Below are positions 1 through 64,000 of a DNA stretch of 64,000 nt, one piece after another. Positions within the stretch are counted from its first letter, which is position 1; the number at the start of each line of letters is the position of its first letter. The notes under the pieces are model-generated. The model ran no database searches, had not been told where the DNA came from, and saw only the letters and a list, made by a program, of their open reading frames with translations. Made by a program: the position numbers and the translations under genes. The stretch comes from Luteococcus japonicus (GTDB lineage: Bacteria; Actinomycetota; Actinomycetes; Propionibacteriales; Propionibacteriaceae), in the NCBI RefSeq assembly GCF_003752415.1, contig NZ_RKHG01000001.1, positions 1,240,001 through 1,304,000 on the forward strand, given 5' to 3'.

Positions 1-1248
1 ATTGCCTCCGCGGGCGATCAGCACCGGCACCAGCAGCGGCGCGACGATGGAGGCGATCCGCCCGAAGGCGGCGGCCGCCCCGGTGCCCGTCCCGCGGATC
101 GACGTCGGATAGATCTCCGGACCGATCGCGTACAGGGCACCCCAGGCACCCAGGTTGGCGAAGCTCAGCGCGCAGCCCGCCGTCAGGATCTCGGACGTGC
201 TGCTGGCGTGCCCATAGGCCAGCGCCGCCAGCGCCGATCCGGCCAGGAAGCTGGCCAGCGTCGCCCGACGGCCCCAGACCTCGATCAGCCATCCGGCCAG
301 GGCATAGCCGGGGAGCTGGGCCAGGGTCATGATCAGGGTGAACTCGAAGGACTTCACGATGCTGAAACCCTGCTTGACCAGCAGCGACGGGATCCAGATG
401 AAGGCGCCGTAGTAGCTCAGGTTGATGCAGAACCAGACCGCCCACAAGGCCGCCGTGCGCACCCGGAGCCGGGCCGACCAGATGTGCTGGTGGCCGCTCG
501 GCTCCAGGTCCTCCACTGGGGCCTCGACAGGCTCGCCCGCCGCCTTCGCCGTTCCCCGAGCCTGTCGAGGGGCCTCCGCCTCGAAACTGCGCACGGCCGC
601 CTCGGCCTCCTCCTCGCGCCCCTTGGACTCGAGGAAGCGCACGCTCTCCGGCAGCCTCGCGCGGATCACCGCCGCGTACAGCGTGGGGACGATGCCGACG
701 GCCAGGGCCCAGCGCCACCCGTCGTGGCTCTGCGGGATCACGAGGTAGCCGAGCAGGGCGGCCATCATCCAACCCACCGCCCAGAAGGCCTCCAGGGCCA
801 CCACCATCCGCCCGCGGATCTTCGCAGGCGCGAACTCGCTCACCAGGGTGGAGGCGACGGGCAGTTCCGCCCCCAGGCCAAGCCCGACGATGAAGCGCAG
901 CACCATCAGAGCCGCCAGCGAGGTGACCAGCGCGGAGGCGGCCGTTGCCAGGCCATAGACCAGCAGCGTGGCGGCGAAGACCTGGCGTCGGCCGATCCGG
1001 TCCGCCAGCAGCCCGCCCAGCGAGGCACCCAGGGCCATCCCGACGAAGCCGATCGAACCCAGCCAGCTGGTCTGGTGCAGCGAGAGCTTCCACTGGACGG
1101 TGAGGGCCGCCATCACGAAGCTGATCAGGCCGACGTCCATCGCGTCCAGCGCCCAGCCCACGCCGGAGCCCAGCAGCAGACGGCGATGTGCCGGGTTGAA
1201 GTCCAGCCGTTCGAGGCGCTGCGAGCGAGTCAACGGGGGCTGTGACAC
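1..1248 (-). CDS. MFS transporter, NiaP/YceI-like (3' end cut by window edge)
   Basis: The gene reads from a GTG at 1248 and is still open at base 1 (416 codons seen), so its C-terminus is missing. The product is a 12-helix-type major facilitator. Visible signatures are an early LLLGSGVGWALDAMDVG segment typical of the NiaP/benzoate-type porters and motif A (GGLLADRIGRR) in the loop after helix 2. A long central cytoplasmic loop contains a palindromic repeat (522-570) read in frame. The substrate cannot be read from sequence; niacin or an aromatic acid is plausible from family resemblance only. No operon partner is visible on this strand. Confidence 0.8.
   Translation of the reverse strand, partial: MSQPPLTRSQRLERLDFNPAHRRLLLGSGVGWALDAMDVGLISFVMAALTVQWKLSLHQTSWLGSIGFVGMALGASLGGLLADRIGRRQVFAATLLVYGLATAASALVTSLAALMVLRFIVGLGLGAELPVASTLVSEFAPAKIRGRMVVALEAFWAVGWMMAALLGYLVIPQSHDGWRWALAVGIVPTLYAAVIRARLPESVRFLESKGREEEAEAAVRSFEAEAPRQARGTAKAAGEPVEAPVEDLEPSGHQHIWSARLRVRTAALWAVWFCINLSYYGAFIWIPSLLVKQGFSIVKSFEFTLIMTLAQLPGYALAGWLIEVWGRRATLASFLAGSALAALAYGHASSTSEILTAGCALSFANLGAWGALYAIGPEIYPTSIRGTGTGAAAAFGRIASIVAPLLVPVLIARGGN
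522..570. repeat. REP-like palindrome inside the MFS gene
   Basis: Arms CCTCGACAGGCTCG (522-535) and CGAGCCTGTCGAGG (557-570) are perfect 14-bp inverted repeats around a 21-nt loop. The element is read through in frame in the central cytoplasmic loop of the transporter. The sequence resembles the cctgtcgagg/ttcgacaagctca palindromes dispersed in many actinobacterial genomes. Confidence 0.8.
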
Positions 1249-1322
1249 GGGGGGCTCCGTCCTTTGTTCCGGCCATCGGTTGGCCTGCCGGAACGCTATC
1301 GCGCGGCACTAGGGTGGGCCAC

Positions 1323-1874
1323 ATGTCAGCCCACGGCGTCCCGCCCAGTGCAACCGTCACCATCCGCCCGGCCACCGAGGCGGACCTAGAGGCAATCACC
1401 CGGATCTACAACGACGCGGGAGTCGGCACCACGGCAAGCTATGACCTGGAGCCGGTCAGCGTCGACGAGCGTCGCGAGTGGCTGGAGCGGCACACGTCCA
1501 GCAACCACCCGGTACTGGTGGCCGTGGCCGACGGTGAGGTGCTGGGTTTCGCGGGCTACGGGAGCTTCCGCGACAAGGCGGGATATGGCCAGACGGTGGA
1601 GCACTCGGTCTACGTCGCCGACGGGGCCCGGGCGCTGGGTGTGGGCCGGATGCTGATGCTGGCCCTGATCGACCGGGCGCGCGGTGACGGCATCCACGTG
1701 ATGGTGGGGGTCCTGGATGCCGACAACGACGCCTCCGTCGCCTTCCACCGCAAGCTCGGATTCGTCGAGGTGGGGCGGATGCCGCAGGTGGGGCGCAAGT
1801 TCGACCGCTGGCTGGATGCCCTGCTGATGCAGCTCACCTTCCCCGCCGACGGCAACGAGCTGCGGACTCAGTAG
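1323..1874 (+). CDS. GNAT family N-acetyltransferase, phosphinothricin-acetyltransferase-like
   Basis: This 183-residue protein transfers an acetyl group from acetyl-CoA to an amine. It opens with the typical IRPATEADLEAITRIYND start of the Pat/Bar subgroup. The acetyl-CoA loop appears as GARALGVGRMLM (Q/R-x-x-G-x-G/A type), and a C-terminal NDASVAFHRKLGF segment matches motif B. The ATG at 1323 is chosen because a TAGGGT hexamer (1310-1315) lies 7 nt upstream, consistent with a leaderless mRNA; an in-frame upstream start would precede that promoter. The substrate is unknown. Confidence 0.85.
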   Translation: MSAHGVPPSATVTIRPATEADLEAITRIYNDAGVGTTASYDLEPVSVDERREWLERHTSSNHPVLVAVADGEVLGFAGYGSFRDKAGYGQTVEHSVYVADGARALGVGRMLMLALIDRARGDGIHVMVGVLDADNDASVAFHRKLGFVEVGRMPQVGRKFDRWLDALLMQLTFPADGNELRTQ

Positions 1875-1885
1875 GCTGTGGAACC

Positions 1886-2392
1886 ATGACTGCCTATCAC
1901 GCCGACTCCAGTGACCTCGTCGAGAAGGAGGTCCTCACCTGGCAGGGCTTCGGAGACGCCATGCGCGAGCTCGCCCAGACCATCGCGGACTCGGGCTTCG
2001 CGCCCGACATCGTCATCGCGGTGGCACGCGGCGGCATGCTGCCGGGCGGCGCCCTCACCTATGCGCTGGGCACCAAGCTGACCGATGCCATCAACGTCGA
2101 GTTCTACACCGACGTGCACGAGACCCTGCCGGACCCGGTGTTGCTGGCCCCGCTGCTGGACACCGAATCCATCAAGGGCAAGAAGCTGCTGGTGGTGGAC
2201 GATGTCGTGGACTCGGGCCGCACCCTAGAGCTGGTGGTCAAGTTGCTGCAGGAGTACGACGCCGACGTGCGCAGCGCGGTCATCTACGAGAAGCCCACCA
2301 CCGTGATCCACCCCGAGTACGTGTGGGCGAGGACCGACCAGTGGATCGTCTTCCCCTGGTCCGCCGAGCCGCCGGTGACCCGCAGCAACTGA
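1886..2392 (+). CDS. Phosphoribosyltransferase (xanthine/hypoxanthine type)
   Basis: The 168-residue protein carries the PRPP-binding signature LLVVDDVVDSGRTLE (about residues 98-112) and the ARGGMLPGG loop of purine salvage PRTases. It would convert a free purine base and PRPP to the nucleotide. A putative -10 TAGGCT (1872-1877) sits 8 nt before the ATG. It lies just upstream of an NCS1 base permease, which supports a role in uptake and salvage of nucleobases; which base is used cannot be decided from sequence. Confidence 0.85.
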   Translation: MTAYHADSSDLVEKEVLTWQGFGDAMRELAQTIADSGFAPDIVIAVARGGMLPGGALTYALGTKLTDAINVEFYTDVHETLPDPVLLAPLLDTESIKGKKLLVVDDVVDSGRTLELVVKLLQEYDADVRSAVIYEKPTTVIHPEYVWARTDQWIVFPWSAEPPVTRSN

Positions 2393-2485
2393 GCCCCTCA
2401 AGGACTGGGGCCCGGCGAGTCCCCCTACAACACTCGCCCCACAGGCCTCCACGGATCTGTCGGCGGTAGGTGCCATGATGCTGCC

Positions 2486-3973
2486 ATGTCATCCACACCG
2501 CCGGTTGCCGAGCAGGCGACGACCCCGCGCCGTCTCATCGAGATGCAGGGCATCGACGTCGTGCCCGATTCGCAGCGCACCGCCAGGCCCAGTGACCTGT
2601 TCTGGCCGTGGTTCGCGGCCAATGTCAGCGTCTTCGGCCTGACCTACGGTTCCTACCTGTTCGGCTTCGGTATCTCCTTCTGGCAGGCGAGCGTCGTCGC
2701 GGTGCTGGGCATCGTGCTCAGCTTTGCCTTGTGCGGCGTCATTGCCATCAGTGGCAAGCGCGGTTCAGTGCCCACCATGGTGCTCTCCCGGGCTGCCTTC
2801 GGCGTCGACGGGCAGAAGGTGCCCGGCCTGATCAGCTGGCTGACCTCCATCGGCTGGGAGACCTCGCTGACAATCACGGCGACGCTGGCCACCGCCACCA
2901 TCTTCGACCGGCTGGGCTGGAGCTCCGGCACTGCCACCAAGATCATCGCCTGCGTCGTGATCGCGGCGATCATCGTGGTCTGCTCGGTGCTGGGCTACCA
3001 CACCATCATGAAGGTGCAGTCCATCCTGACCTGGGTGACCGGCGCCTTCACCCTGGTCTTCATGGCCATGACCATCAGCCACATCCACTGGGCCGCCGTC
3101 AGCGCCATGCCGTCCGGATCCATCGCGGCCTGCATCGGCGCCCTGGTGATGGTGATGACGGGCTTCGGACTGGGCTGGATCAACATCGCCGCCGACTGGT
3201 CGCGCTACCAGCGCCGCGACGCCAGCAATGGCGCCATCGTCTTCTGGAACACCTTCGGTGGTTCGGTGGCCCCGCTGCTGCTGGTGGTCTTCGGTCTGTT
3301 GCTGGCCGGCTCCGACGAGAAGCTGGCGGCCGCCATCCCGGTGGACCCGATCGGTGCCCTGGCCGGCATCCTGCCCACCTGGATCCTGCTGCCCTTCCTG
3401 GTGGTGGCGGTGCTCACCCTGATCTCCGGAGCGGTACTGGGCATCTATTCCTCCGGGTTGACGCTGCTGAGCCTGGGCATCAACATCCCGCGGCCAGCCG
3501 CCGCCGCCATCGACGGCATCATCCTGACGCTGGGCACCATCTACGTCGTCTTCTTCGCCAAGAGCTTCCTGGCGCCCTTCCAGTCCTTCCTGGTCACCCT
3601 GGGCGTGCCGCTGGCCGCCTGGGCCGGGGTCATGTGCGCGGACATCGTCGCCCGCAAGGGCCCCTACGACGAGGAGGGCCTGTTCGACCGCAACGGCCGT
3701 TACGGCGCGGTCAACTGGGCCTCCATCGGCGTCATGGTGGTCTGCTCGGTGATCGGCTGGGGCCTGGTGATCAACCAGTTCAGCGATGCCACCTACAACA
3801 ACTGGCAGGGCTACCTGCTGGAGCCGCTGAAGCTCGGCCACCATGGCCCCGACGGCTGGGAGGGCACCTGGCCCTGGGCCAATCTGGGCGTCATCGTGAG
3901 CCTGCTGCTCGGTTTCGTGGGTCACCTGGTGCTGAACGGCGGCACCATCAAGCGGCAGGAGGACCGGGCATGA
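2486..3973 (+). CDS. NCS1 purine/cytosine permease (CodB-like)
   Basis: This 495-residue, about 12-helix inner-membrane symporter belongs to the NCS1 family. The N-terminus has the cytoplasmic start leading into WPWFAANVSVFGLTYG, and helix 6-7 contains GLGWINIAADWSRYQRR, the family's conserved substrate-site region. The ATG at 2486 is 6 nt behind a CATGAT hexamer, again leaderless-like. Its stop overlaps the start of the following hydrolase (ATGA), so the two are translationally coupled. It probably imports a nucleobase or related heterocycle that the neighbouring enzymes process. Confidence 0.9.
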   Translation: MSSTPPVAEQATTPRRLIEMQGIDVVPDSQRTARPSDLFWPWFAANVSVFGLTYGSYLFGFGISFWQASVVAVLGIVLSFALCGVIAISGKRGSVPTMVLSRAAFGVDGQKVPGLISWLTSIGWETSLTITATLATATIFDRLGWSSGTATKIIACVVIAAIIVVCSVLGYHTIMKVQSILTWVTGAFTLVFMAMTISHIHWAAVSAMPSGSIAACIGALVMVMTGFGLGWINIAADWSRYQRRDASNGAIVFWNTFGGSVAPLLLVVFGLLLAGSDEKLAAAIPVDPIGALAGILPTWILLPFLVVAVLTLISGAVLGIYSSGLTLLSLGINIPRPAAAAIDGIILTLGTIYVVFFAKSFLAPFQSFLVTLGVPLAAWAGVMCADIVARKGPYDEEGLFDRNGRYGAVNWASIGVMVVCSVIGWGLVINQFSDATYNNWQGYLLEPLKLGHHGPDGWEGTWPWANLGVIVSLLLGFVGHLVLNGGTIKRQEDRA

Positions 3974-4521
3974 GCATTGCCTCGGACGCCTGGCTGGTGG
4001 TGATCGACCACCAGCGGATCTTCGCGGACCCCGCCAGCAACTGGTGCGCACCCCGCTTCGCGGAGACCGCCCCGGTGGTGGCGCGGTTGGCCGCCCATTT
4101 CGACGACCGTGTGGTGCTCACCCGCTGGCTCCCGGGCACCGACCGTCACGGCTCCTGGCGCGCCTACTTCGACAAGTGGACCTTCGCCGACCGGCCCGAC
4201 AGCGCCGAGGTCTTCTCGCTGGTGCCGACTGCCACCGACCTGACCGAGCGTGCCACGGTGGATGTGAGCACCTTCGGCAAGTGGGGCCCGCAGCTGGCCA
4301 CCGTCACCGGTGAGCACGCCCACCTGGTACTGGTGGGGGTCGCGACCGACTGCTGCGTCATCTCCACGGCCCTGGCCGCCGCCGACGCGGGCTGCACCGT
4401 GACCGTGGTCAGTGATGGCTGCGCCGGCTCCTCCGACGAGAACCAGGCCGCCGCGCTGCAGGTGATGGGGCTCTACGCGCCACAGATCACCGTCGTCGAC
4501 TCCGCGGAACTGCTGGGCTGA
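3970..4521 (+). CDS. Isochorismatase-family cysteine hydrolase
   Basis: The 183-residue protein has the cysteine hydrolase layout: an early aspartate in WLVVIDHQ, a lysine around residues 60-65 (YFDKWTF), and the nucleophile region LVGVATDCCVISTAL with the cis-peptide-type VAT before the cysteine. The family cleaves amide or vinyl-ether bonds in small molecules (nicotinamide, ureidoacrylate, isochorismate). The start ATG overlaps the permease stop by 4 bp, so the two form one operon; the substrate is probably whatever the permease brings in. The exact substrate is not assignable. Confidence 0.85.
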   Translation: MSIASDAWLVVIDHQRIFADPASNWCAPRFAETAPVVARLAAHFDDRVVLTRWLPGTDRHGSWRAYFDKWTFADRPDSAEVFSLVPTATDLTERATVDVSTFGKWGPQLATVTGEHAHLVLVGVATDCCVISTALAAADAGCTVTVVSDGCAGSSDENQAAALQVMGLYAPQITVVDSAELLG

Positions 4522-4554
4522 ACCCGCTCGGTCCCGGCCCGAGACCCGGACATG

Positions 4555-4588
4555 CTTCAGGCCCGCCGGCTGAATGGCGGGCCTGAAG
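4555..4588 (+). terminator. Hairpin terminator after the permease-hydrolase operon
   Basis: A perfect 13-bp stem (CTTCAGGCCCGCC / GGCGGGCCTGAAG) closes an 8-nt loop 33 bp after the hydrolase stop. There is no clear T run, as is common in high-GC actinobacteria. Confidence 0.8.
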
Positions 4589-4785
4589 TCAGTTCAGCCG
4601 GGCTCCCCCGAGTCCAGCTGTACACATCGCCCGAGATCTTCTGGTGAAGGTTTCGGTGGGCCTCGATCCCCCGATGCGGGCGGCCTGCGATGGGCTCCAC
4701 ATTCCTGTGAACTGCCTTTGAAGACAAGTTAAGTTGTCTGAGGACAGGGCGCCCTTCAGGTGACATTCAGGAATGGGCTCCTTGC
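4589..4785. other. Intergenic stretch with a small dyad
   Basis: No gene is supported here. The only structure seen is AGACAA-gttaag-TTGTCT at 4722-4739, near the 3' end of the convergent SDR gene; it could be a weak terminator or a protein-binding dyad. Confidence 0.4.
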
Positions 4786-5643
4786 CTATCGAAGTCCACC
4801 CAGCAGACCGTCCATCGCCCGGTCCGGGAGCACGCGTCGCGCGGTGACGGCGGCGCGGGCCCCAGCTCCCACGACATAGCGGGTGCGCGGCTTGCCGGCC
4901 AGCGCCGCCGCCACGATGGTGTGGGCCACCAGGGTGGACTCCGAACCCAGCGAACGACGGTCGGCCAGCGCCAGCACGCGCGCCATCCGGCGGGCTGCCT
5001 TCTCATAGGCGCCACCCTTGCTGACCTCCACCAGGTTCTTGCGCGCCACCTGGTTACACTCGCTGACGATCACACCCGGTTCCACCAGGCAGACGTCGAT
5101 CCCGAAGGGCCTGACCTCTAGGCGCAGGCTGTCGCTGAAACCCTCGACGGCATGCTTCGACGCGTGGTACCAGGCAGCGAAGGGCTGGTAGATCTTGGCG
5201 CCGATCGAGGAGATGTTGATGATGCGCCCGTCGCCGCGCTCCCGCATTCCCGGCAGGACCAGCTGGATCATCCGAGCCATGCCGAAGACATTGACCTCGA
5301 ACTGGGCGCGCCCCTCGGCCAGTGGAAGGTCCTCCACCGCGCCATAACCGCAGATGCCGGCATTGTTGACCAGCACGTCCACCCTCCCGGCGCCGGCCAG
5401 GACAGCATCGACGAAGTGCACCATCGAGGCCTCGTCGGTGACGTCGAGGGGCAGGACCTTGATGCCGTACTGCCCCAGATCGGCCATCCGGCCGGTCCGT
5501 CGTGCACCGGCCCACACGTCGAAACCGGCCTCGGCCAGTTCGATGGCGGCTGCACGGCCGATGCCGGAGGAGGCGCCGGTGACGATGGCGACCCGCCCCT
5601 GGCCGGACAAAGACGGGGTGGCATGACTGGCGATCTGTGACAT
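4786..5643 (-). CDS. SDR family NAD(P)-dependent oxidoreductase
   Basis: This 285-residue classical short-chain dehydrogenase has the cofactor motif TGASSGIGRA near residues 22-31, NNAG, a catalytic serine in INISSIGAK and the YHASK active-site tetrad Tyr/Lys. The ATG at 5643 (MSQIASHATPS) is preferred over an upstream in-frame start because an AGCCTA (TAGGCT on the minus strand, 5651-5656) lies 7 nt away, giving a leaderless transcript. The substrate is unknown. It is divergent from the FUSC gene and the two share the short intergenic promoter region. Confidence 0.88.
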   Translation of the reverse strand: MSQIASHATPSLSGQGRVAIVTGASSGIGRAAAIELAEAGFDVWAGARRTGRMADLGQYGIKVLPLDVTDEASMVHFVDAVLAGAGRVDVLVNNAGICGYGAVEDLPLAEGRAQFEVNVFGMARMIQLVLPGMRERGDGRIINISSIGAKIYQPFAAWYHASKHAVEGFSDSLRLEVRPFGIDVCLVEPGVIVSECNQVARKNLVEVSKGGAYEKAARRMARVLALADRRSLGSESTLVAHTIVAAALAGKPRTRYVVGAGARAAVTARRVLPDRAMDGLLGGLR

Positions 5644-5704
5644 GGCGCCCAGCCTAGTGAGTGGGACAATGGTGTCATCCCCGATGAATCCCCTGAGGAG
5701 AACT

Positions 5705-6769
5705 GTGCCCGTAGCCCCCTTGCCCCGCCGTGACGACGTGCTGCTGGTCAACCCCGTGGAGGGGGCGCACCGCGTCGGCCTGCGGGCAGGGATCAGCGTC
5801 CTGGTGCCCCTGCTGCTGCTCGTCGCCACCGGTCACGCAGCCTGGGTTCCCTACGCCAGCTTCGGGGCCTTCACCTCCCTGTACGGACGCAACCAGCCAC
5901 ACCTGGTGCGGCTGCAGATGCAGGCCTCCATCGCCCTCTGTCTGACGGCAGCCGTAGTCACCGGCGTCGTGGTGGGACTGGTCCCCGGTGCCCTGTGGCT
6001 GCAGGTGCTGACCGCCCCGGTGATCGCCGCGACGGGCCAGGTGGTTGCCAAGGCCCACTCCTACCATCCACCGGGCCCGCTCTTCCTGATCTTCGCCTTC
6101 GGCGCCATTTCGTCGATGCCGCACACCGTGGCCGACCTCGCCCCCGCCGTCCTGGTGACCTCGGCCACCGCCCTGTTCTGCCTGGCCGTCGGCATCGCGG
6201 GCGGCCTGCGCCACCCGCGCGCCGCCCTGGCCGGGGCACACTGGCTCCCCCTGCACTTCCAGGCCAACTGGCAGCCGCTGTGGATGGCGCTGGCCGTCTT
6301 GATCTCCGGCGCCCTGGCCGTCCTGCTCGGGATCGGACACCCCTACTGGGCCATGGTCTCCGCCATCGCGCCGCTGTCCGCGCCAGATGTCACCCAGCAG
6401 ATCACCCGCGGCATCCACCGCACGATCGGCACGACGGGCGGCATCGTCACCTCATGGATGCTGCTGGCCCTGCACCTGGAACGAGCGGCGGCCGTCCTGG
6501 TGGTGGCGGCCCTCCAGTTCGGAGCCGAGATGCTGGTGGGCCGCAACTACGCCCTGGCGCTGCTGTGCATCACGCCCCTGGCCTTGATGATGGGCCAGCT
6601 GGTGCATCCCCAACCCATCGCACCCCTGCTGGTGGACCGGCTGATCGAGACCGTCATCGGTTCCACGGTGGGGATGGGTCTGGTCCTCCTGGGTCACCAC
6701 CTGCGCGAGCGTCGCAATGACGAGGTCGCGGAGCGGCTGGAGGAGCTGCGCGCCAGCCGGGAGGGCTGA
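5705..6769 (+). CDS. FUSC-type membrane protein (aromatic acid exporter-like)
   Basis: The protein has roughly ten hydrophobic segments in two repeats, ending in a short charged tail (HHLRERRNDEVAERL). The repeated GHPYWAMVSA and GHAAWVPYASFGA segments are typical of FUSC/aromatic acid exporter proteins. The GTG at 5705 has a GAGGAG (5695-5700) just upstream and is preferred; an ATG at 5684 has no ribosome site. Transport of aromatic acids or similar toxic organic acids is the family role, inferred only. Confidence 0.75.
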   Translation: MPVAPLPRRDDVLLVNPVEGAHRVGLRAGISVLVPLLLLVATGHAAWVPYASFGAFTSLYGRNQPHLVRLQMQASIALCLTAAVVTGVVVGLVPGALWLQVLTAPVIAATGQVVAKAHSYHPPGPLFLIFAFGAISSMPHTVADLAPAVLVTSATALFCLAVGIAGGLRHPRAALAGAHWLPLHFQANWQPLWMALAVLISGALAVLLGIGHPYWAMVSAIAPLSAPDVTQQITRGIHRTIGTTGGIVTSWMLLALHLERAAAVLVVAALQFGAEMLVGRNYALALLCITPLALMMGQLVHPQPIAPLLVDRLIETVIGSTVGMGLVLLGHHLRERRNDEVAERLEELRASREG

Positions 6770-6801
6770 CCCCGGCGTCGGATCCCGGCAGGGCGCTGCA
6801 T

Positions 6802-7728
6802 ATGGTGATGGCCATGTCCACAGCCACCCCCACCATCGGTCTCGACGAACGCTCCGCCGCGGGCGCGCGGGACTTCCCCGCCGTGCGGCTGCTGCTGAAG
6901 CTCGCAGCCGTCTTCGGCGTGCTCACCGTCGTGACCGGCAGCGTGAACTCCGCCACCGGCTCCGGCTTTGCCTGCCCCACCTGGCCCGGCTGCTATCCCG
7001 GCCACTTCGGCCCCGAGGCCGAGGTGCACGACATCATCGAGTTCGGGCACCGGCTGATCGCTGCCAGCACCGGCTTCATCCTGTTGGGTGCCGCCATCGC
7101 CGCCTTCCGGCTGCCCCGACGCTTCACCATGGCCCGTGTGTTGCCCTGGTTCAGCGTCGTCGGCGCCATCCTGTCCGCCGTGCTGGGCCGGATGGTGGTG
7201 CTCAATGGAGGCATCCCGATGCCGCTGGCCATGATCGACCTACTGGGTGCCCTCACGGTCCTGATGGCTGCGACGTTGGCCTACATGTCCATGCACCGGG
7301 GCGCCCCGCGTTGGCAGTGGACGCCGCTGTCCCGGCTGGCCGCCGGCATCATGGCCTCCATCGTCGTGCTCCACCTGCTGGGGATCGTGGTCTCCGGCAA
7401 GGGCTCCTTCACCGCCGTCGTCGGCTGGCCGATGTGGCGTCTGGTCAGCCAGGACGGGGCCATCTGGCTGCAGGTGCTGCGCATGGCGCTGGCCGCCGGC
7501 ATCGTCGTCTCCATGGCGCTGCTGACCCGCCGCAGCTGGCACCTTCCCACCGTTCGCCCCGTGATGATCACCATGCTGGCGCTGTGCGCCGTCGAGTTCG
7601 TGCTCGGCCAGGTGCTGGCCGTCGAGGGCGTCGACATGTGGTGGGCGGCCGGGCACTGCGCCGCCGCCTGCCTGATGCTGCTGTGCATCTCCGTCGTGAG
7701 CGGCCGCACCGCCCTCGACGGCCTCTGA
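6802..7728 (+). CDS. COX15/CtaA-family heme A synthase-like protein
   Basis: This 308-residue, about eight-helix membrane protein has the CtaA hallmarks: a cysteine pair in the first outer loop (FACPTWPGC), the IIEFGHR heme-ligand motif (E-x-x-H-R type), and later histidines in VLHLLG and AAGHCAA. CtaA enzymes oxidise heme O to heme A for cytochrome aa3-type oxidases. Two further in-frame ATGs at 6808 and 6814 are possible starts. No cytochrome oxidase or ctaB gene lies nearby, so the assignment to heme A synthesis rests on the family. Confidence 0.85.
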   Translation: MVMAMSTATPTIGLDERSAAGARDFPAVRLLLKLAAVFGVLTVVTGSVNSATGSGFACPTWPGCYPGHFGPEAEVHDIIEFGHRLIAASTGFILLGAAIAAFRLPRRFTMARVLPWFSVVGAILSAVLGRMVVLNGGIPMPLAMIDLLGALTVLMAATLAYMSMHRGAPRWQWTPLSRLAAGIMASIVVLHLLGIVVSGKGSFTAVVGWPMWRLVSQDGAIWLQVLRMALAAGIVVSMALLTRRSWHLPTVRPVMITMLALCAVEFVLGQVLAVEGVDMWWAAGHCAAACLMLLCISVVSGRTALDGL

Positions 7729-7740
7729 GCCGCGCAGTCC

Positions 7741-7816
7741 TTCCACAAGGTTTTCCACAGGCTCCTGTGGACGGTGGGGGCTCGCCTGTGGGAAACGCCG
7801 ACCAGCTTGTGGAGTG
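7741..7816. other. Cluster of DnaA-box-like 9-mers
   Basis: Five related words lie within 76 bp: TTCCACA (7741), TTTTCCACA (7751-7759), TGTGGACGG (7766), TGTGGGAAA (7787) and TGTGGAG (7810). TTTTCCACA differs at one base from the actinobacterial DnaA box TTGTCCACA; the others differ at two or more. No oriC genes are near. It could be a titration site or chance. Confidence 0.3.
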
Positions 7817-8076
7817 ACCGGTGGACGCAGAAATTGGAATGGATCCAAGGCCCGCTCAGCTTGCGTGGCGCAGGGCCGCACCCCCCACAATGGAGGTGCA
7901 GCCCCCAGGGGAGAGGTTGTGATGGTTCGACTGCGACGATCCACCTGTAGTGTCCGCCGGGCGTCAGCTGGGCTCGGCGGCACTGCACACCGGCAGGGTG
8001 ACGGCTTGGCCGGTGGGAGAAGGCGCACCGGACACTTCGACCGGATTCGTCACCACTACCTGGTCAGACCCAATGA

Positions 8077-8105
8077 GGGCCTCGCACACCGTGTGTGCGA
8101 GGCCC
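8077..8105 (+). terminator. Strong hairpin terminator in the COX15-ilvD gap
   Basis: Perfect 13-bp arms GGGCCTCGCACAC (8077-8089) and GTGTGCGAGGCCC (8093-8105) close a 3-nt loop and are followed by a pyrimidine-rich TTCCCTTCCCC. It lies about 350 bp after the COX15 stop and 60 bp before the convergent ilvD end. The 435-bp gap (7729-8163) has no convincing protein gene, so the hairpin may end a long 3' UTR or a small RNA. Confidence 0.75.
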
Positions 8106-8163
8106 TTCCCTTCCCCTCAACAAGCTCGGGGATCGTGTCTCCGGGAGCTCGCGGATCGTGACG

Positions 8164-10002
8164 TCAGTCCACCTTGCGGGCGGCGCCCTTGTCCGCGCTC
8201 TGCGCGAACTTCGCGAAGATCTTCAGCGCCGCGGAGACCTGACGGTCCCGGTCCTTCGGCTGCCAGCCGGCCTGGTCCTGCTCCTGGCGACGGGAGGCGA
8301 GCTCCGCGTCGCTCACCTCGACGGTGACGCTGCGGTTGGGAATGTCGAAGCTGATGATGTCGCCGTCACGCACCAGACCGATGGCGCCGCCGCTGGCCGC
8401 CTCCGGGCTGACGTGCCCGACACTGAGGCCCGACGAGCCACCCGAGAAACGCCCGTCGGTGATCAGCGCGCACTTGGGGCCCAGCCCCACGCCCTTGAGG
8501 TAGGAGGTCGGGTAGAGCATCTCCTGCATGCCGGGGCCGCCCTTGGGGCCCTCGTAGCGCACCACCACCACGTCACCCTCGACGATCTTGCCGCCCAGGA
8601 TCATCTCGACGGCCTCGTCCTGACTCTCGGCCACCTTCGCGGGGCCGCTGAACTGCCACTGGTGCTCGGGGACGCCGGCGGTCTTCACGATGCAGCCGTC
8701 GGGGGCCAAGTTGCCCTTGAGCACGGCCAGGCCGCCCTCGGTGGTGTAGGCGTGCTCCACGGAGTGGATGCAGCCGTTCTCGGCGTCAGTGTCCAGCGAC
8801 TCCCACCGGTTGGTGGAGCTGAAGGCCTCGGTGGTACGCACGCCCCCGGGCGCCGCATGGAAGAGCTCCAGGGCCTTGCCGGTCGCCTTGCCGGAACGGA
8901 TGTCCCAGTCACCCAGCCACTGCTCCACGCTGGCCGAATGCACGGCGCGGACGTCCTCGTCGAACATCCCACCGCGGCGCAGCTCGCCCAGGATGGCGGG
9001 GATGCCGCCGGCCCGGTGCACGTCCTCCATGTAGAACTTGTTGGTGTTCGGGGCCACCTTCACCAGGCACGGGGTGACCCGGCTCAGGGCATCGATGTCG
9101 TCCTGGTCGAAGTCGACGCCGGCCTCCTGCGCCGCGGCCAGCAGGTGCAGGATCGTGTTGGTGGAACCGCCCATGGCGATGTCCAGGCGCATGGCATTGG
9201 CGAAGGCGGGCTTGGTGGCGATCGAGCGCGGCAGCACGGAGCTGTCGTCGCCCTCGTAGTACTGCTTGCACAGGTCCACCACCAGGCGGCCTGCGTCCAG
9301 GAAGAGTTCCTTGCGGGCGGCGGCGGTGGCCAACGTCGAACCATTGCCGGGCAGCGAGAGACCCAGCGCCTCGGTGAGGCAGTTCATCGAGTTGGCGGTG
9401 AACATGCCCGAGCAGGAACCACAGGTGGGGCAGGCATTCTCCTCGATGGTGACGATGTCCTCGTCGCTGACGGTGTCGTCGACGGACTTGATCATGGCGT
9501 CGATCAGGTCCAGCCGGGTGACGGTGCCGTCATCCTTGATCGTCGCCTTCCCGGCCTCCATCGGCCCGCCGGAGACGAAGACCGTCGGGATGTTCAACCG
9601 CAGCGCCGCGAGCAGCATTCCGGGAGTGATCTTGTCGCAGTTGCTGATGCAGACCAGCGCGTCGGCCTGGTGGGCATTGACCATGAACTCGACGCTGTCC
9701 GCGATCACCTCACGGCTGGGCAGGCTGTAGAGCATGCCGGAGTGACCCATGGCGATGCCGTCGTCGACGGCGATGGTGTTGAACTCGCGGCCGACGCCAC
9801 CGGCCTCGGCTACGGCGCCGGCCACCAGCTGACCCATGTCCTTGAGGTGCACGTGACCGGGCACGAACTGGGTGAAGGAGTTCGCGATGGCGACGATCGG
9901 CTTGCCGAAGTCCTCATTGGTCATGCCGGTGGCGCGCCACAGGGCGCGTGCTCCGGCCATGTTGCGGCCGTGGGTGGTGGTGCGGGAACGAAGTGCTGGC
10001 AT
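8164..10002 (-). CDS. ilvD: Dihydroxy-acid dehydratase
   Basis: IlvD dehydrates 2,3-dihydroxy-3-methylbutanoate and its homologue to the 2-keto acids of valine, leucine and isoleucine synthesis, in the cytosol. The 612-residue length matches the family (about 616 in E. coli). Cluster cysteines are visible at C122 (NCDKITPGM) and in [11 protein letters not shown] (191-201), and the [19 protein letters not shown] block near the C-terminus is the conserved IlvD/Edd signature. The ATG at 10002 has a TAGTCT -10 (10009-10014 on the complement) 6 nt upstream, so translation is probably leaderless. Other ilv genes are not in the window. Confidence 0.97.
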
Positions 10003-10197
10003 GGCACCAGACTAGGTGCTCTCCCCCGGCAAAGGCTCCGGGTGCCGGTGGGTGGTCACCCTGAGTGGCACGGGTAGGGGGCCAGATGGCCTACGACTGT
10101 GGGATGAACCCGCCACGACGGCTTCCACCGCGGGTGGCAGCCCGAACCATCCATCCAGCCGATGTGCGCACAGCCCCCTCACAGCGAGGCTTGAGCC

Positions 10198-10416
10198 ATG
10201 ATGAATCTCCTCGGTATGGCCGCTGCCCTTGGTGTCCTGGTCCTGATCTGGCTGGCGCTGCCGCTGCTGATGGCGCCGCTGGTGCTGGTCGGTGCCCTGC
10301 TCTCGCACTCCGTGGCCCCTCGTACGCGACGGGTCTGCGCACCGCAGGGCCGCCGCGCCGACGTGCACGAGCTGGCCACCCTGCACCCTCGTGACCACGT
10401 CCGCCTCGCCGCCTGA
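10198..10416 (+). CDS. Small single-helix membrane protein
   Basis: This 72-residue protein has one long hydrophobic N-terminal segment (about residues 3-34) with the core LPLLMAPLVLVGALL and a short basic tail. I do not recognise a named family. It is paralogous in design to the 75-residue protein at 14429, which has IPFLLAPLVLIG at the same place. It stands alone on the plus strand between ilvD and the SIMPL gene. Confidence 0.6.
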   Translation: MMNLLGMAAALGVLVLIWLALPLLMAPLVLVGALLSHSVAPRTRRVCAPQGRRADVHELATLHPRDHVRLAA

Positions 10417-10443
10417 CCGCGTCGCCCCCGTACCCTGAAGCGC

Positions 10444-10983
10444 ATGCTGATCACCGTCGAAGGCCGCCACAGCGTCGAACTGCCCGCCGAACTGGGCACC
10501 CTGCACCTTGAGGTGCACTGCACCGACGAGGACCGCGCCCGCGCCATGCAGGCGGCCCAGCGCAGCGCCACGCGCCTGGTGGACGAACTGATGGGACAGG
10601 CCCCGGTGGAGCGTCATGACGTCGAGGCCCCGCGCACCTGGACCGAGCAGCGCTTCGACGCACAGGGCCAGCCCGCCGGGATCGTGCACCACGCCGGGAT
10701 CATGATGCAGGTGGTCTTCCGCGATGCCGTCGCCCTGTCCGAGTTCTCGGCCCGCTGGGGCGAACAGCCCGACGTGCAGCTGGGGCACGTCGCCTGGGAC
10801 CTCACCGAACAGACGCGTCGACGCCACGAGGACGAGACGCTCGCCGCCGCCATCACCGACGCCCGCCGCCGAGCCGCCGTGATGGCAGCTGCAGCCGGAG
10901 CCGGCGAGCCCACACTGGTGGAACTGTCCGACCCCGGTCTGCTGGGTGTCGGCGCCGCCGTCCACGCGCGTCTCGAGGCGTGA
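10444..10983 (+). CDS. SIMPL (DUF541) domain protein
   Basis: The 179-residue protein matches the SIMPL fold: an N-terminal ITVEGRHSVELPAELGTLHLEV strand pair, a helical EDRARAMQAAQRSATRLVD segment, and a C-terminal AITDARRRAAVMAAAAG helix before the last strand. No signal peptide is seen, so this copy is predicted cytoplasmic, unlike many periplasmic homologues. A TACCCT hexamer (10431-10436) lies 7 nt upstream of the ATG. Function in the family is not settled. Confidence 0.8.
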   Translation: MLITVEGRHSVELPAELGTLHLEVHCTDEDRARAMQAAQRSATRLVDELMGQAPVERHDVEAPRTWTEQRFDAQGQPAGIVHHAGIMMQVVFRDAVALSEFSARWGEQPDVQLGHVAWDLTEQTRRRHEDETLAAAITDARRRAAVMAAAAGAGEPTLVELSDPGLLGVGAAVHARLEA

Positions 10984-11000
10984 CCGCGCCCGTCCAGATG

Positions 11001-11373
11001 TCAGGCAGAGCTTCGTCCAGATGTTGGGTAGAGCTCGCGCAGCCACTCCTGGAGCACGGGGACGTGGGAGTTCCCGACGTCCTTGTTCCCGGTGAGGAGC
11101 AGGACCTCCTCGTGCTCTCGCAACTGGGCGGGCAGCCCGTCGTGGTCGGCCCCGTCGAGCTGCTCACGATAGCGACGGACGAACTCGTCGTGGCGCGTCC
11201 CGCGCTCCTCATGGAACCAGCGACGCAGCCCGTCGGAGGGGGCCAGGTCCCTGGCCCACAGGTCCAGCGCGGCCCGGTCCTTGCTGATGCCGCGCGGCCA
11301 CACACGGTCCACGAGCACCCGCAGACCGTCAGGCTGTTCCTCGTCGCGGAATCCTTGCCGCATGGATGTCCAT
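11001..11373 (-). CDS. DUF488 family protein, apparent frameshift near the N-terminus
   Basis: Most of the protein reads in one frame and contains the family signature LRVLVDRVWPRGISK, a basic/aromatic middle (RRWFHEERG) and the LLTGNKDVGNSH segment near the end. An in-frame ATG exists at 11363. However, the ATG at 11373 has a TAGGCT -10 7 nt upstream and encodes MDIHAARI, which fits the usual DUF488 start, then must shift by one base in ATTCCGCGAC (about 11345-11354) to join the rest. One extra C would explain this. Function of the family is unknown. Confidence 0.65.
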
Positions 11374-11383
11374 GGCCCCGAGC

Positions 11384-12043
11384 CTAGGTCTGGGCGGCAA
11401 GCCGACCACGCTCGTAGCCAGCCAGGACGCCGCGCACCAGGGCCTCGGGATCTGCCGCCTGCATCACGTGACGCACCATGCACACGCCGGCGATGCCCGT
11501 CCCGGCAAGGGCCTCGACGTCAGCGGGCGTGACGTCGCCGATGGCCAGGACCGGTATGCGTGATGCCTGCACCAGCGGCCGGTATCCCTCGACGCCCAGT
11601 GGCGCACGTCCCGAGTCCTTTGTCGGGGTGGGGCGGAAGGGCCCGGCACCCAGGTAGTCGACGACGCCCGCCTGCTGCTGCGCGCGCTGCACCAGCTCCA
11701 GTGTCCCAGTCGTGAGACCGACCAGTGCGTCGGGGCCGAGAATCTGACGGGCCGCCTCGACGGGCAGGTCGTCCTGCCCCAGGTGCACGCCGTGCACGGC
11801 GGCCCCGGCCCGGCGGGCCGCCCAGGCAACATCGGTTGCATCGTCCACCACGACGCGGGTGTCCGGATTGGCTCGCTCCACAGCGGCTGCCACGGCCGTC
11901 ACCAGGGCCAGCAGCTCCCGGTCACCACCCTGCTTGTGCCGCACCTGCACCACGCCGGCGCCACCCCGCGCGGCAGCCGCGGCCACCTCGACGGTGCGCC
12001 GGTCATTTCCAGAAGTCACCAGGTACATCCGCCAGTCGGTCAT
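11384..12043 (-). CDS. thiE: Thiamine-phosphate synthase
   Basis: ThiE joins HMP pyrophosphate and the thiazole phosphate into thiamine phosphate in the cytosol. The 219-residue protein starts MTDWRMYLVTSG and shows the TIM-barrel phosphate/pyrophosphate landmarks VVQVRHK, VVVDDATD, GVHLGQDDLPVEAAR and YLGAGPFRPTPTK, all characteristic of the family. Its ATG overlaps the thiM stop (ATGA), so it is the last gene of a riboswitch-controlled operon of transporter, thiM and thiE. Confidence 0.95.
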   Translation of the reverse strand: MTDWRMYLVTSGNDRRTVEVAAAAARGGAGVVQVRHKQGGDRELLALVTAVAAAVERANPDTRVVVDDATDVAWAARRAGAAVHGVHLGQDDLPVEAARQILGPDALVGLTTGTLELVQRAQQQAGVVDYLGAGPFRPTPTKDSGRAPLGVEGYRPLVQASRIPVLAIGDVTPADVEALAGTGIAGVCMVRHVMQAADPEALVRGVLAGYERGRLAAQT

Positions 12044-12822
12044 GAGACGCTCGCTCCTCGTTCCACCTCGTCGCCGTCCAGCTCGAAGAGCTGGTCCACC
12101 AGTTCCACCTTGAAGGATCCCGGCCGGGGGCAGGATCGCGCCGCCCGCTCCCCCACCACGCCGAGCCACACCGTCGCCGCGACGGCGGCATCCAGCGGAC
12201 TGGCGACGCTGCAGCAGGCCGCCGTCAGGGCGCCCAGGGTGCAGCCCGTGCCGGTGACCCGGGTCAACAGCGGGTGCCCGTTGCTGACCCGGACCTCACG
12301 GCGGCCGTCGGTGATCACGTCCTGGGCACCGGAGATGGCCACCACGGTGCCGTACCGAGCCGCGATCGTCCGGGCCGCGGCCAGGGCCTCGGCCGGGTCC
12401 GCGGTGGAGTCGGCTCCCCTGCCACCCGTCGAGTCCCCGGCCAGGACCAGCACCTCCGAGGCATTGGCCCGCACGACGCTCGGCCCAAGGGCCAGCAGCT
12501 GGCGGGCCAGGTCCACCCGCACCGGGCTGGGCCCGATGGCGGCCGGGTCCAGGACCCATGGCACCCCCAGTTCACGCGCCACCTCCACCGTGGCGGGGAT
12601 CCCGCCCCTGCCGTCGGTGCTCAGCGTGCCGAGGTTTGCCAGCAGGGCATCGGCGCGGCGCACCACGAAGGGCGCCTCGTCGAGGGTCTCGGTCATCATC
12701 GGGCGCGCCCCCGCCGCCAACAGCGCGTCGGCCACCAGGTTCATGCTGACCGCCGCCGTGAGGCAGTGCACCAGAGGTTCCCGGCCGCGCACGCCGCGCA
12801 CCACGGCCCCGGGGCCGCTCAC
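12040..12822 (-). CDS. thiM: Hydroxyethylthiazole kinase
   Basis: ThiM phosphorylates the salvaged thiazole alcohol that ThiE then uses. The 260-residue protein has PLVHCLTAAVSMNLVADALLAAGARPMM at the N-terminus (residues about 15-42), VLDPAAIGPSP, and the ATP/catalytic VTGTGCTLGALTA loop near residue 200. The GTG start at 12822 overlaps the upstream transporter stop (GTGA), and the stop overlaps the thiE start, so the three genes are tightly coupled. It lacks a thiD partner in this window. Confidence 0.93.
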   Translation of the reverse strand: MSGPGAVVRGVRGREPLVHCLTAAVSMNLVADALLAAGARPMMTETLDEAPFVVRRADALLANLGTLSTDGRGGIPATVEVARELGVPWVLDPAAIGPSPVRVDLARQLLALGPSVVRANASEVLVLAGDSTGGRGADSTADPAEALAAARTIAARYGTVVAISGAQDVITDGRREVRVSNGHPLLTRVTGTGCTLGALTAACCSVASPLDAAVAATVWLGVVGERAARSCPRPGSFKVELVDQLFELDGDEVERGASVS

Positions 12823-14147
12823 ACCGCCACCTGCTCGATCTCGGCCGGCGCCAACCGGGGTCCCAGCGCGGCCCCGAGCGACACCAGCGCAGAGCCCGCG
12901 ATGAGCACCAGCACCACGGCGGCATTGCGGCTGGTCCCACCGGCCAGCCACGGAAGCCAGTAGGGATAGAGGGCCGGCAACACGATCGACGCGGAATATG
13001 CGGTGCCGTACCCGGTGGAGCGCACGTGGGCGGGAAAGGCCTCGCTCAGGTAGGCGCCGACCGGCCCGTAGGCGGTGACGGTGAGCACCTGCGCCAGCAC
13101 CGCGCCGACGATGAGCCCCACCAGCCCCGGCCCCGTGCCCATCATCCACAACCAGGCCGCGGAGCCGCCGACGGCGGCGATCGTCGTCGCGAAGAGGAAG
13201 TAGCGTCGCCGGCCGACCAGGGTCGACAGGTGCCCGGTGAGCGCCATCACCAGCGCCTGTCCCACCGACGCGAAGCCCATCACCACGGAGGCCCGGCCCG
13301 CCGAGAGCCCGGCGTCGCTGACCAGGCGTTGCCCGAGCAGCAGCACCACCATCTGGGTCATCAACCACAACCCGCTCATCAGGCAGAACATCCGCCAGAA
13401 GGCGCCCCGCCACGGCCCCAGCACCACCTCGCGCAGGCTGCCACGGGTACCTGCCTCGTCGATTCCCGGCCGCACGGCCCGGGTGGCATCGGCCACGTGT
13501 CGCCGGTAGAAGACGAACATGGCGCAGGAGGCCAGCCCGCCCGCAACGAAGGGAAGGCGCCATCCCCAGGCCGCATAGGACTCCGGCCCCAGGGCCATCA
13601 GCATGCCTGCCGTGACGAAGGCGATCGTCGCCTGCGCACAGGGTGCCATCGCCATGATCAATCCACTGAACAGCCCCCTGTGGCGCGGCGCGCTCCACTC
13701 CATGGCCAACGGCACCGCCGCCGAGTACTCCCCGGCAATGAACATGCCCCCGACGAAACGCAGCGCCACCAACAGCGCGAAGGTGGCGCCGCCCAGCACC
13801 CGGTGCGTGGGCAGCGCCGCGATCAACAGCGTGCAGGCCGCGGTGCCGGCGATGGCGACGGCCGTCGTGCGGGTGCGTCCGGCCCGGTCCGCGATCCGTC
13901 CGAAGACCGTCGCGCCCACCGGGCGGCCCAGCAGCATCGCCATCACGACGATGGCCGTGCCGGAGGACGCGGCGCTGGGCCCCGCAAGGGTCTTCATGGC
14001 CGGGGCCAGGGCCAGCGCCGGCAGGAAGATGTTGACCTGGTCCACGTAGTTCCCGATCACGCCGCCGGTGAGGGCGGCGCGGCGATACGTCGCCCGGCTC
14101 ACCCGCGGGGCCGCTTCGACGAGCGTGTGGGCATGGATCTTCGTCAT
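12819..14147 (-). CDS. MFS transporter under a TPP riboswitch (candidate thiamine-precursor importer)
   Basis: The 442-residue protein is a 12-helix MFS porter with motif A variants (GRIADRAGRTR; STLVGRRRY) and a GMFIAGEYSAAVPLAMEW segment typical of the metabolite/proton symporter branch. It is the first gene after the TPP riboswitch and is coupled by a 4-bp overlap to thiM. Since ThiM and ThiE together salvage thiazole, the transporter probably imports a thiamine precursor or thiamine itself. The start ATG at 14147 has a GGAAGAGAG ribosome site that is also the riboswitch 3' end. Confidence 0.85.
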   Translation of the reverse strand: MTKIHAHTLVEAAPRVSRATYRRAALTGGVIGNYVDQVNIFLPALALAPAMKTLAGPSAASSGTAIVVMAMLLGRPVGATVFGRIADRAGRTRTTAVAIAGTAACTLLIAALPTHRVLGGATFALLVALRFVGGMFIAGEYSAAVPLAMEWSAPRHRGLFSGLIMAMAPCAQATIAFVTAGMLMALGPESYAAWGWRLPFVAGGLASCAMFVFYRRHVADATRAVRPGIDEAGTRGSLREVVLGPWRGAFWRMFCLMSGLWLMTQMVVLLLGQRLVSDAGLSAGRASVVMGFASVGQALVMALTGHLSTLVGRRRYFLFATTIAAVGGSAAWLWMMGTGPGLVGLIVGAVLAQVLTVTAYGPVGAYLSEAFPAHVRSTGYGTAYSASIVLPALYPYWLPWLAGGTSRNAAVVLVLIAGSALVSLGAALGPRLAPAEIEQVAV

Positions 14148-14156
14148 GACATCTCT

Positions 14157-14247
14157 CTTCCTTCGCCGGCATGATCCGGGCAGGTTCGGACGGTCCGAGC
14201 GGCAACAGCTCGATCTCAGCCCTCTGCCGAGGGCTCCCGTGGGATGT
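14157..14247 (-). promoter_or_regulatory. TPP (THI-box) riboswitch
   Basis: On the minus strand the RNA contains the conserved GGGAGCCC...GGGCTGAGAT 5' half and the GAACCTGCCCGGATCATGCC...GGCGAAGGAAG 3' half of TPP riboswitches, in the right order. Binding of thiamine pyrophosphate would reduce expression of the transporter-thiM-thiE operon. A TAGGGT hexamer (14253-14258 on the complement) just upstream could be the -10, though the leader before the aptamer would be short. The 3' purine-rich end overlaps the ribosome site, suggesting translational control. Confidence 0.95.
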
Positions 14248-14428
14248 CCCACACCCTAGCGGTGTGTGAGGTGTGGCCCGCGCGACGGGCATCAGGTGAC
14301 AGGCGGGTGACGGATTGCTCAACGCGGGATGAGATGAACCCGAAGACTTGCTGAATCGGCTTCGGAGAAGCTGAAAGAACCCCGGTCAAGGGCCAGAATC
14401 GCCCCTCGCATCGACCAATCTGGGTGTC

Positions 14429-14656
14429 ATGTCCGCACTGATTGGAATCGTCGTCCTCGCCCTGTTCTGCCTTGCCTTGTTCGTGGCGATCCCCTTCCTG
14501 CTCGCCCCGCTCGTCCTGATCGGCATGTACCTGCACCGTCGTCGTGAGCTGGCCCCCGAGACCCGAGCGCAGCAGATCCCGGCGCGCGCGGCCACCGTCG
14601 CCAGCAGCCGTGAGGAGGAACGCGAGGCCGCTCGGGGCATCGCCCAGGCCGCCTGA
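14429..14656 (+). CDS. Small single-helix membrane protein, paralogue of the 10198 protein
   Basis: The 75-residue protein has a hydrophobic segment (about residues 3-34) including VAIPFLLAPLVLIGMYL, followed by an Arg-rich and then Glu/Ala-rich soluble tail. It shares its membrane core and layout with the protein at 10198. I do not recognise a family. It lies alone between the divergent thiamine operon and a convergent hypothetical gene. Confidence 0.6.
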   Translation: MSALIGIVVLALFCLALFVAIPFLLAPLVLIGMYLHRRRELAPETRAQQIPARAATVASSREEEREAARGIAQAA

Positions 14657-14720
14657 GCACAGGGGCCGAGGCCTCGGGTCAGTGCGGACCACGAGGCGTC
14701 TGTCCCCTACTGCGCCGTCC

Positions 14721-14975
14721 TCAGATGTCGCGCAGCAAGAGGCCCCAGGCGACCAGCTGCTGGACGCCCTGGTCATTGACGTCCTCGACGGACTCGTCCC
14801 AGTCCAGCGCGCGCATCAGCTGCGCCGCCTCCGCATTGCGCTGCTCCACGGGAAGGCTGAGCAGGCGCATGAAGGCTGCCTCGTTCTCCTGTGCCTTTGA
14901 CGGGTCGACGTGGTTGAGGGCGCCGACGGTCATCCCGAGCAGCGCACCGATCATGAAGTCATCGGGCTGGTCCAT
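14721..14975 (-). CDS. Hypothetical 84-residue acidic protein
   Basis: The protein (MDQPDDFMIGALLG...) is acidic and predicted helical, with no motif I can name. The ATG at 14975 lies 7 nt after a TAGGTT hexamer (14983-14988 on the complement), which supports this start. Its stop codon lies close to nothing else on this strand, and the truncated CaiB gene lies immediately upstream. Confidence 0.6.
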   Translation of the reverse strand: MDQPDDFMIGALLGMTVGALNHVDPSKAQENEAAFMRLLSLPVEQRNAEAAQLMRALDWDESVEDVNDQGVQQLVAWGLLLRDI

Positions 14976-14985
14976 GCAGGCGAAC

Positions 14986-15480
14986 CTATCGGACGCGGGC
15001 CAGCGGGATGTCCCGCTCCCCCGCCCACGCCTCCCAGTCCGCCACGCTCCGGGCTGCGAAGAGGGTCTCCAGCTCCTCCCGGCTCCCCTCGACGCCCAGC
15101 TCGGCGCGGGTCCGCTCCCAGAAGTGCGGCTCCAGCGCGGCCAGGGCCACGTAGCCGTCGGAGGCCCGGTAGATCCCGTAGCCGGGCAGGGATCCGCCAA
15201 GGATCCCGTCGGGGGTGGTCAGGCCGTGGCGGACCGGGTCACCCATCATCTGGGCGAGATCACTCAGCGCCACCTCCCGCAGGCTTCCCCGCCCCGTCCG
15301 GCTCGCGTGCAGCACGGCGGCGAGTGCCTCCCCGACGGCCCGTTCCGCGCTGTTCAGGTCCGCCAGCAGGATCCTGGGCATCGACGGGGGCTGCAGTGTC
15401 CCTACCTCCGCCTGGTAGGTGAGGTCATGCTTCCGCGGGATTTCGCCGAAACCTAGCGCCGTGCGCAGGTGCTGCAACAC
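14986..15480 (-). pseudogene. Truncated CaiB/BaiF CoA-transferase (C-terminal half only)
   Basis: The reading frame carries the C-terminal CaiB/BaiF landmarks: KHDLTYQAEVG, a VADL-like LLADLNSAERAVGEALAAV helix, RTGRGSLREVALSDL, and PGYGIYRASDGYVALAALEPHFW. The N-terminal Rossmann half (about 120-150 residues, including the catalytic Asp region) is absent, and the divergent CYTH gene begins close upstream. A GTG at 15480 could start a 164-residue remnant protein. It is most likely a decayed gene; a functional short form cannot be excluded. Confidence 0.65.
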
Positions 15481-15552
15481 CGTGCGGTCCAGTTTCGGAT
15501 GGCGGAGCCAGCTAGGCTGGCCGCACGACAGCACCGCCGCTGAGGAGACGAC

Positions 15553-17024
15553 ATGTCCGTGGAGATCGAACGCAAGTTCCGCCTGCCCGAGGGCGGCCGG
15601 ATCAGGGCACTCGACGGCGTCACACTCGGCGCGGGGGACGAACTGTCCCTGCGGGCAGTCTACTTCGACACGCCTGACCTGGTGCTGGCCCGCCGCGGCA
15701 TCACCCTGCGGCGCCGCACCGGCGGACACGACGAGGGGTGGCACCTCAAACTGCCCGGCGAGGGCCATGCCCGTGAGGAGATCGGCGCCGAGATCCTGCC
15801 CGGTGCCAGCACCACCCGCGTCCCCCACCTGTTGCGCAGCCACGTGGCCGATGTCGTCAAGCGCGCGCCGCTCGTGCCCGTCGCCCGCCTGGACACCGCC
15901 CGTCGCGAGACCCCCTGCTCGATGAGGGAGGAACCACCGTTGCCCTGCTCTGCGAGGACCAGGTCACGGTGCGCCGCGGCACCGAGGAGCACGCCTGGCA
16001 GGAGGTGGAGGTGGAACTCACACCCGCCGGGCACGAGGGGGACCTCGACGCGATTTCCCGGGCCCTGGAGGCCCAGGGCGCCCAGGCACAGCCAGCCACC
16101 TCGAAGCTGGTGCAGGCGCTTGGCAGCCTCTTGACACAGCGCACGGAGGACCAGCCCCGGAGCGCCGCCCAGGTGATCGGGGACTACCTCGCCACGCAGG
16201 TGGGCATGGTCCAGGCGATGGAGCCGGAGGTGCGCGCGGACGCCCCCGACGCCGTGCACAAGCTGCGGGTGGCCTGCCGTCGGCTGCGCAGTGTCCTACG
16301 TGTCTATCGCGCCCTGATGGATGCCGAACGCACCGAGCCGCTGCGAACCGAACTGAAGTGGCTGGGAGAGGTGCTCGGAGGGCCCCGCGACGCCGAAGTC
16401 CTCCGCGAACGCCTGCACGAAGGGCTGGACCTGATGCCCGACGAGGGCATCCTCGGCCCCGTGCGCGAGCGGTTGGCCACCGAGCTCGACGCCCGTCATG
16501 CGGCCGCGCACGCCGCCATGGTCGCGGCCCTGGACGAGGAACGGTACGCGGGGCTGCTGGAAGCCCTGACGTGCCTGCTGACGGACCCGCCCTTCCTGCC
16601 GGGGGCGGAGCGTCCGGCCCGGCAGGTGCTGCCCCGCCATCTGGACCGCGCCACCCGCCGGGTCTCCATGCGCTGGGCCGCGGCGTGCGCGGCGAAGCGC
16701 CCGGAGAAGATGGAGTTGGCGCACGAGGCTCGCAAGAAGGCCAAGGCCTCGCGCTATGCGTGGGAGGCTGCCATCCCGGCACTCCCGAACGCGGAGCGGG
16801 CGGCGGCCGCCTGGAAGCAGGTCACCGAGTCACTGGGTGTCGCGCAGGACACCGTCGTCTCCCGGGCACGTCTGCTGGAACTGACCGCCGCCGCCGGGGA
16901 GGCCGGGGAGCCCACCTTCACCTACGGTGTGCTCTACGGGCGTGAGCTGGCCCACCAGGACGACGCCCGTGGGGTGGCGGACCGTGCCGTGCGGATTGCC
17001 CGACGGGCATCGCGCACCCACTGA
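15553..17024 (+). CDS. CYTH-CHAD domain protein with an apparent one-base frameshift
   Basis: The first part (15553 to about 15912) starts MSVEIERKF, the canonical CYTH triphosphate-tunnel ExExK motif, and continues with paired charged strands. The second part, in another frame up to 17024, completes the CYTH domain (WQEVEVEL) and contains a CHAD domain with the conserved-histidine signature AVHKLRVACRRLRSVLR and HEARKKAKASRYAWE. Adding one C to the C run at about 15910 joins them into a 490-residue protein. CHAD domains bind polyphosphate and CYTH domains handle triphosphates, so a polyphosphate-related role is inferred. An AGGAG site precedes the ATG. Confidence 0.8.
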
Positions 17025-17031
17025 TCCACCC

Positions 17032-17352
17032 TCAGGACTCGCGACGGTGGTCCACGGGGCGCCCGCCGCGGCCGGTGCGCAGCGCGGCGCGGCTCATCAT
17101 GTGCGAGGCCACCGGCGTCGTGACCAGCTGGAAGAAGGCCACCAGCACCAGCATCCCGATGTCGAAGCCGGAGCGCAGCCCCAGCCCGACGCCCAGCATC
17201 ACCAGCACCACGCCCAGCACCTGCGGCTTGGTGGCAGCGTGCATCCGGCTCAGCAGGTCACCGAAGCGCACCAGGCCGATGGACGCGCACAGGCACAGGA
17301 AGGCGCCCGCCAGCATCAGCAGGCTGGCGGCCAAGTCCAGCGCGACGTTCAC
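17032..17352 (-). CDS. mrpG: Mrp Na+/H+ antiporter subunit G
   Basis: The 106-residue protein has three hydrophobic helices and the family segment GLVRFGDLLSRMHAATKPQVLGV. It is the last subunit of the Mrp (Mnh/Sha) multi-subunit cation/proton antiporter in the inner membrane. The start is a GTG at 17352 overlapping the mrpF stop. Confidence 0.93.
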   Translation of the reverse strand: MNVALDLAASLLMLAGAFLCLCASIGLVRFGDLLSRMHAATKPQVLGVVLVMLGVGLGLRSGFDIGMLVLVAFFQLVTTPVASHMMSRAALRTGRGGRPVDHRRES

Positions 17353-17627
17353 GGCGCCACCTGCTCATCGGCGTCCTTGGCCACGAACCGGGAGATGGCG
17401 ACGGTGGACACGAAGCCCAGCAGGGAGACGGTGATCAGGATCGGCAGGGTGGAGGTGTCCTTGGTGATGACGGCCTCCAGCCCCAGCGCGCACACGATCA
17501 CGGCCACCAGCACGTCATTGGCCAGCGCCCGGTTCAGGACGGTGGGACCCGCCACCATCCGCGCGAGTGCCAGCAGTGCTGCGGCGGCCAGCATGATGCC
17601 GGTGGCCCAGTGGATGATGCTCATCAT
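17349..17627 (-). CDS. mrpF: Mrp Na+/H+ antiporter subunit F
   Basis: This 92-residue, three-helix subunit has the conserved ARMVAGPTVLNRALANDVL region. The ATG at 17627 overlaps the mrpE stop by 4 bp; a second ATG follows directly. It belongs to the Mrp operon. Confidence 0.92.
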   Translation of the reverse strand: MMSIIHWATGIMLAAAALLALARMVAGPTVLNRALANDVLVAVIVCALGLEAVITKDTSTLPILITVSLLGFVSTVAISRFVAKDADEQVAP

Positions 17628-18184
17628 TCCCCTTCCTGCATGGTGCGCAGCAGCCGCGCCTCGGTGGCGCCGCTCCCCGTCGGCCTGGTGGCGACGCTGA
17701 GGGCGGCCTCGACGCGGTCCTCCAGTGCCCGGACCTTGGCGCGTTCCAGCGACAGGGCCTCCGGATCGGTGATGTCCAGGACGTGCAGCGTGAGGATGCC
17801 GCTGTCCTGGTCGAGGTCGATCACCACGGTGCCGGGCACCAAGGAGGTGAGTTCGGCGACGATGGTGCGACGCAGGTCGTCGTCGAGGCGCAGGCGAAGG
17901 TCGATCAGTGCACCCCTGCCGATCGGGGCGGGCCGCAACGCCAACCACGCCACATTGGCGCTGGCCAGCACCAAGTCGGTCAGGAAGCGCAGCACCAGCC
18001 GGGCCAGACCGAGCGGCCGGATCCGCAGGGTGGAGATCATCGGGGGCATCGGGAAGAACCACAGGATGCCGGCCGCGAGCAGCAGGCCGAAGAAGAGGTT
18101 GGCCCAGCTCAGGTGGCCCATCAGCATCAGCCAGACGGCGGTCAGGCCGATCAGCGGCAGGGGGCGCAGGCGTCGCAGGATCAT
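17624..18184 (-). CDS. mrpE: Mrp Na+/H+ antiporter subunit E
   Basis: The 186-residue subunit has two N-terminal helices (PLIGLTAVWLMLMG; LFFGLLLAAGILW) and a soluble C-terminal part containing SLVPGTVVIDLDQD and LTLHVLDI, typical of MrpE. The ATG at 18184 overlaps the mrpD stop; an earlier in-frame start would lie inside mrpD. Confidence 0.92.
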   Translation of the reverse strand: MILRRLRPLPLIGLTAVWLMLMGHLSWANLFFGLLLAAGILWFFPMPPMISTLRIRPLGLARLVLRFLTDLVLASANVAWLALRPAPIGRGALIDLRLRLDDDLRRTIVAELTSLVPGTVVIDLDQDSGILTLHVLDITDPEALSLERAKVRALEDRVEAALSVATRPTGSGATEARLLRTMQEGE

Positions 18185-19758
18185 CGCCCGGCCACCCCCA
18201 GCACGTCGGCGACGTAGCCGGCCCGGTCGCCCAGTTGGGTGGCGGCCGCGTCGGTGTAGGCGAACAGGGGTCCCGCCACCACGGTGAAGACGCACGAGAC
18301 GGTCACCAGGGCGGCGGTGGGCCACACGATGCCGCGGGGCAGGGGCCGGGAGGCGACGAGTTCCTCCGCCTCGTCCCCGATCAGGTCCACCAGCGCCCCG
18401 TCGTCATCCTCCATGGCGGCCCGCGGACCGCGCCAGAAGGCACGGCCCCAGACACGGCTGATGGCGTACAGGGTGAGCAGGCTGGTGACCAGGGAGCCGC
18501 CGACCAGCAGGTAGGCCAGGCTGGTGCCCGACTGGGTGCCGGCCCGCAGCAGGCCCACCTTGCCGAGGAATCCGGACAGCGGTGGAATCCCGGCCAGGTT
18601 CAGGGCCGGGAGGAAGAAGAGCAGTGCCAACCCCGGCGCCATCCGCAGGAAGCCACCCAGGTGGCTCAGCGACGTGCTGCCGCCGCGGTGCTCGATCAGC
18701 CCGGTGACCAGGAAGAGGCAGGTCTGGATGGTGATGTGGTGTGCGGCGTAGAAGATGGCCGACGACAGGCCCAGCTCGTTGCCGATGCTGATCCCGAAGA
18801 CCAGGTAGCCGATGTGGCTGACCAGGGTGAAGGAGAGCAGTCGCTTGATGTCGTCCTGCGCCAGGGCCCCGAGGATGCCGACGACCATGGTGAGCAGCGC
18901 GGCCACCAACAGCAGCTGGTCGTAGCCGTCGTCGGGGAAGAGCAGGGTCTGGGTTCGGATCATCGCGTAGACGCCCACCTTGGTGAGCAGGCCGGCGAAG
19001 ACGGCGGTGACGGGCGCCGGCGCCGTCGGGTAGGAGTCGGGGAGCCAGCCGGACATCGGGAAGACTGCGGCCTTGATGCAGAAGCCCACCAGCAGCATGC
19101 CCTGCAGGAGCTGGGCCGTGGCGGGGGCCAGGTCGTCGAGCCGTCCGGCCAGCTGGGCCATGTCGACGGTGCCGGTGGCGGCGTAGATGAGGCCGATGGC
19201 CAGCAGGAAGACCAGGGAACTGAGCAGGTTCACCACCACGTAGTTGGCGCCGGCGCGCACGCGGGACTCGGTGCCGCCCAGGGTGAGCAGCACGAAGCTG
19301 GCGAAGAGCAGCATCTCGAAGCCGACGTAGACGTGGAAGAGGTCTCCGGACAGGAAGGTGGTGGACACGCCGGCGGACAGCACCAGCAGCGACGGGTGGA
19401 AGATCGGCAGCGGCGCTCCCCCGTCCTCCAGGTCCTCGGACGCATGCCCCTCACCGATGGCGTAGAGCATCACGGCGAAGGTGACCACGGAACTGACCAG
19501 GAGCATCAGGGCGCTGAGCCGGTCCACCACCAGGACGATGCCGTCGACGGGGGCCCAGCCGCCGACGCCGATCACCAGCCTTTCCCCGCCGCTGGCGATC
19601 CCCAGCAGCAGGGCAGCGACGACCACGACGCTGCCCAGCACGAGGGCGGTGACGATGCGTTGCAGCACGGTGCGGCGGCCGGCGACGACCGTGAGGCCGG
19701 CACCGATCAGCGGCAGCACGACGGGAAGCGGCACCAGGTCCGCGCTGGTGAAGCTCAT
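18181..19758 (-). CDS. mrpD: Mrp Na+/H+ antiporter subunit D
   Basis: The 525-residue subunit is related to complex I NuoL/M/N proton channels. It shows VGFEMLLFASFVLLTLGG with the conserved glutamate, the lysine-containing FCIKAAVFPMSGWLPDSYPTAP segment, and AHHITIQTCLFLVTG. Together with MrpA it forms the proton-translocating modules. The ATG at 19758 overlaps the mrpC stop. Confidence 0.95.
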   Translation of the reverse strand: MSFTSADLVPLPVVLPLIGAGLTVVAGRRTVLQRIVTALVLGSVVVVAALLLGIASGGERLVIGVGGWAPVDGIVLVVDRLSALMLLVSSVVTFAVMLYAIGEGHASEDLEDGGAPLPIFHPSLLVLSAGVSTTFLSGDLFHVYVGFEMLLFASFVLLTLGGTESRVRAGANYVVVNLLSSLVFLLAIGLIYAATGTVDMAQLAGRLDDLAPATAQLLQGMLLVGFCIKAAVFPMSGWLPDSYPTAPAPVTAVFAGLLTKVGVYAMIRTQTLLFPDDGYDQLLLVAALLTMVVGILGALAQDDIKRLLSFTLVSHIGYLVFGISIGNELGLSSAIFYAAHHITIQTCLFLVTGLIEHRGGSTSLSHLGGFLRMAPGLALLFFLPALNLAGIPPLSGFLGKVGLLRAGTQSGTSLAYLLVGGSLVTSLLTLYAISRVWGRAFWRGPRAAMEDDDGALVDLIGDEAEELVASRPLPRGIVWPTAALVTVSCVFTVVAGPLFAYTDAAATQLGDRAGYVADVLGVAGR

Positions 19759-20285
19759 CGTGCCCCCTCCGGGTCCAGGTCCTCTGGGACGATCTGATCG
19801 TGGTCCGCCATGGTGACGGGGTCGGGCGGCAGCGCGTCCTCCTCGTCGTCGGCCAGGGCGTGCGGGTCCGCGGTGTCGGTGTAGTCGGAGCCGGACAGGT
19901 CGTTGGACTCGGCCAGTTCCTGCAGGCGTGTGTCCTCGGCGTCGTCGGCGACGTCGTCGGTGCTGGCCAGCTGCCACTGGCGGTGGGCCAGGGCCAGCAC
20001 GAAACCGGTCACGGCCAGGGTGATGACGATGGCGGTGAGCACCATGGCCTGTGGCAGCGGGTCGCTGATCCCGTCGGCCCCGATCCTGGTGGCGGCGGCT
20101 TCCGCCTTGTCGATGATCGGTGGCAGGCCGGCCGGGCCGGCGGCGACCAGGAAGGCCATGTTCACGCCATTGCTCATCAGCAGCACGCCGATCAGGGCCC
20201 GGGTAAGGCTGCGCGAGAGCAGCAGTGTCACACCACAGCCGAAGAGCACGCCGGCCATGATGGCGAGGGTCAGGTTGGGACTCAT
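19755..20285 (-). CDS. mrpC: Mrp Na+/H+ antiporter subunit C
   Basis: This NuoK-like subunit (176 residues) has three helices and the SLTRALIGVLLMSNGVNMAFL segment, then PLPQAMVLTAIVI. It carries an unusually long acidic C-terminal tail (about 65 residues, rich in Asp/Glu) beyond the usual 110-120 residues. The start overlaps the mrpA stop by 4 bp. Confidence 0.93.
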   Translation of the reverse strand: MSPNLTLAIMAGVLFGCGVTLLLSRSLTRALIGVLLMSNGVNMAFLVAAGPAGLPPIIDKAEAAATRIGADGISDPLPQAMVLTAIVITLAVTGFVLALAHRQWQLASTDDVADDAEDTRLQELAESNDLSGSDYTDTADPHALADDEEDALPPDPVTMADHDQIVPEDLDPEGAR

Positions 20286-23134
20286 GCGCCCACCTCCTCG
20301 GCCTCGCGCCGGGCTTCGACGATCTGGTCGTCGATCCCACTGCCGAGGCTCCGCAGGATGTCCAGCACGAGCCCGATCACCACCAGGTAGACGCCGATGT
20401 CGAAGAAGACGCTGGTGACCAGGTGCAGGTCCCCCAGCAGGGGCAGGTGCAGGTCGAAGATCCAGCTCTGCAGCACGTCGCCGCCGGCAAGCATGGAGAC
20501 CAGCCCGAAACCGGCGGACAGGAACAGGCCCGTGCCCAACAGCGCGCCGGGCATCACGGGGAGGGCGGCGCGCAGCTCGTCGCCGCCGCCGGCGAGGTAG
20601 CGGATCACCAGCGCCAGGCCCGCGACGATGCCGGCCGCGAAGCCTCCACCGGGCGCATTGTGTCCGGTGAACAGCAGGTAGAGCGACCAGAGCAGGACAG
20701 TGTGGAAGATGATCCGGGTGATGACGGCGAAGATCAGCGAGCCGCGTTCGTCGCCGAAGGAGTGGCCGGTGGCCAGCCATGAGCTGCCGACATTGGTGGC
20801 GCCACTGCCGACGCCGCGATGGGCGCGGGCGTCGACCAGCCGCTGGCGGTGCTCGTCGACGCGTTCCTGCTTGCGGAAGACCAGGCTCGCGATGCCGGTG
20901 GCGGCCACCAGCACCACGGAGATCTCGCCCATGGTGTCCCACGCGCGGATGTCCACCAGCGCGACGTTGACAATGTTCCCGCCGCCGCCGAAGGAGGTCG
21001 CGCCCTTGGGCCAGCCGACGGCCGACGGGTCGGCCGTGCGTGCGGCGCCGGCCACCAGGCAGACGACGGTGACCAGGGCCCCGGACAGTGTCCCGAGCAG
21101 GATCCGCACGCCGCGTTCGGTGCGCGAGGGGTCCTCGTTGAAGCGGCCGGCCAGACGCCGGAGAACCAGCACGAAGATCACGATGGAGACGGTCTCTGCC
21201 AGCACCTGGGTCAGCGCCAGGTCCGGGGCACCGTGCAGCAGGAAGGCGAGCGAGCACGCATAGCCGGTGACGCTGACCAGGACGACGGCCCGCAGGCGTC
21301 GTCGGGAGCGCACGGCCGCGATGGCGGCGACGACGGCCACCAGGGCCACCGGGACCTGCGCCGGATGGTCCCACAGCCGTAGGTCCCGCGGGAGGCCGGT
21401 GCGTACCAGGCCCTTGGCCATCATCCCGATGAAGACCGCCAGGACCAGCCCGAGGCTGAGCGGCAGCGAGCCGCGCTGCAGGAAGCCGGTGACCTCCAGC
21501 GATCCGCGGTCCAGGCCGCGCATCACCAGGCGGTATGCGGAGACGGCTGCGGGCGGGTGCGGCAGGGCGCCCTGCACGCGGGCGACGGGGCGGCGCAGTG
21601 CGACGAGCAGGGCGCCGGTGGCCAGCGTCGCGATGCTGAGGTAGAGGGCCGGGCCCAGACCGTGCCACAGCCCCAGGTGGATGGGGTGCTCGCCCGGGGT
21701 GAAGCCCTCGCGGTAGCCGGTGACCAGGCCTTCGAGGTGCGACGAGAAGGGCGCGGCGGCCAAGCTGGCCAGGCCGAGCAGCAGCGGGATGGCGGTGGCC
21801 ACCGGCGATGGCTGGTGCACGTCGATGGTGTCGACGTCGCGCTTGGTGGCCCACGCGCCCCAGAGCAGGCGGCCGGAGTAGCCAACGGTGAGCACACTGC
21901 CCAGCACCAGGATGGCGAGCACCCATGGGCCCCAGTCCTCGGGGGCGTGCAGGTAGGTCTCGTAGACGGCCTCCTTGCCGACGAAGCCGAGCATCGGCGG
22001 CAGGCCGGCCATCGAGGCGGCGCACAGCACCGTGGCCACGACCAACACCGGCATCTGCCGGGCCAGGCCGGACAGGCGTCGCACGTCGCGGGTTCCGGTG
22101 GCATGGTCGATCGTGCCCACGGACAGGAAGAGCCCGGCCTTGAAGACGGCGTGCGCCACCAGCAGCGTCAGGCCGGCCAGGGCGGCGTCGTGGGTGCCGG
22201 TGCCGACGAGCACGATGAGAAAGCCGAGTTGGCTGACGGTGCCGTAGGCGAGGATGAGCTTGAGGTCCACCTGGCGCAGCGCCCGGTAGCCGCCGACGAG
22301 CATCGTCAGGCCGCCGAGGACCAGGACGGTGGGGCGCCAGACGGTGTGCTCGGCGAAGCCCGGTGCCAGCCGGGCGACGAGGTAGATGCCCGCCTTCACC
22401 ATGGCTGCGGCGTGCAGGTAGGCCGAGACGGGGGTTGGTGCGGCCATGGCGCCGGGAAGCCAGAAGTGGAAGGGCACCTGGGCGGACTTGGTGATGGCCC
22501 CGGCCAGTACCAGCACGATCCCGGCGGCGACGGTGGGTCCGGTGGGCGGGTCCGCCAACAGGGCGGTGAGGCTGGAGGTGCCGGCCGAGGTGGACAGCAT
22601 GAGGAGGCCACCGAGCATGGCCAGACCACCGGCTGTGGTGACCACCAGCGCCTGGGTGGCGGCATTGCGCGCGTCCTCGGAACGCGGGTTGTGCCCCACC
22701 AGCAGGTAGCTCAGCACGGTGGTGGCTTCCCAGAAGAGGTAGAGCAGCAGCAGGTCGTCGGCCAACACCAGCCCGGTCATGGCGCCAGCGAAGGCCGTCA
22801 GGTGGGCTGCCAGCCGGCCGAGGTCCGCTTCGCCGTCGTCGAAGTAGGCGGTGCAGTAGGCCAGCACCAGGGTGCCGATCCCGCCGACCACCAGGCACAT
22901 CAGCAGCGACAGCGAGTCCATGCGCAGGCCGAGCGTCAGGTCGATGCTGGGCACCCACGGGTGGCTCCACTGCGGGTGGTCACCGGCGCGGACGGCGTCC
23001 AGCTGGGAGGCGGCGAAGCCGGCTGTGGCCAGCGACGGGAGGGCCAGCAACCAGAAGGCGCGGCGGCCGAGGAGGCGAACCAGGAATGGCGCGCTGACGG
23101 TGGCGAGCAGGTGCAGGGCCAGTACCGTCAGCAT
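20282..23134 (-). CDS. mrpA: Mrp Na+/H+ antiporter subunit A fused to B
   Basis: The 950-residue protein is the largest Mrp subunit. The N-terminal NuoL-like module shows LFWEATTVLSYLLVGHN and the lysine segment KSAQVPFHFWLPGAMAAPTP. The C-terminal quarter, with ITRIIFHTVLLWSLYLLFTGH and PGGGFAAGIVAGLAL, is a MrpB domain, so no separate mrpB exists. The operon order is A(B)-C-D-E-F-G with 4-bp overlaps throughout. The complex exchanges Na+ (or K+) for protons, serving pH and salt homeostasis. A GGGGAG ribosome site precedes the ATG, so unlike many neighbours this gene is led. Confidence 0.96.
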   Translation of the reverse strand: MLTVLALHLLATVSAPFLVRLLGRRAFWLLALPSLATAGFAASQLDAVRAGDHPQWSHPWVPSIDLTLGLRMDSLSLLMCLVVGGIGTLVLAYCTAYFDDGEADLGRLAAHLTAFAGAMTGLVLADDLLLLYLFWEATTVLSYLLVGHNPRSEDARNAATQALVVTTAGGLAMLGGLLMLSTSAGTSSLTALLADPPTGPTVAAGIVLVLAGAITKSAQVPFHFWLPGAMAAPTPVSAYLHAAAMVKAGIYLVARLAPGFAEHTVWRPTVLVLGGLTMLVGGYRALRQVDLKLILAYGTVSQLGFLIVLVGTGTHDAALAGLTLLVAHAVFKAGLFLSVGTIDHATGTRDVRRLSGLARQMPVLVVATVLCAASMAGLPPMLGFVGKEAVYETYLHAPEDWGPWVLAILVLGSVLTVGYSGRLLWGAWATKRDVDTIDVHQPSPVATAIPLLLGLASLAAAPFSSHLEGLVTGYREGFTPGEHPIHLGLWHGLGPALYLSIATLATGALLVALRRPVARVQGALPHPPAAVSAYRLVMRGLDRGSLEVTGFLQRGSLPLSLGLVLAVFIGMMAKGLVRTGLPRDLRLWDHPAQVPVALVAVVAAIAAVRSRRRLRAVVLVSVTGYACSLAFLLHGAPDLALTQVLAETVSIVIFVLVLRRLAGRFNEDPSRTERGVRILLGTLSGALVTVVCLVAGAARTADPSAVGWPKGATSFGGGGNIVNVALVDIRAWDTMGEISVVLVAATGIASLVFRKQERVDEHRQRLVDARAHRGVGSGATNVGSSWLATGHSFGDERGSLIFAVITRIIFHTVLLWSLYLLFTGHNAPGGGFAAGIVAGLALVIRYLAGGGDELRAALPVMPGALLGTGLFLSAGFGLVSMLAGGDVLQSWIFDLHLPLLGDLHLVTSVFFDIGVYLVVIGLVLDILRSLGSGIDDQIVEARREAEEVGA

Positions 23135-23232
23135 TCATCATCTCCCCAGGGGGCTCGACGGAGGGTCCGCCTGAGTCTGCGTGGGCAATCTTACAGACCT
23201 TGATCAACAAATCACCGAACAGTCCACCTGCG

Positions 23233-23332
23233 TCGCTCGGGTTCCTGACAGCCGCTCGGGTTCCCGTGATCCGCTCGGGTTCCCGTGATCCGCTCGGGTT
23301 GCAACACACTCGCACCGCGCAAACCCGAGCGG
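23233..23332. repeat. 19-bp tandem repeats with a terminal inverted partner
   Basis: The unit CCGCTCGGGTTCCCGTGAT occurs as an imperfect copy (23233-23251), two exact copies (23252-23270, 23271-23289) and a partial copy (23290-23300). An inverted AACCCGAGCGG (23322-23332) pairs with the last partial copy across a 21-nt loop. The array sits between the mrpA start and the 3' end of the next minus-strand gene, where it may act as a terminator. Confidence 0.75.
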
Positions 23333-23336
23333 ATGA

Positions 23337-23753
23337 CTACTCGTCGACGAGGGCGGCGGCCGCACACAGGGCACCGGCAACCAGCGCCAACCGGGTGTGG
23401 GCGCCCATCACGCCCTCGGCGCGACGACGCTCACCCCGGGCGAAGATCTTGCGCTCGAGGACGCCCGTGGCCGCCAGCGATCCACCCAGCAAGCCGAGTC
23501 CGGCGACGACCATCCACGGTTTGATCTCCCGCTGCGCGGTCTCGTCGGCCACCTCGGATTCATCGGCGCCGGGCTGGGCCACCGGCTCGTCGTCGGCGGT
23601 CGCCACCACGATGCCGGTGAAGGCGGCCAGCAGCGCGCTCTTCGCGGCGATGCGTACCTTCCGGGAGCGGATCACGTCGGGCATGGCGTACCACCCGAAG
23701 GTCGTCAGAGCCCCAGCCAGGGCCTGCTCATGTTGCGTCGTGGAGATCTCCAT
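23337..23753 (-). CDS. Hypothetical membrane protein
   Basis: The 138-residue protein has an N-terminal helix pair region (KSALLAAFTGIVVATA) , an acidic middle (DEPVAQPGADESEVADET) and two further hydrophobic stretches (MVVAGLGLLGGSLAATGVL; LALVAGALCAAAALV) flanking a basic loop (RGERRRAEG). I do not recognise a family. The ATG at 23753 follows a purine-rich GGAG. Nothing in its surroundings points to a function. Confidence 0.6.
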   Translation of the reverse strand: MEISTTQHEQALAGALTTFGWYAMPDVIRSRKVRIAAKSALLAAFTGIVVATADDEPVAQPGADESEVADETAQREIKPWMVVAGLGLLGGSLAATGVLERKIFARGERRRAEGVMGAHTRLALVAGALCAAAALVDE

Positions 23754-23946
23754 CGAGCCAGCATGCCCTGCCGTGGGGTCCGTCGACTTGTTCAGGCCCC
23801 CGTGAGTTCCCTGCGAGAGTTGCGCGTAGGCAAGTCCGGCGCGGTGCGGTCCCGCGGGAGTGCGCTCGCCTATTCCCTCCGAGCGGTGTCCATGCGCAAC
23901 CCTCGCAGGGTCGACACCGAACTCGTGACGGGGGCAGGGTGGGGGC

Positions 23947-24469
23947 ATGGACACCCGCGAAATCCTGACCGACGCCTCCCGTCGCCCCCTGTACACCGCA
24001 GCCGTGCTGCTGAAGGGAATCGGCGCCGAGACCCTCAACGCGCATCCAGCGCCGGGGGCCAATTCCATTTCCTGGCTGGTCTGGCATGCGGCCCGCCAGA
24101 TGGACGTGCAGCTGGCCGAGTTGACCGGCCGGCCCACCGTCTGGGAGCGCGACGGCTGGGCCCAGAAGCTGGGCGTGGACCGAGGCCCCGACGACTTCGG
24201 TTTCGGGGACGGCCCGGAGCAGGTCGCCGCCCTGCGCATCGAGGACTCCGCCGCCTTGGAGGCACTGCTGGTCGCCTGCGTCGAGGAGCTCGTGGCGTAC
24301 GTCGACACCCTCTCCCCCGAGGACCTCGACGAGGTCATCGACGACGGCTGGGATCCGCCCGTCACGCGAGGGGTGCGGATCGTGAGCATCATCGACGACG
24401 CCGTGGTCCCACCTGGGCCAGGCCTCCTACGCGCGCGGGCTGCTGGAGGGCTGGAAGCTCGGGGTCTGA
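23947..24469 (+). CDS. DinB-like / DUF664 family protein, apparent frameshift near the C-terminus
   Basis: The protein starts MDTREILTDASRRPLYTA and shows the four-helix DinB layout with ISWLVWHAARQMDVQLAEL (the first metal-binding His region). The expected last helix, VVHLGQASYARGLLEGWKLGV with its His, appears only after removing one C from GTCCCACC at about 24405-24412. The ending given here (TGA 24467-24469) assumes that correction; uncorrected, the frame runs to 24609. DinB-fold proteins are metal-dependent thiol or dehydratase-type enzymes; the role here is unknown. The 3' end overlaps the convergent HD gene. Confidence 0.65.
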
Positions 24470-25114
24470 CACGCTCTCTGCGGCCAGTCGGAACCCCCGG
24501 ATCACCTCGACGAAGTCCGTGCGCTGGAATCCGGGGACGAAGTGCTGCAGCACGTCGGCCTTCACATTGCCGAAGGTCGTCTCCGGCCGGTGCCGGATGC
24601 CCTCGGTGAAGGCGGCCAGGATGCCGTTCTTGAAGTCCGGACGCGGATGGGCCGCCACCACGGCGGCGCGCTGCTCGGGCGTGATCGCGTCGTAGCCGAT
24701 GCCCATCACGTCCAGCTCCACGCCGCGGCTCACCAGCTCGATCTCCGGCGCCATGTGCATCGGGACCTCGGGCGTGGTGTGCAGCGCGATGGCCGCCCAC
24801 ACCCGCTCGGCCTTCTCGGGCGTGATTCCCTGCTGCTGCAGGAAGTCGCGCGCGATGTCGGCGCCGTCGATCTCGAAGCGCTGGTCGTCTCTGCGGTAGC
24901 GCTCGGTGAGGCCCAGGTCATGGAACATGGCGCCCACGTAGAGCAGTTCCGCATCCCACTGCAGCCCACGTTCCTGGCCTCGCAGTGACGCGAACAGGTA
25001 GGTGCGGCGGCTGTGGTGGTAGACCAGCTCGGTGGCCGCGTCACGCACCAGTTCGGTGGCCTCCCGGGCCAGTGTGCTGTCGGGAATGGTGATACCGGCG
25101 ATGGTCTCGCCCAT
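24389..25114 (-). CDS. HD-domain protein (cyanamide hydratase-like)
   Basis: The 241-residue protein has an HD metal-binding core: HHSRRTYLFA (first His), GAMFHDLGLT (the HD pair) and IALHTTPEV with a later Asp in ITPEQRAAVVAA-type context. The arrangement resembles plant/fungal cyanamide hydratase-type and phosphohydrolase-type HD proteins. The last about 25 residues overlap the convergent DinB gene and may be spurious. It lies 35 bp downstream of a CoA-transferase gene on the same strand, so an operon is likely. The substrate is unknown. Confidence 0.75.
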   Translation of the reverse strand: MGETIAGITIPDSTLAREATELVRDAATELVYHHSRRTYLFASLRGQERGLQWDAELLYVGAMFHDLGLTERYRRDDQRFEIDGADIARDFLQQQGITPEKAERVWAAIALHTTPEVPMHMAPEIELVSRGVELDVMGIGYDAITPEQRAAVVAAHPRPDFKNGILAAFTEGIRHRPETTFGNVKADVLQHFVPGFQRTDFVEVIRGFRLAAESVSDPELPALQQPARVGGLAQVGPRRRR

Positions 25115-25149
25115 GGGGTGTCCTCTCGTGGTGGGTTCGGGTTGGCTGG

Positions 25150-26658
25150 TCAGCCGCGCATCGACCCCGTCTCGTTCAGGTTCTGGTGGAAGGCCAGCGC
25201 CGTGGCCAGGTGGTGCGGCTCGTGCATCGCCTTGACCGAGGCAGCCTCGGCGCGCTCCAGGTAGTCCTCCAGCAGCGGGCGGTAGTCGGGGTGCGCCACC
25301 TGCACCATCCGGCGGGCGCGTTCCCGGGGTGTCAGGCCGCGCAGGTCGGCGAAGCCGTGCTCGGTGATGACCACCATCACGTCGTGCTCGGTGTGGTCGA
25401 TGTGGCTGGCGAAGGGCACGATCGCGGAGATGGCGCCGTCCTGGGCCACCGACGGGGAGATGAAGGACGAGATGTAGCCGTTGCGGGTGAAGTCTCCCGA
25501 GCCACCAATGCCGTTCATGATCCGCGAACCGGCCACACAGGTGGAGTTCACGTGGCCGTACAGGTCTGCCTCGATCATGCCGTTGGTGGCGATCAGCCCG
25601 ACGCGTCGGATCACCTCGGGGTGGTTCGAGATCTGCAACGGCCGGGTGATGATGTGCTCGCGGTACCGCTTGGCCTCGGCATTCATCTTGTTGGCGTACT
25701 CGGGCGACGGGGAGAAGCTGGTGGCCGAGGCGACGCTCATCTTGCCGGCGTCGATCAGGTCCACCATGCCGTCCTGGATCACCTCGGTGTAGGCCTGGAT
25801 GTTCTCGAACTTGCTGTCCAGCAGGCCCGCCATCACGGCATTGGGCACATTGCCGACGCCGGACTGCATGATGTAGCCGTCGTAGGTCAGGCGGCCCGCG
25901 CGGACCTCGCCCTCCAGGAAGTCGAGGAAGTTGCCGGCGATCTGCCGGGAGATGCCGTCGATCGGCTTGAAGGGAGCATTGCGGTCCGGGGCGTCGGTCT
26001 CGACGACGGCCACCACCTTGGAGGCGTCGATCGGGATGTAGGTGGTGCCGATTCGGTCGCCCGGCTTGTTGATCGGGATGGCGACGCGGTTGGGCAGCGC
26101 GGGCATCTGCCAGATGTCGGCCATGCCGTCCAGTTCGATGGACTGCCAGAAGTTCACCTCGACGATGATCCGGCTGGCGGCGTTGAGGTATTCGACGTTG
26201 TTGCCGACGCCCGAGGAGGGCACCAGGTTGCCGTCGGCGTCGATCTGGCTGGCCTCGACGATGGCGACGTCGAGCGCCCCGAAGAAGCCCTCCTCCACCT
26301 GCTGCGCGGAGTGCGACAGGTGCATGTCGGCGTAACCCATCCGGCCTGCGTTGATGGCGGCGCGCATCGTCGGGTCGGACTGGTAGGGGGCGCGGAAGCG
26401 CAGCGCATCGGCCTCGGCCAGCACCCCGTCGCAGTCCGGGGCGGTGGAGGCGCCGGTGAACAGGTCGATGGTGTAGTCGCGGCCGGCCTCGTGCTCGGCG
26501 CGGGCGCGCTCGGCGATGGCCGTCGGCAGCGCCTTGGGGTAGGCGGATCCGGTGAAGCCGGACATGCCGACCTTGTCGCCGTGGTTGACGAACTGGGCCG
26601 CGTCGTCGGCGGACATGAGCTTGGCGCGCAGGGCGGCGTTCTTGATGCGTTCGTTCAT
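25150..26658 (-). CDS. Succinyl-CoA:acetate/propionate CoA-transferase (acetyl-CoA hydrolase family)
   Basis: The 502-residue protein belongs to the acetyl-CoA hydrolase/transferase (Cat1/AarC) family. Landmarks are GMSGFTGSAYPKALP near the N-terminus, QSGVGNVPNAVMAGL, YTEVIQDGMVDLID with a candidate catalytic glutamate, a NGIGGSGDFTRNGYIS block, and ITEHGFADLRGL near the C-terminus. Such enzymes move CoA between succinyl-CoA and acetate or propionate. In propionic fermenters this closes the Wood-Werkman cycle; whether that applies depends on the host. The divergent GlxA-type gene starts only 35 bp away. Confidence 0.92.
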   Translation of the reverse strand: MNERIKNAALRAKLMSADDAAQFVNHGDKVGMSGFTGSAYPKALPTAIAERARAEHEAGRDYTIDLFTGASTAPDCDGVLAEADALRFRAPYQSDPTMRAAINAGRMGYADMHLSHSAQQVEEGFFGALDVAIVEASQIDADGNLVPSSGVGNNVEYLNAASRIIVEVNFWQSIELDGMADIWQMPALPNRVAIPINKPGDRIGTTYIPIDASKVVAVVETDAPDRNAPFKPIDGISRQIAGNFLDFLEGEVRAGRLTYDGYIMQSGVGNVPNAVMAGLLDSKFENIQAYTEVIQDGMVDLIDAGKMSVASATSFSPSPEYANKMNAEAKRYREHIITRPLQISNHPEVIRRVGLIATNGMIEADLYGHVNSTCVAGSRIMNGIGGSGDFTRNGYISSFISPSVAQDGAISAIVPFASHIDHTEHDVMVVITEHGFADLRGLTPRERARRMVQVAHPDYRPLLEDYLERAEAASVKAMHEPHHLATALAFHQNLNETGSMRG

Positions 26659-26693
26659 GCACCAAGTCTGGAAGGACTGCCTAGACTCCTTCC

Positions 26694-27687
26694 ATGCCTC
26701 GACGGACGGCTTCCCCCACGGATTCGGACATGCTGGGTGTGGGCATCGTGGTCTACGACGGCGTGACCCTGCTGGACGTCAGCGGTCCCGCCGAGGTCTT
26801 CGACCGCGCCGGCGGCTACCGGGTGGAACTGCTCTCCCCCGACGGCGGTGAGGTGCGCGGCTCCAACGGCCTGCGACTGGCGGGCACGCGGGCGATGCAC
26901 GAGCCCTTCGCCCTCGACGTGCTGGTGGTGGCCGGTTACGAGCACCTGCCGCACCGCGAGCTGCCGACCCCGCTGCTGGAGGCCGTGGCGCGCTTCGTCC
27001 CCTTGGCGGAGAGGGTGGCGTCGGTGTGCACCGGGGGCCTTCGTGCTGGCAGCCCTCGGACTGCTCGACGGGCGACGGGCCACCACGCACTGGCGCCAGG
27101 CCGACGAGCTGGCCCAGCTGCACCCCCGGGTGCGGGTGGAGGCCTACGTGCTGCACATTGCCGACGGCCCGGTGTGGACCTCGGCCGGGATCACTGCAGG
27201 GGTTGACCTTGCGCTGTCCATGGTAGAGGAAGACCTGGGCGCCGAGCGGGCCCGGGAGGTGGCTCGCGAGCTGGTGGTCTTCCTGCACCGCTCCGGCGGG
27301 CAGGCGCAGTTCTCCACCTCGCTGCGCACCCCGGTGACCACCCACCAGCGCCTGCGCGAACTGATGGAAGACGTGCAGGCAGACCCAGCGGCGCCACACA
27401 CGGTGGATTCCATGGCCCGCACCGTCTCGCTGAGCAGTCGCCAGCTCACCCGCCTGTTCCAACACGAGCTGGGCACCACCCCGGCGCGCTGGCTGGAGCT
27501 GGTGCGCCTGGACCACGCCAAGCAGTTGCTGCTGGACGGCCACTCGGTCACCGAGAGCGCCCAACTCAGTGGCTTCGGCTCCGACGAGACCCTGCGTCGC
27601 GTCTTCTGGCGCCTGCTGCACACCACGCCGAGCGACTACCGGGAACACTTCCGCACGGCCGGGACCAGAAGCGCCCCGCTTGGCTGA
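26694..27687 (+). CDS. GlxA-family AraC regulator with DJ-1-like domain, apparent frameshift
   Basis: The N-terminal part in one frame has the DJ-1/PfpI-like fold start (LGVGIVVYDGVTLLDVSGP...), and the remainder in another frame completes it (CTGAFVLAALGLLDG, with the elbow Cys) and adds a C-terminal AraC HTH pair (MARTVSLSSRQLTRLFQ; FGSDETLRRVFWR). Removing one G from the GGGGG at 27030-27034 restores a 330-residue protein. A TAGACT -10 (26682-26687) lies 6 nt before the ATG. It may control the divergent CoA-transferase operon; this is inference from position only. Confidence 0.8.
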
Positions 27688-27712
27688 GTGCGCCTGAGCC
27701 GTCGGTCCCCAC

Positions 27713-28570
27713 TCAGCTGCGCCAGAGCCCTCGCGTCCCGATGGTGCGGGCCAACCGCAGCAGGCGCTCGTCGGCGCGCGGCGAGAGATGGCACCAGTAG
27801 GTCGGGTTGGCCTGCTCGTCGAGTACCGGCACCTGGACGCGGTGCGGATCGGCACCCAGTTCGGCAAGCGCCAGGTCCGTGCTGAAGACCGGCAGGCTGG
27901 AGGTGCGGGCGATCTCGAACAGGGCGTCCGGTTCCTGGACCAGGAAGTGGGCACGCGGCATCCGGGAGCGCACCAGCTCTGCCCAGAATCCGATCCGCGA
28001 GTGCAGCAGCATGGTCTCACCGTCGAGCTGCTCCAGCCTGATGCCGGGCAGTGCCGCGGCGGGGTGCGCCGGGGGCACCGACAGGTAGAGGTGCTCGACG
28101 CCACACCGGAAGCCCGGGAGTCCATCGGCCGGCGGAACGGTGCTGATCCCGACGTGCACGTCGCCTTCGGTCAGGGCGCGGGCGACGTCGTCGAGGCTCC
28201 CCAGCCGCGAGGTGATCGACAGGCCCGGGCAGGCCGCCTCGATGCGCGGCAGCACACGCCACAGGGGCGCCGGGGCGCAGGAGACGACGTCGATGGTGCG
28301 GCAGCGTCGGTCGAGCTCGGTGAGGGCGGCGTGCATCTCGTCGAGTTCGTCCAGCACCCGTCGCGCATGGACAGCCGCCAGTCCACCGGCCTCGGTGACG
28401 GCGATCTGGTTGGCGCTGCGCTCGAACAGGGGCGCAGGAAAGGCGCGCTCGAAGCGCTGCATCGAGCGTGACAGGGCGGGCTGTGAGAGGTGCAGCTCGT
28501 CGGCGGCCGCAGTGAGGGTGCCGTGCTCGACCACGGCGAGGAAGTGACGCAGCTGCTCCACGGTGACCAT
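27713..28570 (-). CDS. LysR-family transcriptional regulator
   Basis: The 285-residue protein has the N-terminal winged HTH ([37 protein letters not shown]) and a periplasmic-binding-like effector domain. It is divergent from the aldo/keto reductase-SDR pair at 28668 and is the natural candidate regulator of it. A TAACCT -10 (28577-28582 on the complement) lies 6 nt before the ATG, suggesting a leaderless transcript. The effector is unknown. Confidence 0.93.
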
Positions 28571-28667
28571 GCCCCAAGGTTATGCCAGCCTGACTCATCG
28601 ACACTGTCCTTCTGCTGGTCCACGACGCAGACTGGAGGAACAACACCCCAGAGGAAGGACGAAAACC

Positions 28668-29528
28668 ATGACTGCACTGCAGACCACCACCCTGAACAAC
28701 GGCGTCGAGATGCCCCTGCTCGGCTTCGGCGTCTTCCAAGTCCCGGAGGCCGCCGAGTGCGAGCGCGTCGTCAGCGAGGCCCTGGAGGCCGGCTACCGGC
28801 TGATCGACACCGCCGCCGCCTACGGCAACGAGGAGGCCGTCGGCCGAGCCATCGCCGCCAGCGGCATTGCCCCCGACGAGATCTTCGTGACCACCAAGCT
28901 GTGGATCCAGGACGCCGGCGAGAAGGCCACCCGCGCCGCCTTCGAGACCTCGCTGGCCAAGCTCGGTCTCGATCGGCTCGACCTGTACCTCATCCACCAG
29001 CCCTTCAACGACTACTACGGCTCCTGGCGCGCCCTGGAAGAGCTGCTCGCCGAGGGCCTGGTGCGCGCCATCGGAGTCTCGAACTTCTACCCCGAGCGAC
29101 TGGTGGACCTGGCCCTGAACGCCAGCATCGTTCCGGCCGTCAACCAGGTGGAGCTGCACCCCTTCTTCCAGCAGGCCGACGCCCTGGCCACGATGAACAA
29201 GCTCGGCGTCGCCCCGCAGGCCTGGGGCCCCTTCGCCGAGGGCCAGCACGGCATCTTCACCCACCCCGTCCTGACCCGCATCGGCGAGGCCCACGGGGTC
29301 ACCGCAGCCCAGGTTGCCCTGCGCTGGAACATCCAGCGCGGCGTCAGCGTGCTGCCCAAGTCTGTGACCAGCGAGAGGATCAAGGCCAATGCCGACGTGT
29401 GGGCCTTCGAGCTCAGCGCGTCCGAGATGGACGAGGTCGCCACTCTGGACCTGGGCCACTCGGAGATCATCGACCACAGCAGCCCCAACACCGTCGAGAT
29501 GCTCAACGGCCTGCGCATCCACGACTGA
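28668..29528 (+). CDS. Aldo/keto reductase
   Basis: The 286-residue NADPH-dependent reductase shows the AKR tetrad context: [15 protein letters not shown] (Asp, Tyr), VTTKLWI (Lys), LYLIHQPF (His), and the cofactor segment [11 protein letters not shown] near the C-terminus. The ATG at 28668 follows a GAGGAAGGA ribosome site. The second gene of the pair is an SDR 36 bp downstream, and a divergent LysR gene precedes it. Confidence 0.92.
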
Positions 29529-29563
29529 CCACCCACCACCCCACCAACACCACAGGAGCAGAC

Positions 29564-30379
29564 ATGACTGACCAGATCGCCGTCCTGATCGGCACCGGAA
29601 GCATCGGGGTGGCCATCGCGCGGCAGTGCGCCGTGGGCCGCACCCTCGTGCTGGCCGACCGTGACCAGGAACAGCTCGACGTGCGCGCCGAGGAGCTGCG
29701 CAATGAGGGATTCACCGTCGAGACGCACCCGGTCGACGTCAGCAATCGCGAGCAGGTGGAGGAGCTGGCCACCTTCGCCGACGGCCTGGGCACCGTCACC
29801 CGCATCGTCCACGCTGCCGGCGTCTCACCGAATCAGGCACCACCCCAGACCATCGTCGCGGTGGATCTGCTGGGCACCGCCTTCGTGCTGGACGCCTTCG
29901 GCAAGGTCATCGGGCAGGGAGGTGCGGGCATCGTGATCGCCAGCCAGGCGGGCCACATGGGGTCCTTCGACGCCGAGGTGGAGGCCCAGCTGGCCCATGT
30001 TCCGCTGGAGGACCTCGCCACGATACCGGCGCTGACCGAGGTGGCTGACTCCGGTGCCGCCTACATCCTGGCCAAGCGGGCCAATGCCCTGCGCGTGCAG
30101 GCCGCAGCCCTCAGCTGGGGTGACCGGGGAGCTCGGGTCAACTGCCTCAGCCCGGGCATCATCTCCACGCCACTGGGTCGCCACGAGATGAACGGCCCGC
30201 AGGCCGAGGCCTACCGCGTCATGCTGGACCGCTCCCCCGCCGGGCGGATGGGCACCCCGTCGGAGATCGCCGGCCTGGCCGCCTTCCTGCTGGACGAGCG
30301 CGGCTCCTTCATCACCGGATCGGACATCCTGTGCGACGGCGGCGTGATCGCCGCCATGCGCGCCGGCCGGATCGGCTGA
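29564..30379 (+). CDS. SDR family oxidoreductase
   Basis: The 271-residue protein has a slightly shortened cofactor motif (LIGTGSIGVAIA), HAAG in place of NNAG, IVIASQAGHMG (Ser), and a YILAKRAN active-site Tyr/Lys (YxxxK). It lacks the usual TGxxxGxG wording, so it is a divergent SDR. CAGGAG precedes the ATG. It forms an operon with the aldo/keto reductase; both may act on the same carbonyl compound. Confidence 0.88.
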   Translation: MTDQIAVLIGTGSIGVAIARQCAVGRTLVLADRDQEQLDVRAEELRNEGFTVETHPVDVSNREQVEELATFADGLGTVTRIVHAAGVSPNQAPPQTIVAVDLLGTAFVLDAFGKVIGQGGAGIVIASQAGHMGSFDAEVEAQLAHVPLEDLATIPALTEVADSGAAYILAKRANALRVQAAALSWGDRGARVNCLSPGIISTPLGRHEMNGPQAEAYRVMLDRSPAGRMGTPSEIAGLAAFLLDERGSFITGSDILCDGGVIAAMRAGRIG

Positions 30380-30405
30380 GTCGGGCGCACACCCGGGCGT
30401 CAGAC

Positions 30406-30813
30406 CTACCGGGGCGGGGCGTCGGCCAGGTGCGCCAGGCGCAGGTCGGCAAGCCGCTCGTCGAGCCTGGAGCCGTCCAGGCCCGCGTCCTGGGCGGACG
30501 GATCGATGACCCGTCCCAGCCGCCCGAGTTCGACGAGCACGGGCATGGTGGCAAGCCCCAGTTCGGTGAGCGAGTAGCGGCCCTGCTTGCCGCGAGTGAC
30601 CTCGTCCTTGACGAGGAAGCCCGCAGTCACCAGGTCCGTGAGGCGACGAGACAGCACTGGAGCGCTGATGCCCTCGTCGCTGCCGGTGAGCAGGTCCCGG
30701 AAGGAGCGACGGCGGTGCAGGGCGATGTCGCGCAGGATGAGCAGGCTCCACTGGTCTCCCACCATCTCCAGGCTCCGGTTGATCGGGCAGGACGAGCGCG
30801 CCTCGTGGATCAT
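30406..30813 (-). CDS. HxlR-family winged-helix regulator
   Basis: The 135-residue protein has the HxlR core: SSCPINRSLEMVGDQWSLLILRDI with an N-terminal Cys, FRDLL, and LSRRLTDLVTAGFL. The ATG at 30813 follows GAGAGG; a longer GTG-started form from 30870 would overlap the divergent promoter. An imperfect inverted repeat in the intergenic region is its likely operator. It probably controls the divergent fused oxidoreductase-hydrolase gene. Confidence 0.88.
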   Translation of the reverse strand: MIHEARSSCPINRSLEMVGDQWSLLILRDIALHRRRSFRDLLTGSDEGISAPVLSRRLTDLVTAGFLVKDEVTRGKQGRYSLTELGLATMPVLVELGRLGRVIDPSAQDAGLDGSRLDERLADLRLAHLADAPPR

Positions 30814-30853
30814 CAGCCTCTCCCCCAGCCCGTCGGGCCCGTCGCGATGGTGA

Positions 30854-30895
30854 TTGCAAAGTGTTATCACTCACTGTAGCGTCTTCAGTAGTAAC
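30854..30895 (+). promoter_or_regulatory. Promoter and HxlR operator for the fused oxidoreductase
   Basis: TTGCAA (30854-30859) and TAGCGT (30877-30882) are spaced by 17 bp and point to the gene at 30941. GTTATCACT (30863-30871) and AGTAGTAAC (30887-30895) form an imperfect inverted repeat (7 of 9 positions) across the -10, as expected for an HxlR repressor site. Confidence 0.6.
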
Positions 30896-30940
30896 AAGGT
30901 GCAACTACTTCCGGGCTTGGCCCGAGTGAGGGCAGTCCCC

Positions 30941-32819
30941 ATGAAGGCTTTCGTCATGACCCGCTACGGCGCCCCCTTCCAGGAGGCGGAGGTGCCCCGG
31001 CCCACGCCCGGCCCCGGACAGGTCCTGGCGCGGATGGCCGCCGCCGGCATCAACCACGCCGACGACCGCGCCCGCCAGGGCGAGTTCAAGGCACTGTTCA
31101 AGCCCCGCCTGCCCAGCGTCGCGGGCGGCGAGCTGTCGGGCACCGTCGTCCAGCTGGGCGACGGCGTCAGCACCGTGGGCGTCGGCGACGAGGTCTTCGC
31201 CTACACCGGGGTGGTGCGGACGGGCGCCTTCGCCGAGTACGCCGTGGTAGATGCCGAGGCACTGGCGCCGGCACCCCGCACCGTCTCGCTGACCGAGGCC
31301 GCCTCGCTGCCCGTCGTCGCGCTGACCGCCTGGCAGGCACTCGTCACGCTCGGCCAGGTGCAGCCGGGCCAGCGGGCTGGTGCATGGCGGCTCCGGCGGG
31401 GTCGGCTCGGCGACCATCCAGCTGGCCAAGCACCTGGGCGCCACCGTCGCCACCACCGCGTCGAGCCGCCATGCCGACTTCGTCCGTAGTCTGGGCGCCG
31501 ACCAGGTGATCGACTACCGCAGCCAGGACTTCGTTGCCGAGCTGGCCGAGGCCCCGGTCGGCCTGGTGCTCGACACCCAGGGCGGCGAGACCACCTCGCG
31601 ATCCTTCGAGGTGCTGCGCCCCGGCGGGTTGGTGGTTGGCATCGCCGGACCCCCCGACCCCGCGCTGGCCGACCAGGCCGGCGCTCCCCTGCCCGTGAAG
31701 CTCGCGCTCGGCGCGCTGAGCGCCAGGCTCCGCGCCAAGGCCAAGAAGCTGGGCGTCCGCTACCGCTTCCTGTTCATCGAGCCCGATGGCCGAGCGCTGG
31801 CCACCATCGCAGGACTGGTCGACGAGGGCGTGCTGCGGCCGGTGGTGGACCGGATTCTCCCCTTCGAACAAACCCTGGATGTGATGCAACAGATGCTCGA
31901 CGGTGGCACCCCAGGCAAGGTCCTGGTGGCCACCGACCTCGACGGCTCGTCGTCCACGGCGGACGAGGCCGGGGCACAGCGCCCCACCCGATGGGCCAGC
32001 ACCCCTACCCTCCACGTCACCGTCGAGGGCAAGAAGCTCCACTACCGCGACCTGGGCCCGCTCGGCGGCACCCCGGTGGTGCTGCTGACCCATCTGGCCG
32101 CGACGCTCGACGAGTGGGACCCGCGGGTGGTCGACGCACTGGCGGCCAGCCACCGGGTCGTCGCCCTGGAACTGGAAGGCGTCGGCGGCTCCGAGGGCGA
32201 GGTGCCGTTGAGCATCGCCGAGATGGCCGCCACTGCGCGGGCCATGATCGCCGGGCTCAGGCTGGGGAGGATCGACCTGATGGGCTTCTCGCTGGGCGGT
32301 TTCATCGCGCAGCAGGTGGCGCTGGACGACCCGCAACTGGTCCGCCGCTTGGTACTGACCGGCACCGGACCAGCCGGCGACAAGGGCATCGACCACGCCA
32401 CGGGCGGCGCCTACATCTACCTCGACATGCTGCGCGGCACCCTCGCCCGCACCGACGCCAAGGAATTCCTGTTCTTCCCCCGCACCACCACGGGCAAGGC
32501 AGCCGCGAAGGACTACCTGGCACGACTGCAGGAGCGCTTGGTGGACCGCGACGAGCCGATGTCGGTGCGCGGTTTCCGGCGGCAGATCAAGGCCATCCGC
32601 CGATGGGGACAGCAGGAGCCACAGGACCTCTCGGCCATCACGGCGCCCACGCTGATCGCCAATGGCGAACACGACCGCATGGTGCCCACCGAACTCTCCG
32701 AAGACCTGCACCGGCGCATCCCTGGCAGCAGCCTGGTGATCTACCCCGCTGCCGGACACGGTGGCATCTTCCAGCACCACGAGCAGTTCACCCAGGCGCT
32801 GCTGGCCCACCTGGACTGA
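30941..32819 (+). CDS. Fused NADPH:quinone-type oxidoreductase and alpha/beta hydrolase, apparent frameshift
   Basis: The N-terminal half is a zinc-independent MDR enzyme (MKAFVMTRYG..., catalytic-domain GGELSGTV, Rossmann LVHGGSGGVGSATIQLAK, VIDYRSQDF). After about residue 330 a short linker leads into an alpha/beta hydrolase (LLTHLAATLDEWDPRV, nucleophile elbow MGFSLGGFIAQ, acid NGEHDRMVP, base GHGG). The two are in one frame from 31380; only the MDR part is split by an extra G in GCGGGCT near 31374. Correcting it gives about 625 residues. The HxlR gene divergent from it is the likely regulator. The reaction is unknown. Confidence 0.82.
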
Positions 32820-32825
32820 TCGGCC

Positions 32826-33470
32826 TCAGTGGGTGGCCCCAGCGGCCAGGGCAATGTCCTCGCGATGCTCCACGACGGCGACGAGGGCGGACGTGAGGCC
32901 GCGGACGATGTCGCCCAGGGGCAGGCCGGGAGCACCGGGGTGCTGGTCGGCCTGCTCGGGAATGAAGGGCACGTGGACGAAGCCCGCCCGCACCTCGCTC
33001 CGGCCACCGACGGCCAGGTGGTGCAGCACCCCGTACATCAGGTGGTTGCAGACGAAGGTGCCGGCCGTGTTCGACAGCGAGGAGGGCAGACCCTCGTCGC
33101 GGATGGCCTGCACCATCGCCTTGACCGGGAGGGTGGCGAAGTACGCGGCGGGGCCGTCGTCTGCCACAGAACGGTCGAGGGGTTGGTTGCCCTCGTTGTC
33201 GGGGATCCGGGCGTCGTCGACGTTGATGGCGACCCGTTCCGGGGTCACGTCGGGGCGTCCACCGGCCTGACCGACGCAGATCACCGCGTCGGGCCGCAGC
33301 TCGTCGATGGCGGCGGTCACGACGTCGATGGAGCGCCCGAAGACGGTGGGCACCTGCAGCGTGACCACCTCCGCCCCGGCAATCTCGGCGGGCAACCGAC
33401 GCACGGCCTCCAGGGCCGGGTTGACGGGTTCGCCACCGAAGGGGTCGAAGGCGGTCACGAGCAGGCGCAT
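32826..33470 (-). CDS. pcp: Pyroglutamyl-peptidase I
   Basis: The 214-residue cysteine peptidase removes N-terminal pyroglutamate. It starts MRLLVTAFDPFGGEPVNPA, the classic Pcp opening. The catalytic residues lie in ERVAIN (Glu), TAGTFVCNHLMYG (Cys) and AGFVHVPFIP (His). The ATG at 33470 follows the upstream gene's stop by one base, so the two are translationally coupled. Confidence 0.95.
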   Translation of the reverse strand: MRLLVTAFDPFGGEPVNPALEAVRRLPAEIAGAEVVTLQVPTVFGRSIDVVTAAIDELRPDAVICVGQAGGRPDVTPERVAINVDDARIPDNEGNQPLDRSVADDGPAAYFATLPVKAMVQAIRDEGLPSSLSNTAGTFVCNHLMYGVLHHLAVGGRSEVRAGFVHVPFIPEQADQHPGAPGLPLGDIVRGLTSALVAVVEHREDIALAAGATH

Positions 33471-33471
33471 G

Positions 33472-34005
33472 TCAGGCCTCGTCGATGGCTGTGACGAAGG
33501 CGTCGAGGTCATCGGGATTGCGCGAGGTGACCAGCGTCCACCCCTTGGCCGTGCAGACCTTGGCCTGTTCGTCGACGACGGTGGCACCGGCATTCTTCAG
33601 GTCGGTGCGGATGGAGTCGTAGCCGGTCAGGGTCTTGCCCTCGGCCAGACCGGTCTCCACCAACACCCACGGGGCGTGGCAGATGGCGGCGATGGTGCGG
33701 CCGGCCGCGGCCTGGTCCTTGACCACCTGCTGGATCTCGGGGTCGATGCGGGCGGCGTCGGAGTTGAGGGTGCCGCCGGGCAGGAGCACGACGTCGAAGG
33801 GGCCCGTGGCCTCGGAGAGCTTCTTGTCGACGGGGAAGACCTCGCCGCGGTCCTTGTCGTTGACGAAGGTCTGCACGTCCTTGCCGGACGGGGTGGCGAC
33901 GACCACGTCGTGGCCGAGTTCCTTGAGCTTGGTGGCGGGCACCACGATCTCGGGCTGCTCCACGCCGAAGTCGGTGGAAACGATGATGATCTTCTTGGTA
34001 GCCAT
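33472..34005 (-). CDS. DJ-1/PfpI-family protein (YhbO-like)
   Basis: The 177-residue protein has the nucleophile elbow AAICHAPWVL with a Cys-His pair and the glutamate segment DFGVEQPEI near the N-terminus. Family members act as deglycases, chaperone-like or peptidase-like stress proteins. It is the first gene of an operon with pcp. A TAGCGT -10 (34012-34017 on the complement) lies 6 nt before the ATG. Confidence 0.9.
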   Translation of the reverse strand: MATKKIIIVSTDFGVEQPEIVVPATKLKELGHDVVVATPSGKDVQTFVNDKDRGEVFPVDKKLSEATGPFDVVLLPGGTLNSDAARIDPEIQQVVKDQAAAGRTIAAICHAPWVLVETGLAEGKTLTGYDSIRTDLKNAGATVVDEQAKVCTAKGWTLVTSRNPDDLDAFVTAIDEA

Positions 34006-34085
34006 GCTTCGACGCTAGTGCAGCATCGGCCCCCGTCCAAGCGCTGGGGCTTCGCCCAGAGCGTGACACCTGCGAGCGGCCCGGA

Positions 34086-34697
34086 TCAGGCGCGCGGACG
34101 CGCCAGGTCCACCCGCGAGGAGGCCTCGATCCCGTAGTAGGCGCTCGGCCCGCCGGCCCTCAGCATCGGTTGTGCGGCGGCGGTGTCGAAGAGGCCGTCG
34201 GCCAGCAGGTCCTCGCGGATGTGCACGGCCACCACCTCACCGAAGGTGACCCAGGTGCCCACCCCGTCGCCCTGCACGTCGGCCAGTTCGAGCTGCTGGG
34301 TGACGCGGCACTCGAAGTTCACCCCGGCCGCGGCCACCCGCGGTGCGGCAACCTCCACGGACGCCGCAGCCTCCAGCCCGGCGCGCTCGAACTCGTCCTC
34401 GTCGGTCGGGGCGCAGGTCTGGTTCATCTGTTCCAGCAGCCCGCGGTCGACGAGGTTCCAGGTGAACTCCCCCGTGGCGGCGCAGTTGGCCACGGTGTCC
34501 TTCCACCCGATGCTGGCGAAGCCGATGATCGGTGGGGTGTAGTTGAAGGCGTTGAAGAAGGAGTACGGCGCCAGGTTGCGAGCCCCGGCCGCATCCACGG
34601 TGGCGATCCAGCCGATGGGTCGGGGACCGACGATGGCATTGAAGGGGTCGTGGGGCAGGCCGTGTCCCTGCCCGGGGCGGTAGAAGTGACTCGACAC
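34086..34697 (-). CDS. Flavin reductase-like FMN-binding protein
   Basis: The 203-residue protein starts at a GTG (SSHFYRPGQGHGLPHDPF) and has the flavin-binding core VGPRPIGWIATVDAAGARNLAPYSFFN with NYTPPIIGFAS, typical of the flavin reductase/DIM6-NTAB family. It binds FMN and may reduce flavins or act as an accessory oxidoreductase. It is divergent from the HEAT-repeat gene. Confidence 0.85.
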   Translation of the reverse strand: MSSHFYRPGQGHGLPHDPFNAIVGPRPIGWIATVDAAGARNLAPYSFFNAFNYTPPIIGFASIGWKDTVANCAATGEFTWNLVDRGLLEQMNQTCAPTDEDEFERAGLEAAASVEVAAPRVAAAGVNFECRVTQQLELADVQGDGVGTWVTFGEVVAVHIREDLLADGLFDTAAAQPMLRAGGPSAYYGIEASSRVDLARPRA

Positions 34698-34762
34698 GCG
34701 CCCATCAAAGCACCCCCGGCCACGGGACGCAGGACCTTGGGACGCCCGCCTATGATCGTCGC

Positions 34763-35494
34763 GTGACCTCCTTGGCAACCCTGATGTCCGCCCTGCGCGG
34801 AGCCGACGCCAACCTCCGCCAGCAGGCCGCCCTGCAGCTTGGCGGACACGAGACCGCGGAAGTGTGTGCAGAGCTGGTGGAGTTGATGGCCAGCGAGCCG
34901 GATGACTTCGTGCGCGAGACCCTCACCTGGGCCGTGGTCAGCACTCCGCAGACCGCCACGGCTCCCCTGGTGGCGGCGCTGGAACGTGACGACCTCCCCC
35001 AGGAGCCCGTCCTGCACGCCCTGAGCAAGGTGGGCGACCCGTCCACCGTCGCGGCGATCCTGCCGCATGCCGCCAGCGAGGATCCGACGGTGGCGGCCAA
35101 GGCGTGGTGGGCCCTGGGGCGGATTGCCGACGATTCCTCGCTGCCGGTCCTGCTGTCCCATCTGGGAGCGCAGAAGGCGGAGTTGCGCCATGGCCTGACC
35201 CGGGCGCTGCTGCAGTTCGGTGCCAGGGCCATCGACGCGCTGGAGGGTGAGCTGGACCACCCGGATGCCGCGCACCGGTCGCATGCGGCGGAGGTGCTGG
35301 TGGCCTTCGCGAATCCGGACCAGTACGGCACCGTGGAGCGGCGCAGCGGGCAGGACTTCTCGGCCCGGGCGGCTGAGGTGCTGCGTCGGGCGAAGGCTCC
35401 GGAGGTGGACGGCGCCCTGTTGTTGGCGACGGTGAGCGACGACCGCCCCGGCCTGGCGTCCGCCGCCGAAGGCCTGCGCGAGCAGCGCGGCTGA
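34763..35494 (+). CDS. HEAT-repeat protein
   Basis: The 243-residue protein is made of about six short helical pairs with the HEAT/PBS-lyase pattern (LRQQAALQLGG, FVRETLTWAVVS, PVLHALSKVGDPSTV, VAAKAWWALGRIAD, LRHGLTRALLQFG). Such proteins are scaffolds; the partner is unknown. The GTG at 34763 lies 6 nt behind a TATGAT hexamer (34751-34756), a clear leaderless arrangement. Confidence 0.8.
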   Translation: MTSLATLMSALRGADANLRQQAALQLGGHETAEVCAELVELMASEPDDFVRETLTWAVVSTPQTATAPLVAALERDDLPQEPVLHALSKVGDPSTVAAILPHAASEDPTVAAKAWWALGRIADDSSLPVLLSHLGAQKAELRHGLTRALLQFGARAIDALEGELDHPDAAHRSHAAEVLVAFANPDQYGTVERRSGQDFSARAAEVLRRAKAPEVDGALLLATVSDDRPGLASAAEGLREQRG

Positions 35495-35569
35495 CAACCA
35501 CCCTCCCCCGTTCAGCCGATGGCACGGACCCCCGCGTCAGCCCCGGATCCAATTGTGTAGTCTATGACT

Positions 35570-36028
35570 ATGAGACTTGAGGTAACTCGGCGGGCCGAGT
35601 TGGCAGTACAGGCGATGGCCCTGCTGTCACCTCCCGACACCCGCCTCAAGGCCCCCGACCTCGCGGACGCACTCCAGAGCACGCGGGGCTTCGTGCCCCA
35701 GGTGGTGGGTCCGCTGGTGAAGGCGGGATGGGTGCAGTCCATCCCCGGCCCGACGGGCGGCTACTCCCTCACCCCCGCCGCCAGCCGCATCAGCGTGCTG
35801 GAGGTGATCGAGGCCGTCGACGGCCCCACCGCCACCGGACAGTGCGTCGCCCATGACCAGCCCTGCGGCCAGGGCCGCCCCTGCGCCCTGCACGAAGCCT
35901 GGACGAAGGCGCGCACCAGCCTGGTCGCCACCCTGTCCGCGGTTCCCGCCGTCCCCGAAGCGCCGGCAGCAGAACCAACAAGCACCACGTCACACACCGA
36001 GCAGAAGGAGAAGCACCATGAAGGCTGA
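35570..36028 (+). CDS. Rrf2-family transcriptional regulator (NsrR/IscR-like)
   Basis: The 152-residue protein has the Rrf2 winged HTH (LEVTRRAELAVQAMALL, GFVPQVVGPLVKAGWV, PGPTGGYSLT) and three cysteines in CVAHDQPCGQGRPC, the Fe-S cluster ligands of this family. A TAGTCT hexamer (35558-35563) 6 nt before the ATG at 35570 favours that start; an ATG at 35564 is possible. The palindrome TAGTC-tat-GACTA (35558-35570) covers the start and may be an autoregulatory site. The next gene is the iron-sulfur repair protein, so the sensor likely responds to NO or Fe-S stress. Confidence 0.9.
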   Translation: MRLEVTRRAELAVQAMALLSPPDTRLKAPDLADALQSTRGFVPQVVGPLVKAGWVQSIPGPTGGYSLTPAASRISVLEVIEAVDGPTATGQCVAHDQPCGQGRPCALHEAWTKARTSLVATLSAVPAVPEAPAAEPTSTTSHTEQKEKHHEG

Positions 36029-36731
36029 CACCAACGCAACCCTGGGCGCCCTGGTCACACAGGACCCGCGCCGCGCCCGCGTGCTGGAGAAGCACGAGCT
36101 GGACTACTGCTGCAATGGGCAGCGGACGCTGGCGGAGGCAGCCGCCGCGGCCGGCCTCGACGCCGAACAGGTGGCCGCGACGCTGGACCTTCCCGAGGCA
36201 CCAGCCGCACCGGATGCCCCGGGCAGCGTGCCGCTGGCCAATGCCACCCTGGCCCACGAGATCGTCGACACCCACCACGCCTACCTGTGGGAGGAGATGC
36301 CGCGCCTGCAGGCGCTGGTGGCGAAGGTGCAGGGGGTCCACGGCCAGAACCATCCCGAGCTGACCCGGGTGCGCGAGGCCTACGAGGAAGCCGTCGCGGA
36401 CCTGGAGCCGCACCTGACCAAGGAGGAGCGGGTGCTCTTTCCGGCCATCAGCAAGCTGGAGAAGGCCCAGGCACCGGTCGCATTCCCCTTCGGCACCCTC
36501 GCCAACCCGATCCGCCAGATGCTGGCCGAGCACGACGTCGTCGGTGACCTGTTCAAGGAGATCCGCCAGTTGACCGGCGGCTACACCGCCCCGGACGACG
36601 CCTGCAATTCCTACCGCGCGATGCTCACCGGGCTGGAGGAGATGGAGTTGGACCTGCACGAGCACATCCACAAGGAGAACAACATCCTGTTTCCCCGGGT
36701 GCTGGAGCTGGAAGCAAGCCTGAGGGCCTGA
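36018..36731 (+). CDS. Iron-sulfur cluster repair di-iron protein (Ric/YtfE/ScdA)
   Basis: The 237-residue protein has the N-terminal ScdA domain LEKHELDYCCNGQRTLAEA with the Cys pair and a C-terminal hemerythrin-like four-helix bundle with His/Glu ligands (VDTHHAYLWEEMPRL, HLTKEERVLFP, EHDVVGDLFKEIR, LHEHIHKENNILFPR). It helps repair Fe-S centres damaged by NO or oxidants. The start overlaps the Rrf2 gene by 11 bp, and the radical SAM gene follows 49 bp later. Confidence 0.95.
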   Translation: MKADTNATLGALVTQDPRRARVLEKHELDYCCNGQRTLAEAAAAAGLDAEQVAATLDLPEAPAAPDAPGSVPLANATLAHEIVDTHHAYLWEEMPRLQALVAKVQGVHGQNHPELTRVREAYEEAVADLEPHLTKEERVLFPAISKLEKAQAPVAFPFGTLANPIRQMLAEHDVVGDLFKEIRQLTGGYTAPDDACNSYRAMLTGLEEMELDLHEHIHKENNILFPRVLELEASLRA

Positions 36732-36780
36732 GCCCCCACCCCCGCCGTCCAGTCAGACCAGCCCGCAGGAGAGACCCCAG

Positions 36781-38079
36781 ATGCACATCGACGAGACCCG
36801 CACCGACCACGTCCCCGCCGAGGTGCGTCAGCAGCGCGCCGCGGTGCGCGAGCTGCGACACGATCCCGACGACCGCCCCTTCATCGTGATCTGGGAGGTG
36901 ACGCGCGCCTGCCAGCTGGCCTGCGCCCACTGCCGTGCGGATGCCCAGCAGCGCTTCCACCCGGACCAGCTCACCACCGAGCACGGCAAGGCCCTGCTGG
37001 ACGACATTGCCCAGTTCGGCAGGCCGACGCCCATCGTCATCCTCACCGGCGGCGATCCCTTCGAGCGCAAGGACCTGGAGGAGCTCGTCGCCCACGGGAC
37101 CGGTCTGGGCCTGTCGATGGCGCTCTCCCCGTCGGTGACGGCCAACTTCACCCGCGAACGGCTGGCGAGCCTGCGGGAGGCGGGCGGCAAGGCGGTCTCG
37201 CTGTCCATGGACGGTTGCCGGGCCCAGACCCACGACGCCTTCCGCGGTTTCAAGGGCACCTATGACAAGACCCTGGAGGCCGCCAAGGTCACCACGGATG
37301 CGGGTTTCCGGTTGCAGATCAACACGACGGTGACCCGCCGCACGGTCACGGAGCTGCCGGACCTGATGGTGCAGGTGAAGGATCTGGGCGCGCACCTGTG
37401 GTCGCTCTTCTTCCTGGTGCCGACGGGCCGCGGCCAGGCCCTGCAGGCCCTTGACGCGCAGGAGAACGAGGACGTCCTGCAGTGGGCGCATGACGTCAGC
37501 GGTTACATCGCCATCAAGACCACCGAGGCGCAGGCCTACCGTCGGGTGGCGATGCAACGCGCCACCGACGAGGCCCCGCCGCACGGGGAGCTCTACGACC
37601 AGCTGATGGCCCGCACCCTGGAGCTGGTGAGCGCGGAGGACCTGGTCAACCGCCGCCCGCGCCCGCCGCTGGCCACCAATTCCGGGCGCGGCTTCGTCTT
37701 CATCGACCACGTGGGCGACGTCTACCCGTCGGGCTTCCTGCCCTACCACTGCGGCAATGTGAAGGACGAGTCCTTCCGCGGTATCTACCGCAATTCACCG
37801 ATCATGCTCTCCCTGCGCCGGCCCGACGCCTTCCACGGCAAGTGTGGGGTGTGCCCCTTCAACCAGATCTGTGGTGGCTCGCGTTCGCACGCCTATGCGG
37901 TCACCGGGGACATGTTGGCCTCCGATCCGACGTGCGCCTGGACCCCGCCTCGATGGCTGGCGGAGCATCCCGACGAGGACCCCATCACGGGCGCCCGGAC
38001 CGCTCCGGTGCTGCTGGATGTCGTGGGGTCCCCGGCGCCGGTGGCGCAGGAGAACCTGCGGGCCGCGGCGGACCACTGA
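36781..38079 (+). CDS. Radical SAM/SPASM-domain protein
   Basis: The 432-residue protein has the radical SAM cluster motif CQLACAHC (CxxxCxxC) in WEVTRACQLACAHCRAD, the SAM-site GGDPFERKDL, and a C-terminal SPASM-type cysteine set (CGNVKDESF, KCGVCPFNQICGG, SDPTCAW) for extra clusters. It resembles NirJ/AhbC-D-like and TIGR04053-type enzymes, which modify hemes or peptides. It is third in the Rrf2-Ric operon. No precursor peptide or heme biosynthesis gene is adjacent. The reaction is unknown. Confidence 0.88.
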   Translation: MHIDETRTDHVPAEVRQQRAAVRELRHDPDDRPFIVIWEVTRACQLACAHCRADAQQRFHPDQLTTEHGKALLDDIAQFGRPTPIVILTGGDPFERKDLEELVAHGTGLGLSMALSPSVTANFTRERLASLREAGGKAVSLSMDGCRAQTHDAFRGFKGTYDKTLEAAKVTTDAGFRLQINTTVTRRTVTELPDLMVQVKDLGAHLWSLFFLVPTGRGQALQALDAQENEDVLQWAHDVSGYIAIKTTEAQAYRRVAMQRATDEAPPHGELYDQLMARTLELVSAEDLVNRRPRPPLATNSGRGFVFIDHVGDVYPSGFLPYHCGNVKDESFRGIYRNSPIMLSLRRPDAFHGKCGVCPFNQICGGSRSHAYAVTGDMLASDPTCAWTPPRWLAEHPDEDPITGARTAPVLLDVVGSPAPVAQENLRAAADH

Positions 38080-38118
38080 GGCGCCGGTCACTGCGCCGGT
38101 CACCGCGCCTGGGAGTTT

Positions 38119-38216
38119 CGACGTGCACAGTTGACTGCGCACGTCGGCGCAACACGGGCATGCGCTGCAGCGGGTGCTCCGGTGGCTGCGACGTGCACAG
38201 TTGACTTCGCACGTCG
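38119..38216. repeat. Two copies of a hairpin-forming repeat
   Basis: CGACGTGC...GCACGTCG stems occur at 38119-38146 and 38189-38216, with nearly identical loops containing ACAGTTGACT. Copies are 70 bp apart between the radical SAM and ArsR genes. They may be REP-like elements or a double terminator for the convergent genes. Confidence 0.7.
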
Positions 38217-38241
38217 AAGCGACACGCACCGCCCACCGATC

Positions 38242-38286
38242 CACAGCGACTGGGCCCACAGCGACTGGGCCCGCAGCGACTGGGCC
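38242..38286. repeat. 15-bp tandem repeat, three units
   Basis: CACAGCGACTGGGCC is repeated exactly at 38242-38256 and 38257-38271, then once with a single change (CGCAGCGACTGGGCC, 38272-38286). It lies just after the 3' end of the ArsR gene. Confidence 0.8.
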
Positions 38287-38305
38287 CGCCGCAGGGGCAG
38301 GATTC

Positions 38306-38614
38306 CTAGTGGGAGGCGTCGTGCCCGCGCGGCACCAGATCCAGCAGGGCACGGATCTCGTCGGGATGTGCCAGGGCGTAGTAGGTGGCCCGGCCGTGGA
38401 CGTGACTGGACAGCATTCCGGCTCGTCGCAGCACCGCGACGTGGGCAGAGACGGTGGACTGGGCCAGACCCACGTGTTCCACCAGGTCCGTCACGCGGTG
38501 CTCGCCGGAGAGCAGGTGCCGCACGATGGAGACCCGGTTGGGTTCTGCGAGCCCCTTGAACCACGTGGCCGCCAACTCGTCGAAGGGATCCACACCCGCA
38601 GGATTCATCGTCAC
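38306..38614 (-). CDS. ArsR-family transcriptional regulator
   Basis: The 102-residue protein has the ArsR winged HTH (AEPNRVSIVRHLLSGEHRVTDLVEHVGLAQSTVSAHVAVLRRAGML). The CxC metal site in the recognition helix is not present. A TAATAT -10 (38621-38626 on the complement) lies 6 nt before a GTG start at 38614. It is divergent from the GH79-like lipoprotein gene, which it may regulate. Confidence 0.88.
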   Translation of the reverse strand: MTMNPAGVDPFDELAATWFKGLAEPNRVSIVRHLLSGEHRVTDLVEHVGLAQSTVSAHVAVLRRAGMLSSHVHGRATYYALAHPDEIRALLDLVPRGHDASH

Positions 38615-38678
38615 ATGGCGATATTAGACGATCTCAGGCGAGACTGGCGATGCGCCCACATCACATATGATGGGCATC

Positions 38679-40271
38679 ATGGAATTGTGGGCCGCCCTGC
38701 GGCGCGTCGGCCTGCTTGCGACGGTGGCCGCGCTCGGCGCCGGTTGCAGTGCCCAAACACCCGCCAGCTCTCCGACCCCCACCCCTACCACGGCCCGGCC
38801 AACACCCACCGTCGACCAGTGGTCGCTGCCCCAGTTGGTGCCCGGCCTCCAGACCCCGGCACCCCATTTCCGGGCACCGGCCCCCAAGGTCGCCACGGCG
38901 GGCCCGGCCGTCACCGTCGACCTGCGTGCGCCGGCAGCAAGCCAGATGCAGTGGCGCTCCACGAATGTCGGTCTGTCCTTCGAGGCCGAGGAACTGGACG
39001 ACCCCCGGTGGGCACCGGAGGGCTCCCCCTTGACGCCGCTGCTGACGGCCTTGCACCAACCGTCACTGCGCTTCGGCGGCAACTCTGTGGACCGCCGGAT
39101 GTGGTGGACCTCATCCGGCGAGCCCGCCCCGAAGTGGGCCAAGGCCACGGTGACGCCGACGAGTTTCCAGCGGCTGCGCCGAATGGCGGACCGCACCAAT
39201 GCCACGGTCACCCTGGTACTGGATCTTGGACACCAGGATGCGAAACGCGCCGCCGACATGGCCTTCCACGCCCGCAAGGCCTTGGGCCCCAGACTGGTCG
39301 CGGTCACGATCGGCAATGAGCCCAATGGCTACCACCACCCGTCGCAACCAAAGCTCCAGTTGCGCAAGGCCAGCTGGGACGAGCGCGCCTATGCCGCCCA
39401 GGCCCGCGCCTACCAGAAGGCCATCCACACCCGGGCACCCGGCCTGCCCCTGGCCGGGCCCGGCGCCTATGACGCGTCATGGTGGCGAGCCTTCGGCGAC
39501 GCGAAGTTGCCGCACACCGTCGCCCTGACTCAGCACTGGTACCCGCTGTGGTCCTGCCCCACCCGCAGCGGGGCCACCGACCCGCGCGCGACACCCACCG
39601 TTGCGAACCTCACCTCCCCGTGGTTGCATGCCAAGGCATCAACCATGATCAGCACCGCGCAGCGGACCGCCGCCTCCTACCGCCTGCCGCTGTGGTTGGA
39701 GGAGACGGGGCCGACGTCATGCACCGGGGCCGCCGTCTCGCGGACCCACGCCCACGCCCTGTGGAGCGTCGACTACGTCCTGAACGCGGCGGCCAACGGC
39801 GCCCGGCGCACCAACATGCACTCGACCCTGCTGCCGTGCGGCAGGGGGAATCCGATGAGCACGGTGTGCTCGACCACCGGCCCGCAGAAGGCGGATCCGG
39901 TCGTCGGGCAGTCCAGCTTCCAGTCGCTGCTCTTCGCCGCCCAGCTCCGGCCGGGGACCGTCAGGCCGGTCATGACGGGCAATGCGCGCATCTTCGGCCA
40001 TGCCATCACCTCGCGAGCGGGAACGGATCTGGTGCTGGTGAACATGAACGATCCGGCGAAGGTGGGCGCCAGCGCCGTGAAGGTCCTGCCCCCGAAGGTA
40101 GCTGTGGTGACGCAGGCGTCGCTTCTCACCGGAGACTCACTGGCCTCAAGGACGGGCACGACGCTGCTGTCGCTGTCCCCTGCCACGTCCGCGACCAGTC
40201 TGGACGCCGGGAGCGCCCTGCTGGTACGCCTCCAGCCGCCCCGCGACGGCAAGCCTGCGCCGCAGGCATGA
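38679..40271 (+). CDS. GH79-like glycoside hydrolase lipoprotein
   Basis: The 530-residue protein has a lipoprotein signal peptide (LLATVAALGAGC) and a Pro/Thr-rich linker, then a TIM-barrel of the GH79 type: NVGLSFEAEEL, LRFGGNSVDR, the acid/base segment VTIGNEPNGY, and the nucleophile segment LPLWLEETGPTSC. The last about 90 residues form a beta-sandwich-like domain. GH79 enzymes cleave glucuronides. A TATGAT (38666-38671) lies 7 nt before the ATG at 38679, so the earlier ATGs at 38667 and 38670 are unlikely. It is probably surface anchored. Confidence 0.78.
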   Translation: MELWAALRRVGLLATVAALGAGCSAQTPASSPTPTPTTARPTPTVDQWSLPQLVPGLQTPAPHFRAPAPKVATAGPAVTVDLRAPAASQMQWRSTNVGLSFEAEELDDPRWAPEGSPLTPLLTALHQPSLRFGGNSVDRRMWWTSSGEPAPKWAKATVTPTSFQRLRRMADRTNATVTLVLDLGHQDAKRAADMAFHARKALGPRLVAVTIGNEPNGYHHPSQPKLQLRKASWDERAYAAQARAYQKAIHTRAPGLPLAGPGAYDASWWRAFGDAKLPHTVALTQHWYPLWSCPTRSGATDPRATPTVANLTSPWLHAKASTMISTAQRTAASYRLPLWLEETGPTSCTGAAVSRTHAHALWSVDYVLNAAANGARRTNMHSTLLPCGRGNPMSTVCSTTGPQKADPVVGQSSFQSLLFAAQLRPGTVRPVMTGNARIFGHAITSRAGTDLVLVNMNDPAKVGASAVKVLPPKVAVVTQASLLTGDSLASRTGTTLLSLSPATSATSLDAGSALLVRLQPPRDGKPAPQA

Positions 40272-40291
40272 CACCGCCCCTCCGTAGCCTG

Positions 40292-41651
40292 ATGACACGA
40301 ACCGACGAGCACTCCTCGCGGCGGTCGCCGGCTTGGCCGTGGCGGGTTGCCGGCCGGGCAAGGCTTCCCGCGAGTCCATCACGGCCGAGGAGTTCACCCG
40401 TCGAGCCAAGGAGATCCGGGGTGTCACGACGGTCAGCACCGCAGGCGACGAGTGGACCCTCGGCTTCAGCTCCTCACTGACCGCCAACGGGCTGAAGGCC
40501 GTGTCGGACGGGGTCTTCCGGCTGGTCAACTCCGTCGATCTGGCCGGCCGCCCCGCCATCACCCTGAGGTCCGGGACGGTCAGCGCCGACGTGGGCCGGA
40601 CCGACGTCAGCGGACGGCCACCGCAGGCGCCGGAGCTTCGCTGGGTGCGGAGGATCGACGGGACGTCGCCGCACCGCGGGCTGGTGATCGAGGAGCATCT
40701 CGCCCAGGTCAGCCGCGACGTCGATCCGATGGCCCGGTTGCGTCCCGTGGTGGCCCGGCGTCCCCCAGTGGAGAAGTACTCCGGGTTGCGGGTGTCACAC
40801 GAGCCGGTCCACGTCTTGATCTCACCGGGTGAACCCGGCGCGGCGGCAAGCTTCGCGGCCCTCGACCGGGTGTCCAGGACAGCGCCGCCATGCTCCTGTC
40901 GAACAGTCTGGGCTCGTCATCGGGGATGGAACTGCGGGTCAGGGCCCGGCTCCACGCGCTGACGACGGTGGGCCACCTGCTGGCCCGGTTTGCCAACCCG
41001 GCGGACGTACGTGCACAGCTCACCACGGTGGCCGGGGACAGCTGGCGGGGGCAGCTCGACGAGTTGCGCGCGGTCATCGATTCCAGCCGGGGACTGGCCG
41101 GGGCCGTGGCCGCCACTGGCGCCAATCTGGCCTCGTCTGGCGATTACCTGGTGATCGAGGTTCCCGACGGTGACGTGCTGGATAAGGGGGTGGCGCTGCT
41201 CGCATCGCCCGCCTGGACGCCGGGACCCCAGTCGTCGGTGTCCATCAAGGTCCGCAAGGGCCACCAGAGCAACACCACCGCGGAGGTCTGACAGGAGGCG
41301 GGCCCGCTGCTCGCCGACGCCTTGCGGGCGGGACTGACCTCCACCCGGGTGACCGGCGGGCGGGGAGGCAGGCACACCCGCCGCTTCGACATCTCCTTCG
41401 ACCAGAGCAACAATCTGCCGGACCTCACCACCCCCGAGGGCTACGGGAGGATCATCGAGGTGCTGGGCCGGCACCGCTGGCAGGGCGAGGCGCAGATCGA
41501 GTTGGCCTACGACGACCACCTGATCTTCTGGTCCACGGACCGGGGTACGGCGCAGGATGCCTACTTCGCCCTGCATGGCGCGAAGTCCCGCGAGCCCAAC
41601 GGTTGGGCGCTCGATTTCCTCCGCGCCTGGGACGCCAGCGCGACACCCTAG
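40292..41651 (+). pseudogene. Decayed lipoprotein gene
   Basis: The frame at about 40300-40880 encodes a lipoprotein signal (RRALLAAVAGLAVAGC) but the start must shift frame from the ATG at 40292. A second shift lies near 40880, and an in-frame TGA at 41289 interrupts the remaining sequence, which continues to 41651 without another stop. The protein has no motif I recognise. Three lesions make real decay likely, unlike the single-base shifts elsewhere. Confidence 0.6.
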
Positions 41652-41707
41652 AATTCCGCACACGAAACCACTGAGGACTGCACGGACCTTCCACGAAGAG
41701 GAGCCGC

Positions 41708-42295
41708 ATGAAGGCCAGGGCCGCTGAGCAGTATGAACGTCTACGACGTCAGGGGCGCCTGGAGCTTCGGGCCGACCGCCGCCCGCTGGTCTGGGCGTGG
41801 GCCGTCATGGCCATCTGCGTCGTGCTGGCGGCGTGCCTGACGTTGGCGGTACTGACCAGCGAGTCCTCCGTTGCGGACCCCGGTGCGGTTGCCGTGTTGG
41901 CCTTCTGGGTTCCCTTCCTGCTCCTACCTGGCCTGGCCCCGCTGGTGATCACCTGGCGGGTTGCCCGTCGCCGCCAGGCCCTCGTGGTGGATGCCGCCGG
42001 AATCGAGGAGTGGGCCACGCGCCACGGGCGACGTGAGCGGGTGGCCCACTACCCGTGGTCCGAGGTGGAGCTGGTGCGCATGGTGCGGGGACGCCATCCT
42101 CGCGTCGGGTTGCAGTTGACGCCGTCGGGTCACCAGCGTGTGCTCGCCCAGTACTCGGCGATGGGCGGCCGGATGATGCGTCTGGCCGACGTGCTGGGAC
42201 CGCGGCTGGTTCTGCTGTCCGACTACGAGGGTGGCCCCAAGGTCACCGTCGAACTGCTGCAGCAGGCGCATCGCGACGTGACCGGGCGGAGCTGA
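41708..42295 (+). CDS. Hypothetical two-helix membrane protein
   Basis: The 195-residue protein has two hydrophobic segments (VWAWAVMAICVVLAACLTLAV and VLAFWVPFLLLPGLAPLVI) and a soluble C-terminal domain that could be PH-like (ALVVDAAGIEEWATRHGRR, YPWSEVELVRMVRG). A GAGGAG site precedes the ATG. I do not recognise a family. Confidence 0.65.
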   Translation: MKARAAEQYERLRRQGRLELRADRRPLVWAWAVMAICVVLAACLTLAVLTSESSVADPGAVAVLAFWVPFLLLPGLAPLVITWRVARRRQALVVDAAGIEEWATRHGRRERVAHYPWSEVELVRMVRGRHPRVGLQLTPSGHQRVLAQYSAMGGRMMRLADVLGPRLVLLSDYEGGPKVTVELLQQAHRDVTGRS

Positions 42296-42322
42296 GCGCC
42301 GGCCCGGTCGTCGTCGCAGCCC

Positions 42323-43366
42323 TCAGCGCGGGGCGGGCGCGAGCAACTCCAGGGTGCGCCGCTTGCGCTCCTCACCCACGGCCATGTTCACCAGGATCAG
42401 CTCGTCGGCCTGCACCTGGTCGGCGAAGCCGTCAAGGCCCCGCTCCACCTGGGACTGGGTGCCGGAGAAGGTGCAATCCAGCATTGACAACAGCTGTTGG
42501 CCCTGCGGGTGCTGGCGCGCGGCGCGCAGGTCCTCGTCGCTGGGCGTGCTGCCGCCACGGCTGAGGAAGTCCCGCAGCCACGCATCCTCGGCGAGCCGAC
42601 GCTGCTCGGCGGCATCGGCCTCGTCGTCGCTGACGATGACATTGGCGGCGGCGATGAACCACGGTGTGGCATTCGGCGGTGCCAGCGGCCCCTGGGGGTC
42701 GAAGTCCGCCCGGTACTCCTGGGCTGCCTGGTGCAGCATGGCCGGCGCGAAGTGCGAGGCGAAGGAATAGGGCAGGCCCAGCTGGGCGGCCAGGCGGGCT
42801 CCGAAGAGCGAGGAGCCCAGGATGTAGAGCGGCACATTGGTGCCCTGGCCGGGGTGTGCGGCCACACCTGGGGTGGGCGACTCGTCGGACAGGAAGCCGT
42901 GCAGCTCCACCACGTCCTCGGGGAAGCGGTCCGATTCGCGGCCGGTGCGGCGCAGTGCCCGGACGGTCGTCTGGTCGGTGCCAGGGGCGCGCCCCAACCC
43001 CAGGTCGATGCGCCCCGGGTGCAGGCTCTCCAGCATGCCGAACTGTTCTGCGATCACCAGCGGCGAGTGGTTGGGCAGCATGACCCCGCCGGCGCCGACA
43101 CGGATCCGTTCGGTCTGGGAGGCGACGTGCTCGATCAGCACCGAGGTGGCCGAGGAGGCAATCGAGGCAGCATTGTGGTGCTCGGCAAACCACAGGCGTC
43201 GGTAGCCCAGGCCGTCTGCGGCCTGGGCCAGCCGGACGCTGCGGGCGATGGCCTCGGCGGGGCCCTCGGTGGCCGGGTCGAAGCGGACCAGGTCGAGGAT
43301 CGACAGGGGAACGGAAACGGGCAATGGGGTGGGCCTTTCACTCAACCAAGCGGAGAGACTATCCAC
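42323..43366 (-). CDS. LLM-class flavin-dependent monooxygenase
   Basis: The 347-residue protein is a luciferase-like monooxygenase: YRRLWFAEHHNAASIASSATSVLI at the active site, RIRVGAGGVMLPNHSPL, and RIDLGLGRAPGTD. It uses reduced flavin from a separate reductase; the substrate is unknown. The first in-frame ATG is used; a start nearer LPVSVPLSILDLV would also fit the family. Confidence 0.88.
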   Translation of the reverse strand: MDSLSAWLSERPTPLPVSVPLSILDLVRFDPATEGPAEAIARSVRLAQAADGLGYRRLWFAEHHNAASIASSATSVLIEHVASQTERIRVGAGGVMLPNHSPLVIAEQFGMLESLHPGRIDLGLGRAPGTDQTTVRALRRTGRESDRFPEDVVELHGFLSDESPTPGVAAHPGQGTNVPLYILGSSLFGARLAAQLGLPYSFASHFAPAMLHQAAQEYRADFDPQGPLAPPNATPWFIAAANVIVSDDEADAAEQRRLAEDAWLRDFLSRGGSTPSDEDLRAARQHPQGQQLLSMLDCTFSGTQSQVERGLDGFADQVQADELILVNMAVGEERKRRTLELLAPAPR

Positions 43367-43412
43367 TTCACCTTACGGAGAGGGTCTCCACTTATCAAGT
43401 CCCGGCATTCGC

Positions 43413-43488
43413 CCCAAAACTGAGAGCCCACAGGAGCCCTCGCCGAAATTGGAACGTGCCAGGCCCCGTATTTGTTCTCAGTTTTGGG
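43413..43488. repeat. 76-bp element with 13-bp terminal inverted repeats
   Basis: CCCAAAACTGAGA (43413-43425) and TCTCAGTTTTGGG (43476-43488) are perfect inverted repeats around 50 bp of sequence. The element lies in the 220-bp gap between divergent monooxygenase and aldo/keto reductase genes. It could be a MITE-like repeat or an operator with distant half-sites. No target duplication is obvious. Confidence 0.65.
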
Positions 43489-43586
43489 ACCGGATCCCCT
43501 AGGAGAGCCATGAAGGTCTTGCTGATCAACCAATGTCGAGGCCCAGCCCAAGCACCTGGAGCAGTACGCGGTCTAGCGTTGAGGGC

Positions 43587-44426
43587 ATGAGGACACTCGA
43601 TTTCGCTGGACGGCAGGTCCCGGCCATCGGGCTGGGCACCTGGGACATGGGCGAGGGCCACACCCCTCGTGCGCAGGAGGCCGACGCGCTTCGGGCTGGG
43701 CTCGACGCGGGACTGGTGGTGGTGGACACCGCCGAGATGTATGCCGACGGTGGCGCCGAGGAAGTGGTCGGCGACGCGCTGGCCGGTCGGCGGGACGACG
43801 CCGTGCTGGTCAGCAAGGTCTACCCGCACAATGCCTCGCGTCGAGGTGTCCGGGCCGCCTGCGAGCGGAGCCTCGCACGGCTTCGCACCGACCACATCGA
43901 CGTCTACCTGTTGCACTGGCGGGGCCGTCACCCCTTGGCCGAGACGGTCCAGGGTTTCGAGGACCTGGTGGCCGATGGGCTGATCGGCGCCTGGGGCGTC
44001 TCCAACCTGGATGCCGACGATCTGCGTGAACTGGGCCAAGTGCCCGGTGGCAAAGCCTGTGTCACCGACCAGGTGCTCTACAACCTGACCCGCCGGGGCC
44101 CGGAACTGGGCGTCCTCCCGGCCGCCGCGGCGTCGGGGATGTCGGTGATGGCCTATTCTCCGCTGGAACAGGCCCGGATCTTCGACGCACCCGGCGCCGA
44201 AGCCCTGACCACCGTCGCCGATCGTCATGGTGCGACGGCCGCACAGGTTGCCCTGGCCTGGACCATCCGCGACGGCAATGTGCTGGCCATCCCCAAGTCG
44301 GCCAGCACCGCGCGGGTCCGCGAGAATGCCGCCGCGCTGGAGCTCACGCTGACCGACGATGACCTCGCCGAGCTCGACCGAGCCTTTCCCGCCCCGCCGA
44401 GGCGGGTGCCGCTGGAGATGCTGTGA
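43587..44426 (+). CDS. Aldo/keto reductase
   Basis: The 279-residue reductase has VVVDTAEMYADGGAEEVVG (Asp, Tyr), LVSKVYPHN (Lys), VYLLHWRG (His) and the cofactor loop AIPKSASTARVRENAAALE. It is shorter and differs from the 28668 enzyme. A TAGCGT hexamer (43574-43579) lies 7 nt upstream of the ATG. It is monocistronic, with a convergent DUF5997 gene downstream. Confidence 0.9.
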   Translation: MRTLDFAGRQVPAIGLGTWDMGEGHTPRAQEADALRAGLDAGLVVVDTAEMYADGGAEEVVGDALAGRRDDAVLVSKVYPHNASRRGVRAACERSLARLRTDHIDVYLLHWRGRHPLAETVQGFEDLVADGLIGAWGVSNLDADDLRELGQVPGGKACVTDQVLYNLTRRGPELGVLPAAAASGMSVMAYSPLEQARIFDAPGAEALTTVADRHGATAAQVALAWTIRDGNVLAIPKSASTARVRENAAALELTLTDDDLAELDRAFPAPPRRVPLEML

Positions 44427-44438
44427 TGCGGGGGCTGG

Positions 44439-44807
44439 TCAGCGCTGGTCGCGGGCCTTCTCGGCCTTGAGTCGTTCGTTCTCGGCAAGGACCTGGCGGT
44501 GCACGGACCGCTCGTGCTGCAGCCATGCCGGCGGGTCGGCGAGCAGTTCGCCCACCTGGTCGGCGTTGAGGGGCTCGGTGAGCCCGCCACGGGTTAGTCC
44601 GGAGTTGGAGACCCCGAGCTTGGCCGCGATGACGTCGCGCGGGAAGGGGCCGTTCTTGCGGAGCTCGACCAGCCAGGCCGGGGGCTCATCCCGCAGCGCA
44701 TCCAGCTCATCGCGGGTGATCGGGTTCTCCTGGAAGTCCTGGGGTGCGGCGGACAGCAGGATGCCCAACTTCTGGGCGGCAGTGGACGGCTTCATGGTTT
44801 GGCTCAC
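44439..44807 (-). CDS. DUF5997 family protein
   Basis: The 122-residue protein contains the family-like core TAAQKLGILLSAAPQDFQ, PAWLVELRKNGPFPRDVIAAKLGVSNSGLTRGG and LADPPAWLQHERS. The middle resembles a small HTH (AAKLGVSNSGL). A TACGCT -10 (44814-44819 on the complement) is 6 nt before a GTG at 44807, so this start is preferred over the ATG at 44795. It is divergent from a LysR-substrate-domain gene, a pairing seen in actinobacteria; the two may form a split regulator. Confidence 0.8.
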   Translation of the reverse strand: MSQTMKPSTAAQKLGILLSAAPQDFQENPITRDELDALRDEPPAWLVELRKNGPFPRDVIAAKLGVSNSGLTRGGLTEPLNADQVGELLADPPAWLQHERSVHRQVLAENERLKAEKARDQR

Positions 44808-44873
44808 GACGCGAGCGTATCCGAGCCCGCCGACATTGTCGGGGTCGACGATTCCACCCGCTAGCCTGCAGGG

Positions 44874-45515
44874 GTGACTGAGAACCCGTCGACACCCCCC
44901 GGCCTGCGCATCGGGCATGTGCGTGGCGTGGTCCTGCACAAGTGGCAGCGCACCTGGGAGGAGCGTTACCGCAACCCCCTGCAGATCCAGGAGATCGCCG
45001 ACGAGGCGCAACTCGACGGCCTGCGCGACGGCAGTCTGGACATGTGTTTCGTCCGCTTGCCCATTGCCCGTGACGGCCTGCACGCCATTCCCCTCTACGA
45101 GGAGCAGATGGTGGCCTGGGTGGACAAGGAGCACCTGTTCGCGGCTGCCGATGAGCTGACCATGGCAGATCTGGCCGACGAGGAGACCGTCCTGACCGAG
45201 CTCGACGCCACCGCCATCGACCGGGTGCTGGTGGGCGCCGTGCTGGTGGTCCCGATGTCGATTGCCCGTGGCGCCAGCCGTCGTGACCTGGTCTTCCGTC
45301 CGATCACCGACGCGGAGCCCTCCCCCGTCGCGCTGGCCTGGCGCATCGACGACGAGAATCCGCTGCTGGACGAGTTCGTCGGCGTGGTGCGTGGCCGCAG
45401 CGCCAACAGCTCGAGGACGCAGAAGGAACGCTCCACGTCAGGCGCGAAGCCGGTCAAGGCCCGACCACAGGCCAAGAAGCCGTCGCGTCCGCGCAAGGTA
45501 CGCCGCGGCCACTGA
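44874..45515 (+). CDS. LysR substrate-binding-domain protein without HTH
   Basis: The 213-residue protein has the effector-binding fold of LysR regulators (LRIGHVRGVV, DGLRDGSLDMCFVRLPI, LHAIPLYEEQMVAWVDKEH) but no N-terminal DNA-binding helix-turn-helix. Its last 50 residues are basic and Pro/Lys-rich. A TAGCCT hexamer (44862-44867) lies 6 nt before the GTG start. The divergent DUF5997 gene could provide the DNA-binding part. Confidence 0.82.
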   Translation: MTENPSTPPGLRIGHVRGVVLHKWQRTWEERYRNPLQIQEIADEAQLDGLRDGSLDMCFVRLPIARDGLHAIPLYEEQMVAWVDKEHLFAAADELTMADLADEETVLTELDATAIDRVLVGAVLVVPMSIARGASRRDLVFRPITDAEPSPVALAWRIDDENPLLDEFVGVVRGRSANSSRTQKERSTSGAKPVKARPQAKKPSRPRKVRRGH

Positions 45516-45602
45516 TCTGCGCTTCTACCAGGGTGGATCCAGTGAACGAGATCCGCCCCCTGTTCCCTTTCACCTGCTCGGAAGACTCTCGCCTCGGGCT
45601 CG

Positions 45603-46249
45603 ATGGTGGCGCCGCTCCTCGAATTCGTCGTGTTGGTGGTGGTCTTCGCCGTCGCCTTCATCGTCCTCACGGAGGTTTTGCATGCCATGGTGGGCGAACG
45701 CGCCGATGCGTGCTGGGCCACGCAGCCATGGCCGCGGCGCTGCCGGCAACCTTCGTCGCCGTGACCGCGGGTGGTCGCCGGCGTGCCACCGCCCTGCTCT
45801 CCAGCGACGGCCGTGGACACGTCCGCCTGGCGGCGGCTGCTTTTGGGTTGACCCTGGTCATCGCGGGGCTGGCCCGCGTGTCCGCGGGCTGGGCGACGGG
45901 CACCCTCGAACCGCATGCGAGCGGCTTCGGGCCGGGGGCTCTGGCCCTGACCGTCGGCCTCATCACGCTGGCCGCCTTCGCCGAGGGGATCCTGTTCCGG
46001 GCCTGGCTACCGCAGGCCATCGGCGTCTGGGTGCGCTCCCCCTGGGTGGCCCATGGCGTGACGGTCCCCCTGTTCATCCTGGGCATCTGCCTTGCAGTCC
46101 TGACCTGGCACTTCAACGGCATCGCTGCTTCGACGGGCGTGCATGCGGCCAGCAATGTCGTTCTGGCCCTGGCGCCTGAGCTGCTGACCACTGGGGCGAA
46201 CATGGGTGGTGGGCGTCCCAAAGATAGGCCTTGGACGTCGGCAACATAG
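45603..46249 (+). pseudogene. Broken CPBP-family intramembrane protease
   Basis: The first frame starts MVAPLLEFVVLVVVFAVAF, and a second continues the protein after a shift near 45710. The remnant has a CPBP-like motif FAEGILFRAWL (normally EExxxR, with the first Glu lost) and a final-helix segment GIAASTGVHAASN with the second His. The middle region is shorter than usual. The convergent nucleotidyltransferase remnant overlaps the last 16 bp. Confidence 0.6.
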
Positions 46250-46540
46250 ACGGTCTCCGACTGACTGAGCGCCGACTCTCTGAAGTAGGGGTTCCGGATC
46301 GCGCGCTTCACCACAAGGTCGACGTCGCGGTTGACGATCTCGCGGAGCTCGTCGCGAAGTGCACAGAACTCCTCAAAAGGGTCAGGCCGACCAGGCGAGA
46401 AGTCGACCAAGAAGTCGACGTCGCTGTCTTCTTCGAAACCAGTGGTCAGGGCAGATCCAAAAAACCGCCAGCTCGGCATCCCCATACCGCTCGGCGGCGC
46501 GACTGATCGCGTCTCCGTCCAAGCTCACAGTGACGATCAT
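46234..46540 (-). pseudogene. MntA-type nucleotidyltransferase antitoxin remnant
   Basis: The C-terminal frame has the nucleotidyltransferase core FFGSALTTGFEEDSDVDFLVDF (GSx...DxD) and VNRDVDLVVKRAIRNPYFR. The N-terminal MIVTVSLDGDAISRAAERYG start at 46540 is in another frame, separated by an extra T in the TTTTTT run near 46463. A HEPN-type partner is not found. The C-terminal coordinate is approximate, since the frame runs on beyond the usual end. Confidence 0.65.
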
Positions 46541-46726
46541 GGCACCAGTATCCCTTCGCCGCTTTGGCGGAGACCAGAGAGTTACTCACCGCCGAGCAAT
46601 TCGCCAATCCACGGCAAGGTCGGCCCACTATGCACGTCCAACCCTGACCCTGCACTCACTCCATCACGTGAAGAGTCGAGCTCCCACGTGCACAGTGGCA
46701 CCCGGGCTGACCGCGACGACTACACA

Positions 46727-46752
46727 TTGAACCGGAACTCCACCGCATTGCG
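46727..46752 (+). repeat. Cassette-boundary repeat copy 1
   Basis: This is one of eight direct copies with core CGGAACTCCACC. On the minus strand it encodes the tail RNAVEFRFNV followed by a stop. It directly follows the 3' end of the first immunity-like gene. Confidence 0.85.
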
Positions 46753-46765
46753 CGACAGATAGGCC

Positions 46766-47284
46766 TCACAGATCGATCATGGCGAACCCTGGCTCTCGCC
46801 ACCACAGATGGCCCATTGCAGCTGACTGGCGCTGGCTCGCAAGCACCCGCTCCCCCACGCCGTGGAGAATCGCGTCGTAGGACGCCGCCTCGAAGGTGAA
46901 CTCCAAGGGGAACTCGATGGCGCTGTACGGCTCCTCGTGGTGACTGCCATCCCATCCGAACTGGTTCCAGCGCACCATCTGCCCACAACGTTCGATGGCG
47001 GCCGTGAGCGCACCGCAGCCAAGGTCGCCACACTCGCGACACACGTACAACTCCACTCGGCCAGCAGGAAGACTGACCTGGAGACCCAGGGACAAGGACG
47101 CCAACCAGGCCAGTCCGGACTCCAGATCCCATCCGGCTTGCAAGGGCGTGGAAGTCCACACCAGCAGATCTTCGCCGATCACTGAGCGCAGGGATGCGCG
47201 ATTCACGACGAGGTCGAGATAGCGAGGACAAAGCCGATTGCCATCCAGTGGCAGCGTCGACTCGACGAGGTCCAGATGATCCAC
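46766..47284 (-). CDS. Immunity-like protein, copy A1 (CxxC..C motif)
   Basis: The 172-residue protein has a central ELYVCRECGDLGCGALTAAI segment with three cysteines that could bind a metal. The family is widespread in actinobacterial genomes but its function is unknown to me; proximity to toxin-like genes suggests an immunity or accessory role. The GTG at 47284 lies 6 nt behind a TATCGT hexamer. It is paralogous to the gene at 54848, with the same length and flanking repeats. Confidence 0.7.
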   Translation of the reverse strand: MDHLDLVESTLPLDGNRLCPRYLDLVVNRASLRSVIGEDLLVWTSTPLQAGWDLESGLAWLASLSLGLQVSLPAGRVELYVCRECGDLGCGALTAAIERCGQMVRWNQFGWDGSHHEEPYSAIEFPLEFTFEAASYDAILHGVGERVLASQRQSAAMGHLWWREPGFAMIDL

Positions 47285-47325
47285 ACGCTAACGATAGACA
47301 TCTGAAATGCCTAGTCAACTAATTA

Positions 47326-47351
47326 TTGAACCTGAACTCCACCACGTTCCG
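47326..47351 (+). repeat. Cassette-boundary repeat copy 2
   Basis: Copy of the 26-bp repeat with core CTGAACTCCACC; minus-strand tail RNVVEFRFNN then stop. The preceding 20 bases match those before copy 8. Confidence 0.85.
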
Positions 47352-47493
47352 TAGCCAATTACAGTCTGCGTAGCAGACTCCGGCGGTCGCAGCACCCTGA
47401 ACCATCACTGCAGCCCACGCCGCAGATCAGTCCAAGGAACGGCAAGAGCCCGCTGCTAACGCGACCTGTCGATGTGATCACCACATGTGACGA

Positions 47494-47552
47494 ACGTGTC
47501 GAAATTATCGCTTTTCATCGACACGTCGTGCCGTCATGGTTACGCTGCCCCC
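47494..47552 (+). promoter_or_regulatory. Fic promoter with perfect operator dyad
   Basis: ACGTGTCGA (47494-47502) and TCGACACGT (47518-47526) form a perfect 9-bp inverted repeat with a 15-nt spacer. The right arm overlaps the -35 TCGACA (47518-47523), which is 17 bp from the -10 TACGCT (47541-47546). The ATG follows 6 nt later. This fits repression of the fic gene by a dyad-binding protein. The rest of the 47352-47485 gap shows no gene. Confidence 0.65.
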
Positions 47553-48647
47553 ATGACGCCGAGCCCGGATCAGCCGTACCAAGACCTTCCCCCGCTGCCC
47601 CCGACCGGAGTTGTGGAGACACCCGCGGTGCTCAAGGCGACGATCTCGGCAAGCCGAGCCCTGGCACGCTTGGATGGCGCCTACAAGCGTCTCCCCGATC
47701 CGACGATGCTGATCAACTTGATCCCTCTCATGGAGGCGCAGGCATCGAGCGAGATCGAGAACATCGTCACCACCAACGACGAGTTGTTCAAGGCCGCCAA
47801 CGGCGCACTGTCCACCCTCACTCCCCAAGTGAAGGAGGCTCTTCGCTACCGGGAGGCACTGCGCGCCGGACGCGAGTCCCTCGACCTGCGCCCCATTACG
47901 CATCAGACGGCCATCGATGTGTGCTCGATCCTCCAGGCCAGCCCGGCGATCATCCGCAACCAGCCAGGCACGTACATCGGCAACCCGGCGACCGGGCGAT
48001 GCATCTACACCCCGCCAGTGGGCAAGGACGTCATCCTCGACCACCTGTCCGCATGGGAACGCTTCCTGCACGGCGACCACGGGTTGGATCCCCTCGTCGT
48101 CATGGCGCTGACCCACTATCAGTTCGAGGCCATCCACCCGTTTTTCGACGGCAACGGCCGAACGGGCCGCATCCTCAACCTGCTGATCCTCATCGAGACC
48201 GGGCTACTGGAGCTGCCCATCCTCTACCTCTCCGGCCACATCGTCCGCCACAAGGACACCTACTACGAACGACTCAACGCTGTTACCCATAACGGCGAGT
48301 GGGAGCCGTGGATCCTCTTAATGCTCTCCGGCATCGAGTCCACCGCGCGGTGGACGCTGGACCTCGTCGAGAGGACCGACCAGATGCGCGCCCTCATGGA
48401 GCACCAGATCCGCGAGCAGAACTCCAAGTTGCCCGCCGCTTCCTTGGCCCGGATGCTGTTCAGCCAACCGTACCTACGCATCGACAATGTCGTGGAGGCG
48501 GGCTTGGCCAAGCGTCAGACCGCAGCGCACTGGCTGACCGAACTGGCCGAACCGGGTCTCATCATCAAAGAGCGAGTCGGCCGAAACGTCATCTTCATCA
48601 ACAGCCGCTTGCTGCAAACGCTCTTTCATACACCACTGCCGGAGTAA
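47553..48647 (+). CDS. Fic-family AMP-transferase
   Basis: The 364-residue protein has the Fic active-site motif HPFFDGNGRTGR (residues 195-206) and an N-terminal inhibitory motif SSEIEN (65-70, S/TxxxE-G/N), so it is a class II Fic enzyme. A C-terminal winged-helix-like region (MLFSQPYLRIDNVVEAGLAKRQTAAHWLTELAEPGLI) follows. Fic enzymes transfer AMP to target proteins and can act as toxins or regulators. The ATG at 47553 is supported by a -10 TACGCT 6 nt upstream; an earlier GTG at 47487 lies inside the operator. It occupies its own unit between two repeats. Confidence 0.92.
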   Translation: MTPSPDQPYQDLPPLPPTGVVETPAVLKATISASRALARLDGAYKRLPDPTMLINLIPLMEAQASSEIENIVTTNDELFKAANGALSTLTPQVKEALRYREALRAGRESLDLRPITHQTAIDVCSILQASPAIIRNQPGTYIGNPATGRCIYTPPVGKDVILDHLSAWERFLHGDHGLDPLVVMALTHYQFEAIHPFFDGNGRTGRILNLLILIETGLLELPILYLSGHIVRHKDTYYERLNAVTHNGEWEPWILLMLSGIESTARWTLDLVERTDQMRALMEHQIREQNSKLPAASLARMLFSQPYLRIDNVVEAGLAKRQTAAHWLTELAEPGLIIKERVGRNVIFINSRLLQTLFHTPLPE

Positions 48648-48663
48648 GGACACCGCCTACACA

Positions 48664-48689
48664 TTGAAGCGGAACTCCACCGAGTTGCG
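48664..48689 (+). repeat. Cassette-boundary repeat copy 3
   Basis: Copy of the 26-bp repeat with core GCGGAACTCCACC; minus-strand tail DGSTFRNSVEFRFNV then stop. It lies between the convergent ends of fic and the AAA ATPase gene. Confidence 0.88.
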
Positions 48690-48715
48690 GAACGTAGAAC
48701 CATCTGCGCGATCGC

Positions 48716-49990
48716 TCAGACAGGCACAGGAGTCCAGAGCCGGTCGATGGGCATCACATGCAGCCGGTCCTCGTAGGTGTAGGAGCGGCTACCGGTCGTC
48801 AGCATGATGCCGCCGATGAACCTCTCCCCCAGCAGGTCGCGAAGCTGGGCAAGACCGCGGAACTCCTTCCCCGAGGCCCGTTCGCTGGCTTTGACCTCGA
48901 ACGCGACGACTCGCCCATCGTCGTACTCGATGACGAGGTCGACCTCAGCCCCGTCACTCGTACGCCAGTGCCCGAGCGTGACGGGATCATCGAGCCAGGA
49001 CGCCTGCTTGCGCAGCTCCCCGACGACGAAGGTCTCCAGCAGGTGCCCGAAGTCAGTGAGCGACGTCGGGTCGATGCCGGTGACCTTCTCCGGCGTGAGC
49101 CGGAGCAGTCGGGCAGCCAGCCCGGAGTCGACGACGTGGACCTTCGGCTTCGCACTCACCCGCGAGCGGAGGCTCTTGCCCCACGCGGGGAGACGCACAG
49201 CCAGGAACAGGTCCTCGAGGAGCCGGAGATGGCTCTCCGTCGTCTCCCTGTTGGTCCCTACCCTTTCCGCCGTCGCCGCCACGTTCAGCAATTGACCGGT
49301 CTGCGCCGCGATATGCCCCAAGAGATCGGCCAACGCTTGACGCTCGCGGATTCTGCTGAGCTCGACGGCATCGCGTTCGACGGACGCCCGAACGAAGTCA
49401 TCGAACCAACGGGCTCTGGCCGAGGCTGACCGACGCAGGGCGAGAGGCATTCCCCCGGAGCACACACGGTCGACATAGTCGGGCCGCGTGGTCGACGAAG
49501 ACGGGACGGCACTCACGACGTCGTCGGCATCACCCGCGAGCGCCTCGAGCAGGTTCTCCCGCACCCCCTCGAGTTCCCCTTGGGAGAGCGGCCAGATGAC
49601 GAGCGAATGGAGCCGGCCGGTCAGCGCCTGTGCCGTCGCCGGCAGAGCGTCCTGCCTCGTCGACCCCGTGATGATCGCCGTGCCCGGGGGGCTGCCTTCA
49701 CGGTTCAGCCGGGCCTTGAGCGCATCGAGGATGTCTGGAACCCGCTGGTACTCGTCGATGCAGATCGGGGCCCCGGCGCGCACCGAGGCGGCCAGGTTCC
49801 CCTGGATCGCCTCACGCACTTCAACGTCGTCGAGGTCGATCACCGAGCCGCCGGCTGCCTCGGCGAAGCCGCGGAGCACCGTCGACTTGCCCACCGATCG
49901 TGGACCATGCAGCGCGATCACCGGCTCGGTGCGCATCTGTTCGGCCAACAGATCGCTGACGCGGCGTGGGACAAGTCCATCGAGCTGCAT
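48716..49990 (-). CDS. AAA ATPase with DUF4143 nuclease-like domain
   Basis: The 424-residue protein has Walker A GPRSVGKST (29-37), Walker B ICIDE (76-80), a sensor ITGSTR and, in the last quarter, a DUF4143-type PD-(D/E)xK-like core GAEVDLVIEYDDGRVVAFEVKAS. This AAA_14/DUF4143 family is common in accessory and defence islands, with poorly defined function. A TAGGGT -10 (49997-50002 on the complement) is 6 nt before the ATG. Short direct repeats lie just upstream. Confidence 0.9.
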   Translation of the reverse strand: MQLDGLVPRRVSDLLAEQMRTEPVIALHGPRSVGKSTVLRGFAEAAGGSVIDLDDVEVREAIQGNLAASVRAGAPICIDEYQRVPDILDALKARLNREGSPPGTAIITGSTRQDALPATAQALTGRLHSLVIWPLSQGELEGVRENLLEALAGDADDVVSAVPSSSTTRPDYVDRVCSGGMPLALRRSASARARWFDDFVRASVERDAVELSRIRERQALADLLGHIAAQTGQLLNVAATAERVGTNRETTESHLRLLEDLFLAVRLPAWGKSLRSRVSAKPKVHVVDSGLAARLLRLTPEKVTGIDPTSLTDFGHLLETFVVGELRKQASWLDDPVTLGHWRTSDGAEVDLVIEYDDGRVVAFEVKASERASGKEFRGLAQLRDLLGERFIGGIMLTTGSRSYTYEDRLHVMPIDRLWTPVPV

Positions 49991-50022
49991 GCCGCCACCC
50001 TAGCAGGACCAACTATGCCAAC

Positions 50023-50083
50023 CCTACAAACGTGAGCACCGCAAACCAGCAGACGTGAGCCTCTCGATCTAGCAAAAATGAGC
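50023..50083. repeat. Three degenerate 15-16-bp direct repeats upstream of the ATPase
   Basis: CCTACAAACGTGAGC (50023-50037), CCAGCAGACGTGAGC (50046-50060) and TCTAGCAAAAATGAGC (50068-50083) share CAAANRTGAGC. A further ATGAGC follows at 50095. The spacing is about one DNA helical turn multiple (22-23 bp), which suits cooperative protein binding. They lie within 100 bp upstream of the ATPase start. Confidence 0.5.
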
Positions 50084-50113
50084 GCCCAAGCCCCATGAGC
50101 CAAGGATCAGACG

Positions 50114-50139
50114 TTGAAGCGGAACTCCACGGCGTTTCG
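50114..50139 (+). repeat. Cassette-boundary repeat copy 4
   Basis: Copy of the 26-bp repeat with core GCGGAACTCCACG; minus-strand tail EGSLQLRNAVEFRFNV then stop. It separates the ATPase unit from the lipoprotein unit. Confidence 0.87.
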
Positions 50140-50223
50140 CAGCTGGAGTGAGCCTTCGGAGGACAAGAGTGGCGTTGTTGCTCTCCCTTGGGCCAATTGT
50201 GTCGCACTTGGCCGCCCCGACGG

Positions 50224-51003
50224 TCAGCTGAGAATCCGTTTGACGAGCGGGAGCGCATATCGCCAGTCGTCGCCGTCTTGATCAAAGAGATCGGCGTCCT
50301 CGAACCAGGTTGCGTCCGCCTCCGGATGAGGGCCAATCAAGCCCACACTTCCATCGCCAAACCGATAACACGCGGCGGCGAGGTCGCCTGTCTCGTAATG
50401 GGCGTAGGCCTCAGCGCCGCCTACAGGCAACCGCGCGCCCTCTTGGAAGTAGGTCCATCGCAACGTGTCGCCCCACGTGACTGCCACCACATCATCCGTA
50501 CTATCTTTCACAGGGAAGTCGGGAACGCCCACCTCCCCCTCGACGGATTCACTGAAAAACCCGAATCCCTCGCTCCCTGCAAGATATGCACCCATGCAGA
50601 TGCCGAGGTAGCTACCGCCGGTAGCCACAAAGTCACTCACCCCGCGGATGAAATCCGCAGGAAAACTCTGGGCAGCGGCACGAATATCGTCTCCACCGCC
50701 CGGCTGGGCGTAGAGAGCGACTCCAGAAAGGGCACTTGATTTGAGAGGGAATTCTTCATGCGGGCCGATAAACGCAACGTCCATACCAAGCTGTGATTGC
50801 GACAGTCGCTCAGCAAGAGTTTTCGAGCATCCTGCGCACCCCGCCGGGCCGCGGTACACGAGGGCGATCCGCGCATCCGGAGTCTCGTCGTCGTTCCTGC
50901 TGATCGGTGCACATCCGTTCGCCAGCCCAGCGAAAGGGACCGTCAGCAGCCCCGCGAGGACTGACCGGCGCGACCGTCCAGCAGGTGATTCGAACGTACC
51001 CAT
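50224..51003 (-). CDS. Tat-type lipoprotein with BPL_N-like (glutamine amidotransferase-like) domain
   Basis: The 259-residue protein has a twin-arginine signal with a lipobox (GRSRRSVLAGLLTVPFAGLANGC). The mature part resembles the N-terminal domain of large biotin-protein ligases, a class I amidotransferase-like fold, with YAQPGGGDDIRAA, FVATGGSYLGICMGAYLAG (the nucleophile-type Cys) and GLIGPHPEA. No enzyme activity is established for this family. Base composition is lower in GC than the flanking chromosome. The ATG at 51003 is 6 nt from TAGCAT, which overlaps the IS1380 target duplication. Confidence 0.75.
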   Translation of the reverse strand: MGTFESPAGRSRRSVLAGLLTVPFAGLANGCAPISRNDDETPDARIALVYRGPAGCAGCSKTLAERLSQSQLGMDVAFIGPHEEFPLKSSALSGVALYAQPGGGDDIRAAAQSFPADFIRGVSDFVATGGSYLGICMGAYLAGSEGFGFFSESVEGEVGVPDFPVKDSTDDVVAVTWGDTLRWTYFQEGARLPVGGAEAYAHYETGDLAAACYRFGDGSVGLIGPHPEADATWFEDADLFDQDGDDWRYALPLVKRILS

Positions 51004-51012
51004 CCTTCAATG

Positions 51013-51016
51013 CTAG
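51013..51016 (+). repeat. IS1380 target-site duplication, left copy
   Basis: CTAG directly precedes the left terminal inverted repeat, and the same four bases follow the right one. This left copy forms part of the TAGCAT hexamer before the lipoprotein gene. Confidence 0.85.
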
Positions 51017-52697
51017 CCCGGAGATTTCACGGGGGTGGCTGGACGTGAAGGAGGGAAGTGCCCGCTGACCTGCGAAGATACCGATTGTCTAGGTCTGTAT
51101 CAGCGTGGTTGAAGGAGCACTTCCCAGGTGAACAAGCGTAGCGGGATGTATCCGCGTCTCCGAGTCGACTCCGCTGCGGTGCCGGCGGTGGCCCAGGCGG
51201 GCGGGGTGCTGCTCACCCGGACCGTGGAGACCTCCGGCCTGGGAATCTTGTTGAGCCGGGCGCTGGGACCGTGGCGCAAATCCCTCGCGAGGCATGACCC
51301 GGCGAAGGTGCTGCTGGATCTGGCGATCAGCCTCGCGCTGGGTGGTGATGCCTGTCGTGACGCCGCGCTGCTGCGCAGCGAACCCGGTGTCTATGGCCGG
51401 GTGGCCTCGGATGCGACGATCTCGCGCACCATCACCGCCCTCGCGGCCGATGTCGACCGGGTGGAGAAAGCCGTGGCCCAGGCCACTGCAGCAGCTCGCC
51501 AGCACGTCTGGGGCCTGGCAGGCGAGGCGGCACCAGGCCATGGGGCGAGCGCCGGGGATCCGATCATCATTGATCTGGACGCCACTCTCGTCACGTCACA
51601 TTCGGACAAGGAACTGGCCCGGCCGACGTTCAAGAAGGGCTACGGTTTCCACCCGCTGTTGGCCTTCGTCGACCACGGCCCCGACGGGACCGGCGAACCC
51701 ATGGCAGGGCTGCTCAGGTCGGGCAATGCCGGCTCCAACACCGCCGCCGATCACGAGACCGTCATCAAGGCTGCGCTCAAACAGGTGCCCGGGATCAACC
51801 CCGCCAGGCCGGGCAAGAAGGTGCTGATCCGTACTGACGGGGCCGGCGGATCCCAACAGCTACTCGGCTTCCTCGCCCGGCGCGGACTGTCGTACTCGAG
51901 CGGCTTCACGCTGCCGATGAGCACCCCGGAGTTGTATCACCTTGTTCCCGAGCACGCGTGGCAGGATGCCTACAACGCCGACGGCCAGGTCCGCGACGGC
52001 GCAGCCGTGGTCGAGTTCACCGACCTCCTCACCGCCAAAGACCTGTTGAAGGGCTACCCCACCGGGATGCGAGTGATCGTGCGCCGAGAACGACCCCACC
52101 CCGGCGCCCAACTCCGCTTTGATGACGTCGATGGCTACCGGCTCACCGCCTTCGTCACCAACACTGCCAGAGGCCAGTTGGCTGATTTGGAGATGCGGCA
52201 CCGCCGCCGCGCCCGTTGTGAGGACCGCATCCGCACCGCAAAAGACACCGGCCTGACCAACCTGCCGTTGCAGGGCTATGACCAGAATCGCATCCGGCTG
52301 CTCATCGTCCAGCTGGCCAGCGACCTGCTCGCCTGGATGGCCATGCTCGCCCTCCAAGGCCCTGCGCGGCGATGGGAACCCAAAACCCTGCGGCACCGCC
52401 TGTTCACTCTTCAACGCCACCTTGGCGCGCACAGGCAGGCGCACCATCCTGCACCTCAAACAGGCCAGCCCCTGGTCACCCATGATTCTGGACGGCTGGA
52501 ACCGGCTCTCCGCACTCACCCCACCCTGACCCAACCGTCACCCGCCCCGACGACCAGCAGTAGCCATTCGGCAGTGGAACCGACGCCCACCCGCAACGAC
52601 ATGCGGGCACTTGTCACACCCACATGCCACAATCACGAGCATGAGACCGGCAACGACGCTGGACCGTTGACCAACCAGCCCTCATGAAAGATCGAGG
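51017..52697 (+). mobile_element. IS1380-family insertion sequence
   Basis: The 1681-bp element has related ends: left CCCGGAGATTTCACGGGG (51017-51034) and, on the complement, right CCTCGATCTTTCATGAGGG (52679-52697). It is flanked by CTAG on both sides (51013-51016 and 52698-52701), the 4-bp duplication expected of this family. The transposase gene reads left to right. Confidence 0.9.
51128..52529 (+). CDS. IS1380 transposase, apparent C-terminal frameshift
   Basis: The protein has the IS1380/IS4-type DDE layout: an N-terminal dimerisation part, IIIDLDATLVTSHSDKELA (first Asp), KKVLIRTDGAGGSQQLL (second Asp), and a RCEDRIRTAKDTGLTNLPL segment with the final Glu. After about 52405 the frame should shift by one base to give NATLARTGRRTILHL and end at the TGA of 52527-52529; uncorrected it runs to 52687 with a nonsense tail. 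The element may therefore be inactive, or the shift may be an assembly error. Confidence 0.85.
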
Positions 52698-52703
52698 CTA
52701 GGC

Positions 52704-52763
52704 GTTGACAGCGACGGGATCGTCACCGACTATCCGCAGCTCGCCCGCCGACTCGAGGACTGA
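52704..52763 (+). pseudogene. 3' remnant of a glycerophosphodiester phosphodiesterase gene
   Basis: The 19 codons VDSDGIVTDYPQLARRLED plus stop match the C-terminal end of GDPD proteins (DGIxTDYP). The rest of the gene is absent; IS1380 lies directly upstream. It is followed by a terminator hairpin, so it is the tail of a once intact gene. Confidence 0.6.
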
Positions 52764-52802
52764 AAATCTGCATTTCCGGCATGCCAAAAATGCCGCAGAT
52801 TT
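52764..52802 (+). terminator. Hairpin after the phosphodiesterase remnant
   Basis: AAATCTGC (52764-52771) pairs with GCAGATTT (52795-52802), and inner GGCAT/ATGCC arms close a 7-nt loop. It is a bulged hairpin suited to ending the phosphodiesterase transcript. Confidence 0.65.
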
Positions 52803-52821
52803 GACCCCCAAAGGTTAGTTA

Positions 52822-52847
52822 CTGAAGCGGAACTCCACCGCGTTCCG
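52822..52847 (+). repeat. Cassette-boundary repeat copy 5
   Basis: Copy of the 26-bp repeat with core GCGGAACTCCACC, and the only copy with a perfect inner dyad CGGAAC...GTTCCG. The minus-strand tail is HPDGSIHRNAVEFRFSN then stop. The bases after it (TAGAACCATCTG) are shared with copy 3. Confidence 0.88.
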
Positions 52848-52913
52848 ATGGATAGAACCATCTGGGTGCACATCGGCGCGACGGGACCAATGAACGGGCA
52901 GGCGCAGCTGGGT

Positions 52914-53060
52914 CTAGGCCACTAGGTTGAGGCTCGGGTTCATGAGGGGCTCGTACTCGATGGGCCAACCGACGCAGGCGGGCCCGCCGGCGGCGTCGGT
53001 AGGTCCGCTCGATCCAGGTGATGATCGCGGTTCGCAGCTCTTCACGAGTTTCCCCGCCGC
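52914..53060 (-). pseudogene. IS3-family transposase C-terminal remnant
   Basis: Minus-strand frames carry EELRTAIITWIERTYRRRRR and, after a shift, PIEYEPLMNPSLNLVA and a stop, the usual end of IS3/IS150-type OrfB transposases. The rest of the gene is missing and the pieces are in different frames, so this is a dead fragment. Confidence 0.7.
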
Positions 53061-53207
53061 CCGCAAGGCCGACCCGACAGACCCCCTGTGGATCACCGCC
53101 ATGACCCAGGCCAGCAATGCGCGGGAGCGAAATCCCGGTCAAGCACTGCCTACGAGAACGTCCTCGCCCTTCATGCCCGCCCTGGGGCGCAGAGGGACCT
53201 TCGCACG

Positions 53208-53232
53208 TTGAAGCGGACTCCACCGAAATCCG
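53208..53232 (+). repeat. Cassette-boundary repeat copy 6 (one base short)
   Basis: A 25-bp copy with one base deleted in the core (GCGGACTCCACC), which breaks the minus-strand tail frame. The following 83 bp up to the next gene hold no other feature I can support apart from the possible operator at 53282-53295. Confidence 0.75.
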
Positions 53233-53281
53233 TCACCCAGAGGTCGCCTACTCGCCCCCGCGGCAGGTCCGTAGTGCGATT

Positions 53282-53295
53282 TTACAGTATTCCGT
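53282..53295. promoter_or_regulatory. Possible operator upstream of the regulator gene
   Basis: TTACAGTATTCCGTAA contains an imperfect palindrome (10 of 14 positions in TACAGTATTCCGTA) about 20 bp before the start of the HTH gene at 53316. Autoregulation of the regulator-peptidase pair is inferred. Confidence 0.35.
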
Positions 53296-53315
53296 AATTC
53301 TGGAACTATGTATCC

Positions 53316-53873
53316 ATGACGACACCGGACGCACCTGACTCACTGGCCAGTCGAGTAGCTGCACTCGAGAAGCGGATGGTCGCGGTCGAGGCACACGCCA
53401 CCCCCGCCGCTGGTGACACTGGAAATACGAACGGCGCGCAAGGCAGTTCACCAAGCACACAAGATCACCTCTGGGCCCTTCGCGGCCTGAAGCAGTACGA
53501 GGATGACAGCGAGGGCGGCACCGTCATGCTCGTGGGCTCCGTCGAGCTTCCGGGCAGCGGCCCCGTCTCCTGGCAGATCGGAGCGCACGCCGACGAGCTC
53601 CTTTCCGACGAGTGGGACACGGTCACTGCTGTGCTGGACGCACTGGCGCACCCCATCCGCCTGCGCATCCTCAAAGAGGTGCTCACCGGGGAGAACAGCA
53701 CCGCACGCGAACTTGCAGAACTGGAGTCCATGGGGTCGACCGGGCAGGTCTATCACCACCTTCGCGCCCTCACCTCGGCCGGGTGGTTGAGGCCGGGCTC
53801 CGGGGGCAGACACACGGTGCCGGCCGAACGAGTCGTCCCCCTGCTCACCACCCTTCTGGGGGCGCGCCGATGA
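53316..53873 (+). CDS. ArsR-like winged-helix regulator with N-terminal coiled coil
   Basis: The 185-residue protein has a short N-terminal coiled-coil-like helix (SLASRVAALEKRMVAVEAH), a central beta segment (GTVMLVGSVELPGSGPVSWQIG) and a C-terminal winged helix (LDALAHPIRLRILKEVLTGENSTARELAEL, GQVYHHLRALTSAGWL). Its stop overlaps the start of the peptidase gene by 4 bp. It probably controls this two-gene unit; the signal is unknown. Confidence 0.82.
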   Translation: MTTPDAPDSLASRVAALEKRMVAVEAHATPAAGDTGNTNGAQGSSPSTQDHLWALRGLKQYEDDSEGGTVMLVGSVELPGSGPVSWQIGAHADELLSDEWDTVTAVLDALAHPIRLRILKEVLTGENSTARELAELESMGSTGQVYHHLRALTSAGWLRPGSGGRHTVPAERVVPLLTTLLGARR

Positions 53874-54742
53874 TGCGCATGCTCAAGGCGGCCTCCCCCT
53901 GGCTCCTTCGAGCCTTCGTCCTGCTCGTGGCGCTGAGCTTCGTCATCGAGGTCCCCGTGTGGCTCGTGTTCGCGCCGCTGGGCCTGGCGATCGCAGTCCC
54001 TTCTCCACGTGCAGACGACGAGTCTCCCCAGACCATGCATGCTCCCGTGACGGGCCGCTGGGTCGCCATCAACAGCCCGGCGACGAAGGTCCCCAGCCAC
54101 GGCGTTCGCACGCTCGGTCAGGCATTCGCAGTCGACATCCTGCAGGCATCAGACTCTCCCCGCGAAAGCGCCCCCGGCTGGCAATGGAGACAGGCCGAGC
54201 CCCAGGAGTTCCCAAGCTTCGGGGAGCCTGTCCTGGCAGCGGGCTCCGGCACCGTGATCGCTGCCCATGACGGCAAGCGTGACCATCGCGCCCGGAACAC
54301 CTGGCCCGGCCTGATCTACATGATGTCGCTCGAGGCCTTCGGTCGAGAGTTGGCCGGGCACCGCTCCATCATCGGCAATCACGTGATCCTCGACCATAGC
54401 GACGGCACGTTCAGCATGTACGCCCACCTCAAGCACGGATCTGCAGCCGTGTGCGTCGGGCAGAAAGTCCGCGCCGGCGATGTCCTGGGAGCGGTCGGGA
54501 ACACCGGGAATACCAGCGAACCCCATCTCCACTTCCAGCTGATGGACCGGCCCCAAGCGGCCATGGCCGCCGGCCTGCCGTTCCGGTGGTCCCCGCTCAC
54601 GATCGAGCCGGATCCCGATCCCCACTGGGCTCCGAAGAAACCTGTCGCAGAGACGGTCGAGGGTCTCCCCGCGACAGGGCAGATCTTCCGCACCCCGGAG
54701 TCCGGCGTCATGCCCCAACCCAAGCGCGAGGCCAGTTGTTGA
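53870..54742 (+). CDS. M23-family metallopeptidase, membrane anchored
   Basis: The 290-residue protein has two N-terminal hydrophobic segments (LLRAFVLLVALSFVIEVPVWLV; FAPLGLAIAVP) and an M23 (LytM) domain: SHGVRTLGQAFAVDIL with the Asp ligand, GNHVILDHSDGTFSMYAHLKHGS, GDVLGAVGNTGNTSEPHLHFQL with the HxH pair. The first motif is a QAFAVD variant rather than HxxxD. It would cleave peptidoglycan cross-bridges or another peptide target outside the membrane. Coupled by overlap to the regulator. Confidence 0.9.
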   Translation: MMRMLKAASPWLLRAFVLLVALSFVIEVPVWLVFAPLGLAIAVPSPRADDESPQTMHAPVTGRWVAINSPATKVPSHGVRTLGQAFAVDILQASDSPRESAPGWQWRQAEPQEFPSFGEPVLAAGSGTVIAAHDGKRDHRARNTWPGLIYMMSLEAFGRELAGHRSIIGNHVILDHSDGTFSMYAHLKHGSAAVCVGQKVRAGDVLGAVGNTGNTSEPHLHFQLMDRPQAAMAAGLPFRWSPLTIEPDPDPHWAPKKPVAETVEGLPATGQIFRTPESGVMPQPKREASC

Positions 54743-54808
54743 CGCGAACACTCCCCCATGCCGCCCGACCAGCTCGCGCCCAACAGCTCTGACCAGCTCT
54801 TCTACAAA

Positions 54809-54834
54809 TTGAATCTCCATTCGACCTCATTGCA
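54809..54834 (+). repeat. Cassette-boundary repeat copy 7 (divergent)
   Basis: The most diverged copy; the minus-strand tail is CNEVEWRFNL then stop, so protein-level similarity is kept while third positions differ. Its position relative to the second immunity-like gene is the same as that of copy 1 relative to the first. Confidence 0.7.
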
Positions 54835-54847
54835 TTGGGAATAGGCG

Positions 54848-55366
54848 TCACAGATCGATCGCAACGAAGCCTGGGTCACGCCGCCACTGAGGCCCGGTCG
54901 GAGCTGGCGGACGTTGCCTCGCGAGCAGCCGCTCCCCCAAGGCGCGGAGTGTCTCGTCATAGGACGCCGCTTGGAAGGTGAATTCCAAGGGGTCCCCGAT
55001 GGCGTCGTACGGCTCATCACTGAGGCTGTCATCCCATCCGAACTCGCTCCATCGCACCACTGACCCGGATCGTTCGATGTTGACCGTCAGCGCCCCACAG
55101 CCCAGGTCGCCGCACTCGCGACACACGTACAGCTCCACCCGGCCACCAGGAAGACTGTCCTGTAGCCCTAGGGACAAGGACGCTATCCAGCCAATCCCGG
55201 CTTCCAGATCCCATCCAGACCGCAACAGAGTGGAAGTCCACCCCAGCAAATCTTCACCGATCGAAGCGCGCAGGGATGAGCCGTTCACGACGAGGTCGAG
55301 ATACTGGGAACGAGGCCGATTCCCGTCCAGCGGCAGCGTCGACTCGACGAAGTTCAGATGGTCCAC
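54848..55366 (-). CDS. Immunity-like protein, copy A2
   Basis: The 172-residue protein is a close paralogue of the 46766 protein, with ELYVCRECGDLGCGALTVNI and the same start MDHLNFVESTLPLDGNR (MDHLDLVESTLPLDGNR in A1). The GTG at 55366 has a TATCGT hexamer 6 nt upstream. Both copies sit in units of exactly 599 bp between repeats. The function is unknown; immunity or a metal-binding role is speculative. Confidence 0.7.
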   Translation of the reverse strand: MDHLNFVESTLPLDGNRPRSQYLDLVVNGSSLRASIGEDLLGWTSTLLRSGWDLEAGIGWIASLSLGLQDSLPGGRVELYVCRECGDLGCGALTVNIERSGSVVRWSEFGWDDSLSDEPYDAIGDPLEFTFQAASYDETLRALGERLLARQRPPAPTGPQWRRDPGFVAIDL

Positions 55367-55407
55367 GAGACAACGATAGGCATCTGAAATCCCTAGTCAA
55401 CTAATTA

Positions 55408-55433
55408 TTGAAGCGGAATTCCACCACGTTCCG
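55408..55433 (+). repeat. Cassette-boundary repeat copy 8
   Basis: Copy of the 26-bp repeat with core GCGGAATTCCACC; minus-strand tail RNVVEFRFNN then stop. It is the last copy and lies at the border of the mobile element. Confidence 0.85.
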
Positions 55434-55498
55434 AACAGTACTTACGTATCAATCTCTAGGCCTTACGCTCTCAACTGCCAACACGCGTCCCACCTTGC

Positions 55499-55530
55499 TA
55501 TACTTGATGGCGTAGTCGAACGTCGACTAC
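55499..55530 (+). promoter_or_regulatory. Putative promoter with adjacent palindrome at the element's left end
   Basis: TATACT (55499-55504) is a good -10, and GTAGTCGA-acg-TCGACTAC (55512-55530) is a perfect 8-bp inverted repeat around the expected transcription start. It would drive the long leader and the element operon, and the palindrome could bind a repressor. Confidence 0.55.
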
Positions 55531-55611
55531 TACCCCGACCGGAGCAGTGCTCATCCGGCGGAAAAGATGAAGACCCCGGCACGAGCACACCGGGGTAAGA
55601 GGGACTGGCGG

Positions 55612-55647
55612 GCGACCCACCACCTTCGGATAACAGGGCAGGGTCGC
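55612..55647 (+). ncRNA. Possible third, degenerate copy of the leader RNA motif
   Basis: GCGACCC (55612-55618) pairs with GGGTCGC (55641-55647), and the loop ends in ATAACAGGGCA, resembling the GACAGAGGYCA of the two pseudoknots. No clear first stem could be found, so this may be only a simple hairpin. A CCCCGG/CCGGGG hairpin lies upstream at 55574-55595. Confidence 0.4.
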
Positions 55648-55696
55648 GTGTCGGACACAAGGGACGGGCTCCTCCGACTGCCACTGGTGACCCACA

Positions 55697-55746
55697 CTCG
55701 CGGGATCGGCGTGACTCCCGACGCGAGGACAGAGGCCAGAGTCACG
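55697..55746 (+). ncRNA. Leader RNA pseudoknot, copy 1
   Basis: Stem A is CTCGCG (55697-55702) with CGCGAG (55722-55727); stem B is CGTGACTC (55710-55717) with GAGTCACG (55739-55746). The two stems interleave, giving an H-type pseudoknot. The third loop is GACAGAGGCCA. Confidence 0.75.
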
Positions 55747-55798
55747 GGTGCCGAGCGAGATGGACGCGCTCGGGTAGACCGGCCGATTGCGAACCACA

Positions 55799-55844
55799 CT
55801 CGTCGGGCCTGGCGCTCCAGCGACGAGGACAGAGGTCAGAGCGC
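55799..55844 (+). ncRNA. Leader RNA pseudoknot, copy 2
   Basis: Stem A is CTCGTCG (55799-55805) with CGACGAG (55821-55827); stem B is GCGCTC (55812-55817) with GAGCGC (55839-55844). The layout is offset by exactly 100 nt from copy 1. Three stem-B pairs differ from copy 1 by compensatory double changes. The third loop GACAGAGGTCA is nearly identical. Confidence 0.75.
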
Positions 55845-55901
55845 AGCCGCCCTCATCGGTAGGTGAGGGACTCAAGTGGCGGCCACGAGTACACGGGTAT
55901 T

Positions 55902-55916
55902 GACTCCTGAGGAGTC
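55902..55916 (+). promoter_or_regulatory. Shine-Dalgarno-sequestering hairpin
   Basis: GACTCC-TGA-GGAGTC is a perfect 6-bp hairpin whose right arm contains the GGAG of the ribosome site for the GTG at 55920. It would block translation when formed. It follows the pseudoknots by 57 nt. Confidence 0.7.
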
Positions 55917-55919
55917 CCT

Positions 55920-56216
55920 GTGTCCTCGACACGCCACGTCCAGCCCACTTTTCTCACCCTCCAGCAGGCAGCCGCCGAGGGTTATGCCGCGTACTCCACA
56001 CTTCGGAAGTACATCGCTGACGGCCGGCTGCCCGCCGTCAAGGTCGGTTCCCGCGTCAAGGTGCTGCGCACCGACCTCGACGCTCTCGCGGTGGCCGTCA
56101 GGCCTGCGACCTTCGAGGAGATCGAGGCCGCCGCAGAACGGCTCGCCGCTTCCGCTCCCCCACTGAGCGACGCCCAGGTTCGTCGCCTCAGCACGATTTT
56201 CGGCGATGCGTCATGA
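55920..56216 (+). CDS. Small helix-turn-helix (excisionase-like) protein
   Basis: The 98-residue protein has a MerR/Xis-type winged HTH: FLTLQQAAAEGYAAYSTLRKYIADGRLPAVKVGSRVKVLRTDLDAL. Its C-terminal half is an acidic helix region. The GTG start follows GAGGAG (55909-55914), which lies in the hairpin above. The stop overlaps the polymerase start by 4 bp (ATGA). It may serve as an excision factor or copy control protein of the element. Confidence 0.75.
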   Translation: MSSTRHVQPTFLTLQQAAAEGYAAYSTLRKYIADGRLPAVKVGSRVKVLRTDLDALAVAVRPATFEEIEAAAERLAASAPPLSDAQVRRLSTIFGDAS

Positions 56217-59194
56217 GCGCCGCATCCTCCGGCTGGGCGCGTCACGAGATCACCGATGGCGCACGGCGCGGCATCGTCTTCGAGGTGCTCGTGCGGCGTT
56301 GTGCCCGAGCAACGGTCAGCGGGGGCGTGAACGTGCCCAACAATGCCTCGACCGGCGGGGCGAGAGAGTCTCAGATCCTCGTCGCCGAGTGTGATGGTTC
56401 CGAACTGTCACACTTTCTCAACCCCTCCGAGACCGACGTTTTCCCCGGTCAGGAGGCAGATGGTCGGGCACGGTCATTCACCCCTATGGGGAGCCCCGAG
56501 TTTCGACCGTGTGACCGTGTCGCTGCGACCAACTCGCCGGCGGCCGTCGCAGCGGGTGTGTCAGTGCCTGCGTCCGCGTTCGGCGACCTCCCGTCGGTGA
56601 AGGCGATGGGCACGGGCCGCGCCGGGATCATCGTCGGGTTCGACACCGAGTTCACGACCGTCGATGGTGCCCGGGTCATCGACTCGTACCAGTTCGCCGT
56701 GGCTGATCCGCTCGATCCGTCGGTGATGGTCGAGGTCGTCATCCTGCCGCCGCTGGGCTCCGACGCTCGCATTTCGCTGCACACAGCGCTGTGGGCCGTG
56801 GTCACTGCCGCTGAGCTGTGGCGCTCGCCTCTGGTGCCCGAAAAGTTGGGTCCCCGTGGCGTTCCTCGCGGGGCGTTCTGGTCGGAAGACTGGGAGGAGC
56901 GCCGGGAGGCCCTCGCGAAGTTGAGGGTGCCCCTCGTTCTCGCCTGCCACTACGGCGCAGCGGACCTCACAACCTTCCGTACGGGTGGTCATGCTCGGGA
57001 ACTGGACGCCCTCGTCCGCCTGACCTCGGCGGCCGGTGGGCTCGTGACGCTGCTGCCGTTCCGCTCGCAGCGCGGTAACGAGAACGGGCATTGGTGGCAG
57101 AGCATGTCGGTGACCGTTCGCGACACCATGTCCCAGGCTCCCGCTGGGAAGAAGACGCTGGCGGTGCTCGGTGAAGCGTGCGGTGTCGCGAAGCTGGACG
57201 TGCCGGATGACTGGATCTCCCGGATGACTGACTACCGGCGCGAGCACCTGGGCGAGTTCCTGGAGTACGGCGTCAACGACGCCGTCATCGTCGTGGAGTA
57301 CCTCGCCCGGCTGTGGGGCGACGGCGTTGTCCCACCGATCACGCTGAGCGGCGGTGCGGCCGCTGCTCTCGTGGACTCGGGAAGTGCGTACCTCGGCGCG
57401 TCCTCTCCTGCTGAGTTCCGCAGGAAGTTCGCAGGGCTGGTGGACGAGGACGAGGGCGTCGACGCCGTCGAAGAGGGCGACAGGCTGAGCTTCTACGCGA
57501 AGCGGGGGCGCAACCCTCTCGACGGCGCGGCTGCTCAGCTCTCCTCGGCGTTCGCACGTGCGTATCACGGTGGCTTGAATTCTTGTCCGATGCCGGGTTT
57601 CTACCCCGTGCCGACCGTGGACATCGACGCGCAGAACGCCTACCCGACCGCGATGGCGCTGGTGCGTGACCTCGACTGGGAGGCCGGTGCCATCGATGAG
57701 GTCGTGCACGAGCGCGTCATCACCATCGATGACGTCCCGACGGCGACGACGCCCTTCGTTGGGTTCGTGTCGTTCGTCTTCCCCACTGCCGTTCTGTACC
57801 CGTGCTTGCCGATCGTCGCTGACGGCACGCTCATCTACCCGCGCACGTCCGAGGGCGTCGCAGGGACGTGGGTGTGCGGTCCCGAGCTGTGGCTGGCCCT
57901 CCAGCTCGGTGCGCAGGTCCACTGCCAGATCGGTTACCTCGGTCGTGTGCTCGAGATCGACGGCGCACCGAGCCTTTCGCTGCGCCACGGCGTTAAGCAG
58001 TTGATCGACGACCGCAATACTGCCAAAGCGCTGTTCGGCAAGGAGTCGCTGGAAGAGCAGACTTTGAAGACCGGCGTGAACTCGGTGTACGGCAAGACCG
58101 CGCAAGACGTCGCCGAGCAGCGGTCCTGGGACGCTCGCGCGCAGGAGATGGACAACGTCGGTGGCTCGGCCGTTTCCAGCCCCTATCATGCGGCGACGAC
58201 CACGTCGATGGTCCGTGCTCAACTGCTCGCGACGATGAACCAGCTGAGCGAATACGGCAGGGACGTCTACTCGGTGACCACCGACGGCTTCATCACGAAC
58301 GCCACCGTGGATGAGGTCGTCGACCTCGAACTCTACGGGCTCGCCGAGGTGCTCGGGGAGGCGCGCACCGCCCTGACCGGGGACAGATCCATCTGGGAGG
58401 CCAAGCATGCTCAGAACGACCTGGTGAACTTCACGACGCGAGGCAACGTGTCACTTGACCTCGACGGCGTGTGTGCTCATAACGGGCTCAAGACTCCGAA
58501 GGACCTCGACGAGGACAGCTTCGAAGACCGGGAGCTGCTGTTGACCATGGTCGTCACCCGCGAGGGGCGCATTCCGAACGGGTACGACCGTCACCCCTCG
58601 TTTCAGGAGCTGTCGCGCACGACCGATCGCAGGGACTTCATCACGTCGTACGTCGATCGTTCCGTGTCGATGGACTACGACCTGAAGCGCAGCCCGGTGA
58701 TGACTTCGATGACCCGCGAGATGGTGCCCCTGCCGGACGGCTCCTCCCACGAGATGGCGACGTTCACTTCCGAACCGTGGGAGCAGGTCGAGGACTGTCT
58801 GCGCGCTCGGGAGATCGCCCGCGAGATGGCGCAGGCGGGATGTCTTCGCACCGTCTCGGAGTGGAAGGACTGGGAGATCCGCTTCTCGCACGGCAAGGGT
58901 CGTCGGATCGTTACTCCGCAGCGCGCGGTGCTGATGTCCATCGTCATGGCACATCGCCAGGGCGTGACCACGATCCCGACGCTCGCTGACCGTTCGCTGA
59001 GCATCGCGGAGCGTCTCGACTGGCTCGGTGAGTGGGGGCTCGGCACCGTCTCGCGCGGCGACTGGGACAACGCTCGCCGGCCCGAGCGGGCGTCCCAGAT
59101 GCTCCCCATCGACACGCTCGACCCGTACCTCGACCGGATGACATCCATGGCGTCCGGCGAACATCCCACGGACGCCGACCGGCTCCCGTACTGA
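56213..59194 (+). CDS. Family-B DNA polymerase of the mobile element
   Basis: The 993-residue protein has a complete 3'-5' exonuclease site (FDTEF at 143-147; CHYGAADLTTF; YGVNDAVIVVEY with Tyr and Asp) followed by polymerase motif A DIDAQNAYPTA (470-480), motif B KTGVNSVYGK (from 619) and motif C VTTDGF (Asp 691). Motif C has TDG in place of DTDS, so the first aspartate is absent. The first about 135 residues precede the exonuclease and have no known domain. Such enzymes in mobile elements can be protein-primed or primer-independent (piPolB); which one applies is not shown. The start overlaps the HTH gene. Confidence 0.88.
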   Translation: MSAASSGWARHEITDGARRGIVFEVLVRRCARATVSGGVNVPNNASTGGARESQILVAECDGSELSHFLNPSETDVFPGQEADGRARSFTPMGSPEFRPCDRVAATNSPAAVAAGVSVPASAFGDLPSVKAMGTGRAGIIVGFDTEFTTVDGARVIDSYQFAVADPLDPSVMVEVVILPPLGSDARISLHTALWAVVTAAELWRSPLVPEKLGPRGVPRGAFWSEDWEERREALAKLRVPLVLACHYGAADLTTFRTGGHARELDALVRLTSAAGGLVTLLPFRSQRGNENGHWWQSMSVTVRDTMSQAPAGKKTLAVLGEACGVAKLDVPDDWISRMTDYRREHLGEFLEYGVNDAVIVVEYLARLWGDGVVPPITLSGGAAAALVDSGSAYLGASSPAEFRRKFAGLVDEDEGVDAVEEGDRLSFYAKRGRNPLDGAAAQLSSAFARAYHGGLNSCPMPGFYPVPTVDIDAQNAYPTAMALVRDLDWEAGAIDEVVHERVITIDDVPTATTPFVGFVSFVFPTAVLYPCLPIVADGTLIYPRTSEGVAGTWVCGPELWLALQLGAQVHCQIGYLGRVLEIDGAPSLSLRHGVKQLIDDRNTAKALFGKESLEEQTLKTGVNSVYGKTAQDVAEQRSWDARAQEMDNVGGSAVSSPYHAATTTSMVRAQLLATMNQLSEYGRDVYSVTTDGFITNATVDEVVDLELYGLAEVLGEARTALTGDRSIWEAKHAQNDLVNFTTRGNVSLDLDGVCAHNGLKTPKDLDEDSFEDRELLLTMVVTREGRIPNGYDRHPSFQELSRTTDRRDFITSYVDRSVSMDYDLKRSPVMTSMTREMVPLPDGSSHEMATFTSEPWEQVEDCLRAREIAREMAQAGCLRTVSEWKDWEIRFSHGKGRRIVTPQRAVLMSIVMAHRQGVTTIPTLADRSLSIAERLDWLGEWGLGTVSRGDWDNARRPERASQMLPIDTLDPYLDRMTSMASGEHPTDADRLPY

Positions 59195-59222
59195 CCAACT
59201 CAACGACCCGAAAGGAACGACC

Positions 59223-59554
59223 ATGAATAACGTCGGCCAGATGCTCGAAGGCCTGATGCAGGACATTCAGGACAGGGGCGCCGCGCGCGTCGCGCTGACT
59301 GACTGGCTCATCAGCGGACGCGCGCCCGGCGACGCCTGGCAGGCCCGCGACCCCCGACGCACCACGATCGAGGGTCCCTGCGCTCCGAGGCACTCGTGCT
59401 TGGCGCAGTGCTCGACCTGCTCCGCGAGGACGTGCAGGAAGCACGAGACGAAGGCCTGCCCGAAGACACGATCAATGCTGCCCTCGACCTTCCGTCCGAG
59501 ATCACGTCGCTGGCCCTCGGAGAGGGCCACCCCCTCAACGGAAAGGAGAACTGA
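59223..59554 (+). CDS. Hypothetical protein, apparent frameshift
   Basis: The first frame gives MNNVGQMLEGLMQDIQDRGAARVALTDWLISG..., and the second, after a base is added to the GGG at about 59371, gives LRSEALVLGAVLDLLREDVQEARDEGLPED and ends at TGA 59552-59554. The total is about 110 residues, mostly helical and acidic. No family is recognised. A GAAAGGA ribosome site precedes the ATG. Confidence 0.6.
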
Positions 59555-59556
59555 CC

Positions 59557-59880
59557 ATGAGCAACAAGACCACGACCAACCTCGACGAGCTGATCGAGCA
59601 GGAGCGCCGCCGTGCGACCGCGCGCATCGCCAAGCTCAAGCGTGCTGCCGCCGCCGAGCGGCGCCGCATCGACGGGAAGGTCATCGATCTGCTGCGCGAC
59701 CAGAACTCCGACCTCTACGACCGGCTCTCCCAGGAGGCAAGCGAAGCCCTTGCGGCGGAGAAGGCGAAGCGGTCGAGGCGTGCGAAGAAGGCGGCATTGT
59801 CCGTGGGCGCAGTGAACGACGGGACTGCCTCGCAGACCGTCGATCCTGAGCATGAGGAGGCGGCACCGTGGAACGGCTGA
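59557..59880 (+). CDS. Small charged coiled-coil protein
   Basis: The 107-residue protein is rich in Lys, Arg, Glu and Ala with a heptad-like helix (LDELIEQERRRATARIAKLKRAAAAERRRIDGKVIDLL). Small proteins of this kind often precede mobilisation genes and may be relaxosome accessory factors. GGAGAA precedes the ATG, and the end overlaps the MobC-like gene. Confidence 0.65.
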   Translation: MSNKTTTNLDELIEQERRRATARIAKLKRAAAAERRRIDGKVIDLLRDQNSDLYDRLSQEASEALAAEKAKRSRRAKKAALSVGAVNDGTASQTVDPEHEEAAPWNG

Positions 59881-60548
59881 CGGCACCGACCCGGGACTTG
59901 CGCCAGCGCCCCAGTGCCCCCTCGCCCGCAGGGAGCGCAGCGACCGAGGACGAGGGCCAGCGATTCTTGGAGGGCATGAGCGCCAGCGAAATGTCCGACA
60001 AGAACCCTGCTGGCCGTCTTCCGTACGCCCCGGAGAACGAGCCCGACTCCCCAAGCAGCGCTGGTCGGGATCGGTCGGAGGGGGGTGCGGAAGACCCGGC
60101 CCTGTCAGCGGAGCAGCACCACGACTCCCAGGTGAACACCGGTCGTGGTGCTGCGCAGAGGGCAGGGTCGGCCGAGGTTCCGGTGGAGCCTCGGAACAGC
60201 CGTCGTCGAGAGGTCTCTCTCGACGTGCGGCTGACGGTGGCTGACCGCAATGCGATCCGCCACCGCGCCCGCGTGCTCGGCGTCAAGCCGAGCGCGTGGG
60301 GCCGTGCCGTCATGCTCGACGCGCTGGACTCTAGGTCCTCGAAGGTCGAGCGGTTGGAAAGCAGTGCCGGAGAGAAGGAGGCGGCGCCGCCCTCTCTTGT
60401 TCGCGCAGTCGAGCAGCTGCGCCGAGTTGGTGTGAACCTGAACCAGGCGTTGCGCAAGGGCGCTGCCGTCGATGACGGCCTCCTTCACGAGGTGATGGCT
60501 GCGGTGGACGAGGTGCGTGCCTCACTCGGCGATCGGACGCGGACATGA
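59868..60548 (+). CDS. MobC-like relaxosome accessory protein
   Basis: The 226-residue protein has a long disordered N-terminus (about 110 residues) and a ribbon-helix-helix-type MobC region RREVSLDVRLTVADRNAIRHRARVLGVKPSAWGRAVMLDAL, then LRRVGVNLNQALRKG, typical of NikA/MobC proteins that bind oriT with the relaxase. The GTG start lies inside the previous gene, and the stop overlaps the relaxase start. Confidence 0.82.
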   Translation: MERLTAPTRDLRQRPSAPSPAGSAATEDEGQRFLEGMSASEMSDKNPAGRLPYAPENEPDSPSSAGRDRSEGGAEDPALSAEQHHDSQVNTGRGAAQRAGSAEVPVEPRNSRRREVSLDVRLTVADRNAIRHRARVLGVKPSAWGRAVMLDALDSRSSKVERLESSAGEKEAAPPSLVRAVEQLRRVGVNLNQALRKGAAVDDGLLHEVMAAVDEVRASLGDRTRT

Positions 60549-61783
60549 GCACCGTGAACGTCCGCCCCTCGACCAACGCTGCAGGAGCCGTTGGGTACAT
60601 CCTCTACGGGCGTGACCCTGAGGTGCGAAAGGAGCTCCTCAAGGGCGGGTCGACACGTGCAGCCGCGTATGCGATGTCGATGATCGATGGTGGGGCGACT
60701 CCGGCGGAGTTCATAGCGTGTGCTGAGGCGCACGCCGCTGCTCATGGTCGGACGAACCAGCTTCAGAGCTATGTGCTGGCATTCCACCCGGACGAGTTCG
60801 ACGTGACCTCGCAAGCTGACCTTGAGCGCATCCGGGACGTGGCCGTCGAACTTGCGGAACGCATGCATAGCGCTGACTACATGGTCGCGGTGCACTCGGA
60901 CTCCGCCGGAGGTCACGGGCACGCGCACATCCTCGTCATCAACCACGACAACCTCACCGGTAAGAGCCTCCAGCGGTACACGTCGTGGAAGCACGGACTG
61001 CGCCAGCTGAACGACGAGCTGATGGCAGATGAGGGCCTGCGGGTGCTCCCCGATCCCGAGGAGCCGAAGCCCGGCTGGGAGCTGCGCCGCGAGGTATTCG
61101 CTCCGGGCGGGTTCGAGCAGGTCCTCGGTGACAAGGTCTACGACGCACTGACCGACTCACGCTCGTCGAATCGTGAGGCGTTCGAGCGCGTCCTCGCCGA
61201 GCACAAGGTCACGCTCGCGGTGACGAACCGCGACGGCTGGAGCTACAAGATGCGCCGGGACGACAACGGGAAGCTCGGAAGGAAGAAGGCCTCGGCGCTG
61301 ACACCCGAGTTCACCGCCGAAGGTGTGCAAGAGATTTTCGACTACCACCAGCAGAAGGAGCAGGCTCATGGGGGCGTTGGACAGGGTCAAGCAGGCCGAC
61401 GAGCAGCAGCGGACTACGGAGATGCTGGAGACCTTGATCTCGCAGCGCGACGCCGACAGGCAGCAAATCGCGAATCTGACGAAGACCGTCGCCGACCTGA
61501 CCGGGTACGTGAAGATCATGGACGAGGAGCAGGCGACGCGACTGGATCGTCTGTCGACCTCGCAGCAGCACGAGCTGCCCTCCACGCTGCCGCTCGACGC
61601 CGAGTCGAAGAACAGGCTGAACGAGATCGAGAAGACAATCGAAATCATCGCGCAGCAGCTCGGCAGCAGCGAGGTCGTGAAACTGCCCGACGGGTCCTCG
61701 GTGACCAGGGCGGACCTGGCCGCGCACTCGATGACGAGGAAGATCAGCGAGGAGCTGAAGACGACGGCCTCGGCCTCGGCTGA
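60545..61783 (+). CDS. Relaxase (MOB family), with a doubtful C-terminal tail
   Basis: The N-terminal part has a candidate nicking tyrosine (VGYILYGRD) and the three-histidine metal motif GHGHAH (H124, H126, H128). The relaxase would nick oriT and lead strand transfer. From about residue 275 the frame overlaps the next gene, which is clearly coding, and the translation becomes low complexity (QGQAGRRAAADYGDAGDL...). The true protein may end near 61370, or a frameshift may lie there. It is coupled by a 4-bp overlap to the MobC-like gene. Confidence 0.82.
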   Translation: MSTVNVRPSTNAAGAVGYILYGRDPEVRKELLKGGSTRAAAYAMSMIDGGATPAEFIACAEAHAAAHGRTNQLQSYVLAFHPDEFDVTSQADLERIRDVAVELAERMHSADYMVAVHSDSAGGHGHAHILVINHDNLTGKSLQRYTSWKHGLRQLNDELMADEGLRVLPDPEEPKPGWELRREVFAPGGFEQVLGDKVYDALTDSRSSNREAFERVLAEHKVTLAVTNRDGWSYKMRRDDNGKLGRKKASALTPEFTAEGVQEIFDYHQQKEQAHGGVGQGQAGRRAAADYGDAGDLDLAARRRQAANRESDEDRRRPDRVREDHGRGAGDATGSSVDLAAARAALHAAARRRVEEQAERDREDNRNHRAAARQQRGRETARRVLGDQGGPGRALDDEEDQRGAEDDGLGLG

Positions 61784-62312
61784 CCTCGCCGACGCCGTGC
61801 GCAAGCGCGGCAACGTCCGTATCGACACGGACAAGCTCACCGAACACGCCGTGAAGGTACTCGATGACCGGCTTGCGAAGGCCGTCGAAGCTCCCATCCA
61901 GAGGGTCGAGAAGACCGTCGCGGGGCTCGAAGGGCGTGTGAGCAAGCTCGGTACCGAGAAGCTCGCCGAGGTGACCGGCCGTGCCCACGAAGTGGTCAGC
62001 GCTGCTGGGCGGGCCGAGCGCCGGGTCGAGCAGCTCTCGGCGAAGGTCACCTGGGCGACGGTCGGGCGAATGTGCCTTGCACTCATCCCGTTCACCGTCG
62101 CGTTCATCATGCTCACGGGGATGGTCGGTGGGATCACGCAGATGCTCGGCCTCGGACCGCTGCTCGGATGGGCCTGGCACTCGTTCGCCGCCGCGAGCGT
62201 CTGGTGGACGAAGGGGCTCATTGCCCTCGCCGCCCTCGGCGGATGCGCTCTGTTCGGCTGGTTGCTCTGGTGGCTCGGCAAGAAGCTGTACGAGAGCTAT
62301 CGAGGCTGGTAG
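61368..62312 (+). CDS. Coiled-coil membrane protein of the mobilisation operon
   Basis: The 314-residue protein has a long heptad-rich region (residues about 5-230; VKQADEQQRTTEMLETLISQ..., LNEIEKTIEIIAQQLG) and two C-terminal hydrophobic segments (LALIPFTVAFIMLTGMVGGI; LIALAALGGCALFGWLLWWL). AAGGAG precedes the ATG at 61368. It could dock the relaxosome at the membrane, as MobB-like proteins do. The role is inferred. Confidence 0.75.
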   Translation: MGALDRVKQADEQQRTTEMLETLISQRDADRQQIANLTKTVADLTGYVKIMDEEQATRLDRLSTSQQHELPSTLPLDAESKNRLNEIEKTIEIIAQQLGSSEVVKLPDGSSVTRADLAAHSMTRKISEELKTTASASADLADAVRKRGNVRIDTDKLTEHAVKVLDDRLAKAVEAPIQRVEKTVAGLEGRVSKLGTEKLAEVTGRAHEVVSAAGRAERRVEQLSAKVTWATVGRMCLALIPFTVAFIMLTGMVGGITQMLGLGPLLGWAWHSFAAASVWWTKGLIALAALGGCALFGWLLWWLGKKLYESYRGW

Positions 62313-62325
62313 TCGACGAAAAGTG

Positions 62326-62357
62326 AGTGCCCCGCAGCCGAAGCTACGGGGCACTCT
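62326..62357. terminator. Bidirectional terminator between convergent element operons
   Basis: GAGTGCCCCG (62326-62335) and CGGGGCACTC (62348-62357) form a perfect 10-bp stem with a small inner AGC/GCT pair. It lies between the ends of the mobilisation operon and the antirestriction operon. Confidence 0.85.
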
Positions 62358-62361
62358 GCTA

Positions 62362-62568
62362 TCAGTCCAAGTCGGGGTCATCACCGAACAGCTCGGCATC
62401 GGTGTCGTAGTACCCGAGGAGGTCCCGCTGCTGATGGATCAGCTCGACGGTGGCCTTGTGCAAGGCGAGCAGGTCATGGAGATGGGCCTCCTCATCGCTC
62501 ATCTCGGGGTCGCCGACCCACCAGCGAAACGACTCGGCGTGGCTGTAGGCGTTGGACTCCGCGCTCAT
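62362..62568 (-). CDS. Small acidic hypothetical protein
   Basis: The 68-residue protein (MSAESNAYSHAESF...) is acidic with an amphipathic helix (EEAHLHDLLALHKATVELIHQQRDLLG). It starts 10 bp after the ardA stop and so is in its operon. No family is recognised. Confidence 0.6.
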   Translation of the reverse strand: MSAESNAYSHAESFRWWVGDPEMSDEEAHLHDLLALHKATVELIHQQRDLLGYYDTDAELFGDDPDLD

Positions 62569-62578
62569 GATCGCCCCC

Positions 62579-63133
62579 TCACAGGTCCCGGAAGATGAAC
62601 ACGGAGATCGCGTCGGCTCGGACGACCGTGTAGTCGTATTCGAGGTCGCGTGTCCAGGCATCCCAGTTGAAATAGCGCACAAGCTCTTCCGGCGCGTCTT
62701 CAGGGGTGACGCCGATCTCCTCGGCGAGGGTCTCGGCGTAGTCCCGGAAGCTGCCCCACGTACCGCAGAAGCGCTCCTCAAAATCGCTGACCGACGGAAG
62801 TTCTCCGGTGCCCTCGGCGACGTAGCTACCGGAGACCACCCAAGCGCGTAGAGCCTCGCGCTGGTGCTCGGGGACCGCGAGGAGGACACGAGCCCACTCG
62901 GCAGCCTCAGAGGGGCTCACCTCGCCCGAGACGGGAATGTTCTCGTGGTCCATGACCCACAGCTCCTCACAGCCGCTACGGACGCGGTGAGCACCGCCGT
63001 GGACGTCGGCAAGGGTGACTTCGTCGGCGTTCTCGGCGTCGAACCACTCGCCGACGAGGCGTCCTGAGTTGTGGCAGTGCAGGCAGCCGATCCAGGCTCG
63101 GGGTGTGGTGTCTGCGTTCGTTCGGGTGGTCAT
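62579..63133 (-). CDS. ardA: ArdA-type antirestriction protein
   Basis: The 184-residue acidic protein mimics DNA and inhibits type I restriction enzymes. The family signature is visible: RAWIGCLHCHNSGRLVGEWFDA, EELWVMDHENIP, SPSEAAEWARVL, and the C-terminal SFRDYAETLAEEIG...YFNWDAWTRDLEYDY. It would protect the element on entry into a new host. It is on the minus strand with the recombinase, away from the mobilisation operon. Confidence 0.92.
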   Translation of the reverse strand: MTTRTNADTTPRAWIGCLHCHNSGRLVGEWFDAENADEVTLADVHGGAHRVRSGCEELWVMDHENIPVSGEVSPSEAAEWARVLLAVPEHQREALRAWVVSGSYVAEGTGELPSVSDFEERFCGTWGSFRDYAETLAEEIGVTPEDAPEELVRYFNWDAWTRDLEYDYTVVRADAISVFIFRDL

Positions 63134-63237
63134 GGCGGGCCTCCTCCGTGGTCGAGGAGAGCGGCGGGCGCGACAGGCAGTCGTGCTCGGTGAATCGACG
63201 CGCTTACGCCACGTCGCCGCTCTCAAGAGGTCTCCCG

Positions 63238-63254
63238 GCCACGCTCCGCGTGGC
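63238..63254 (-). terminator. Small hairpin after the recombinase gene
   Basis: GCCACGC-TCC-GCGTGGC forms a perfect 7-bp stem 17 bp beyond the recombinase stop on the minus strand. It may separate recombinase and ardA transcription. Confidence 0.5.
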
Positions 63255-63270
63255 TAGCCAATCGGGAGGG

Positions 63271-64000
63271 CTACCTCCAGTCGACGACGACCGACTCGGT
63301 CCTGAACCCCTTGCGCCCGCGTGGCTGCGGCAGGAGGGTGACGGTGGCAAGGGTGTCGATGGTCTGGCGACGGAGGTCGAGCGAGGCCTCCCGGAACGCC
63401 GTGGCGGGGTCCTCGACGCCCAGGATCGGCGACAGTGCACCCGCACGCCCCTGCATGAGCCTCTCGGCCTCCAGCTCCTGGATACGAGCTTCTGCGGCGT
63501 CCCGAACGCGCTTGAGGTCACGTGCCTCAATGATCTCGGCATCGTAGTCGGCCTCGGCTCGCAGAATGCGCGCCCTTTGATCGCTGATCGCCGCGTCGAG
63601 GCCTGCTGCGTGCGGCCCGCCGTCCGCGACCTCGACCATCGCCCTCGCGTCCTTGCGTGCAAGACGCTTGGCGACGACACTCGTGACGAAATCGTCGATG
63701 GCGGCGCCCGAGCGAACGATGTGGCCCGCGCACTTGTACCCGCGCGGTGCCCCGGTCACCTTCCGCCCGCACATCTGCCCGGTCTCCTCGTCGACATAGC
63801 CGCACCGGTAGAGCCCGCTGCCGAGGTGCTTGCGCTTGGTCGAGCCAGAGGTGTTCGTGACCCGCTCCGTGTCGTCGAGGACGTGCTGAGCCTTCCACCA
63901 GGCCTCGTCGTCGACGATCGGCTCCCACTGCCCTCGGATCGGCTCTCCGGCATCGTCGCGGAGGATCTGCGCCTTCCACATCCGGCGGCGCTTCCCGTCC
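63271..64000 (-). CDS. Large serine recombinase (C-terminal part; cut by window edge)
   Basis: The visible 243 codons end with VVVDWR and contain the recombinase domain end (GEPIRGQWEPIVDDEAWWKAQHVLDD), the zinc ribbon cysteines (YRCGYVDEETGQMCGRK, YKCAGH) and a long coiled-coil region (DAAISDQRARILRAEADYDAEIIEARDLKRVRDAAEARIQELEAERL). The catalytic N-terminal domain lies beyond 64000. Such recombinases integrate and excise elements at attP/attB sites, so this is the likely integrase of the element. Confidence 0.92.
   Translation of the reverse strand, partial: DGKRRRMWKAQILRDDAGEPIRGQWEPIVDDEAWWKAQHVLDDTERVTNTSGSTKRKHLGSGLYRCGYVDEETGQMCGRKVTGAPRGYKCAGHIVRSGAAIDDFVTSVVAKRLARKDARAMVEVADGGPHAAGLDAAISDQRARILRAEADYDAEIIEARDLKRVRDAAEARIQELEAERLMQGRAGALSPILGVEDPATAFREASLDLRRQTIDTLATVTLLPQPRGRKGFRTESVVVDWR

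Follow-up and report, generated by a model that had tools for sequence, protein, structure and literature searches.

A likely functional RNA with tandem pseudoknots in the leader of the excisionase gene of a pipolin-like element

The preQ1 and SAM-II riboswitches act on translation and possess pseudoknot aptamers. In T4, a single pseudoknot is located 67 nt upstream of the start codon of gene 32 and is followed by an A+U-rich run, according to excerpts of a 2010 review in which gene 32 is presented as perhaps still the only viral case of a pseudoknot in translation autoregulation; the same excerpts attribute to the operator of T4 gene 43 a hairpin and no evidence of a pseudoknot (PMC3014915). 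Concerning pipolins, the excerpts available of two articles (PMC7385651, PMC9710591) report tyrosine recombinases in the E. coli elements and contain no mention of leader-RNA control of excision or replication. Those of the latter article name S. epidermidis among the hosts of plasmid pipolins and describe plasmid pipolins without att-like repeats of the kind reported below (PMC9710591). Literature searches returned nothing joining pipolins with pseudoknots or with Actinomycetota, and nothing on tandem pseudoknots combined with leader, bacteria and riboswitch.

The window analysed here, a stretch of 64,000 nucleotides from Luteococcus japonicus, contained the following genes and sites around the leader of an excisionase-like gene:

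55408-55433, + strand: att-like repeat (26-mer) preceding the leader, with 26 of 26 positions matching the common pattern
55475-55504, + strand: promoter-like site from a consensus scan (CTGCCA, spacing of 18, TATACT, with TG before the latter)
55920-56216, + strand: excisionase-like HTH_17 protein of 98 aa (Pfam HTH_17, 7e-07; NCBIfam TIGR01764, 8.2e-08)
56213-59194, + strand: family-B-type, piPolB-like DNA polymerase of 993 aa (tblastn match to the pSE-12228-03 polymerase; PHROG match)
59868-61783, + strand: mobilisation genes, encoding a NikA-like protein and a MobA/VirD2-like relaxase

The polymerase shared 25.4% identity, over 62% of the query, with the polymerase of the S. epidermidis plasmid pSE-12228-03 (tblastn, 2e-38), which we take to be the published pipolin plasmid, and it matched a PHROG DNA polymerase (4.9e-07), with no match in Pfam, the PDB or IMG/VR. 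An ArdA gene was also found downstream of it, and a 518-aa serine recombinase extended past the end of the window. The relation to the pSE-12228-03 polymerase suggests a family-B polymerase of the piPolB type, as in pipolins, and the predicted polymerase, excisionase, relaxase and recombinase would together fit a pipolin-like element. It differs from the E. coli pipolins in its serine recombinase, where those possess tyrosine recombinases (PMC9710591, PMC7385651). The excisionase had no plasmid match.

The promoter-like site (one found, compared to a mean of 0.2 in shuffles, which by itself is no evidence of function) implied a leader of about 410 nt. Two pseudoknot units, U1 and U2, were located between this site and the GTG start of the excisionase-like gene, in agreement with an earlier note that had placed them in the leader of a mobile element:

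55697-55746, + strand: pseudoknot U1 (stem 1, 55697-55702 with 55722-55727; stem 2, 55710-55717 with 55739-55746; loop 3, 55728-55738)
55799-55844, + strand: pseudoknot U2 (stem 1, 55799-55805 with 55821-55827; stem 2, 55812-55817 with 55839-55844; loop 3, 55828-55838)

In a whole-window stem scan, U1 possessed a stem 1 of 6 bp (CTCGCG/CGCGAG) and a stem 2 of 8 bp (CGTGACTC/GAGTCACG), with loops of 7, 4 and 11 nt, while U2 possessed a stem 1 of 7 bp (CTCGTCG/CGACGAG) and a stem 2 of 6 bp (GCGCTC/GAGCGC), with loops of 6, 3 and 11 nt. All pairs in both units were Watson-Crick. The two interleaved two-stem pseudoknots that the earlier note had described within 55697-55844 were thus present in the sequence, as was the conserved third loop, which is 11 nt long in each unit (GACAGAGGCCA in U1, GACAGAGGTCA in U2). 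Among the 12 pairs common to the two units, five showed changes in both partners and no pair had a change in a single partner: the three double changes already described in stem 2 (stem B of that note) were recovered, and two further ones were found in stem 1 (P ~5e-6, under a model in which five changes of the 3' arms are placed at random). The claim that pairing is kept between the copies holds over these 12 pairs but not beyond them, as two extra stem-2 pairs occurred only in U1 and a seventh stem-1 pair only in U2. The reported spacing of exactly 100 nt is that of the stem-1/loop-3 junctions, the 5' ends of the units being 102 nt apart.

A probable third, diverged unit (U0), absent from the earlier note, was found upstream of U1:

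55599-55647, + strand: probable pseudoknot U0 (stem 1, GAGGG 55599-55603 with CCTTC 55623-55627; stem 2, GCGACCC 55612-55618 with GGGTCGC 55641-55647; loop 3, 55628-55640)

Its stem 1 has 5 bp, including one G-T pair, its stem 2 has 7 bp, and its loops measure 8, 4 and 13 nt. The stem-1/loop-3 junctions of U0, U1 and U2 (55628, 55728 and 55828) are in exact 100-nt register. For a fixed junction, scores as high as that of U0 occurred at 75 positions out of 63,900 in the window and in 5 shuffles out of 20,000; the U0 score was reached in 10 of 4000 shuffles with a looser register, and equalled the median of the best shuffle scores when the register was disregarded. Loop 3 of U0 showed no significant sequence similarity to the other units (score reached in 1543 of 3000 shuffles), and no knot was found at the further in-register places 55428, 55528, 55928, 56028 and 56128.

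By pairing alone, a single unit is ordinary. Knots of a comparable class occurred in 44 bins of the window when scanned by pairing alone, the U1 score was exceeded at 6 positions, belonging to three other places of the window, and leader shuffles matched the U1 score in 1 of 60 cases and the U2 score in 4 of 60. These frequencies, both in the window and in shuffles, would suit an old, functionless tandem duplication in GC-rich DNA in which the pairing arose by chance, as would the result that no homologue was found in which selection could be seen (see below). The compensation pattern of U1 and U2 and the exact register of the three units make such a duplication very unlikely; repeat, register and compensation count as evidence when taken together, and a functional RNA in the leader is likely.

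A repeat scan further revealed complementarity between the units and the start of the excisionase gene, involving the following features:

55724-55735, + strand: anti-start word CGAGGACAGAGG of U1
55824-55835, + strand: anti-start word CGAGGACAGAGG of U2
55917-55928, + strand: CCTGTGTCCTCG, the target of the anti-start words, covering the first three codons of the excisionase gene, including its GTG start at 55920
55645-55665, + strand: long anti-start segment after U0, pairing with about 55913-55934 (duplex of -34.1 kcal/mol)
55902-55916, + strand: hairpin GACTCC-TGA-GGAGTC, identified by eye, enclosing the ribosome-binding sequence AGGAG (55910-55914)

The word CGAGGACAGAGG, present in both U1 and U2, consists of the end of the 3' side of stem 1 and the first eight bases of loop 3. 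It is complementary to CCTGTGTCCTCG at 11 of 12 positions, a match spotted post hoc in the repeat list and expected in a random 30-nt stretch of leader composition with a chance of about 4e-5 (17 of 400,000). Among 5331 windows of the + strand, the excisionase start region was the best duplex partner of the word. When both bases were accepted at the mismatch, the word and its complement were present in the window at exactly the three sites listed above, and one further mismatch added a fourth place at 19927; these 4 occurrences compare to 1.34 expected, and 7 of 100 shuffles had at least 4.

The same three occurrences, written as the word CGAGGACA(G/C)AGG at 55724 (+), 55824 (+) and 55917 (-), fall within 205 bp and adjoin a gene for a helix-turn-helix protein, a layout also expected of double-stranded binding sites for the excisionase, the pseudoknots being incidental. 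Such sites predict neither the five paired changes that keep complementarity nor an in-register knot devoid of the word (U0), and they appear improbable as the explanation of the locus.

For the longer segment after U0, the -34.1 kcal/mol of its pairing with the start was matched in 0 of 100 shuffles, and a marginally shifted choice of slice gave 1 of 100; both comparisons favour the real leader a little, as it was scanned at every position and the shuffles at alternate positions. Among 22-nt slices, those of U2 (-26.6 kcal/mol) and U1 (-23.9) did not beat the median best of shuffled leaders (-26.3), and a segment at 55591 paired with the start equally well. The folding energy of the whole leader was ordinary (z = -1.34; 9 of 100 shuffles) in a program unable to fold knots. 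When knots were charged a penalty of 9.6 kcal/mol and loop terms were left out, the calculated energies of the three units were -15.8, -18.9 and -18.0 kcal/mol in the knotted state and -14.9, -14.8 and -16.2 kcal/mol in the best nested fold, respectively, so that the knotted state is predicted to be slightly favoured in every unit.

The favoured reading, put forward as a best guess, is that the leader controls translation by means of anti-start words contained in its pseudoknots. In a knotted unit, stem 1 and loop 3 would sequester the word, leaving the start free to open; in an unknotted unit, the word, or the longer segment after U0, would pair with the start and block initiation. Knot and block would be mutually exclusive because both need the same CGAG of stem 1. 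Several copies would give a steeper response, and some factor (an operon-encoded protein or a small ligand) would shift the balance toward one of the two states. In its general form, the reading assigns to the excisionase-polymerase operon of a pipolin-like element a control RNA that acts in cis from the leader of about 410 nt, and it has about an even chance of being correct. Its more specific form is doubtful: an array of three knots, two with the anti-start word and one followed by the longer segment, acting as a cooperative autogenous operator that senses the polymerase or the excisionase. With such an array, an element possessing its own, possibly primer-independent, DNA polymerase would set its own expression.

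The nearest working parallels are found in T4: the knot of gene 32 and the operator of the gene 43 polymerase. As for gene 32, an H-type pseudoknot precedes the start within the leader of a DNA-replication gene carried by a mobile genome, and its proposed role is the control of translation start. The differences are that two or three GC-rich knots 100 nt apart are present here, with words complementary to the start, and that the A+U-rich unstructured run over the ribosome-binding site is absent from this leader, which has by eye a GC-containing hairpin instead. Under the autogenous reading, a gene product would bind the knots, as with gene 32. With the gene 43 operator of T4 and RB69, through which the polymerase represses its own translation, the leader shares its place before an operon for a family-B-type polymerase, whereas the first gene here encodes an excisionase. 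The proposed mutual exclusion of a knot and a sequestered start region resembles the logic of the preQ1 and SAM-II riboswitches; the present leader differs from these by its lack of an Rfam match and by a knot seen in one element only; no conserved aptamer beyond chance was found outside its own genome in the sets searched for the family (198 genomes), class (394) and phylum (396). A multi-knot translational switch, if true, would offer a direct handle on the control of excision and replication in pipolins, and would be a rare case beside T4 gene 32.

With Watson-Crick pairs throughout U1 and U2, the pairing itself shows no preference for RNA. Together with the polymerase and relaxase encoded by the element, this would be compatible with single-stranded DNA structures that serve the excised element as an origin of replication or transfer and are recognised by one of these two proteins. 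An origin of this kind is unlikely in view of the place of the units between the promoter-like site and the start codon, of the complementarity of the conserved word to the excisionase start, of the G-T pair in U0 and of the distance of about 4 kb to the relaxase genes; the position of the units argues for RNA rather than single-stranded DNA as their working form.

The minus strand of the leader possessed a terminator-like hairpin with a T-rich tail (55596-55573; mean of 0.4 in shuffles), which could end an antisense transcript. Control by antisense RNA, as in plasmids where a small antisense transcript opposes the leader of a replication gene, would also be in line with the repZ leader of IncI plasmids, which uses a pseudoknot. 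It is nonetheless quite unlikely here: no promoter-like site was found on the minus strand, the terminator-like site recurred only in locus L165 among four relatives, and the copies and the anti-start word would be left unexplained. Two other readings were discarded. ARAGORN, run for a tRNA or tmRNA, only found a tRNA-Sec gene elsewhere, and a protein reading of the repeats fails on the 99-aa ORF at 55567-55866, in which the units are in different frames because 100 nt is no multiple of 3.

The earlier note had not recognised the RNA as a described family, and Rfam indeed gave no match within 55400-56000 up to an E-value of 5; at gathering scores, the only match in the window was a TPP riboswitch. 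This riboswitch (14141-14250, - strand) and the tRNA-Sec gene (29063-29154, - strand) are both far from the leader.

A covariance model built from the two copies, which the same note had suggested running against actinobacterial genomes, brought no homologue beyond chance. The model, comprising sequence and the 6 pairs of stem 1 and used with strict filters, found nothing above chance outside the element in 198 genomes of the family, 394 of the class and 396 of the phylum. These sets include the genome of the window itself, and those of the class and phylum are overlapping samples. The best E-values in other genomes (0.0044 for the family, 0.0027 for the class and 0.0018 for the phylum) are about those expected by chance for 198-396 genomes, and 53 of the 198 family genomes had a match at an E-value of up to 1. 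At the level of sequence patterns, GAGGACAGAGGNCAGAG was found in at least 114 stretches of the genome contigs (several among the 80 listed being short tandem repeats of a purine word) and in 43 stretches of IMG/VR, where CTCG...CGAGGACAGAGG occurred at least 120 times and CACACTCG...CGAGGACAG 28 times; scanning for both stems revealed no homologue among the IMG/VR matches listed. Scans for both stems, under differing rules, covered 169, 288 and 371 loci. The largest gave 1847 motif sites, and once the seven loci of the window's own genome were excluded from the match list, four foreign sites reached a score of at least 24, the highest being 27.15 in L288; all four were taken as chance. Locus L201, considered as a homologue, was rejected, as its stem-2 arms form by eye a plain hairpin and the locus had been selected by pattern. 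Blastn searches of plasmid and phage sequences gave no homologue of the knot; there were 48 weak matches to plasmids, those listed being short pieces with E-values of 0.5 or more. The covariation consequently rests on two, probably three, copies internal to the element, and no homologue was found that could serve as an independent test of the stems or of the anti-start pairing. The structure is supported, we infer the function, and the RNA is an orphan in the searches run.

Relatives of the polymerase were found in five of the 198 family genomes, including that of the window, and the order sample (391 genomes) contained the same five; the class sample (394 genomes) gave the window's genome only. 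The closest relative, in genome G020, matched in two overlapping pieces, one at 80% and the other at 76% identity. These pieces (G020:C15:218704-221708; L165, L169) are in different reading frames, and this copy is therefore broken or mis-sequenced. G020, G001 and G026 shared a common leader unlike that of the window, with a mean column identity of 81%, and the leader of G072 differed from all others. The common leader had no match to any Rfam family. The DNA similarity to the window began inside the excisionase gene, at about 55953 for G026, 55998 for G001 and 56027 for G020, and for G072 only inside the polymerase gene. As the similarity starts within the excisionase gene, the leader and the first codons appear to have been exchanged as a unit, which suggests that the leaders of such elements are exchanged as modules.

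The covariance model did not find the knot in the leaders of the four relatives, its best match being on the opposite strand (L165, 17.3 bits). None of these leaders contained an outstanding pseudoknot, the best ones being reached by 17, 43, 30 and 31 of 60 shuffles, and their best leader-to-start pairings were reached by 4, 65, 34 and 17 of 100 shuffles, with the start codon placed 1-2 nt off in L165 and L166. In the leader common to G020, G001 and G026, 16 of 85 predicted pairs were kept through two-sided changes across the three sequences, and others were broken. This second leader type, located at L165:890-1205, L167:60-365, L168:58-365 and L338:6895-7215, occurred in three polymerase elements and one plasmid remnant, and showed some compensated pairs as well as a hairpin over the ribosome-binding site. 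The plasmid is from Tessaracoccus flavescens and matched the common leader at 87.4%; a stand-alone leader was considered there and dismissed, as the 283-bp match enters, by eye, the start of a truncated excisionase gene and was read as a remnant. A phage origin was rejected as well, since phage records contained nothing matching the leader together with part of the excisionase gene, the relatives' leader or the polymerase.

Similar att-like sites were located directly upstream of the leader in the four relatives, whose 20-kb stretches contained one to three such sites each, and blastn also matched the repeat in G026 and G072. Locus L333 had a single site with 3 mismatches, as did 8 of 200 shuffles. 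In the window, the att-like repeats were six left-side, direct copies of the 26-mer, all on the + strand (46727, 47326, 48664, 50114, 52822 and 55408; 23-26 of 26 positions matching), and the cargo between them included a Fic protein and an IS1380 transposase (NCBIfam), among others. These copies may represent an array of cassettes, or else insertions made one after another by the serine recombinase. The 60 bases preceding two of them (47266-47325 and 55348-55407) were nearly identical, and two cassettes therefore seem to have a common end.
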